DNA of 35,532 bases from Verrucomicrobiota bacterium. Its GTDB lineage: Bacteria > Verrucomicrobiota > Verrucomicrobiia > Chthoniobacterales > UBA10450. Location of the stretch: contig QHOX01000172.1 of NCBI GenBank assembly GCA_003219465.1, positions 1 to 35,532 on the forward strand, read 5' to 3'. Below are positions 1 through 35,532 of the stretch, piece after piece. Position 1 is the stretch's first letter, and each line of letters starts with the position of its first letter. A model generated the notes under the pieces. It worked only from the letters and a program-made list of their open reading frames with translations, did no database searches and was not told where the DNA came from. Both the position numbers and the translations under genes were made by a program.

Positions 1-1972
1 CGTTGAAGTCCAGTCCCGTCGCAGTACATTTGCTTTCCGGGGCGCCGGCCAGGCTGCGAGCCCCTCGAACTGTGCGAGCCAACTTATCCTGTTGCAATTT
101 ACGCGAGCGAATCCCGCGCAACCATTGTTCCAGCATAACGAGACTGAACAAAAGCTTGTGGTTATCTTGTCGGCCTGAGCGGTGAGTTTCCAAGAGTCTT
201 CGGACCGGCTCGGGTTTGAGTAGTTCGAACATCAATGAAGCCTTATCCAGGAGCAGTTCGGAAAGTTTGCCGTTGAACGACGAATGGAACCAGTCATCAA
301 CGACGTTCACAGCGAAACCGCGTTTCTTGCGTTTCAGAATACGCGGCGGCAGGTAACTCCGACAAACCCCGCGGTGCAACCATTTGCGTGTACCATTGCG
401 AACTTTCAGATTCGCACCGAGTCTTTGAACGTATTCGACCACCGTGCGATCAAGGTACGGCACCCGGACTTCCAGACTGTGCGCCATGGACAGCTTGTCC
501 GCATACATGAGCAGTTCATCGGGCAACGACGAGCGGATCTCGAGAAGCTGAAAACCGCCGAGCTCATCGGTATGCTCCATTTGCGGTCGCAGCGCGTCCC
601 AGTACTCTAGCAATTCATGGCCGTCTCTCTCGGGAAGAATATCCTCACAGAAAAGTCCGTCTATCATCTCGGTTGGCGCCAAAGAGAAAACGTCTTGATA
701 ACGCTTTAAACGATCCCCGGCGCTCAGTGAACGGACACCGCGCTTTAACATCTCATTTCGCGGCAGCCCATTAACGGCGAAGCCAATCATCGAACGCAGA
801 CCACCAGGCAAGCCACGCCACAAGTTGCCATAATGAACGCCCAGGTGCCGCTTATAACCGCCGAACAATTCATCTGGGCCCTGGCCGATGAGCGCAACTT
901 TGACATCCTGGCGGGCCCGTTGCGAAACAAAATACATCGGAACAATGGAAGAAGCTGTGATTGGTTCCTCCAAGCATTCTACGATACCTGCGAGAGACTT
1001 TTCGAATTCGCTTCGGTCGAGCTTCACCGTGATGTGACGAGCTCCCAGGGCAGCCGCCGTCTCCGCTGCATCGAGTAGCTCATCATCGCGATATGATTCA
1101 CCGTACCCAATGGTATAGGCAGGCCAGGGGCCACCGTATTCGTTCATTAACGCCAGAAGCAAGCCGGAGTCGAGCCCGCCGCTGAGCAGTATCCCAACCG
1201 GGACGTCGCTCAGCAGATGGCGTTGGACTGACCCTTTGTAGAGGTGAAGAAGCTGTTCGACTGCTTCTTCGTCCTTTTTCGGAGTGGCGAACGGTGTAGG
1301 AATAAAGTTATACCAGCGCTCTTCCCGGCATTTGCCCTTTTCGGCTACAAGAAGAGTGCCTGGCGCTAGCTTGCGTACGGCTTGAAAGATTGTATATGGC
1401 GACGGAGTGTATCGGAATCGCAGGAAAAGGTTGACTGCGGCGGGATCCACCTGTGGGGCAGCATCATTAGCCGCTAGCACCGCGCGAATTTCCGAGCCGA
1501 ACGTAAGCTGTCCATGAGCGAGCCGGTAATAGACCAGCTTAATACCCATCGCGTCACGCGCCACGACCAGGCGCTCGTTAGGAATATCCCAGATGGCGAG
1601 GCCAAACATTCCATTGAGATGATTGAAGACATCAGTGCCCCACTCTTTGTAGCCGTGAATGATCACCTCGGTATCTGAGCGGGTCCGAAAACGATGTCCC
1701 AGTCCTTCAAGTTCAGCGCGCAGTTCCTTGTAGTTGTAAATCTCGCCGTTGAAGATTACCCACACAGTTTCTTCAGCGTCCGACATCGGCTGATGGCCGC
1801 CTGCGAGGTCGATGATAGATAGCCGCCGGAAGCCCAATCCAACCGGGCCGGCAATGAAGAAGCCCTCATCGTCGGGTCCGCGATGTGCGATGGAACGCGC
1901 CATGCGTACGATCGTCTCGCGCTCGACTGGTTCGCGTCGCTCGAAATTAAATTGGCCTGCAATGCCGCACAT
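1..1972 (-). CDS. asnB: Glutamine-dependent asparagine synthase-like amidotransferase (3' end cut by window)
   Basis: The protein opens with MCGIAGQF, which puts the class II amidotransferase nucleophile at Cys2. RGPDDEG and the FNGEIYNY segment follow, as in the N-terminal glutaminase domain. The C-terminal synthetase domain carries the ATP-pyrophosphatase loop SGGLDS at about residues 264-269 and GQGPDELFGGY further on. The frame is open for 657 codons to base 1 with no stop, so only a few residues should be missing. Family chemistry is transfer of glutamine amide nitrogen to an adenylated carboxylate. In EPS loci, members of this family are thought to amidate uronic acids or other sugar carboxylates rather than make free asparagine; that role here is inference from context. 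The start at 1972 is fixed by the need for Met-Cys at the N-terminus. No strong ribosome binding site is visible, and the gene follows its upstream neighbour by 14 bases. Confidence 0.93.
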   Translation of the reverse strand, partial: MCGIAGQFNFERREPVERETIVRMARSIAHRGPDDEGFFIAGPVGLGFRRLSIIDLAGGHQPMSDAEETVWVIFNGEIYNYKELRAELEGLGHRFRTRSDTEVIIHGYKEWGTDVFNHLNGMFGLAIWDIPNERLVVARDAMGIKLVYYRLAHGQLTFGSEIRAVLAANDAAPQVDPAAVNLFLRFRYTPSPYTIFQAVRKLAPGTLLVAEKGKCREERWYNFIPTPFATPKKDEEAVEQLLHLYKGSVQRHLLSDVPVGILLSGGLDSGLLLALMNEYGGPWPAYTIGYGESYRDDELLDAAETAAALGARHITVKLDRSEFEKSLAGIVECLEEPITASSIVPMYFVSQRARQDVKVALIGQGPDELFGGYKRHLGVHYGNLWRGLPGGLRSMIGFAVNGLPRNEMLKRGVRSLSAGDRLKRYQDVFSLAPTEMIDGLFCEDILPERDGHELLEYWDALRPQMEHTDELGGFQLLEIRSSLPDELLMYADKLSMAHSLEVRVPYLDRTVVEYVQRLGANLKVRNGTRKWLHRGVCRSYLPPRILKRKKRGFAVNVVDDWFHSSFNGKLSELLLDKASLMFELLKPEPVRRLLETHRSGRQDNHKLLFSLVMLEQWLRGIRSRKLQQDKLARTVRGARSLAGAPESKCTATGLDFN

Positions 1973-1984
1973 TCTGCTATAAGA

Positions 1985-2012
1985 GGTTAGGAGTTGAACG
2001 TTGAGAGTTGAT
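1985..2012. repeat. Degenerate heptanucleotide tract (4 units)
   Basis: Four consecutive seven-base units read ggttagg, agttgaa, cgttgag and agttgat. The tract covers the stop codon of the gene at 1987-3345, so the last residues of that protein (about QLSTFNS) and its TAA stop come from repeat sequence. Confidence 0.75.
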
Positions 2013-3345
2013 GGACAGCAGCCCTTCGCGCGTGAGACTCCACACTTGTCGCTTTACGCAGTTCGCGCAGATACAAGGCAAGGCTTCGAAACATCTGCGA
2101 CTGTCCCCAACGATGCATAGGAACATTGTCCCAACCCAGGTATAGCCTCCGGGAGCGAAATGATCCGTCGCGCTTGACCCATACTTCCAAAACATGCGCG
2201 ACGACCTTCTCTAATGTCGTATCCAACGCGGGAAAGCGGTCGCGCAAGAGCAGGCATAGATTAACGCACTCGGCGCAATCGTAGAGTTCGCGCTTGTAAA
2301 CTGTCAGGCGAGGAGCCCGTGAGAACGGCTTGGGCAGACCGTTCGCATCGAAGAGGTTGTTCAAGTAGTAACTCACTCCTTTGCGCAGTGCATCGAGCGT
2401 TGCCGTGTGCCCAGTCAGAGCGTGTATCTTCGCCAGCGCTTTCATAACGAAGCAGGTGTGATAATGATCGACGAAATCGCGCACCCCATCGACGGCATAG
2501 AACCAGGAGCCGTCGGGATTCTGATTTTGCAGGACAAAGTTCAGGTTCCGCTCGGCAGTCAACCAGTACTCTTCCTTTAAGAAAACTTGTGACGCGCTTG
2601 TGAGCAGAAAAGAGCGATAAGCTGCGGCATTGATAATTCCGCCTGTGTCAAATGGTGTATAGGAACAACTGCTGGCATTTCCCGAGATCGGAAAATCCTT
2701 GATGTCCTTGAAGGCATGACGCGCGATCGACTGGAGGATTTGCTTGTATTCGCCCGCTTGCGTTGAGAGTTGAGAGTTGAAAGTTGAGAGTTCAAAATCC
2801 TGCTCGAGGATTTGGCACACTTGGAGAAAGGCCTCGTACGCATAAGGAGTCGAGGTAATCAACGGAGTCTGGTTTTTGATGGTGCCATTACGAGTGACCC
2901 AATCGTAGGGATAACCCCAGCAATATTCTGCGAATCCTGGCGACCGGCTTTTCTTTAGTTCTTGAAGGAAGTGGATGGCCCTTCTCAAATGAGTCTCGTC
3001 GTTTGTGACTTCAAAGAGGAAAGCGAAACCCATAGCGTAGTGGGCGTCGGCGATGGGAAATCTGGTCGGGTGATGGAAAAACCGTCTCGCGGACGGCAGG
3101 AAGGCCTCGAAGGCAATCATTGGAGCTACCGCGACTGTGCCAACAAGCTCATGGCGGTAGTAAAGCGCTTTAGCCCGTCGTCCAATCGGGCCGGCAAAAA
3201 AGCTCTGATGGTCCCACGACGTTTCACCGTACGCGTCCAGCCAGGCGATGAAGCGTTTGACTACACCCGCCACATCATCCGTGCTGTTCTTATTGATAGG
3301 ACTGATGACTGGAGACGGATGACTGATAATGCTATCCATACACAT
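1987..3345 (-). CDS. Alpha/alpha-toroid-like protein of the EPS locus, function unknown
   Basis: The 452-residue protein is soluble, with no signal peptide or membrane segment. It has repeated helical hairpins with aromatic and glycine-rich turns, such as NPDGSWFYAVDG and GWDNVPMHRWGQSQMFRSL. This pattern is typical of (alpha/alpha)6-barrel glycan-active or terpenoid-cyclase-like folds. I do not recognise the exact family, and similar EPS proteins often carry misleading names. A role in trimming or modifying the polymer is inference from the neighbourhood. The gene is odd because seven-base repeat tracts occur at its N-terminus (about codons 6-17), internally (near LSTFNSQLST) and at its C-terminus. 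It starts 7 bases after the stop of the GT2 gene. The true start could lie downstream of the repeat-coded N-terminus; the conserved-looking part begins near DDVAGVVKRF. Confidence 0.72.
   Translation of the reverse strand: MCMDSIISHPSPVISPINKNSTDDVAGVVKRFIAWLDAYGETSWDHQSFFAGPIGRRAKALYYRHELVGTVAVAPMIAFEAFLPSARRFFHHPTRFPIADAHYAMGFAFLFEVTNDETHLRRAIHFLQELKKSRSPGFAEYCWGYPYDWVTRNGTIKNQTPLITSTPYAYEAFLQVCQILEQDFELSTFNSQLSTQAGEYKQILQSIARHAFKDIKDFPISGNASSCSYTPFDTGGIINAAAYRSFLLTSASQVFLKEEYWLTAERNLNFVLQNQNPDGSWFYAVDGVRDFVDHYHTCFVMKALAKIHALTGHTATLDALRKGVSYYLNNLFDANGLPKPFSRAPRLTVYKRELYDCAECVNLCLLLRDRFPALDTTLEKVVAHVLEVWVKRDGSFRSRRLYLGWDNVPMHRWGQSQMFRSLALYLRELRKATSVESHARRAAVHQLSTFNS
2761..2795. repeat. Degenerate heptanucleotide tract inside a coding region (5 units)
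   Basis: Five units read cgttgag, agttgag, agttgaa, agttgag and agttcaa. The tract lies inside the toroid gene and is translated as ELSTFNSQLSTQ, a low-complexity segment unlike the rest of the protein. Confidence 0.8.
3294..3328. repeat. Degenerate heptanucleotide tract at a gene start (5 units)
   Basis: Five units read tgatagg, actgatg, actggag, acggatg and actgata. They encode the SIISHPSPVISPIN segment at the N-terminus of the toroid protein. This is a different unit sequence from the gttgag-type tracts in the same gene. Confidence 0.65.
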
Positions 3346-3352
3346 CAGCGCG

Positions 3353-4261
3353 TCAGCTTCGTTCCGTCAGCAACGAAAAGTTGTCGACCTTTTTGAATCT
3401 CAGAAGACTGCGGAGAATTGTCTTCAATTTCTTCATTTGTTCCCGACGATGAAACCGCATTAATTCTCCCGAAACTGGCCGTTTGATTTGCCGCATGGCA
3501 GCCCAGCAATAACCGGACAGCAACCCTAAGCCGTCAATCGGTTGCTTTGTCATTCGATAAATCACCCGAAATAACTCCCAGACGGGCGAACCGCCCAGAT
3601 AGTAATCCTTTTCGCCGTAAGAGAAGCTTGCCGCTACGCTGCTCCTCTCTGCTGTCCCGAGCGTCCGGTAGTGGTGAAAGCGCTTTTCAGGGAAGGATCG
3701 CGTCCTCCATCCTTTCATCCGCGCTGTTGTAACCGCAATCCAGTCGACTCCTCCGGCTGGATTTGGGGTGTAACCGCCTATTTGCTCAAAACAACGGCGC
3801 CGGAAAAGCTGGCATCCGCCCGCAACATGATTCTCACCTTCAAAGCTGTCTCTGGCCGAATCATAACCACCATCCTCGGTAAACGGAGTGCCAGCGACAC
3901 CGAGCTTGGGATCCTCGGAGAATCTCTGCATCAGAAACTCGAGGTAGTCCGGCTCAAACGAAAGATCGCCGTCCAAATTCCCGATTACGTCAAAGTCAAC
4001 CGACCGGATACGCTCCAACCCGGCGTTAAAAGCACGCACCTTGCCGGCAAAGTTTCGGTAAAGATGTTGTGGGCGCCGCACCAATTCGATCCAAGGTGAA
4101 CGAATCGCATAGTGCTCGACAGTTTCTGCCGTCTTATCTGTTGAACCATCGTCAACAATGACCCACCGCAAGGGTGGCGCGGTCTGACGGATCATTGACT
4201 CAAGCGTTTTTTCAATAAACGCCGACTCATTCCTTGCCGGGGTGATCAGAACGTACCTCAT
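3353..4261 (-). CDS. Family 2 glycosyltransferase
   Basis: The 302-residue protein starts MRYVLITPARNE, then has WVIVDDGSTDKT (nucleotide-binding beta strand) and GNLDGDLSF as the DxD metal/UDP-sugar motif, with GGVDWIAVTTARMKGW further on. This is a typical inverting GT-A fold transferase that would act on the inner membrane face and add one sugar to the lipid-linked repeat unit. Donor and acceptor cannot be read from the sequence. I chose the ATG at 4261. A TTG at 4279, directly after the upstream stop, would add six residues with no family resemblance. The gene follows the methyltransferase by about 18 bases, consistent with one transcript. Confidence 0.9.
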   Translation of the reverse strand: MRYVLITPARNESAFIEKTLESMIRQTAPPLRWVIVDDGSTDKTAETVEHYAIRSPWIELVRRPQHLYRNFAGKVRAFNAGLERIRSVDFDVIGNLDGDLSFEPDYLEFLMQRFSEDPKLGVAGTPFTEDGGYDSARDSFEGENHVAGGCQLFRRRCFEQIGGYTPNPAGGVDWIAVTTARMKGWRTRSFPEKRFHHYRTLGTAERSSVAASFSYGEKDYYLGGSPVWELFRVIYRMTKQPIDGLGLLSGYCWAAMRQIKRPVSGELMRFHRREQMKKLKTILRSLLRFKKVDNFSLLTERS

Positions 4262-4279
4262 TATGCTCAGGTGAAGCAA

Positions 4280-5326
4280 TTAGGTGTTGGGCTTGAATGG
4301 TCTAAATAGTCTCCCAAGGAAACCGTGGCTCTTTATGGCTACTCTCGCCTTTTCGGGAAGCAACAATCTGGCGGCTCGATAAACCCTGCCGTACAATCTC
4401 TCGATTTTGTGAGCGTTGAACTCTTCAGGCACATTGGTCGCAGGATATTCTTCCATCAGTGGAGAGTTGATTACGCGCTGGCGCCTTCCTTTGATCGCCA
4501 CGAGTGTAATGCGGTCTATGGGTTTATCGCACTCCGGCGGTATATGGCACTCATACACCGAGGTAAATCCCACGCGGCTGAGAAGGCAATATAATGACGT
4601 CCGGCTGAGATGAAAGCTTTTTACGTTGTCCAACGATGCCCAGTAGCGCGCGATTTTCGTCTGCAGTGTATCCGTGGCTCTATGCCCTTCACTGATGCTG
4701 TTCCCCCAGTACCTTGTTCCATTGAAGAGGTAGGATGAAGTGGGGCCGGGCGCTATCCTCGTATCTATCACTGCAATGTCGTCGCATACCTCGGCTATGC
4801 GCTCGACAAACGTGAACACATCGGGCACATCCAAGTGGTACAAGATGCCGAGACACAAAACCACATCGAAGGAGCCGTACTTCTGCTTGCTCAGGTTCCG
4901 CACGTCATCTTTAACAAAATTAACATTGCTTAATGAGAGGACCTCTTTGGCGAATAGGGCTTTCTGGATGTGAACCTCTCGACCTTCTATGCCCAGGGCG
5001 TTCGCACCATGACGTGCGAATTCTATCGCATACTGACCCTCATGGCAGGCGAGATCGACAAGGCGAATGGCTTCGAGCGGCTTCGTGGCGATGTCAGAAA
5101 CGATCTGTAAGATACGGCGCACCTTAATTTCGTCGCCCTGGATATGTTCACCAATTGTGTAAGAATGATCCCCCAAATGGATGTTCGAAGCCGTCCAAGG
5201 CCCAAACTTATCGATGATTACTTGTTTGCGATCTTTCAGTGATTCAAGGGTCATAATGCTACTTGGGTACGTGGTTTTCTCTTTAGAGGCTTTCACTTCG
5301 GGGACTGCAGTAGAAGAAAGTCTCAC
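4280..5326 (-). CDS. Class I SAM-dependent methyltransferase
   Basis: The core has LVDLACHEGQYAIEFA (a variant of motif I, AdoMet-binding), the acidic residue of ALGIEGRE (motif II), KDDVRNL, and FDVVLCLGILYHL (motif IV region). This resembles the Methyltransf_9/CmoB-like branch that also contains sugar and lipid methyltransferases. In an EPS operon it probably methylates a sugar or a phosphate; that is inference. The GTG start at 5326 overlaps the TGA stop of the upstream oxidoreductase (GTGA), implying translational coupling. An ATG at 5254 (MTLESLKDRK) is a credible alternative start because the first 24 residues look unstructured. Confidence 0.85.
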   Translation of the reverse strand: MRLSSTAVPEVKASKEKTTYPSSIMTLESLKDRKQVIIDKFGPWTASNIHLGDHSYTIGEHIQGDEIKVRRILQIVSDIATKPLEAIRLVDLACHEGQYAIEFARHGANALGIEGREVHIQKALFAKEVLSLSNVNFVKDDVRNLSKQKYGSFDVVLCLGILYHLDVPDVFTFVERIAEVCDDIAVIDTRIAPGPTSSYLFNGTRYWGNSISEGHRATDTLQTKIARYWASLDNVKSFHLSRTSLYCLLSRVGFTSVYECHIPPECDKPIDRITLVAIKGRRQRVINSPLMEEYPATNVPEEFNAHKIERLYGRVYRAARLLLPEKARVAIKSHGFLGRLFRPFKPNT

Positions 5327-6456
5327 GCCTCGGCGTTCAGGTAGATCAGCTCCTCTCGTACAGCCGGCGCTATCACCTCCTTAGCACGCTCGGCGTAAAC
5401 TTGAGCGAAGATTTCGTCCATGATTCTTGCGGTTAAGATGATTTCGCGGTACGGAATAGGCGGCGGGTCTGCTTTACGAATGCTGTTGTAGAAGCGCTCG
5501 ATTAGCTCTTTCATTCCGAAATCTTGATAGAGCCGGCGGCGGAGGAGGTTAGTTATGTTGAGCCTTGCGTTTCTGAAATATTCCCGGGCGGCCTTCAATG
5601 GCGGGATGAAATACGTTAGATAACTTTTGTACGAGCGAGTTCCGCTTCGAACCAGCGTCCCGGTAATTATATCAGCACTCAGTGTGCCTGACGGACCATA
5701 GAGGCGCAATTGATTAAGGCCTTTAATTTGGGTCGAAAAACAAAACAATGCGGTGGTGCCACTCTTGTCCCGGATCATGACCCGCAGCTCATCCAGGACG
5801 TCTTGAACTCCGAGGCTTCGGAGTTGTTCGCTTTGATCCGCTGTGGCAACAATCTCCGCTAGGTCATTGTCAAGGAATTCCGCCAGTTTAGCGATTCCGT
5901 GGCTGATGATATTGTGAAACAATTGGCCCGGTAGCTGGCGCACCCAGTGATCGCGATTTCCCAACATTGGCCCGACGTACGTTGTGTCTCCCAGGTCGTA
6001 CGACCAATAACTTTCAAGGTGAACCGGGCGCCCGCCAAGAAAGCCCTCCCTGACCAGGCAGCGCATTTCGAGCATTTCCAGCGTAAATAGATAATTATGG
6101 CCCACGGTTATTTTCAGACCCCGATCCTTAGCAAGCTCGATCAACGACTCTGCCTGGCTGACCGTAACAGTGAATGGTTTTTCAAGGTAAACGTGGCTGC
6201 CGGACTCGAGGCATTGCTTGGCCAGCGGATAATGGCTTTGCGGTGGCGTCGTGATATGAACGACGTCTGGCGACGCCGCCTTCAACATCTCCTGGGCGTC
6301 AGAGAAAACGCCGGCAATGTGGAAGCGCTCGGCAAGCTGCCGAGCCATGAGCGGTTCCTGATCGCAAACTGCGACGATGCTGCAACCCGGTATTCGCCGT
6401 ATGGCGTGTACATGCTGATCAGCAACCTTGCCGCAACCGATTAGCGCGACCCGCAG
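5323..6456 (-). CDS. Gfo/Idh/MocA family oxidoreductase with apparent CTG start
   Basis: The Rossmann motif RVALIGCGKVADQH lies upstream of the first ATG (6348), so that ATG cannot be the true start. The frame is open back to an in-frame TAG near 6504, and the only plausible initiator before the Rossmann strand is CTG at 6456, giving (M)RVALIGCG and 377 residues. EKPFTVT is the conserved dinucleotide-binding and catalytic lysine motif, and GHNYLF follows. The family oxidises or reduces nucleotide or free sugars with NAD(P). The substrate is unknown here. The sequence just upstream of the CTG is a heptanucleotide tract that may have replaced the original start region. The 3' end overlaps the methyltransferase start. 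Confidence 0.85.
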   Translation of the reverse strand: MRVALIGCGKVADQHVHAIRRIPGCSIVAVCDQEPLMARQLAERFHIAGVFSDAQEMLKAASPDVVHITTPPQSHYPLAKQCLESGSHVYLEKPFTVTVSQAESLIELAKDRGLKITVGHNYLFTLEMLEMRCLVREGFLGGRPVHLESYWSYDLGDTTYVGPMLGNRDHWVRQLPGQLFHNIISHGIAKLAEFLDNDLAEIVATADQSEQLRSLGVQDVLDELRVMIRDKSGTTALFCFSTQIKGLNQLRLYGPSGTLSADIITGTLVRSGTRSYKSYLTYFIPPLKAAREYFRNARLNITNLLRRRLYQDFGMKELIERFYNSIRKADPPPIPYREIILTARIMDEIFAQVYAERAKEVIAPAVREELIYLNAEA

Positions 6457-6466
6457 GGTGCGCGAG

Positions 6467-6560
6467 GTTGATGGTTGAGTGCTAATGGTTGAGAGCCTTG
6501 ACTAGTTGAGCGGTCCAGGACGGAGGACTGAGGGCCGATGACAGAAAGTCAGAGGTCGCT
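6467..6560. repeat. Two adjoining heptanucleotide tracts filling an intergenic gap
   Basis: Units gttgatg, gttgagt, gctaatg and gttgaga (6467-6494) are followed after a short bridge by ggtccag, gacggag, gactgag, ggccgat, gacagaa, agtcaga and ggtcgct (6512-6560), all with period seven. Together they occupy most of the gap between the epimerase stop and the CTG start of the oxidoreductase. Confidence 0.7.
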
Positions 6561-6576
6561 TTAACGCGTGATCATT

Positions 6577-7674
6577 TTAACTATCACATCCGCGATATCC
6601 GCCGTTCGATTCGAATTGTTCGAGGAATCGTTCCATCGCCTGCTTCATGGGCACGCGCGGTTTCCAACCTACGCGCTCTTTCAGTTTTTGGTTGGAATAG
6701 CGTTGGCTTTTCCATTCCGCAGAGCAGCGGCGCCGGTTAAACACAGGCGGCAGTTGCCCTTTGGACCAGGTCGAATATTTCTCCCAAAGAAAGCACGCTC
6801 CGTATGCAAGCGAATACGGCACCCGGGCTGAGCGAAAAACCATGGCCTTTTTGCATGCCCTGAGAAAGTCCCTACCAGCCAGGATTTCGTCGTCGACAAT
6901 GTTAAAAACTTCACCATCGATTCCCGGCTTTAAGCCAGCCCGCACAATCGCCTCCGCACAGTTGTCAACATAGGTCAGCGGCAAAAGATTTGAGCCGTTG
7001 ACCTGGATAAAAAATCCAAACGTGTTAATCCCTGCGCGACCGCTTAGCTCTCGCTTGCCTGGCCCGAAAACATATCCGGGCCTAAGAATGACATAACGCA
7101 AGTCGTATCGACTGCCATATTCCCTAACCATTTCCTCCTGTTTGAGCTTCCCGAAACCGTAGGCGTCAAAGCGCTCCTGAGGGGCGTCTTCCAAAGGACA
7201 AGTTTCATCAAGAGTAGCGCCGCGCTTCAGGCTTAAGGGCGAATAGACCGCAAACGAACTAACATTCACAAAGCGCCTGGGCCGCCCATACTCGAGAAAA
7301 GCATCCAGCAGGTTGCGAGTAGCCAGTGCTGAATTCATGAATGCTGCAGCGAAAGACTTATCGAACCCAGCAGCAAGATGGTAAATAATCGAAACACCCT
7401 CAGCCGCCTTCGCACAGTCCTCCAGTGAAAGAAGGTCGCCTCTAACTAGCTCAATGTCTTTGCTGGCATCGAACTGCCTGAGCGCATTCTCAAGCCGACC
7501 AAGCTGGCTGGAGGGCCGCACAAAACAACGGATATTATTAAAGCCATATCCCAGAAGCGTCTCGACAATTCTCGTGCCGATAAAGCCGCTACTTCCGGTG
7601 ACCAGGATCGGCTCATCCCGCGATACGATGCATTCCGAATTGACTGCCGGATTGGAAGGATGGTGTTCAGTCAT
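6577..7674 (-). CDS. NAD-dependent epimerase/dehydratase (extended SDR)
   Basis: The N-terminal dinucleotide motif is VTGSSGFIGTRI. The mid-protein has YHLAAG, VSSFAVYS and the YGFGK catalytic Tyr-Lys pair (YxxxK), and VILRPGYVFGPG follows. These are the hallmarks of extended short-chain dehydrogenases acting on nucleotide sugars (GalE, RmlD and related). At 365 residues the length is normal. Substrate cannot be assigned. Its ATG at 7674 follows the stop of the beta-helix gene by one base, so the two are probably translated together. The downstream gap is occupied by heptanucleotide repeats. Confidence 0.9.
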   Translation of the reverse strand: MTEHHPSNPAVNSECIVSRDEPILVTGSSGFIGTRIVETLLGYGFNNIRCFVRPSSQLGRLENALRQFDASKDIELVRGDLLSLEDCAKAAEGVSIIYHLAAGFDKSFAAAFMNSALATRNLLDAFLEYGRPRRFVNVSSFAVYSPLSLKRGATLDETCPLEDAPQERFDAYGFGKLKQEEMVREYGSRYDLRYVILRPGYVFGPGKRELSGRAGINTFGFFIQVNGSNLLPLTYVDNCAEAIVRAGLKPGIDGEVFNIVDDEILAGRDFLRACKKAMVFRSARVPYSLAYGACFLWEKYSTWSKGQLPPVFNRRRCSAEWKSQRYSNQKLKERVGWKPRVPMKQAMERFLEQFESNGGYRGCDS

Positions 7675-7675
7675 T

Positions 7676-9448
7676 TCAGTCGGAGAGGTTTTCCTGGGCT
7701 TCAGGCGTTTCGTTCGTCTGGCTTGTTTTGACCTTCTTTGCCAGATTTTTGGTCACCTCTTTGCTCTTCTTTTGCTTTGTTCCCCGTTGTTTGCGCGGAG
7801 TGTTCTGCGTCATCGCCGTGGATGTGGGTAAGGACTTGGTTAGCGGGTGTGGGTAGGTGTACGGTCCGGTGTAATTAACGCCATTTACCGAGTCCGCGTA
7901 GCTTGTAAGAACTGCACCTGGCGTGCTCTCTGGAGGAAAACCGTGCCTTAAATTGAAAAAATCGCGGCCTGAGACTTCGGTGGGAATCCCACCGTTACTA
8001 AATCCGAGGCTGTGACCAGTTGGCGCGTGAACGTTGTTCCACGAGTAGCACGGCTCAAGCTGTTCATTAGGCCACTGGTGCGGACAGGGCGTAGCGCACG
8101 TGGCAGCGCCCTTGCCACGCGCTGGTTGATCCAAGGCGATTAAGACACGATAAATTCGATAGGTGTCACCAGAATTGAACACCAGTGGCGCACCGCGATC
8201 ACCGCTGCCGTAATAATTGTAGGTGATGGTGGTGGCTGTGTTGGAAATGATGTAAGAACCGTGGAGATACGCTGCCGAAGAAGGATTGGTGTTCATCACG
8301 CTGTATCCCGCCCACTGATTCACTGTCCAACGCTTGCTTGAATCCTGCAGTAGACCGCCAGCATGACTGGTCGATATAGTCCCGCTCTCATAAAGACCAT
8401 GTGAATCGTTGGAATCCCACGGATTGTTTCCAGTTGCTAAACCGAAATAGCTTAGATCATCGCCAATAGCACCGATCATGCGGTAATCATCCATGACTGA
8501 GAGATAATCGCTGCCGTTCTCTGTGCCAAGAAAAGTGTTATCGTGCCAGATAGCAGAACCACTACGCAGTTGCGACCCGCTGTGGCTCATTGTCCAGTTA
8601 AAGGTATTGTCGTAGGATTCATACACACGGCAGCCACGCTGGACTCCGCCCTCGGTGCCATGTGAGTTCGGCGAAGCGTTCTGGAAATAGTTGTGGCGCA
8701 CGACGTAACGACTTCCAACCTTGGCGTCAATGTTGCCGCTGGTTTGCACCGTGCCTGAGCCACGGATGGTATTGTCCTCAATGAACCAGAACTTTTCCGT
8801 GCCGTAGTAAGGAAAATCGGCCCAAGACCCGTTCCCGTTACTATTATCCCCCCAGGTATCGTGCCACACCAGAAACGACAGAGCCGCAGCCAAACAATCA
8901 AACACGTTGTGATCCGCCACGCCATAAATCCAGCCGAGCGCCCAGACATAGTAGCCTTGGTAAAGCGATGAAAAATGACAATTATCAATTCGGATAGCCG
9001 TGTTTGGGGTTGCGCCGCCGCTTTGCACTTGCACCGCCCAAGGCCCATACGTGCCACGCGCCCCGGCGGCAAACGTGATCCCGGTTAGCCTGAACGCCTG
9101 GTTCGGCGCAAGCGTTGCCTTGATGATACCAGCGCTAGAACCGCTGACCTGCGGGTTATTGTCGAGGATAACCGTAGCATCGTTCACGACCGGGGTAGCC
9201 GTGCCCGCGCCGGTGATTGTGGTCTGGCCTTGTATCGTCACGCCTTTGGTAACGTCCAACTTGGCGGTCCAACTCGCCCTTCCAGCCGGAACGGCTACTG
9301 TGTCACCTTCGTGCGCTGAAGCAATCGCGGACTTAACATCTGGGAGCGCCGCGCTTCTTGCCTGAATAATGGCTCCATCCCCCTGGCCGGGGGCAGCAGC
9401 CAACAATGCCGCGATAACCGCCGTGAGCTGCACTAAAGGATGGCGCAT
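7676..9448 (-). CDS. Secreted right-handed beta-helix protein (pectate-lyase-like fold)
   Basis: From the ATG at 9448 the protein begins MRHPLVQLTAVIAALLAAAPG, a Sec signal peptide, preceded on the minus strand by GAGAAGG eight bases upstream. Short Gly/Asn-rich strands follow (for example GVTIQGQTTITGAG and CHFSSLYQGYYVWALGW), as in parallel beta-helix polysaccharide lyases and EPS epimerases. The C-terminal 50 residues are Lys-rich and probably disordered. No catalytic set can be assigned by eye. In an EPS operon it may bind, cleave or epimerise the exported polymer; that is inference. An ATG at 9532 overlaps the Wzy stop (ATGA) and would add 28 polar residues before the signal peptide. I prefer 9448 because of the ribosome binding site and the signal peptide. 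Confidence 0.82.
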   Translation of the reverse strand: MRHPLVQLTAVIAALLAAAPGQGDGAIIQARSAALPDVKSAIASAHEGDTVAVPAGRASWTAKLDVTKGVTIQGQTTITGAGTATPVVNDATVILDNNPQVSGSSAGIIKATLAPNQAFRLTGITFAAGARGTYGPWAVQVQSGGATPNTAIRIDNCHFSSLYQGYYVWALGWIYGVADHNVFDCLAAALSFLVWHDTWGDNSNGNGSWADFPYYGTEKFWFIEDNTIRGSGTVQTSGNIDAKVGSRYVVRHNYFQNASPNSHGTEGGVQRGCRVYESYDNTFNWTMSHSGSQLRSGSAIWHDNTFLGTENGSDYLSVMDDYRMIGAIGDDLSYFGLATGNNPWDSNDSHGLYESGTISTSHAGGLLQDSSKRWTVNQWAGYSVMNTNPSSAAYLHGSYIISNTATTITYNYYGSGDRGAPLVFNSGDTYRIYRVLIALDQPARGKGAATCATPCPHQWPNEQLEPCYSWNNVHAPTGHSLGFSNGGIPTEVSGRDFFNLRHGFPPESTPGAVLTSYADSVNGVNYTGPYTYPHPLTKSLPTSTAMTQNTPRKQRGTKQKKSKEVTKNLAKKVKTSQTNETPEAQENLSD

Positions 9449-9528
9449 TCGTGCGGCCTTCTCATGTAACAAGTCAGCATCGCCGGCGGAATTAAGTTGC
9501 GACGAACATGGGGTTGCCAGGCGCGATC

Positions 9529-10947
9529 TCATTCCGGCAAATAGGTTAATTCCCTTGCATCTTCTAAGTCGGCCGTGTCGGCGGATTGCAACACTGGTTC
9601 GCCTTCGGAAACTGGATACTCCAAAGCAATAATGAAAAAGACAAACCAGATCAGACTAAGGCCTTTGAACGCAGACTCAGTCCAGTTACACAGTAGTACA
9701 GCAACAAGAAGGCCCATCCGAAAGCGGCCGAATTGGAAATTCGTCAAGAGTCCGAGATGTATTTTGCGGAAGGTTGCGATGATCCACCCTGCTAACATGA
9801 ACAAGCCTATCAGACCCAGATTCAAATAGATCTCAAGATATCCGTTGTGCGCCTCATCGGGATGCCACCAGTGCGTTTCCCACAACGTTTTGAGCCGGTC
9901 TCCCATCCAAAAACTCTCAAAACCGACGCCAAAGACTGGATTGGTATCCATCGCTAATAACTCACCCCAGAGCTGGCTTCTGCCTGTCATCGTGGACTCA
10001 TGACCGCTGAGGTCCACCACGCGTCCAGAAATTCCGAACGTGAGTTCCGCTGCCACTAACGCGATGATGGCGAGTAGCGCATACGTGCCGACTAACCTTT
10101 TGTTCACAGACCCCAAACCAAGCAGCATCATCACCAGTATTCCGGTCAGCAAGGACAAAAAAGACGTTGCACTGTGCGCTTGCCAAAGAAGCCAGGAAAT
10201 CATCACCAGGAAAACCACATCCAAACGAAGCTCATCGCGCCGAGCCCTGCTTTTTGCCGCTGGATAGGTTTGCAGGAAATTCCAGACAAAGAAGAACCCC
10301 AAAACCAGGCAATCGCGACCGAGTCCATTTTTACCTTGGGTAATGCCATTATTCGCAGGGAGACCGGTCCATTGGTCGAATTCCCGTCCCCATTCAGGAT
10401 AGTATTTAATGAACAAAATGGAGAAAGGAACTAGCACATAGGCACTTCTTTTCATCAATCTTGCCAGCGCTTCTGCCGGGTCTGGTTCGGTGAACAGAAC
10501 GAGTGCCATAACGGGATGACCGAGTACCTTGATCCAATGCTTGAAAGCGACAAAGGGATAGTCCGACCAAGTTATAGCAATAAGGCAGTAGAGAAGAAAT
10601 GCCACGAGCCATCCATTATTGCGGAGGACCTCTGAGAGATTGACCTGCCTTTTACTAAGAACGTAAAGACCGGCTATGATCAGCGCGGAGTAGACCCCGG
10701 CGTCGAGCGGAGTTCCTTCCTCTGTTGAACCGAGAGTTTTGAAACCTAACACCTCGAGCCACTGGGCCGCAGACCTCGACCCCATTAGCAGCACCCAAAC
10801 AACCGGCAGCCAAAGTGCACCAGTTACATTGGGCCGTTCCCGGAAGTCCCGCCGGAAGAGGAAGACAACGAACACCATCGTGGCCAGCAACGCCACTGAC
10901 GGCGATAAGCCAATAACGCTTGCGATCCTCGGTTCAATGAAGCTCAT
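9529..10947 (-). CDS. O-antigen ligase/polymerase-like membrane protein (Wzy_C)
   Basis: The 472-residue protein has roughly ten hydrophobic segments. A large periplasmic loop ends in WWHPDEAHNGYLEIYLN, the conserved HNxxLExxxxxG block of the Wzy_C/O-antigen ligase family. Upstream of it lie GRSQLWGELL and NPVFGVGFESFW, also typical. The family polymerises or ligates lipid-linked oligosaccharide on the periplasmic face of the inner membrane. In this operon, with a Wzz/Wzc-type chain-length protein and no other polymerase candidate, Wzy polymerase is the likeliest role. The 3' end overlaps the alternative start of the beta-helix gene by four bases. Confidence 0.88.
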   Translation of the reverse strand: MSFIEPRIASVIGLSPSVALLATMVFVVFLFRRDFRERPNVTGALWLPVVWVLLMGSRSAAQWLEVLGFKTLGSTEEGTPLDAGVYSALIIAGLYVLSKRQVNLSEVLRNNGWLVAFLLYCLIAITWSDYPFVAFKHWIKVLGHPVMALVLFTEPDPAEALARLMKRSAYVLVPFSILFIKYYPEWGREFDQWTGLPANNGITQGKNGLGRDCLVLGFFFVWNFLQTYPAAKSRARRDELRLDVVFLVMISWLLWQAHSATSFLSLLTGILVMMLLGLGSVNKRLVGTYALLAIIALVAAELTFGISGRVVDLSGHESTMTGRSQLWGELLAMDTNPVFGVGFESFWMGDRLKTLWETHWWHPDEAHNGYLEIYLNLGLIGLFMLAGWIIATFRKIHLGLLTNFQFGRFRMGLLVAVLLCNWTESAFKGLSLIWFVFFIIALEYPVSEGEPVLQSADTADLEDARELTYLPE

Positions 10948-11030
10948 AACAGAGAGGGAATTAAGGCCTTTCTATCCACGGCTAGGTTCGCTCTGTGCCT
11001 ATGAGAAAGTTACCGATCAGGCGATTTGAG

Positions 11031-11762
11031 TCAGACCAATGCGTAGCTGCCGATCTCGAGGCGCGCCAGGATCGCCTGGAATTGGTCGCTCATGAGATAG
11101 TCCGATTCGATCTGAAGGATCGGATGCGTCATCACTTCGACATTGCTGGACTTCGCCAAGGCCAGCACTCGATCCATCTTTTTCTGTTGAATAGTCTGCG
11201 TTAGATCAAAGAAATAATCCGGAAGACGGTATCTGCGTTGCAGCCGACGATCGATCAAAGCTCGGTACGCCCGGTTTATGCGACCCTTTTCGTCAGGCCA
11301 GAAGGAAAAATTTCGGCGTATTCTCATTCCGGATTGAATGAGGTTGCTAAAAAGCAGGTTTGCGCACAGATGCATGTGATGATGCCCGTCAATGTGTGAG
11401 GGCGTTTTCCCAAACAAACGCTCGAATTCTGTTGCTTGTGCGCTGTAGGAATAAGCAAATTCCCTTCGCAACCACGGGTTGTAGACGATCTGCGCGTACT
11501 TGTTTCGCCTCAGAAAGCTGATGATTCGGTCCTGGCAATGTCTCAGGTTTTCCGGGCAACTGCCGTCGGTAAAAGGCTCGGTAAAATTGAGGTGAAGTCC
11601 GACATCTAACCCGTTCGCGCTGGCCAGCTCAGCCGCGCGCTCGGAATCCGACATGAAAACCATGGCGCTGACTGACCTAATCCTTCCCGCCTTATAACAT
11701 TGTAGAGCCGCCTCCGTCTCAGCTGGCGAGCGGCCAAAATCATCGGCATTGATGATCAGCAT
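11031..11762 (-). CDS. YdjC/ChbG-type carbohydrate deacetylase
   Basis: The sequence starts MLIINADDFGRSP, the YdjC signature with metal-binding aspartates near residues 7-8. It then has VGLHLNFTEPF and HIDGHHHMH, which supply the metal-binding histidines. The family (ChbG, HpnK) removes N- or O-acetyl groups from amino-sugar oligosaccharides through a single metal ion. The 243-residue length is normal. It is probably cytoplasmic, as there is no signal peptide. With the two NodB-like deacetylases of this locus, it points to a polymer built from N-acetylated sugars whose acetylation is adjusted. It sits 18 bases after the dehydrogenase-like gene. Confidence 0.88.
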   Translation of the reverse strand: MLIINADDFGRSPAETEAALQCYKAGRIRSVSAMVFMSDSERAAELASANGLDVGLHLNFTEPFTDGSCPENLRHCQDRIISFLRRNKYAQIVYNPWLRREFAYSYSAQATEFERLFGKTPSHIDGHHHMHLCANLLFSNLIQSGMRIRRNFSFWPDEKGRINRAYRALIDRRLQRRYRLPDYFFDLTQTIQQKKMDRVLALAKSSNVEVMTHPILQIESDYLMSDQFQAILARLEIGSYALV

Positions 11763-11780
11763 TCGATTGGGAGTTTGAGC

Positions 11781-12551
11781 TTATGACCCAGTCGCCGCAG
11801 GGGGCAAAGAAATGTCTGTTTCTCGCCACCCGTCGGAACTAAGATTTTTCTGCTTAAGAGTGTTTGACTTCATGACAGCCTGCAGAAGCCCAGAGCGGAA
11901 TTCCTCAAGCAAAATGGCGATGTTCGGCATGACGCAGTGGCCGCCTATTACCCCAGGAAAATACTTCACGGGCGGGAAGAATTTAATCTCGTCGTAAAAC
12001 GACACGACTTCGTCGTAATCGGCTCCAAGCGTCGTGCAATAGCGCTCGACCTCTTGTGCCCATGCGATCAGCAGCCCGAAATACGTCGTTTCGGTGAGTT
12101 TGGCAATTTCGCTTGCCTCTGGAGACGCGAGCAACTTGGTTTTCATCCCGACGCCCTCAAAATGTTCGATGGCGCGCTGGCCCGATTGCTGGTCGAGCGC
12201 TCCAACAAACTTTGTATAATGCAACATTTCCTCCTGCATCCGGACGTGCTTACCCCGAACCGGGCTGTGTACGACTGCGGTTCCGGATTCAACGGCAATG
12301 CTGCGGGTGGTTCCAGGAGCAACCGTGCTATTGATTACCGTAAGGGCAGGCCGGTACTGATCAATGTATTCTACTACTTGTCGAAGGAACTGGCGATTTT
12401 GAAATGGGAAGCAAATATGCATAACATCGCACCGGGAGACGGATGCGGGTTGATTGATATCTACTCCAAAGGTTTGATACCGGCTCTTCATGATCTCCAG
12501 TAAAGGCTTGCCAACCTCGCCTAGGCCAACAATGACAACAGTTGGATGCAT
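11781..12551 (-). CDS. Short nucleotide-sugar dehydrogenase-like protein lacking the UDP-binding domain
   Basis: The protein begins with VVIVGLGEVGKPLLEIM, an NAD-binding GxGxxG fold. It continues with VINSTVAPGTT and a middle domain containing EIAKLTETTYFG (position of the catalytic Lys in UDP-glucose/UDP-ManNAc dehydrogenases) and GGHCVMPN (position of the catalytic Cys). At 256 residues it is about 130-180 residues shorter than UDP-sugar 6-dehydrogenases and stops where the C-terminal UDP-binding domain should begin. It may be a truncated WbpA-like enzyme or a real short subfamily acting on another substrate. The downstream diamino-uronate genes would need a WbpA activity, so the assignment matters, but it is not proven. 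Confidence 0.75.
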   Translation of the reverse strand: MHPTVVIVGLGEVGKPLLEIMKSRYQTFGVDINQPASVSRCDVMHICFPFQNRQFLRQVVEYIDQYRPALTVINSTVAPGTTRSIAVESGTAVVHSPVRGKHVRMQEEMLHYTKFVGALDQQSGQRAIEHFEGVGMKTKLLASPEASEIAKLTETTYFGLLIAWAQEVERYCTTLGADYDEVVSFYDEIKFFPPVKYFPGVIGGHCVMPNIAILLEEFRSGLLQAVMKSNTLKQKNLSSDGWRETDISLPPAATGS

Positions 12552-12597
12552 AGCTGAGTCTGACTCTTCTGGTGCTCTAGCCCGTGGCAGTTGGCAT

Positions 12598-12657
12598 TAG
12601 GAGGTGATCGACGTGCCTACAACACAGAGAACCGTTAACGGTGGTTCAGTTATCTGA
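12598..12657 (+). other. Perfect extended Shine-Dalgarno on the plus strand with a 14-codon ORF
   Basis: On the plus strand taggaggtgatc (12598-12609) matches the complement of the usual 16S rRNA 3' tail and is followed at 12613 by GTG and 14 codons to a TGA. All neighbouring genes run on the other strand, so this may be chance. No protein family is recognisable. Confidence 0.2.
12631..12642. other. 12-base perfect palindrome after an aminotransferase stop
   Basis: The sequence accgttaacggt is its own reverse complement and lies three bases beyond the stop codon of the aminotransferase gene at 12646. It has no adjoining T-run, so a classical terminator is unlikely. It could be an operator or a processing site. 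Confidence 0.35.
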
Positions 12658-13824
12658 TAGAACTGGCGTTCGACGCTCGATACCGATCAAGTTCGCAGCC
12701 GTCAGCTCAATTACTTTCGGGGATTCCGAGCTCCAAAAATGCGAGATCACGTTAGCTACATGCGTGATCGCCTCTTCCGGCATTTCTGGATAGATCGGCA
12801 ATGACAGGATACGGGATTGGTTGAAGTAAGCGGCCGGAAAGTTTTTCGGAACGTGGCCGAGATAAGCGTAGGCGGGATAAAATGGCAGCGCTTTCGCATA
12901 GTGCAAACCGGTGGAGATCCCTGCCTGGCTGAGATGCTCCCTTAAAGCGTCCCTGTTTTCCGTACGAATGACATAAAGGTGATACACATGGTCGCGATCG
13001 GACTTCACAGTCGGTGTAATAACATCGCCCACGTCTTCCAAAAGCTCGTTGTAAAGTGCAGCAACACGACGCCGCGCAGCAGTCCACGCTGGCAAATGGG
13101 GCAATTTTGCATTCAGAATAGCTGCTTGCAGCCCGTCCATGCGACTGTTCATTCCTTCCATGATGTGATCGGCTTTTCCGCCGTGGCGCGCGAATGTTGC
13201 CATCCAATCGGCCAGCCGATCGTCATTGGTTACAACGCATCCAGCATCCCCATAGGCGCCCAGGTTCTTTCCCGGATAAAAGGAGAACGTCGCAACGTTA
13301 CCAAAGGTTCCCACAAGCTGTCCTTTATAGCTGGCGAGATGCGCCTGGGCGCAATCTTCTATAACCCACAGGTTATGCTTTCTTGCGATGGCCATGATCG
13401 CGCCCGTGTCCGCCGGCTGTCCATAAAGATGAACCGGAACGATGCCAACGGTGGCAGGTGTGATCTTTTTTTCGACGTCAATCGGATCAATCGTGAAGGT
13501 TTCCTCGTCCGTGTCACAAAACACGACCCGACCGCCAGCTTGTGTGATGGTCTCGGATGTCGAGATCCAGGAGTGTGCCGAGGTGATGACTTCATCGCCG
13601 CGTTTCAAGCCAAGGCCTCTCAGGGCAATGTAGATTGCGTCGGTCCCGTTCGCGCACGAAATGCAGCGCTTTACACCAACTGTTTTCGCCCATGTCTCCT
13701 CGAATGCGTTCACGTGCGGTCCGCGAATGTAGGCTGACTGGGCAATCACTTCGGCAATGGCTTTGTCAATCTCGTCTTTGATCGACAGGTATTGCGCGTG
13801 CAGGTCAACGAAGGGGATTTTCAT
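12646..13824 (-). CDS. DegT/DnrJ/EryC1 sugar aminotransferase, WbpE-like
   Basis: The protein starts MKIPFVDLHAQY and shows the family landmarks: SCANGTDAIYIAL (cofactor phosphate binding), VIEDCAQAH (Asp contacting the pyridine nitrogen), SFYPGKNLGAYGDAG (PLP-binding lysine) and MNSRMDGLQAAIL. At 392 residues it is full length. Family chemistry is PLP-dependent transfer of an amino group from glutamate to a ketosugar nucleotide. Lying beside a left-handed beta-helix acetyltransferase and a Gfo/Idh/MocA oxidoreductase, it matches the WbpB-WbpD-WbpE set that builds UDP-2,3-diacetamido-2,3-dideoxy-uronic acid. The ATG at 13824 is chosen because the family N-terminus begins there; the frame upstream is open but has no homology. 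Confidence 0.92.
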   Translation of the reverse strand: MKIPFVDLHAQYLSIKDEIDKAIAEVIAQSAYIRGPHVNAFEETWAKTVGVKRCISCANGTDAIYIALRGLGLKRGDEVITSAHSWISTSETITQAGGRVVFCDTDEETFTIDPIDVEKKITPATVGIVPVHLYGQPADTGAIMAIARKHNLWVIEDCAQAHLASYKGQLVGTFGNVATFSFYPGKNLGAYGDAGCVVTNDDRLADWMATFARHGGKADHIMEGMNSRMDGLQAAILNAKLPHLPAWTAARRRVAALYNELLEDVGDVITPTVKSDRDHVYHLYVIRTENRDALREHLSQAGISTGLHYAKALPFYPAYAYLGHVPKNFPAAYFNQSRILSLPIYPEMPEEAITHVANVISHFWSSESPKVIELTAANLIGIERRTPVLSDN

Positions 13825-13901
13825 GGAGCAGCGGTCAGAAGTTAGCCGTCTTCGCGTAACGCTGCGGCGGACCAAGGAGGTCAGACGGCAAAAGGTTAGC
13901 G

Positions 13902-14459
13902 TTAGCGCAATAACCGACGAAGGAGGCGAGCGGGGTTGCCAGCGTAAATGCCGGGGACGGTTATATCTTTGGTAACAACTGCGCCGGCTCCTATGACCAC
14001 GTAATCGCAGATTGTGACCGGAAGGATCGTAGCATTTGTTCCAACACTTACCCGATTGCCAAGTTTGGTCGCACGCCAAAGCTCTGGTTTTCCGGCAGGT
14101 CCACCGTCGTCGAACAGATCGTTAATGAACATTGCGCCGTGAGAAATGAAGCAGTCGTCACCTATATTGACGAGATCGCAGATAAAGGAATGGGATTGAA
14201 TGCGGCAGCGCTTCCCGATCGTTGCCCCCTTTTGTATCTCGACGAACGGCCCGATGAAACTATCATCTCCGATCGTACAGCCATAGAGATTGACCGGCTC
14301 AACAACGGAGACGTTTTCACCGAACTTCACATCGACGATGCCGATTGATCGAAGCCGCGGCGCAGTGTTCGAATCTGATCGCTCCGCGATTGGGTTTACA
14401 AACGCGCTCGGAGAGCGGGCTTCACCTTCGCGTTTGGCTGTATCAAGACCACGCATCAT
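13902..14459 (-). CDS. Left-handed beta-helix N-acetyltransferase, WbpD-like
   Basis: Hexapeptide repeats run through GCTIGDDSFIGPFVEIQKGATIGKR in two blocks and continue to VVIGAGAVVTKDI and AGNPARLLRR, the usual C-terminal end of sugar O/N-acetyltransferases. The insertion GAMFINDLFDD with its conserved Asn and the later ATKLGNRVSVGTNATI match WbpD/WlbB-type enzymes, which acetylate the 3-amino group of the UDP-diamino-uronate using acetyl-CoA. The ATG at 14459 (followed by a second ATG) lies 14 bases after the stop of the oxidoreductase. The first 35 residues look non-conserved, so the true start could be later. The frame is open upstream inside the oxidoreductase gene, but that stretch has no hexapeptide character. 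Confidence 0.88.
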   Translation of the reverse strand: MMRGLDTAKREGEARSPSAFVNPIAERSDSNTAPRLRSIGIVDVKFGENVSVVEPVNLYGCTIGDDSFIGPFVEIQKGATIGKRCRIQSHSFICDLVNIGDDCFISHGAMFINDLFDDGGPAGKPELWRATKLGNRVSVGTNATILPVTICDYVVIGAGAVVTKDITVPGIYAGNPARLLRRLLR

Positions 14460-14473
14460 TGAAGGGCCGCAGG

Positions 14474-15493
14474 CTAAACGGCGGGATGCTCGCGCTCTCG
14501 GAACGGACGGGCGCGTTCGAGGATGGAAACGACCGCGCGCGCGTGGGTGACGCCGGTAAGCGGCACGCCCCCATTCAGAACGCAATCCGCAAAGTGCTCA
14601 GCTTCCACTCGCAATGGCTCGGTGAACTTGATCTGAGGTAAAAGCACGTCGCCGCTGCGGTAATTGAAATGAAGCGGTTGGGGACTGTCGAAATCCATGT
14701 TTTCGCCAAGGATTGCCCGCCGGTCGATGCCTTTGTCATAAATGGCGATCTTGTTCTCAGCGATGTCGTCATAGACGATCATTTTCCGGGAGCCGACGAC
14801 AATCATTTTGCGAACCTTTTGCGGGTCGAGCCAGCTCACGTGGATGTTAGCAATGATCTTCCCCGGATACTGGAGGTTGAGAAAAACAACGTCATCGATT
14901 CCATCCTGCATGTACGCCATGCCTTGTCTGGAAACCGAGACGGGTTCCGGGTTTCCAAGCCAATATTGGATGATGCTGATATCGTGGGGTGCAAAGTTCC
15001 AGAGCGCATCGATATCCGCGCGGATACGACCAAGATTCAAGCGCTGGCTGTAGATGTAGCGGATTTCACCCAGCTCGCCGGCATCAATGAGCTGCTTTAC
15101 GTACCGGACGGCAGGATTGTAGATGAAAGTGTGCCCAGCCATGATCACTAGGTTGCGTTGCGCGGCATACTGGCTCAGCTCATCGACTTCGCTTGCCTTG
15201 GTCGCCAGAGGTTTTTCGACAAACACGTGTTTACCTGCATCGAGCGCTTGCCTGGCTAAAGCAAAATGCGTCCCAGCGGGCGTCGCGACGACTACCGCTT
15301 TAACTTCGGGATCTTTAAGTACTCGATCGCATGATTCTAAGGCGATCGTGCGAGGAAAATTCCTTTTAACAAAAGCGCGCCGTTCTTCGCTCTGATCCAC
15401 AACATATTTGACGGCGCAATTTTGTAAGGCGGAGAAGTTGCGGAGCAGGTTAGGACCCCAATAACCGCAGCCGAATTGCGCGAGACTTAGCAT
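14474..15493 (-). CDS. Gfo/Idh/MocA oxidoreductase of the diamino-sugar set (WbpB-like role)
   Basis: The 339-residue protein begins MLSLAQFGCGYWGPNLLRNF, a Rossmann nucleotide-binding motif. FVEKPLATKASE (catalytic lysine region), GHTFIYNPAV and [13 protein letters not shown] with its conserved His follow. The pattern is that of NAD(P)-dependent sugar oxidoreductases that sit next to DegT aminotransferases. Its role would be oxidation of C3 of a UDP-uronate to give the 3-keto substrate for the aminotransferase. It is clearly paralogous to the gene at 24239-25387: both share GCGYWGP, the VGSRxMIVYDD strand and the WLxPxKxRxM block. The ATG at 15493 is chosen because the dinucleotide fold starts two residues later. 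Confidence 0.9.
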   Translation of the reverse strand: MLSLAQFGCGYWGPNLLRNFSALQNCAVKYVVDQSEERRAFVKRNFPRTIALESCDRVLKDPEVKAVVVATPAGTHFALARQALDAGKHVFVEKPLATKASEVDELSQYAAQRNLVIMAGHTFIYNPAVRYVKQLIDAGELGEIRYIYSQRLNLGRIRADIDALWNFAPHDISIIQYWLGNPEPVSVSRQGMAYMQDGIDDVVFLNLQYPGKIIANIHVSWLDPQKVRKMIVVGSRKMIVYDDIAENKIAIYDKGIDRRAILGENMDFDSPQPLHFNYRSGDVLLPQIKFTEPLRVEAEHFADCVLNGGVPLTGVTHARAVVSILERARPFREREHPAV

Positions 15494-15534
15494 CGGAAAA
15501 GACAATGCTTCAAGCGTTGAACACTTAAGCCGGC

Positions 15535-17199
15535 TCAAACGGTAACCAGCAATTTGTCGTAAGGGACCGCAGAGAATTGTACCTCCGTTGCATCCGTGAT
15601 GCACACGTCGATGTACTTTGATGAGGAACAGTGTAATCTTAGTGTCATCGCCGGCAGATTGGGGTCGCGTTCACTCACGGAGACGCGAGCGCGAACGATG
15701 TCGCCCTCACGAACCACATTCTCGATTCTAGCTAACCGGCGCATTTTAAACCAGGAGACAGCCTCACTCGCTGTTGCAAACCACGCAGCCTTACTACTAA
15801 TCTGATTCAGTAGCTTGCGATAAGCGTCATCCCATAGCCTTTCGGGGCCCAGACTACGGTCGTGCCAGTTAACTGCGAGCACGCCACCAAACCTTACCGC
15901 ATTTTCAATCAGCGGCAGCATTGCAGCGGCGGCCTGATTCTCGGATAAGTTCATGTAGGACGGGTAGAAGAGTGCCGTGTCCATGATGTGCAATGGGAGT
16001 TCCATCAAATTATCGGTATTCAGGTGCTTGAAGACTTGAGTGGTTCCCGAGCGGTATCCGATAGTTTCGTTATAGCCAAGCGTCGAATCATAAGTGAAAC
16101 CCGCTTTCTCGAGTGCAACTGGCGCGTGCGAATCAAAGTAAAGCCAGTGCATTCGAACACCAATATCGCCTTCGCCCGTGATCTTTTGGATGGCCTCGCG
16201 CTCAGCACGACCCTCTGCAGCATCGCGCCATGCATCGATGCCGTGCACACCGATTTCATGGTCTGCTGAAAGCAGCTTGTTTAAGTCATCGGCGATATCG
16301 GCGGGAGCATATCGCGCTGCGCGTTTTGCCCTCCTCCGGCCGTCAGAACCGACACCTGCCTTCCCCTTGCTAGGAATAACAAAAAAAGTTGAGGCCAGGC
16401 CCCTTTCGAATTCGAGATATCGATCGAATTGGTTCCAGAAATCCTTTGCAAGACAAGCGAAGACCAGGGGCAGCGAAAACGCTGCCTTCCAGTTGACGGC
16501 TACCTGGCGAAGGGACCTTCTACCTCGGCAAAAATTAATTATCGACCCAATCAACGCTCTGTAGAGAAAGCCGAACATTGTGTAGTCGCACTTGTGATAG
16601 CGCACACGCGGATGATCAACATCATGAGTCAAGCAGACGATAAAGCGTTGTTCTTCGGGAACAGGGAGTATCTCCAATAACAGCACTCCCTGGCTAAGGA
16701 TCAGCTCGCGGAGCGCCGAGATATGGAGTTCGAGCGTGGGTATGCTCGCGAGTTCCGGTGGTTGGCCTTGCGTTAAAAGGTGACGGACTTCTTCGAACAG
16801 ATCGAAGCCGAGACGAACCACTACTTGATCGTCACGACTTTCCGACACGGCGGCAGCCGATTTTGTAGCTGCGTAGCGAAGGACTTCATCGCGTAGCCCG
16901 TCAAAGAGAAGGCAGTTTCCGTAGATCGGTATCCGCTCGCCGCGAAAACAAATGAAGTGCCTTCCTTGAGCAAGACTCGTGTCGATGCCGCCACATTCCT
17001 CGAACGCCTGTCGCTGCGAGCCATAAATCAAAACCAACCTGGCATTGTTCTCAGGGACTACGCTGTTTGAGCAAATCAGGACATCATAATTGATGCCAGC
17101 TCGGTAAAACTCCCACGGAGTTTTGAACAGTTCAAAGAATTCGGCAACGACAGAGCGCTCGGCTTCACTGGCAACAACTCCGATCATTTTCCAGCGCAA
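15535..17199 (-). CDS. Two-part polysaccharide deacetylase-like protein
   Basis: The 554-residue protein has an N-terminal domain of about 185 residues that I do not recognise, then a NodB-like deacetylase domain. THDVDHP (residues 191-197) supplies the metal-binding Asp pair, TFFVIPSKG a core strand, HEIGVHG (314-320) the metal histidines, and NWHDRSLGPE a late conserved loop. No signal peptide is seen, so it may act in the cytoplasm or on lipid-linked intermediates. The last 60 residues look like a small beta domain. It is the second NodB-type enzyme in the locus, beside the deacetylase-GT4 fusion, suggesting de-N- or de-O-acetylation is central to this polymer. It is preceded by a short membrane ORF 30 bases upstream. 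Confidence 0.85.
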   Translation of the reverse strand: MRWKMIGVVASEAERSVVAEFFELFKTPWEFYRAGINYDVLICSNSVVPENNARLVLIYGSQRQAFEECGGIDTSLAQGRHFICFRGERIPIYGNCLLFDGLRDEVLRYAATKSAAAVSESRDDQVVVRLGFDLFEEVRHLLTQGQPPELASIPTLELHISALRELILSQGVLLLEILPVPEEQRFIVCLTHDVDHPRVRYHKCDYTMFGFLYRALIGSIINFCRGRRSLRQVAVNWKAAFSLPLVFACLAKDFWNQFDRYLEFERGLASTFFVIPSKGKAGVGSDGRRRAKRAARYAPADIADDLNKLLSADHEIGVHGIDAWRDAAEGRAEREAIQKITGEGDIGVRMHWLYFDSHAPVALEKAGFTYDSTLGYNETIGYRSGTTQVFKHLNTDNLMELPLHIMDTALFYPSYMNLSENQAAAAMLPLIENAVRFGGVLAVNWHDRSLGPERLWDDAYRKLLNQISSKAAWFATASEAVSWFKMRRLARIENVVREGDIVRARVSVSERDPNLPAMTLRLHCSSSKYIDVCITDATEVQFSAVPYDKLLVTV

Positions 17200-17229
17200 G
17201 TTGCTAAGTGGAATCCAGTGACCGATATC

Positions 17230-17346
17230 TCAGAGACTGTATCGAGTTCCCTTACTCTTGCTCTTTTTTTCCTTCTGCTCGCCAGGGCTGATGTATTGCA
17301 GCAGGAGCACCAGAACGAGCAAGAGTAAGAGACAGAGCGCACTCAC
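17230..17346 (-). CDS. Putative 38-residue single-pass membrane protein
   Basis: A GTG at 17346, six bases after the stop of the upstream fusion gene, opens a 38-codon frame ending in TGA at 17230. The product has an almost pure Leu/Val helix (residues 4-16) followed by QYISPGEQ and a basic KEKKSKSKG tail, a textbook positive-inside single-pass peptide. The DNA coding for the helix (17251-17263 is one arm) and for the Lys/Ser tail form a perfect 13-base inverted repeat, so the mRNA could fold on itself. There is no family I can name. Placement and topology argue for a real small protein, but the hairpin could also be a non-coding regulatory structure. Confidence 0.5.
   Translation of the reverse strand: MSALCLLLLLVLVLLLQYISPGEQKEKKSKSKGTRYSL
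17251..17329. other. Perfect 13-base inverted repeat between two EPS genes
   Basis: cttactcttgctc at 17251-17263 pairs exactly with gagcaagagtaag at 17317-17329, leaving a 53-base loop. On the plus strand the left arm is followed by seven T residues, but the gene direction is minus. It may be an intra-operon processing or attenuation hairpin, or a by-product of the leucine and lysine/serine codons of the short ORF it overlaps. Confidence 0.6.
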
Positions 17347-17352
17347 GCTATC

Positions 17353-19638
17353 TTAGCAGTCGGCGGTTTCCAAAAGTTCGCTGATTGAATTCAGAAACGT
17401 GAGTTTCTCGCGGCTCCAAGTGTGCGAAAGATAGATTTCCTGACCGCGCTTAACTGTTTCCGACACTTCGACGGGATGAGAATAAGCGAATTCGATTTTC
17501 CGGGCGAGATCGTCCGCATCCCCGACCTCGAAAAAGATCAGATCGTTCTCCCCGAAATAATCCTGAATGCCTTCTGTTTTCGGTACAATCACGGGCTTCC
17601 CAAGTGCCAGGTATTCCAAAATACGCGTAGGTGTGTTGATTTCGGTAAAGACGTTTCGGTGGTTTGGGATAATCCCAAGGTCACAACTGTCAATGGCCTT
17701 GACGATCTCCGGGAGATTACGAACGCCCAGATATTCGATGTACGTATCCAGTCCCCGTTGCTGGGCCGATTTCATCACTTCCTCGAAGAAGGAGGTTCGC
17801 TGACCGCAAACTTTCAGCCGGACAGACGGGATTATCTTTCTGACCTTCTCCAGAGACTCAACTGCCAGGTCGAAACCGTTTCGGTGGACTAATGAGCCGT
17901 GATAAAGGATGACAAAAGGCCCGGACCCATTGCCGTTCTTTCCATTCACACCCTGAGCGTCACCGCGCTGGAAGCGGAAGACCTTGTCATCAGGCGTATT
18001 TATTACAACTTTGATTTTATCCGGCCGACAACTGCGGGAGGAGTAGATCTTCTTGCAGGCCAGATTCACCGTTAGCACGAGATCGGCAAAGCCGATGCTC
18101 CACCTTTCAAGTCGCTTTACGAGACGCACATTAAGGCTCTTCGCCGGCAGATCGAAGATCGCCTGCATCAGTTCTGGCATCGGATCGTGGAGGTCGAGGG
18201 CAATCTTCGCGCCCAGGGCTTTTGGAATCGCTGCGCTGAAAACGAGCGCGTCGGGCATGTTATGGACATGCACAAAGTCATATCTGCGAACCAGAGAACG
18301 AATAGTGAGAAAGAAGAACGATCGCAATATAAAAGCAGAATATTGGCTGACATATCTCAGCCTGCCGCGGCGGTGACGCTGCATCGGTACCCGGAAGACT
18401 CTTACCTTGTTGATTAGCTCTCGCCGGGATTCACCTCGATTCTGCTGAAGACATAACAGGTCCACCGTCACGCCTTCCTGCGCCAGCGCCTCGGCGGCCC
18501 GGCGGGGACGAGGATCAGCTGGGTAATAAGAAAACAGAAGAACAGCAGCATGCTTCCCATTCAAGCGATTGAAGGAAGGGCTCACGAGCTGACGCTCGAA
18601 TTGCCCGTTACGCGAATCGAGCTCTTGGTGCACCTTTCTAGACCGACGAACATGGGCCGCGACCTCCCGCGGAACAGAGTGCCAATATTGGCCAGCGTAT
18701 CGGGAGCGGACATGTTCGAGGAATTGTTTGTAAAGCTCTACCGGAAATTCGCGAGGCATTCTTGCCGACCCGTTGGAGAACGCCGTGTAATCCGGATGGA
18801 CATTAACGAGGACCATCCCACCGTGCTCGGCGATCCACGCGAGTTTCTTGAACCAGATTTCGGGCGTTTGTTCGCGAAGCAATAGGAACAGCGTCGAATC
18901 CTGAGGCAATGTATATGGGAGCTCAACGTAACCGTCGCCTCCAGCGGCCGAATGGCGAAGCTCGAATGACGAATCACGAACATTCGGGAGCGACAAAGGG
19001 TGATTGGTGATCGGTGATCGGTGATCGGCATTAGTTCGAGGTACCCAGAACGGAAAAATTGTGCCGACACCGTCGGGTTGAGGCTCAAATGGGTCGGTGT
19101 CGAAGGTCGAGGCATCATATGCAACCTCGAGCTGGTGCAGCCATTCCAGCCTATGAAACATGAAACCGGAGCGAAATCCCTGGGCATCCCATTCCCGAAT
19201 GTAGCGGTTAATTTGCCGGGCTTTATCCGCGAATCCGCGGGAGTTCTGGTAAAGCTTGCCATCGTGGTGAAGGTCATGCACACCAACCTCGAACCCATTC
19301 CGGGTGAGCTCGTGCCGCAGATCGCGCGAGACTCTGTAATCGCCTTGCGGAATGAAATTGAAGGAGGAACGAAAGCCCAGCTCCTTCTCGAGTTCCATTA
19401 GCTGCCGGCAGCGGGCCAAGCCTATGGGACCTTCAACATCATGGGTAAGCACGAATGCAAACTTCTTCCCATCCGGCCAGCCAACCCAGTTTTCAGGCGG
19501 GCGTTCCGAGCCAGGCAAAATCGGCCAGACACGAGAGATGTGTGCGCGTTTTCGACGTGCAAACCAGCGCCGGATCGCCATGCGAGTCGAAACCGGAACT
19601 GCAGGCTTTAATTGGTAATAGACCCAGGTGCGAAACAC
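17353..19638 (-). CDS. Polysaccharide deacetylase-glycosyltransferase 4 fusion
   Basis: The 761-residue protein joins two enzymes. Residues about 60-330 are a NodB-type deacetylase: LTHDVEGP (metal Asp at 66-67), GFEVGVHDLHHDG (metal histidines near 121-125) and VLVNVHPDY. Residues about 363-761 are a GT4 transferase: HVHNMPDALVF, DLHDPMPELM, YHGSLVHRNGFDLAVESL and EINTPTRILEYLALGKPVIVP, the last holding the conserved EX7E nucleotide-sugar site. Such a fusion would couple transfer of a sugar to deacetylation of the same or previous residue. Residues about 202-233 are low-complexity and encoded by a heptanucleotide tract inserted in frame between two deacetylase strands. The start is GTG at 19638; an ATG at codon 20 is an alternative. 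Confidence 0.88.
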   Translation of the reverse strand: MFRTWVYYQLKPAVPVSTRMAIRRWFARRKRAHISRVWPILPGSERPPENWVGWPDGKKFAFVLTHDVEGPIGLARCRQLMELEKELGFRSSFNFIPQGDYRVSRDLRHELTRNGFEVGVHDLHHDGKLYQNSRGFADKARQINRYIREWDAQGFRSGFMFHRLEWLHQLEVAYDASTFDTDPFEPQPDGVGTIFPFWVPRTNADHRSPITNHPLSLPNVRDSSFELRHSAAGGDGYVELPYTLPQDSTLFLLLREQTPEIWFKKLAWIAEHGGMVLVNVHPDYTAFSNGSARMPREFPVELYKQFLEHVRSRYAGQYWHSVPREVAAHVRRSRKVHQELDSRNGQFERQLVSPSFNRLNGKHAAVLLFSYYPADPRPRRAAEALAQEGVTVDLLCLQQNRGESRRELINKVRVFRVPMQRHRRGRLRYVSQYSAFILRSFFFLTIRSLVRRYDFVHVHNMPDALVFSAAIPKALGAKIALDLHDPMPELMQAIFDLPAKSLNVRLVKRLERWSIGFADLVLTVNLACKKIYSSRSCRPDKIKVVINTPDDKVFRFQRGDAQGVNGKNGNGSGPFVILYHGSLVHRNGFDLAVESLEKVRKIIPSVRLKVCGQRTSFFEEVMKSAQQRGLDTYIEYLGVRNLPEIVKAIDSCDLGIIPNHRNVFTEINTPTRILEYLALGKPVIVPKTEGIQDYFGENDLIFFEVGDADDLARKIEFAYSHPVEVSETVKRGQEIYLSHTWSREKLTFLNSISELLETADC
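18951..19034. repeat. In-frame heptanucleotide tract of 12 units (84 bp) inside the fusion gene
   Basis: Twelve seven-base units run without interruption: aatggcg, aagctcg, aatgacg, aatcacg, aacattc, gggagcg, acaaagg, gtgattg, three copies of gtgatcg, then gcattag. Twelve units are 84 bases, exactly 28 codons, so the reading frame of the deacetylase is kept. The translation contains DHRSPITNHP and SFELRHS, quite unlike NodB-family sequence. Confidence 0.85.
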
Positions 19639-19727
19639 TTCAGGATAGAGGCCTAAGGGTTAGGAGCAACATCGAGAGCGGCGTAATGATCACGGACGCC
19701 TAACAACTGACCACCGGCGGAAAAGAG

Positions 19728-20497
19728 TCAGCGGTTGGTTAGGTCAAATTCAGCAGAATACGACCGTTCTCCGCCGTCGGATTCATCGCTGCAATTGTCG
19801 TCACGGACTTCGGCCTCTATTGGTGTGGCCCAAATGAGATAGATTATGACCAGAATGAAGCCGAGAACGAGACTGAGTGGCAAAAACCCAAAACCAATGA
19901 ACAGCCGGCGAATCAACGCAACCTCTTTTGTCACTTGCGCGCTGGCCTGAAGAGAGTCGGCCTCAATCCGCTCGGCAAGTTTCTCGCAAGCATCCTGGTA
20001 AGTGACAAACGCGGCTGTCAGCTGACGCGACTCCGGCGAGGCGATATCCAGCGGTTTTCCCTGTTGCGCAGCATCCAAGAATGCGCGGTATTCCCTCTGT
20101 GAGGCGAGCCGTTTGGACCTGACATCGGCAAGGAGTGTCCGCACGTCCGCTGAGACCATCGTTTGGCCTAAATGATCGAAGAGCTTGTCGTTTAGCCGTT
20201 TTCTCACGAGCGATAATCTGAAGTAGTTCGGCCTTTCTTCCCGGGTCATTCACAAACGGCAATTCGACAAGATGAGCGTAACTGTTGCCTCCATGAAATG
20301 CGATTTCGTGAACATCTTGTAAATCCGCCGCCGTTTGCGCTATCAAACGCGAATAGTCCCTTTCGACCCGCAAAAAAAAACCATGCACTGATCAAACTAA
20401 GCGCCATAAGCAGGCCAGAAACAAATATCAGCGAAGCGGTCAGGAGCTTGGAAAAGAGGTACCCCGGGCCCCGAGCTCTACGTCTGGCTAAACTCAT
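19728..20497 (-). pseudogene. Frameshifted two-TM helical-bundle membrane protein
   Basis: Three minus-strand frames join into one sensible protein. An N-terminal membrane helix (SKLLTASLIFVSGLLMALSL) comes first. A helical periplasmic region follows (RDYSRLIAQTAADLQDVHEI, then NDKLFDHLGQTMVSADVRTL and ACEKLAERIEADS). A second helix (FLPLSLVLGFILVIIYLIW) and a short acidic tail end it. The layout resembles small MCP-type four-helix-bundle proteins without a signalling domain. One extra base is needed at each break: near the nine-A run at 20372-20380, and near 20190-20200 beside a four-A run. Either the gene is decaying, or the assembly has two homopolymer insertions, or the A9 run is a switching site. 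The start at 20497 overlaps the stop of the preceding short ORF. Confidence 0.7.
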
Positions 20498-20616
20498 CGG
20501 TCGGATTGCCTATGCTCGAACTGTTTGAGCCAACGATAAAACCGCCGCTGCAACCAGTCCGTATCGAGAGTGGACGCCTGCAAGAACGGGAAACGCAGTG
20601 TGGCTCTTATGAACAC
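20494..20616 (-). CDS. Putative 40-residue basic/aromatic small protein
   Basis: A GTG at 20616, six bases after the stop of the Wzz/Wzc gene, opens 40 codons ending in a TGA that overlaps the ATG of the next gene (ATGA). The product is rich in Arg, Trp and Phe (DTDWLQRRFYRWLKQFEH) and could form an amphipathic helix. The tight spacing on both sides is typical of genuine coupled genes, but there is no family I recognise and length alone makes chance possible. Confidence 0.4.
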   Translation of the reverse strand: MFIRATLRFPFLQASTLDTDWLQRRFYRWLKQFEHRQSDR

Positions 20617-20622
20617 ACCCGA

Positions 20623-22653
20623 TCAAGACTCGCCGTCCAGCGACTTCGGAACATAAGAGCGCGCCTTGTTAACTACCACGGCAACATTGTCCCGCTCAGC
20701 AACTAATTTCCTGTAGCCGCGTTTTATAACGTCGCGATTGTTCTTTTCCGCTTCGACTATCAGCAAGAGCTTATCCATGAAGGCAGCCATTCCCCAGGTG
20801 GGACTTGTTTGATGGAGCGGGGGCATGTCAAAAATAATGTAGTCGAAGTCGCTCGCTTTCATGTTTGGCATCATGTCGAAAAATTTCTTCAAGCCGACTT
20901 GCGCGAGGCCACCCGTAGTCGATGAGCCTACAGTAGCCAAATAGAGATTCTCTGAAGCCGAGGCGATCTCGGTCTGTGGCTTGAGAGCTGCGGTAAGAGG
21001 GTAGGCAGGCTTGCCCTTGAAGAATGGGTGAACCTCCTCAGGCCCCAAATTGACATCGACAAGAAGCACCTTGCCCTCGTCAGTTTCAGAGAGCGAGGCG
21101 GCGAGGCCAGCGGCCAGGGTAGAAGCTCCCGATCCCTCCGAAAAACCGGCAATACCTACGAGCTTCGGTTTATGTGTTAAATTATTGAGTTCAAAATAAA
21201 GGCCGAGTCGATCTCGAATCGCGTCGCAGTATGGCCGCATGAAATGCTCGGATTCCCAAGGTGCCAGCTTCACGTGATGCCGCCTAACTGCGAGTGCCTC
21301 CGGATTCGCCGGTTCCCCGTTGGAAGGCAGGGCCAAATGACCGTTTCGAGAATTCGCATACGGTATCGAAAGCATGAGCGGGATATCTAACCGCGTCTCC
21401 AGTTCGAGAGGCCGCCGAACTGTTTGGTTCAAGACCAATCCTCGTAACAACGCAATCGCCAGACCCAAGGCCAGCCCGCCACCAGCCAGCCCCAATGTAA
21501 CCTTATGGCGCGTTTTGCTGTCTAGCATAGGAGGCGAGGGGCGCTGGACGGCGCTAATGTTAGGCATCTTGGAGGGGTCCAAAGCCTCGTCGATCCGCGC
21601 CTTTTCGAGTGATTCGGCGAAATACTTGTAATTCGCTTCGTCCAGCTCCCGCTTCCTCTCCAATTCCTCCATTTGCGGGGTAAGCTCCGAAAGCTGCTTT
21701 GTCCTCTTCTGAATGTCTCCGAGCCGGGACTTGAGCACTTCGACTTTTGCCTGGATCCCAGCAACACGAGCTTTTTCAGATTCGGGGCTTTTTTCCGACA
21801 GCTTGCTTTTCCACTCCTTTGACTTTTTCTCCGCCGTCTGCTTAACAAGAGCTTTCCCTTCGGCTAACTCAGCCTCAGCAGCGTTAAGGTCTTCCTGAGT
21901 TTTCGCCGCCTCGGCAGTAAGAGTTGTTGAGCCATCCTTTAGCGAGAGAACCCCCGTCTTATCCCTCAGCGACCTTAGGGCATCCTCCGTTTGGTTTAGG
22001 CGCGTTCGAACTTGATCGGTTTGTTGGGTTACGAAATCGAAGGCGCCGGCGGAGCGGTGTACTTCTAGGTGCTTGACGAAATAACGGCTCAACAGTTCCT
22101 GCAAAACGAGCGCCGCCAACTCCGGGCTCCGATTTTTGTAGGAGACGAAAATGATGTTACTTCCCTTGTTCGAAAGCACCTTCAACCCCGAAATAATGCT
22201 GCTGGCTGCGCCTGTTTCAGAGGCAGACGCCCCGGACGCAGGTAGCAGTTGCTTCAGACCAACCGCCTCAACGACGCGCTTGACCGGGTCTGGAACCGGA
22301 GCAGGTGGCACTAAGCGTTTGGGACCGATTGCCTGGGCGACTTGCATCGCCAGATCCCAACTGGTCAGAATCTCGATTTCAGCGCCAATCACTCTGTCAG
22401 AGTCGTTGCTCGACTGGAACGTGGGCTTCGTACTGTCGATCGGATCGATGGCGCTCCTTTCCAGAACATAGCGCACCAGCAGTTTGGCTTCAGACTCGTA
22501 AACGGGCGGGAAGAGAAAATAATAACCAGCCGCGGCGATGATGCCCAATACGGCGCAAAGGATGATTGTCCGCTTGCGTTTGAATAGAGCAAAGAGGATG
22601 TCGCTCAAGTGTATTCCAGAGTGATGTTGAGGTTCTCGTCGTGTTTCAGCCAT
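20623..22653 (-). CDS. Wzz/Wzc-type chain-length protein with degenerate kinase-like domain
   Basis: At 676 residues this is the fused polysaccharide co-polymerase layout. A first membrane helix (TIILCAVLGIIAAAGYYFLF), a long periplasmic coiled-coil region (about 150-350), the proline-rich RPSPPMLDSK segment and a second helix (VTLGLAGGGLALGLAIALL) lead into a cytoplasmic ATPase-like domain from about residue 490. The P-loop reads GFSEGSGASTLAAG, with Ala where the Walker A lysine belongs. Walker A' is LLVDVNLG and Walker B-like DYIIFDMPP is present. There is no C-terminal tyrosine cluster. It should set chain length and organise polymerisation with Wzy, but autokinase activity looks unlikely. 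It begins 10 bases after the FemAB-like gene. Confidence 0.9.
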   Translation of the reverse strand: MAETRREPQHHSGIHLSDILFALFKRKRTIILCAVLGIIAAAGYYFLFPPVYESEAKLLVRYVLERSAIDPIDSTKPTFQSSNDSDRVIGAEIEILTSWDLAMQVAQAIGPKRLVPPAPVPDPVKRVVEAVGLKQLLPASGASASETGAASSIISGLKVLSNKGSNIIFVSYKNRSPELAALVLQELLSRYFVKHLEVHRSAGAFDFVTQQTDQVRTRLNQTEDALRSLRDKTGVLSLKDGSTTLTAEAAKTQEDLNAAEAELAEGKALVKQTAEKKSKEWKSKLSEKSPESEKARVAGIQAKVEVLKSRLGDIQKRTKQLSELTPQMEELERKRELDEANYKYFAESLEKARIDEALDPSKMPNISAVQRPSPPMLDSKTRHKVTLGLAGGGLALGLAIALLRGLVLNQTVRRPLELETRLDIPLMLSIPYANSRNGHLALPSNGEPANPEALAVRRHHVKLAPWESEHFMRPYCDAIRDRLGLYFELNNLTHKPKLVGIAGFSEGSGASTLAAGLAASLSETDEGKVLLVDVNLGPEEVHPFFKGKPAYPLTAALKPQTEIASASENLYLATVGSSTTGGLAQVGLKKFFDMMPNMKASDFDYIIFDMPPLHQTSPTWGMAAFMDKLLLIVEAEKNNRDVIKRGYRKLVAERDNVAVVVNKARSYVPKSLDGES

Positions 22654-22663
22654 AGGTCGGTCC

Positions 22664-23854
22664 TTAATCGAGGTGAGGGTAGATCATTGAGCCTGCGAGC
22701 CGATTGAATACCAGCGGCAAGATCCCAAAGATCCTTTTGTGGAATCCGGAGCCATGGCGGGCGGCAGCTAAAAACTGGCGGCCCGATGAATCAACTCTGA
22801 AGTAATCGATTGTTTCTTCCTCCGTGCCCCACGAAAGCTTGAACCGCCGTAAACCATCATTTTCGCACTCGGTGCGTCCGAAATGCAATTTTTCCGCTCC
22901 CGCTTGCGCCAAAGCCTGAATGCCATGCCACATGACAAGATTGTTCGCACGGAGTTCCTGAAATCTTTTGTCTGAAGCCCCGTACTTATAAAGAGCGTTC
23001 TTTCCAAAGCAGAAGAAGATCGCAGCGGCAATTGGACGCGACCCGCGCTGTGCGAGAACAATGAAACCGAGACCGGGTTTGATGATGTGTTCGTAGATGC
23101 TTAGAAAAAACGAGGTCGGTTGTGGCGGGAGACCGTGGCGCCGGCGGGTTTGAACATGGAGTTTGTAAAAATCGCCAATGGCCTCCCGATTGCGCACGAT
23201 CAGCGCGCTCACGTCACTGCGTTCTGCTTTGCGAATGGCCCGGCGAACTGGGCTGGTAAATCGAGTGATTAGCTCTTCTGTACCGCTGCGTAAGTCGAGT
23301 GTATGCCCGTAAAACTGAGCAACTGGGCTCGCGGCAAGCCTAAAGGATTTTCCTCCCCGCACCTCAAGGTATTTCCAATGCCGTTCTCGCGCGAAACGAA
23401 CGAGCTGGTCTGTTACAAGGCCGGTCGATTCCGGATCAAAGATGAGCGGTTCGCACGCATCGCTAAATGGAAGACAGACGCCGCGGCAACCGGTAAACGC
23501 ACTGCGCACTTCCATTAACGGAACCAGCGCCGCCAACCTGCCTCCGCAGGAAAAGTGAAGATAGAACGGCTGATGGCTATAAGATTGGTGAAGCACCTTT
23601 GCCCAGGCACTGGTGTGAAAACAACTGGCATCGTGATGCAAAGCCACCAGATGGTCCCAGGCCGGATCGCGTAGAGGATCCAGAACGCGCATTTGCAACG
23701 ATTCGCCGGCCGTCTTTGGCCCCACACAAGGGAACTCGCCCGCGAGAGACGCGGCTTCTCCCGTTTCTAGTTCAGCCTGTTGAAGCAGGTTCAAAAATTT
23801 TCCCTCAGGCGAATACCCTCGCGCCAACGGTCTCGCTGACGCAGCGGACGACAT
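22664..23854 (-). CDS. FemAB-like GNAT acyltransferase of EPS loci
   Basis: The 396-residue protein contains two GNAT-like halves. It has SVLH-type core segments such as FHTSAWAKVLHQSY, a central RRAIRKAERS, FYKLHVQTRRRHGLPPQP and the final HFGRTECENDGLRRFKLSWG. These are characteristic of the FemAB-related proteins found with exosortase/PEP-CTERM-type EPS operons. FemAB enzymes transfer amino acids from aminoacyl-tRNA or related acyl donors. In EPS loci the acceptor is not known. Its occurrence with an AsnB-like protein and NodB-type deacetylases is the usual combination in such operons, although no exosortase is visible here. The ATG at 23854 lies inside the tail of the aminotransferase remnant. 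Confidence 0.85.
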   Translation of the reverse strand: MSSAASARPLARGYSPEGKFLNLLQQAELETGEAASLAGEFPCVGPKTAGESLQMRVLDPLRDPAWDHLVALHHDASCFHTSAWAKVLHQSYSHQPFYLHFSCGGRLAALVPLMEVRSAFTGCRGVCLPFSDACEPLIFDPESTGLVTDQLVRFARERHWKYLEVRGGKSFRLAASPVAQFYGHTLDLRSGTEELITRFTSPVRRAIRKAERSDVSALIVRNREAIGDFYKLHVQTRRRHGLPPQPTSFFLSIYEHIIKPGLGFIVLAQRGSRPIAAAIFFCFGKNALYKYGASDKRFQELRANNLVMWHGIQALAQAGAEKLHFGRTECENDGLRRFKLSWGTEEETIDYFRVDSSGRQFLAAARHGSGFHKRIFGILPLVFNRLAGSMIYPHLD

Positions 23855-24219
23855 ATTCGGTTTGCTCTTTGGCTAGTTTCGAAACATCGGCAAAGAGAGA
23901 AATTCCCTGGCTAGATTCTCTGCGATCGGGAATGCACCCTTGGAGTAGACAAGATTTCGCCAGCGCCAAGAACTTTTCCCGGATAAAAACTGAAGCAACA
24001 GGCGTCGCCAATCGCACCTGCGTTCCGACCCTTATAAAGCGCCCCGTGAGCTTGAGCAGCGTCCTCAATGACAAATAGCTCGTTCGCGCGCGCGAACTGC
24101 AAAATCGGGTCCATGTCCGCCGGTTGCCCGAAGAGGTGGACGGGGACAGTCGCTTTGGTTCTTGCGGTAAGACACCTCTCCAATTCGGGTGGGTTTAGAG
24201 TGAACGCGCGACCGAAAAA
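23805..24219 (-). pseudogene. Remnant of a second DegT/DnrJ/EryC1 aminotransferase
   Basis: Only two pieces of the family survive. The first, in one frame, reads [47 protein letters not shown] and [12 protein letters not shown], thus including the PLP-lysine loop. The second, in another frame about 60 bases on, reads SLFADVSKLAKEQTEYVVRC, matching the C-terminal end of the family. About 100 N-terminal residues and some 150-200 central residues are missing. It was probably the partner of the adjacent oxidoreductase at 24239-25387, making a second diamino-sugar module that has been lost. The FemAB-like gene now starts within its 3' end. Confidence 0.82.
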
Positions 24220-24238
24220 ATGTTGATTGCCCGAATCG

Positions 24239-25387
24239 TCATGCGTTCTCAAATAGGGTCGCCACCCCATTTCTTGCCCGCCTCGGCCCTCTTCGCGTCT
24301 TCTTAGGTTTACGGGAATGAGCCGATCCGTTTCCGATTGGTAGCCGAGGCATCGCGGGGCCATTGGGGCTGCCAAAAATGAATGGCCCGCCATTCATTTT
24401 GAGAGAAGCAGAAGCTCCCTCAAGCACCCTAATCAACTCCAGGCCCTGGCGCCCACTAGTCATAGGCGCAGAATTAGTTTCGATGCAATCAATAAAATGT
24501 CGGCAGGCCAAAGTTAGCGGTTCTTCCTGCTGCAGGTGCGGGATGTAGCTGTCTCCGTAGTGATACGAGTACTGAAACTCAGCGAACGTGTCATAGTGCG
24601 GCGGTCGCTCTACCCGGACATCGTAGATCCGGATTTTTTCGCGCGTTCGCAGATCGTCGTACACGATCATGCGTCGTGAGCCAACGATGGTCATTTCGCG
24701 GATTTTTCTCGGTTCGAGCCAACTGCTCTGGATGGTGGCGAATCGCTTGTGCGGGAAGAACAGCGACATGTTGGTCACGTCCTCCACCTGTGGGGTGACA
24801 TGGGCGTTGCCCTGGCAGTTAATCCCAACTGGGAATTCGCCGAGAATGTGCAGAATGATGGAAATATCATGAGGCGCCAGGTCCCAAGCGACATTGATGT
24901 CCTTTTGGAACAAACCCAGATTCAGACGCCGTGAATTAATATAGCGGATCTCGCCAAGGTCTCCGGCCTGAACTATTTCAACGATTTTTCGTACGGGAGC
25001 CGAATACAGGAACGTGTGATCGACCATTAAAACCAGGCCCTTGCACTCGGCGATGTCGATCAATTCCTCACACTCCTGGGAAGAAGTCGCCATTGGCTTT
25101 TCGATAAATGTGTGCTTGCCAGCGAGGAGGCTCGCCTTCGCCAGCGGATAATGGCTTTTTACCGGAGTGGCAATGACAACGGCGTCGAGGTCGCATGCCG
25201 TGATGAGCTGTTGCGGAGAAGTAACCCCCTCGAGGTCCGAATACAACGCGCAAACATGTTTTACGCGGGCGACGTCTGCATCACACACTGCCTTGAGACG
25301 GCAGTGAGGAAGACCTTTGAAGCTGCGAACCAAAAGAGGTCCCCAATAACCGCATCCAAGGACGCCAACCGTGACTGGGTTTTTCAT
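24239..25387 (-). CDS. Second Gfo/Idh/MocA oxidoreductase (paralogue)
   Basis: From the ATG at 25387 the product begins [31 protein letters not shown] (catalytic lysine), [11 protein letters not shown] and [14 protein letters not shown] follow, as does the block [18 protein letters not shown]. It aligns by eye with the gene at 14474-15493 along its length. The family is NAD(P)-dependent sugar oxidoreductases. Its aminotransferase partner downstream is broken, so the enzyme may now be idle or may serve the intact aminotransferase at 12646-13824. The last 40 residues are Arg/Lys-rich and run past the usual family end, probably because the junction with the deleted aminotransferase altered the 3' end. 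An upstream start at 25462 would overlap the sugar transferase and has no family match. Confidence 0.85.
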
Positions 25388-25406
25388 AGTTTCGAGATGA
25401 TTCCCG

Positions 25407-26411
25407 TCAGGTACGCAAAATTTGCGTAGTAGGTAAACGATCGCCTTCATATTGCCGCCCAAATGCTGTGGGTGGCCGGGAGTCTCGCTCCTGACGTTTG
25501 CATTGCCCCGCCGACCGGGATTCGAACAGTTGTTCGGCGATGACGGTGAAGGTTTTGAGCATGATTTTGAGGTCGAGCAAGATTGACATGTTCTTGAGAT
25601 AGAACAGATCCATGGCGATCATCTCGTTGAATGTTGTTTTGTTTTTACCGCTTACTTGCCACAGCCCGGTCAGGCCCGGCAGGGCGTTCGCGCGTTCCCG
25701 CTGCCAGGCCTGGTAATTGGCAAATTCATTTGGCAGGCACGGCCGCGGCCCGACCAAGCTCATCTCCCCGCAAAGCACATTAAAAATTTGAGGCAGTTCA
25801 TCCAGTCCGCTAGCGCGTAGAATTCGCCCGAACGGCGCCAGGCGCGGATCGCCATGGGTGTCGAGCTTCGTCATGGCACAGTTGGCCCGCATCAATTCTT
25901 TGAAGTACTGTTCGTGAGTTTGTGTCTCAGCGCTCAGCTTCATTGTCCGGAACTTCCAGATAAAAAAACGTCTTCCACCAAAACCGATGCGCTCCTGCCG
26001 GTAAAAGATTGGACCGGGCGAGGCGATTCGCGTTACCAGCATGAGCAAGATCATCAGCGGCAGCCACACAGGCAGCGAAAGCAGAATGCAGGTAATATCG
26101 AGACCGGATTTCCAGCCCCCCCAGCGCAGAGACGTGGCCGAGAGTTCGCTCGCAGGGTGAGGAGCTCTCCTCCCGTTCGAGCCAGGCAAATTCTCTTTGC
26201 TGGTAATAGACGAGGGGGTCGCGAGTCGCCTTTGAAACAAGTCAAACACAATCCTGCCCAGAAAGGGTGCCGGGTCGTTGTCCCGCCCGATCCAGGAAGT
26301 GCAGCGGCTTTGGCTGAATCCGTCCGATTTATCACTCGACATGCCGCCATTGGACATGCTGCCGCCCTTGGTCGGCCGCCGGATTTCCGGGAGGGAACCT
26401 TCTATTCTCAT
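25407..26411 (-). CDS. Initiating sugar-phosphate transferase (bacterial sugar transferase family)
   Basis: The 334-residue protein has about 100 polar residues, then one membrane segment (ITCILLSLPVWLPLMILLML), then the catalytic region: GPIFYRQERIG, FFIWKFRTM, LRASGLDELPQIFNV, GEMSLVGPRP and LPGLTGLWQVSGKN. These are the signature blocks of WbaP/WcaJ/PglC-type phosphoglycosyltransferases, which transfer a sugar-1-phosphate from UDP-sugar to undecaprenyl phosphate and so start the repeat unit. It is the monotopic short form without the four extra N-terminal helices of full-length WbaP. I chose ATG at 26411 because it overlaps the stop of a 25-codon ORF that has a good ribosome binding site. 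A GTG at 26474 is an alternative. It is the first enzyme gene of the operon. Confidence 0.9.
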   Translation of the reverse strand: MRIEGSLPEIRRPTKGGSMSNGGMSSDKSDGFSQSRCTSWIGRDNDPAPFLGRIVFDLFQRRLATPSSITSKENLPGSNGRRAPHPASELSATSLRWGGWKSGLDITCILLSLPVWLPLMILLMLVTRIASPGPIFYRQERIGFGGRRFFIWKFRTMKLSAETQTHEQYFKELMRANCAMTKLDTHGDPRLAPFGRILRASGLDELPQIFNVLCGEMSLVGPRPCLPNEFANYQAWQRERANALPGLTGLWQVSGKNKTTFNEMIAMDLFYLKNMSILLDLKIMLKTFTVIAEQLFESRSAGQCKRQERDSRPPTAFGRQYEGDRLPTTQILRT

Positions 26412-26485
26412 TTCTTTACTGCTGCGATCCCGCCAAAAATTTTTAAAACGCCGCGATAGAGGCGGTCCGCCCACTGTTGGTCCAT
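26408..26485 (-). CDS. Putative 25-residue leader peptide coupled to the sugar transferase
   Basis: An ATG at 26485 has AGAAAGG six bases upstream, the best ribosome binding site near the head of this operon. The 25-codon frame ends in a TGA that overlaps the ATG at 26411 (ATGA). The peptide starts MDQQWADRLYRGVLKIFGG and would form an amphipathic basic helix. It could be a translational-coupling leader controlling the first EPS enzyme, or simply an untranslated coincidence. No family is recognised. Confidence 0.42.
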   Translation of the reverse strand: MDQQWADRLYRGVLKIFGGIAAVKK

Positions 26486-26568
26486 CGCTTACCTTTCTCT
26501 TCGGGAAATGGCGGGCGAAGTTTTGAAAAAGGCATCAGGCCGCTCTCCTGATTGAGCGCCTGATTTTT

Positions 26569-26600
26569 ACCTAGGGGTAAGAATTCAAAGCACCCTAGGT
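26569..26600. promoter_or_regulatory. Candidate operator: split inverted repeat upstream of the EPS operon
   Basis: acctaggg at 26569-26576 and ccctaggt at 26593-26600 are exact reverse complements separated by 16 bases. On the minus strand the second arm sits in TTACCCCTAGGTAA, which contains TACCCCT, a word fitting the NarL-type heptamer TACYYMT. The site is about 85-115 bases upstream of the first ORF, a reasonable place for a regulator. The regulator itself is not in view. Confidence 0.35.
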
Positions 26601-26724
26601 GATACCTAACAGGACAACCTCGATCGCGACAGGCTAACGCGTGGAAGTCGTCAAATTTTTGCGGCCCATTGCCGAGCAAATTTGCCTGCGTTCCGCCGCA
26701 TTGTGCAGGCCCAGCTTGTGAACC

Positions 26725-26782
26725 CCCACTACCTAGCAGACCAAGGACTTACGCGTATGGAGCAGGCCTTGTTAGGCTACGA
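26725..26782. repeat. Diverged direct repeat, copy 1
   Basis: Contains ccaaggactt, acg, tatgga and gttaggc in the same order as the copy at 26933-26993, about 210 bases away. The match is imperfect, so these are probably old members of a dispersed repeat family. Confidence 0.45.
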
Positions 26783-26927
26783 CGCGAGACCACCGCCCTG
26801 CAGTGTTAGGCGAGGCCGGGTCAAAGACAGGACCTGTTCCTGCTGGGCCTAACGAGTGTCGAGTAATTAGCTAAACTCCACACAACCAATATCCCGACGG
26901 GATTTGGGCCTGAATAGTTGAGCCGAG

Positions 26928-27746
26928 TCAAGTCCCACCCACGATCGGGCAAGCCAAGGACTTCACGTATGGACCGAAGCCGGTTAGGCACGTTAAAGGA
27001 CTGCGCGCCCCGGAAGCGCACGACCTTGGTCTCACGTCTAGAGCTAAACGATCCGAAAGACGGACGGTCGCCCTTTCGAACATTGTTCGTACGAGTCGAG
27101 CGTTACCGAATGTTTCGCCCCGGCTCTGATATGCCTGTTCCAGTAAATGACTCGCACGCTGCAATGCGTCGTCGGCAACCGTGTAACTCTGGCGCGAACT
27201 CAAGTCATTGAAAATTTCTAATAACTCATTGGGCGAATAATCAGGAAAATCAATGAAGCGCGTGAATCTAGATTGCAGTCCTGGGTTTGACACGAGGAAT
27301 TGCTGCATCGGCGCAGTGTACCCTGCAACAATGACGACGAGCTGATCACGATTGTCCTCCATCGCTTTCAGCAGAGTGTCGATCGTCTCCTGACCAAACG
27401 AATCGCCGTTAGATGTGTCGCGCCCTCCATGCGTCAGCGCATATGCCTCATCGATGAACACCACGCCACCGATCGCTTTTTTCACAACCTCCGAGGTCTT
27501 GATAGCCGTCTGGCCTAAGTAACCCGCAACAAGTCCACTCCTGTCTGTCTCTGTGAGCTGCCCACCGCCTAGAAAGCCCATTGCCTGATACAGCTTGGCC
27601 AGCAGCCGCGCTACCGTCGTCTTGCCGGTTCCGGGGTTGCCTGTGAACACTAGGTGAGTTGTGATCTGTCCGGTCGGCAATCCTTGTTCAAGACGCAGTC
27701 GTTGGAAACGTAGATAGTTGAGGGGACTCCGAACCTCTCGCTTCAC
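26928..27746 (-). CDS. CbxX/SpoVK-type AAA+ ATPase, truncated at both ends
   Basis: The core is complete: FTGNPGTGKTTVARLLAKLY (Walker A), GGVVFIDEAYAL (Walker B), DQLVVIVAGYTAPM (sensor 1 region), NPGLQSRFTRFIDFPDY (arginine finger) and GETFGNARLVRTMFE. This is the CbxX/CfxQ-EccA-SpoVK family of hexameric remodelling ATPases. The family's N-terminal lead (LLKELDALTGLAAVKREV) is readable in frame upstream of the GTG at 27746, but no ATG, GTG or TTG occurs in that frame for at least 200 bases. The last 40 residues, after RLSDRLAL, are not family-like and coincide with a dispersed repeat (26933-26993). I regard it as a remnant of a larger gene damaged by the same events that cut the neighbouring recombinase. 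Function in situ is doubtful. Confidence 0.7.
   Translation of the reverse strand: MKREVRSPLNYLRFQRLRLEQGLPTGQITTHLVFTGNPGTGKTTVARLLAKLYQAMGFLGGGQLTETDRSGLVAGYLGQTAIKTSEVVKKAIGGVVFIDEAYALTHGGRDTSNGDSFGQETIDTLLKAMEDNRDQLVVIVAGYTAPMQQFLVSNPGLQSRFTRFIDFPDYSPNELLEIFNDLSSRQSYTVADDALQRASHLLEQAYQSRGETFGNARLVRTMFERATVRLSDRLALDVRPRSCASGARSPLTCLTGFGPYVKSLACPIVGGT
26933..26993. repeat. Diverged direct repeat, copy 2, forming the 3' end of the ATPase gene
   Basis: Shares ccaaggactt, acg, tatgga and gttaggc with 26725-26782. It supplies the last codons and nearly reaches the stop of the AAA+ reading frame, which explains that protein's unusual C-terminus. Confidence 0.45.
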
Positions 27747-27868
27747 AGCAGCTAAGCCTGTTAACGCATCAAGCTCTTTTAGGAGGGACTGAACAGCCAG
27801 CGATGATTTAGGAAGCGTCCTAGCCGACTGTGATTGCTGTGTGTTCTGTTGGAATCGAAGGAGGCTTG

Positions 27869-28168
27869 CTACTCCGGTTGAGTTGTCGGTCGAAGGGACG
27901 AGCTTCTTCGCGCTAGATGAATCGCAGCGGCCTCGCCGAATGTCATCTTGGCTGCGACTTCGCCGTTGCCATTGCTGACGCGCTCGCGATGCTCTTTGAG
28001 AAACTCAGCGAGCTTGGCTTTCGCTACGCTGAAATGTGATGTCTTGAGCGACTTCCAAACTTCTTTGCCGCCTGCAAAAGCTCTGGCATAATAGCTGCCA
28101 GCTTTATGGCGGACGAGATTTTGGAGCCGCGTTCTTTGCCATGTTTTGCCTGTTCTTTGTTGCCTCAT
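27869..28168 (-). pseudogene. N-terminal fragment of a tyrosine recombinase (integrase)
   Basis: From an ATG at 28168 the reading frame gives 99 residues: an Arm-type start (QRTGKTWQRTRLQNLVRHK), SYYARAFAGGKEVWKSLKT, then the beginning of the core-binding domain (TFGEAAAIHLARRSSSLRP). It stops at a TAG before any catalytic residue (no R, HxxR or Tyr motifs). Family members are about 350-400 residues. It lies next to a tRNA gene, the usual integration target for such elements, here on the 5' side of the tRNA. The deletion that removed its catalytic half seems to have joined it to the AAA+ gene fragment. Confidence 0.72.
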
Positions 28169-28242
28169 AACGTTGACCGTAGAACGAGACCGTGAAAATG
28201 TCGACAAAGGGGCAACTGTCAACGTAATTTTACCTATGAGTT

Positions 28243-28316
28243 GCGCCCGTAGCTCAGCCGGATAGAGCAACGGATTTCTAATCCGTGGGTCGGGTGTTCG
28301 AGTCACCCCGGGCGCG
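28243..28316 (+). tRNA. tRNA-Arg (anticodon TCT)
   Basis: A full cloverleaf can be drawn. The acceptor stem gcgcccg pairs with cgggcgc. The D arm is gctc/gagc and the anticodon stem acgga/tccgt encloses tttctaa (anticodon TCT). The T arm gggtg/caccc has loop ttcgagt. The discriminator base is G and no CCA is encoded. It is the only plus-strand gene in the window and lies between a recombinase fragment and a broken GT39 gene. Confidence 0.95.
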
Positions 28317-28439
28317 CTGCTTCAAAGTGCGTTGCTTGAGCGCGGCAGAATCAAGAAGCGGATTGCATCGCAGCCGGCCTTGCTCTCCTGGCAAGCCAAT
28401 CAACGCAAATGGCAATGGTCAAGAGGGTCAAAATAGAGA

Positions 28440-28538
28440 CGGGTTGAAGGTAACGGACGCTCGGCTGCGGTGACAGAGCTGTTACCACCAGCATCAGGAT
28501 TGAAGCATGAACGAACAAGAGAAAGGCCAATGCTCGAT
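28440..28538. repeat. 99-bp direct repeat, source copy
   Basis: Identical over 99 bases to 28832-28930, in the same orientation and offset by 392 bases. In this copy the minus strand encodes the in-frame membrane segment RALAFLLFVHASILMLVV of the GT39-like protein, so this is taken as the original. Confidence 0.9.
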
Positions 28539-28831
28539 GAAACCGCTCCCAGCGTAGCCTCTCTCGCTTGTACAACGATACTTTCTTGGAGCTTGGCCGT
28601 ATTACTTCATCGTCATTATTTCCCCTCTGACCTGCGCGTTCGCGACATGGCTCGGCCGGGATCGTTTTCAGAGTGAGCTCGACAATCTCCAGCGGACGTC
28701 GGCGCAAGGCATTGATCGCTGTCTCCTTCGCAATGCGATCTCTCTTGTAGGGGTCCTTTTCAATTTTGCTCCAGCGGCCCATCAAAAAACCGTCGCTGAA
28801 CTGCTGGGCGTTTCTTTGTCTCAGATTATCG

Positions 28832-28930
28832 CGGGTTGAAGGTAACGGACGCTCGGCTGCGGTGACAGAGCTGTTACCACCAGCATCAGGATTGAAGCAT
28901 GAACGAACAAGAGAAAGGCCAATGCTCGAT
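28832..28930. repeat. 99-bp direct repeat, inserted copy
   Basis: Identical over 99 bases to 28440-28538. Here neither reading frame gives family-like protein and the N-terminal frame terminates inside it, so this copy is taken as the insertion. Flanking bases differ from those of the source copy on both sides. Confidence 0.9.
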
Positions 28931-29962
28931 TTCGAACTGATCGCCGTTGGCAATGAGGTCGCGGAAACGTGGATCCGTCGCGTCAGATGGCTGCAGCGCA
29001 GGAGCCCACACGGCGGCAAGGTGCGCGCCAGCATCGTACAAATAGGCCGGCTCCCGCTTTGCAAACGAGGCGTTGACGTGCTTGTAGGCGTCATGCATTA
29101 CATTCATAAGCGCAACGCTTACGACTACGTGCTCGAATCCCGTGCTAAAAGGATTCGTTACCGATGAGCGCGCCTCTGACCGATTGCGAAACGCCGGTGA
29201 CGCGCATCGTGCAAACGCGATGATGGGCAGGAGAACTGTGCAGACTTGAACCACCAGAAGATAGCCTATCCTGAAAGCAATCAGCACGACCGAGAGCGCC
29301 TGCACGACTGCGAGTTCCCAGAGGCGGCGATCACGTACGTAGAGTAACGACCGGTATAGGACCAGAACGTAAACGAGCAGGCTAAACGTCTCGGTCATTA
29401 CGTAGCGCTCCCATACGAGCTGACAAGGATCCAGCGCGCACAAGAATCCGAACAAAAATGAAAGGCGGTTCGAGACTCCGAAGAAGGCGCTGCAAATTCT
29501 CGCAAACACGATCGCGGTTACGCCGCTTGCGAGCGCCTGAGCCGCCAAAAGGGGCAAAAAACTATGCGGCCAAACTGCCAGCCAACGTACCAAGTACCCG
29601 TAGAGGTACGATCGGTCAGATGGAATCCAGCCGGTCAGCGCGGTCCAAATGTAGGCGCCCGAGTCGCCCATAAAGAGTTTCGGCGTTGGATCCAGCCAAA
29701 GGAGTAAAAGCTTGGTCACGAAAACGACCACGCAAAACGCCCACCAACTGTTGGCGGCTCGGAATCCAGCGCTGACCCAGGTGCGTTGAGGCGTTGTCTC
29801 CCCAACTTTTATGACTGCATTGTGCATTCGAGGTATCGTGCATGACGACTCGCACAGCGGTCGGCTGTGTCAAAAGCACGCGCGCAGACGCGAAGTTGTC
29901 TTGCAATCCGCTCGCGTTTCGTCGCTAGCGACGCCAATCCATCACGGGTAACCGATCACTGA

Positions 29963-31039
29963 TCATCGGTTTCCTTCGGCGGCATGCGCGTAGCGCCGTT
30001 CGTGATCGAGCAGCCACTTCTTGCGCCACAAACCACCGCCGTACCCGCAGAGCGTGCCATCGGCGCGAATCACGCGATGGCACGGGATGATGATGCAAAT
30101 CATGTTCGTTCCATTCGCGCGACCAACTGCGCGACGCGCATTTTCATCGCCCAGGCGCTTTGCCATCCACGAATAAGAACGCGTTTCGCCAACCGGGATC
30201 GACTGCAGAATTTTCCACGCGCGCAATTGGAAGGCGGATCCCACCGGAGCGAGCGGAACTTCAAACTCCAGCTTCTTGCCCGCAAAGTAACCGCTCAGTT
30301 GGGAACGGACTATTTCAAGATACCGATGTTTCCCGGGCACGACATTTGTGCGCAATTGTTTTCGCAGAATCGACAACTCGCGTTCTGTTGCGCGCCGGTC
30401 GATGAATTCGAGCAACCGCAAGCCCTGGTCGTCGGCGACCGCGATCATCGGTCCGAGTGGCGAATCGATTCGCTCCGCAAAGAGTGGTGCGTGCGTCTTG
30501 GCGTTTGTTGGCGATTCGCCAAAGATCTTCGTGAACGCGTCGCGAAAACCGCTCTCAGATTCAAAGCCACTCCCGTTTCTCGCTTGATCCACGCGATCGC
30601 CTTGTCGAACCTGGCTCAAAGCAAGACCCATTCGGCGCGCGCGATGATACGCTTGAAATGTCATTCCATAATGACGCTTAAACTGGCGTCGCGCGGTTGA
30701 GGGATCGATCGAGAGCGCGGCCAGTTCCTTGTCTGTCAGGCGCCCGCCCGGCGCGCGTTCCACTTCCGCGCGCAAGCGCTCGATCAGTTTTGGAGGGCGC
30801 GCGTTTGGATCGAGCGGGTGACAGCGCAAACAGGGGCGATAACCGCTGTCCAGAGCGTCGGTTGATGTTGCAAAAAAATCGACGTTTTCACGTGCCGGTT
30901 TTTTTGCCGAGCACGTAGGCCGGCAGAAAATTCCAGTCGTGCGCACGCCGATGTAAAAAATTCCTTCGAAGCTCGGATCGCGCTTTACCAGTGCGCGATA
31001 CATGGTCTCGGCGGGCGGCAGAAGTTCGAGGGTTTTCAT
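29963..31039 (-). CDS. ada: Ada-type methylphosphotriester/O6-methylguanine repair protein
   Basis: The 358-residue protein has the three Ada parts. The zinc-binding N-domain has GIFCRPTCSAKKP and GYRPCLRCHP, giving the four zinc cysteines, the first of which accepts methyl from phosphotriesters. An AraC-like helix-turn-helix follows (STARRQFKRHYGMTFQAYHR). The C-terminal O6-methylguanine methyltransferase carries IIPCHRVI with the acceptor Cys and a preceding GRANGTNMI. In the family it is both repair enzyme and activator of its own regulon. The ATG at 31039 matches the usual N-terminus MKTLEL; the frame upstream to 31093 lacks homology. It ends in cgatcactgatcatcgg, a short seven-base-periodic stretch. 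It appears to be a single-gene unit with about 78 bases to its upstream neighbour. Confidence 0.94.
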   Translation of the reverse strand: MKTLELLPPAETMYRALVKRDPSFEGIFYIGVRTTGIFCRPTCSAKKPARENVDFFATSTDALDSGYRPCLRCHPLDPNARPPKLIERLRAEVERAPGGRLTDKELAALSIDPSTARRQFKRHYGMTFQAYHRARRMGLALSQVRQGDRVDQARNGSGFESESGFRDAFTKIFGESPTNAKTHAPLFAERIDSPLGPMIAVADDQGLRLLEFIDRRATERELSILRKQLRTNVVPGKHRYLEIVRSQLSGYFAGKKLEFEVPLAPVGSAFQLRAWKILQSIPVGETRSYSWMAKRLGDENARRAVGRANGTNMICIIIPCHRVIRADGTLCGYGGGLWRKKWLLDHERRYAHAAEGNR

Positions 31040-31117
31040 GCCCAAGACTAAGCGTTCACAATCGTTAATGCATCGACGAAATTCGAGCAGCAAATTTTAT
31101 AGGCATATACTACCGCA

Positions 31118-31585
31118 TCATGCGCGTTGAACCCGGAACGTAAAGCAGCCGTGGGTAACGCTGCGTACATCCACAAACGCGGTGTCGGGATTTTGGAACA
31201 AAGTTTCGATCACGACTTCCGGTTCGCTGCCATTCACAACTTTTGCGTCGACGATCTTGTAATTTGAATCGTAAGCACGAAACACGCGGCCGTTACGAAA
31301 GTCGGCGGGGTATTCGTCAGTCGCGCTGTAGCGCTTGCACTCATCGGTGTGAACAAAGATCGGGCCCGTCTCAGAATACGGCTGACCAGACGGGATCGCG
31401 GTGTATGGAAACAGAATGACGCGCTCGCCAGGCTGCGCCCAACGCAGGCAGTGGCGGCAGGGACTGCTTCCGTGCGAATCTACTGTGATGACGGCGTGAT
31501 CAGCTGCTCCCGCTTTTACGACACGCCGTGCTGCGTCTGCAATTTGAGTAGGAAGAGGAACGATATGGAAGCTCGGGTTTTTCAT
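31118..31585 (-). CDS. DUF1203 domain protein
   Basis: The 155-residue protein shows the DUF1203 pattern: SSPCRHCLRWAQPGERVILF, PYSETGPIFVHTDECKRY, FRAYD and the final VTHGCFTFRV. The function of the family is not established. The Cys pair and acidic/His residues could bind a metal. No signal peptide or membrane segment is seen. It lies downstream of the beta-lactamase across a REP-like element, and about 78 bases ahead of the ada gene. Confidence 0.82.
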   Translation of the reverse strand: MKNPSFHIVPLPTQIADAARRVVKAGAADHAVITVDSHGSSPCRHCLRWAQPGERVILFPYTAIPSGQPYSETGPIFVHTDECKRYSATDEYPADFRNGRVFRAYDSNYKIVDAKVVNGSEPEVVIETLFQNPDTAFVDVRSVTHGCFTFRVQRA

Positions 31586-31653
31586 GAGCGACAGCTAAGT
31601 CGAACGCCGCGAGTCGCGCATCGGCGAAATTCAGGCAGTGAATTCTCCTCTTC

Positions 31654-31725
31654 TGTAGCGGCGGTCTGTGACCGGCGAGTCACATCACGGGAAATCGGGA
31701 TCGGCGCTCATAAAGCGCCGTTACG
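31654..31725. repeat. REP-like element of two hairpins between genes
   Basis: Two small hairpins lie in tandem: cggtc-tgt-gaccg at 31662-31674 and ggcgct-cataa-agcgcc at 31703-31719. The outer ends (ctgtagcggcg and cgccgttacgg) are themselves inverted with two mismatches, so the whole 70 bases could form a cruciform. It lies in the 170-base gap between the beta-lactamase stop and the DUF1203 start, the usual place for repetitive extragenic palindromes. Confidence 0.65.
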
Positions 31726-31755
31726 GTTACGTGGTGAGAGGCAGATCACTTGTTT

Positions 31756-32601
31756 TTATTCTGAGAGAAACGCCACGACGACGCGCGCTGCGTCCGCAAC
31801 AATTGCAGCACGATCATCGGCTGAAGATGTCGAGCCGATCGAGTAAATAGCAAATACAACCGGCGCACGCCCGGGCGGACGAATAATGGCAACATCGTTT
31901 GTCGCTCCGTTTCCGCATCGTCCCGTTTTGTCCCCGACGGTCCACGTCTTTGGAACGCCGGCCCGAATCATCAGTGCGCCAGTCTCGTTGTGCCGCAACC
32001 AATCTTCGAGCTGATGCCGTGACGATTCGGATAACACATTGTCCAAGACCAACCGTTGTATGTCTGCGCACATTGCCGCAGGGGTTGTGGTGTCGCGTTC
32101 ATCGCCGGGAATGGCGCTATTCAATTCCGGTTCTTTCCGATCAAGTCTCGTCATCTCATCGCCAATGCTGCGCACAAAATTTGTCAGTCCAACAGGTCCG
32201 CCAATTGTATCCAGTAAAAGATTGCCGGCTGTGTTGTCACTCTGTTCGATTGCCGCCGCGCACAAGGCACCAAGGGTCATACCCCCGTCTTTAAGATGTG
32301 CCTTCGTGACTGGCGCATATTCCAAAATGTCCTTAGCACCATAAGATACAAACCGATCCAATTTCTCTTGTCTGTCGTCGACGCGCTTCAAGACCACCGC
32401 AGCAGCGAGAAATTTAAAGGTGCTGCACATCGGGAAACGTTCTTCCGATCGGTAATCGATACCTTTGCCGCTGCCAGTGTCCAGCGCAGTCACACCGATT
32501 CGAGCGCCGGTTCGCTGCTCGATAGATCGAATCCGGTTCGCGAAATCGCTGGTCGATCCAGGCGTACTCGCAGCGAGTAACAAAAGCAAAACTGCTACCA
32601 T
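31756..32601 (-). CDS. Class A serine beta-lactamase with a Cys69/Cys238 pair
   Basis: The 281-residue precursor starts MVAVLLLLLAASTPGS, a signal peptide, then reads RIGVTALDTGSG. Active-site blocks in order are FPMCSTFKFL (Ser70, Lys73), EQSDNTAG (Ser130-Asp131-Asn132), RKEPELNSA (Glu166, Asn170) and VGDKTGRCG (Lys234-Thr-Gly). Cys occupies both positions 69 and 238, the pair that forms the disulfide in class A carbapenemases such as KPC and SME. Residue 220 is Met and 237 is Arg, unlike those enzymes, so spectrum cannot be predicted. The ATG at 32601 overlaps the last codons and stop of the thioesterase gene, so the two are probably translated together. An upstream start at 32661 would put 20 polar residues before the signal peptide. 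Confidence 0.92.
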   Translation of the reverse strand: MVAVLLLLLAASTPGSTSDFANRIRSIEQRTGARIGVTALDTGSGKGIDYRSEERFPMCSTFKFLAAAVVLKRVDDRQEKLDRFVSYGAKDILEYAPVTKAHLKDGGMTLGALCAAAIEQSDNTAGNLLLDTIGGPVGLTNFVRSIGDEMTRLDRKEPELNSAIPGDERDTTTPAAMCADIQRLVLDNVLSESSRHQLEDWLRHNETGALMIRAGVPKTWTVGDKTGRCGNGATNDVAIIRPPGRAPVVFAIYSIGSTSSADDRAAIVADAARVVVAFLSE

Positions 32602-33059
32602 CGATGATACGCAGGATGGCCTTCCTCCACCGCAACGAACACTCCCCGACATGTGGCGCAAACTTTTCCTCCGGCGGTCAGTGTGCCCTCAATGGTCGCA
32701 CGGTCATCAGTGATCTCAGCAACCTTGGCAGAGAGAAACACAGAGTCGTTCGTCGGTGTAGGGCGCAGCATTTTGATGGCGTATTCTGCAGTGACTGTGC
32801 ACGGTGGGCGATTTTCACCTGCACGTTTCATCAAGTGATACGCTGCCGTCCAGTTGCAATGGCAATCGAGTAACGTGCCGATGATCCCGCCGTTCAAGGC
32901 TCCCTTGAACGCTTCATATTTTTTCTCCGGTTTCCATTCAGCGACGATCTCGCCGTTCTTCGGGAAACTACGAATGTGCAAGCCGTCTGGGTTTGCCGGA
33001 CCGCAGCCGAAGCAAACGTTTCGAGGCGCGTATTTTTCCTGAAGCGATTGTTCGCTCAT
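32595..33059 (-). CDS. Hotdog-fold thioesterase (PaaI/4HBT-like)
   Basis: The 154-residue protein begins MSEQSLQEKYAPRN, then NVCFGCGPANPDGLHIRSF, NGGIIGTLLDCHCNWTAAY (the central helix of the hotdog fold carrying the usual Asp near its start), and VTAEYAIKMLRPTP. These match 4HBT/PaaI-like acyl-CoA thioesterases. Substrate is unknown; its position after prpC could suggest hydrolysis of propionyl- or related CoA esters, which is inference. The last residues (AYHRW) and stop overlap the beta-lactamase start by seven bases. Confidence 0.88.
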   Translation of the reverse strand: MSEQSLQEKYAPRNVCFGCGPANPDGLHIRSFPKNGEIVAEWKPEKKYEAFKGALNGGIIGTLLDCHCNWTAAYHLMKRAGENRPPCTVTAEYAIKMLRPTPTNDSVFLSAKVAEITDDRATIEGTLTAGGKVCATCRGVFVAVEEGHPAYHRW

Positions 33060-33069
33060 CGATTCTTTC

Positions 33070-33143
33070 TCTTCCGCTTCCTCTAACCCTGAATCTGGTT
33101 CTTGCGCTCGAAAGAAGAGAGCAGAGGAAGAGGTAGCGGAAGA
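33070..33143. terminator. Long imperfect hairpin right after prpC
   Basis: tcttccgcttcctct at 33070-33084 pairs with agaggtagcggaaga at 33129-33143 with one mismatch in 15, leaving a 44-base loop. The right arm abuts the TAA of prpC. There is no T-run on the minus strand after the stem, so it may protect the prp transcript's 3' end or attenuate read-through into the thioesterase and beta-lactamase genes rather than terminate fully. Confidence 0.45.
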
Positions 33144-34274
33144 TTATTTCGACGGCCCGGGATACGGACGCAGCTCTGGCCCGACGTAGAGTGACCGCGG
33201 CCGAATGAGACGGTTATTATCGTGTTGCTCGATCACATGCGCACACCAGCCTGCTACGCGCGATGCAGCAAACAACGGTGTATTCAGCTCCGGAGGAAAG
33301 CCGAGCATCCAAAACACTGGCGCGGCGTAGAGGTCCACATTGGCGCAAAGCTGTTTCTCCCGGTCCATCACTTGTTCGAGCTTCTCGCAAATCGGCACCC
33401 AATTCTCTTTCCCAGTTCGTTTCCCAAGATCGCGCGCGATCTCCCGCATCGCCGGCACGCGGGAATCGCCTTTTTTGTAAACGCGATGACCGAATCCCAT
33501 GATCTTGTCTTTCGTTCCCAGCTTTTTCATTAACCATGCCTCAGCGCGATCCGGCGTCCCGATATCCTCAAGCATTTTCATCGATTCCTCATTCGCGCCG
33601 CCGTGCAGTGGACCTTTGAGAGTCGCAACTGCCGAGGTGACCGCTGCATAGATGCCCGCCAGCGTAGAGGCGGTCACGCGCGCGGCAAATGTGGACGCAT
33701 TGAATTCGTGGTCGGCGTAGAGATTGAAAATTGTGTCGAGCATCCGGGTTTGCCATTGCTCAGGAATTTTGCCGTTGAACTTGTAGAAGAAATTCGCCGC
33801 CTGCGTCAGGTGCGGCTTCTCCGGGAGCGGCTGTTCGCCATGCGAGATGCGCCAGCCGTCGGTGATTAAAGTGGAAACGCGCGCAATCAGCCGAATTGAT
33901 TTTCGAATGTTGGCGTCGTGTGAGTTATCGCTCAGGTCCCTGTCGAATGCGCTCAACATCGACACCCCGGTGCGCAGCATGTCCATGGGATGCGTAACGC
34001 TCGGCAGAAGCCGCAGCATTTCCGTTACCGGCCCAGGCAACTGGCGTTCGCTGGCGATCTGTTGCGTGAAGTCCTTCAGTTGCTTGGCATTTGGCAACTC
34101 GCCGTTGAGCAGCAAATAAGCGACCTCCTCGAAAGTGGCTTTCTCGGCCATCCCATGAATGTCGTAGCCCCGATACATCAACCCGGCAGCGGGATCGACC
34201 CAGCAGATCGCCGTTTCACCGGCGATTACCCCGGCCAGACCCGGGCTGTATTGTGGTTTTGTTTCAGTACCCAT
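33144..34274 (-). CDS. prpC: 2-Methylcitrate synthase/citrate synthase
   Basis: The 376-residue protein has the short citrate synthase layout. It starts SPGLAGVIAGETAICWVD and continues with LMYRGYDIHGMAEKATFEEV. The catalytic residues are the His of YADHEFNASTFAAR, the His of GFGHRVYKKGD and the Asp of ANVDLYAAPV. Paired with a methylisocitrate lyase and a PrpD 3' end in the order prpD-prpB-prpC, it is assigned as 2-methylcitrate synthase, condensing propionyl-CoA with oxaloacetate in the methylcitrate cycle. It would probably also accept acetyl-CoA, as is common for this clade. It starts 43 bases after prpB stops. Confidence 0.92.
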   Translation of the reverse strand: MGTETKPQYSPGLAGVIAGETAICWVDPAAGLMYRGYDIHGMAEKATFEEVAYLLLNGELPNAKQLKDFTQQIASERQLPGPVTEMLRLLPSVTHPMDMLRTGVSMLSAFDRDLSDNSHDANIRKSIRLIARVSTLITDGWRISHGEQPLPEKPHLTQAANFFYKFNGKIPEQWQTRMLDTIFNLYADHEFNASTFAARVTASTLAGIYAAVTSAVATLKGPLHGGANEESMKMLEDIGTPDRAEAWLMKKLGTKDKIMGFGHRVYKKGDSRVPAMREIARDLGKRTGKENWVPICEKLEQVMDREKQLCANVDLYAAPVFWMLGFPPELNTPLFAASRVAGWCAHVIEQHDNNRLIRPRSLYVGPELRPYPGPSK

Positions 34275-34317
34275 GTTGTTCGCTGATTGTAACTACGATA
34301 CGCGCGCCGACAAATCG

Positions 34318-35187
34318 TCAGTCGCTCAAGCCCAGCCATTTCTCTGCAGTTGGATCGTAGTCGAGCAGTTCATAAAATTCCTTGCGCGTCTGCATTTTAT
34401 CGAGCCATTCCTTTTGGGTCCCGCTTTCTTTGAGAGCACGCAGAAACTCCTCGGTCGCTTTCATCGACACGCGGAACGCGCTTTGGGGGAAAATAACCAT
34501 GCGGTAGCCAAATCCGGCCAACTCCGTAAACGAAAGCAGCGGGCTTTTCCCAAACTCCGTCATGTTTGCCAACAACGGCGCATGGATCTCGCTGGCAAAA
34601 TCGCGAAATTCCTGTTCGCTTTGCAACGCTTCCGGAAAGATTGCGTCCGCGCCCGCTTCCATGTACTGCTGCGCCCGATCAACTGTCCGATCGAAATTCT
34701 CAACCGCGCGCGCATCTGTCCGCGCGATGATCATGAAATCGGGATCACGTCGCGCTGCTACCGCCGCTTTGATTTTTTCCGTCATCTCCTCAACATCGAC
34801 GAGCGATTTTCCGGAAAGATGTCCGCAGCGCTTGGGGAATTCCTGGTCCTCAATATGACAACCGGCCAGACCTACTGCTTCCAGGTCGCGGATTGTGCGC
34901 GCAACATTTTCCGAACCTCCAAACCCGGTATCCACGTCGACGATTGCCGGGATCTTCACCGCTTTCGCAATGTACCCGGCCAGTTGGACCACTTCCGTTA
35001 GCGTCAGCAGACCGATATCGGGAACGCCTGCTGTGGCATTCGCCATTCCCGCGCCGCTCACATACACCGCGTCAAACCCAAGGCGCTCCACCTGTCGCGC
35101 CATTGCCGCGTTTGGTACACCGGGCAGCATGATCGCGCCTTTTGCGATGAGCTCACGCAATCGCGCCGATTTCGTTTTCTTCGTCAT
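34318..35187 (-). CDS. prpB: 2-Methylisocitrate lyase
   Basis: The 289-residue protein belongs to the isocitrate lyase/PEP mutase family. It reads LPGVPNAAMARQVERLGFDA, VSGAGMANA, IVDVDTGFGG (Mg-binding acid), HIEDQEFPKRCGH (the KRCGH active-site loop with the catalytic Cys) and IIARTDARAV. The K(K/R)CGH form and length fit PrpB, which splits 2-methylisocitrate into pyruvate and succinate. It lies between prpD and prpC in one direction. The 46-base gap to prpD contains a dispersed repeat. Confidence 0.94.
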   Translation of the reverse strand: MTKKTKSARLRELIAKGAIMLPGVPNAAMARQVERLGFDAVYVSGAGMANATAGVPDIGLLTLTEVVQLAGYIAKAVKIPAIVDVDTGFGGSENVARTIRDLEAVGLAGCHIEDQEFPKRCGHLSGKSLVDVEEMTEKIKAAVAARRDPDFMIIARTDARAVENFDRTVDRAQQYMEAGADAIFPEALQSEQEFRDFASEIHAPLLANMTEFGKSPLLSFTELAGFGYRMVIFPQSAFRVSMKATEEFLRALKESGTQKEWLDKMQTRKEFYELLDYDPTAEKWLGLSD

Positions 35188-35201
35188 GTCGAACGAACCC
35201 C

Positions 35202-35231
35202 TGTCATTTCGAGCGAAGTCGAGGAATCTCT
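35202..35231. repeat. Dispersed short repeat in the prpD-prpB gap
   Basis: The words tgtcatttcgagcgaagt and cgaggaatct lie between prpD and prpB. The plus-strand translation LSFRAKSRNL is one I recall as a frequent artefact peptide from many bacterial genomes, where this extragenic repeat is over-translated. This identification is from memory only. Confidence 0.5.
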
Positions 35232-35233
35232 AA

Positions 35234-35532
35234 TTATTTCTTCTCCGGGATCTGAAGCGCCTGCATCAACGCATCGACGTTTTTGGCTTCATCCAGTTTC
35301 CACGCAAGCTCGATAATCTTTTTCGCTCGAGTCTCCCCAATGATGCGCTCGACAAGCCCGAGGAACTTTCCTTCGACTGCTGAATCTTTGAGCCGATTCT
35401 TCGCATTGCCCAGCGGATAATCGACGCGCTTGGTTAGACGCCGGCCATCGGCAAGATCAACGTGCACAATGTTGCCGACCGCATCCGGATACATCGCGCT
35501 CAATTCCGCGTTTCGTTCCACGTTCACATTCT
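35234..35532 (-). CDS. prpD: 2-Methylcitrate dehydratase, 3' end only
   Basis: The last 98 codons or so of an MmgE/PrpD family gene are present: AELSAMYPDAVGNIVHV, DLADGRRLTKRVDYPLGNA and KNRLKDSAVEGKF, then a helical end (FLGLVERIIGETRAKKIIEL). This is the C-terminal domain of the family, which dehydrates 2-methylcitrate to 2-methyl-cis-aconitate. The reading frame continues beyond the right edge of the window, so the start is not seen. Its neighbours prpB and prpC support the assignment over other MmgE members. Confidence 0.85.
   Translation of the reverse strand, partial: NVNVERNAELSAMYPDAVGNIVHVDLADGRRLTKRVDYPLGNAKNRLKDSAVEGKFLGLVERIIGETRAKKIIELAWKLDEAKNVDALMQALQIPEKK

Follow-up and report, generated by a model that had tools for sequence, protein, structure and literature searches.

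A translated heptamer tract in a verrucomicrobial genome and a small palindromic repeat dispersed in its genus

The 35,532-nucleotide stretch of DNA analyzed here (the window, MAG data) contains a heptamer-rich tract at positions 18949-19034, inside a gene for a predicted carbohydrate-active enzyme. How did seven-base repeats come to be part of a protein, and are they related to repeats elsewhere in the genome? The initial annotation saw them as a spreading seven-base element, tolerated in the protein because its 12 uninterrupted units, a multiple of three, would keep the frame. According to the current analysis, the tract probably (at a probability of roughly 0.6) includes part of a small palindromic repeat, interspersed and common in the genus, in a degenerate and translated form.

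The tract, its host gene, and a length-variable loop

The period of 7 is real and far above chance. The best period-7 segment (GGTGATC ×4.3, the array in Table 1) scores 20, whereas no period-7 segment scored above 10 when the window was dinucleotide-shuffled 50 times; TRF concurs on period 7 at the tract, and when periods from 4 to 15 were scanned, none but 7 and 14, its multiple, exceeded the shuffles. The tract is also translated in frame, as residues about 202-230 of the host open reading frame (ORF). It is not uninterrupted, consisting of two blocks, CGAATGGCGAAGCTCGAATGACGAATCACGAA and GGTGATTGGTGATCGGTGATCGGTGATCGG, that are separated by a non-repeat stretch. In the proposed 12-unit register, 8 units fit, split over the two blocks: units 1 to 4 are recognizable as AATGGCG, AAGCTCG, AATGACG, and AATCACG, and units 8 to 11 as GTGATTG followed by three copies of GTGATCG; units 5 to 7 and 12 are not recognizable.

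Table 1. Coordinates of the heptamer-containing features of the window and of the host ORF
Feature	Position	Strand	Basis
Host ORF, 761 aa: CE4/NodB-like N-terminal domain fused to glycosyltransferase	17353..19638	-	Pfam and predicted fold
In-frame insertion, 48 nt, holding the arm core 18950-18981 (GAATGGC GAAGCTC GAATGAC GAATCAC GAAC)	18949..18996	+	Alignment, profile match
GATCACC array, 4.3 units, sense orientation	18999..19028	-	Period scan, TRF, homologue alignment
Second in-frame heptamer tract, CAACTCT/CAACTTT ×4.4, in the 15-residue insertion FELSTFNSQLSTQAG of ORF 1987-3345	2762..2792	-	Period scan, TRF, homologous loci

The glycosyltransferase domains of the host ORF, which we take to be of the GT4 type, were found by Pfam. 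For the N-terminal 345 amino acids, Pfam returned no match, even at an E value of 10, so that the earlier designation of this part as a NodB domain is borne out by predicted fold and not by sequence profile: the predicted fold matches the putative polysaccharide deacetylase 3rxz (E value of 2.4e-6) and CE4 enzymes. The underlying structure model was built from 17 sequences and has a mean pLDDT of 66; residues 180-241, including conserved residues at either end of the loop described below, have pLDDT values under 50. The N-terminal domain (18604-19638, minus strand) might represent a divergent deacetylase family.

The tract falls into a loop that is flanked by the motifs IFPF and GY(V/L)ELPYTL. 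The comparison covered the window and 19 homologous loci, 20 rows in all, 18 of them distinct (L007 and L012 are duplicates of L034 and L036). The loop ranges from 12 to 38 residues; the longest is that of the window, the next has 30 residues, and the commonest length is 22 (7 of the 20 rows). Heptamer arrays that score at least 12 are found in 3 of the 18 distinct loops, those of L018 (22), the window (20), and L006 (15). The homologue L025 (G021:C139) is split between two frames ahead of the loop (residues 153-174), perhaps through an assembly error.

Relative to its closest homologues, L005 and L006 (68% identity), the window has in the alignment one in-frame insertion of 48 nucleotides, that listed in Table 1. 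Part of the tract is thus an insertion in a length-variable loop. Given that 48 is divisible by 3 and not by 7, the argument from 12 units has no basis. The GATCACC array is the second block and adjoins the arm-like insertion; it aligns with heptamers of L005 and L006, and its place is taken by GAATCAC-type heptamers in L006 and L018, with traces in L005. In the tree, L004 groups with L005 and L006 and L018 is found elsewhere, with 9 of the 15 inner branches open; the arrays in these loops may go back to one ancestral array or to several gains.

A dispersed palindrome with heptamer arms

Heptamers of the type found in the insertion belong, elsewhere in the genus, to a palindromic repeat of ∼125 to 135 bp in which each side is largely a heptamer run, with a variable center in between. 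The consensus left arm reads GAATGAC-GAAGCAC-GAATGAC-GAATGAC-GAA, and the right arm is its inverse, TTCGTCATTCGTCATTC. In 27 aligned copies, the sequence runs GAATGACGAAGCACGAATGACGAATGACGAAAGAAGC.CGAATGCTCAAATGACGAA, a variable stretch of about 20 bases, and then TTCGTCATTCGGATTTCGTCATTCCTTCG.CATTCGTCATTCGTCATTCGTCATT. One strand of the element folds as a long hairpin: all 11 copies tested do so, with z scores from -3.6 to -7.1 and none of 200 shuffles as stable. The element thus has terminal inverted repeats, like MITEs. Selection on RNA pairing was considered and, hairpin notwithstanding, gained no support: none of the eight base pairs proposed by RNAalifold shows compensatory changes, and four loci had no match in Rfam.

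The element is widely dispersed. Three consecutive GAATSAC units (one mismatch allowed) match in 26 of 39 relatives from the same order, the backwards control giving no match in any of the 39; some of these matches form opposed pairs 40 to 120 bp apart, and the palindrome was seen on reading them. BLAST with one copy (L201:1390-1523) found whole or partial matches in all 25 genomes searched of the genus g1 (34 pieces in G000, the genome of the window) and in 3 of the 14 other genomes of the order. In a draw from the whole class, with few candidates scored per genome, a second copy used as the query had matches, many of them single-arm, in 12 of 113 genomes, its own included; the best match outside its own genome, in G183, shows 75% identity over nearly the full length. 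Within 378 kb of unmasked sequence from the window's own genome, near-full copies are present in two stretches (C125 and C225), a copy in C350 is cut by the end of the stretch, and C248 holds one further copy. In C248, near position 14125 (L003:1490-1570), a GTGATC-type unit was also seen, by reading, to form hairpin-like inverted arms, ∼900 bp from a GAATGAC palindrome.

Most of the copies that were read are near stop and start codons. With genes taken as mechanically called ORFs, 30 gene 3' ends were found within the 150 nucleotides searched around 35 copies, 27 of them no more than 20 nucleotides from the element, and 13 of the 35 neighboring gene starts are within 8 nucleotides of it. A rate of copies inside genes was not retained: 16 of 46 matches were scored as "in ORF," including that of the window, and most of the others were ORFs that begin or end inside the element. 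The reverse complement of the arm is open in all three frames in 21 of 25 copies, compared with 1 of 25 for the forward arm; in 10 of the 25 copies, taken whole, every frame is closed.

Occupancy was followed at one orthologous site, the query being a 1,141-base stretch surrounding a G000 copy. Among the matches listed, 32 loci have both flanks (G035 was set aside); in 6 of them the alignment continues across the element, in 17 the site is empty (a gap of at most 18 nucleotides), and in 9 it is occupied by 42 to 138 nucleotides of other sequence. Of 20 loci that were fetched, 12 could be read throughout, and at some of the replaced sites short repeats of another kind (GTTGAATC type) or mixtures were present. 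Occupancy of this site varies, no direction of change being implied. Because G018 is listed twice, with one locus filled and one empty, paralogy may account for some of this variation; filled and empty sites have diverged too far for a target-site duplication to be read. At the site orthologous to L241:1501-1632, four loci of other species (L275, L283, L284, and L286) carry different short repeats (GTTGAATC type) in the same intercistronic gap, which gives the impression of one repeat family taking over from another.

Where would such an element obtain its mobility? Y1 transposases are common in these genomes (168 Y1_Tnp matches in 34 of 39), and their association with REPs (the REP/RAYT model) was considered. 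It is possible but gained little support: among 30 of the 168 loci that were fetched, no Y1 gene is flanked by the element and only L220 has short, weak element-like pieces.

Origin of the tract

A profile of the element, built from 24 copies, none of them from the window (30 were fetched, and 6 that were partial or redundant were left out), matches positions 18950-19037 with 23.4 bits (E value of 6e-5). First-order Markov controls reached at best 12.4 bits in 300 simulated windows and 6.4 bits in 1,000 local simulations. Nevertheless, heptamer arrays of other dialects equal this score (23.5 bits for L121 of G073 and 23.4 for L180 of G063), so that any CGAA-type heptamer array might be mistaken for the element by its score, and the identity of the arm is the stronger evidence. 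The window arm agrees with the 32-base consensus at 28 positions; true copies in unbiased stretches agree at 27, 26, and 25 positions in G000 and at 29 and 27 in G015. In the 69 stretches examined from 14 other genomes, agreement never exceeds 24 positions, and the heptamer-rich G073, one of the 14, reaches 23. Only the arm (18950-18981) aligns confidently, the remainder of the match being weak (posterior digits mostly 2 to 5). This arm-like sequence lies within the 48-nucleotide insertion, in the loop region of residues 180-241. The window lacks a second, inverted arm, and its fold is correspondingly modest (z score of -2.4, with 7 of 200 shuffles as stable). With a single arm and no full hairpin, it is referred to here as a piece of the element and not as a copy.

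The idea that a spreading element is tolerated in the protein therefore appears broadly right, the unit being better described as a palindrome of ∼130 bp with heptamer-array arms than as a bare seven-base element. The arm would have arrived by whatever spreads the element. Its survival could be attributed to a loop that tolerates changes in length, to a length divisible by three, and to an orientation that is usually stop-free in all frames. Slippage and point mutation may afterwards have caused the heptamer runs to expand, shrink, and decay.

The main competing explanation, which is possible although on the unlikely side, is that both arrays grew in place by polymerase slippage from a short heptamer-like seed in the loop and that the resemblance to the element reflects a shared dialect and not descent. 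A heptamer array of the same dialect that was never within a palindrome would look much alike. This is in line with the presence of arrays in the same loop of L006 and L018 and of traces in L005, and with the scores of the other-dialect arrays. Unit order also adds little: the 24 reorderings of the four units score 16.5 to 24.1 bits, so that the match rests more on unit type than on order, even if GAAGCTC is second, as in the element, in 6 of the 7 best orders. Furthermore, slippage is said to favor heptamers, perhaps because 7 nucleotides contact the polymerase (PMC4692102 and PMC4679880). Against growth in place, the extra sequence of 48 nucleotides is no multiple of 7, GAAGCTC stands beside GAATGAC in the insertion just as in places 1 and 2 of the dispersed element, and the arm is as close to the consensus as the arms of true copies. 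Growth at independent loci also does not predict units that are common to unlinked loci of one genome and differ between genomes.

Descent from the palindrome is far better supported than the two remaining alternatives. Surface-sugar glycosyltransferase genes are often phase variable, and a 7-base unit, not being a multiple of three, would shift the frame whenever one was gained or lost; the GATCACC array could then be a switch that turns the enzyme off. With only 4.3 units, and those imperfect, the array makes such a contingency locus very improbable; that the compared loops are all in frame is weak evidence against it, since the rows were selected as single alignments across the loop. It is harder still to credit an ordinary low-complexity linker with a heptamer appearance due to chance or codon bias. 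Homologous loops are indeed free to vary in length and sequence, but the period score, the profile score, and the arm identity described above all exceed their controls, and none of 1,000 shuffles matched the lag-7 excess across the 18 distinct loops. A heptamer residue in the 13 array-free loops was also sought and discarded as unspecific, because their lag-7 value (0.328, compared with 0.272 in shuffles; 0 of 1,000 as high) is equaled at lags 11 and 18.

Known repeats and other heptamer arrays

The kinds of repeats closest to the element are REP/MITE sequences and the Rickettsia palindromic elements (RPEs). RPEs are palindromic repeats of ∼150 bp with many copies, nearly half of them in ORFs, where they are tolerated in frame and each encodes a conserved peptide (PMC10969869). 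The palindrome and the many copies are shared; in the window, the in-frame insertion of 48 nucleotides lies in an ORF of 761 aa but holds one arm, itself no palindrome. Differences are the single coding piece found here, the arms made of tandem heptamers, and the other phylum. REPs are palindromic and often located just downstream of genes, with some inside genes; GTAG REPs, also inside ORFs, are described in Opitutus terrae, so that palindromic repeats within genes were already known in this phylum, and CGTC REPs occur without a flanking transposase (PMC3733652). Typical REPs are 20 to 40 bp long with one unpaired GTAG or CGTC end, whereas the element is 125 to 135 bp long, has heptamer-array arms, and shows no GTAG end; CGTC, by inspection, occurs within many of its heptamers and not as a single end tag. 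As its length, its ends, and the unflanked Y1 loci all disagree, the element was not classed as a REP. The enterobacterial units RU-1, RU-2, and RU-3 are MITE-like, intergenic, and 103 to 168 bp long, and they occur within genes as well, with the frame open (PMC2759123); they come from other taxa, and heptamer arrays do not appear in the abstract that describes them.

Tandem heptamers have been reported as GGGAATC in Xanthomonas, GGGGA(T/C)T in Nostoc, and TAACTGA in Beggiatoaceae (PMC4692102, PMC4679880). Similarly to the arrays described here, these are mostly intergenic, use particular units in each genome, and include some inverted pairs; here, in contrast, heptamers form the arms of a defined, alignable palindrome of ∼130 bp with a conserved inner part. 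In the SPADE survey, heptamers are the most abundant intergenic tandem DNA repeats in numerous species, without a clear indication of what they do; being a survey, it offers no palindrome or mobility model in the part available (PMC6344855).

The likeness to cyanobacterial short tandemly repeated repetitive (STRR) sequences extends to tandem heptamers that are often located between genes, and no further, the two being likened by description. No previous report of this heptamer-armed element was found in the literature searched. Because the heptamers described here are parts of an alignable palindrome with filled, empty, and replaced orthologous sites, their origin and spread can be tested by genome comparison. 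More speculatively, and with the odds clearly against it, heptamer arrays in this lineage might form the arms of hairpins that spread by themselves, are gained and lost, and displace each other at shared short gaps and loops in proteins, with an own unit dialect in each genome, no dedicated transposase, and single arms in genes giving rise to new protein loops. If so, the commonest intergenic tandem repeat, whose cause is so far unexplained, would in this lineage consist of hairpin arms.

Heptamer tracts recur in the genome, as the initial annotation had anticipated, and in the genus. Period 7 does not predominate in the sample from G000, where two tracts score at least 13, as many as for periods 6 and 10. 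For the second tract of the window (Table 1), 5 of the 7 homologous loci (L128-L131 and L134) show a cleanly empty site, and G026 and G037 carry unrelated sequence there; it is of a different unit type and gave no match to the element profile. The C-terminal end of the same ORF (1987-2015) also consists of CAACTCT-type heptamers, up to the stop codon. A TCAACTY count of 27/39 was discarded, as its backwards control is a nearly identical string and hence uninformative.

Unit dialects differ by genome, as illustrated by G073, in which few units dominate: its 513 kb contain 35 period-7 tracts, with AACTCCG in 18 and AACGGGT in 11 of them. Many of their flanks are alike, and these arrays belong to interspersed repeats of larger size and composite structure. 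In L117 (15950-16420, for example), L122, L145, L157, and L158, such composites occur in both orientations, joined to irregular CACGGCGAA, GCAGAACACGCAGA, and CCACAGATTACACAGATT runs. Long heptamer arrays are located at or near contig ends in G069 (C33, C109, and C125) and G073 (L121, L149, and L160), so that assemblies may be interrupted by them and their copy numbers counted too low. In G012 (C439; L060/L200), a single long array shifts in register from AATGACC to GAATCAC units, which shows how unit types change within an array. Elsewhere in the window, an ORF at 31756-32661 (minus strand) matches the Pfam family Beta-lactamase2 (E value of 4e-43), which is given here as a family name only.
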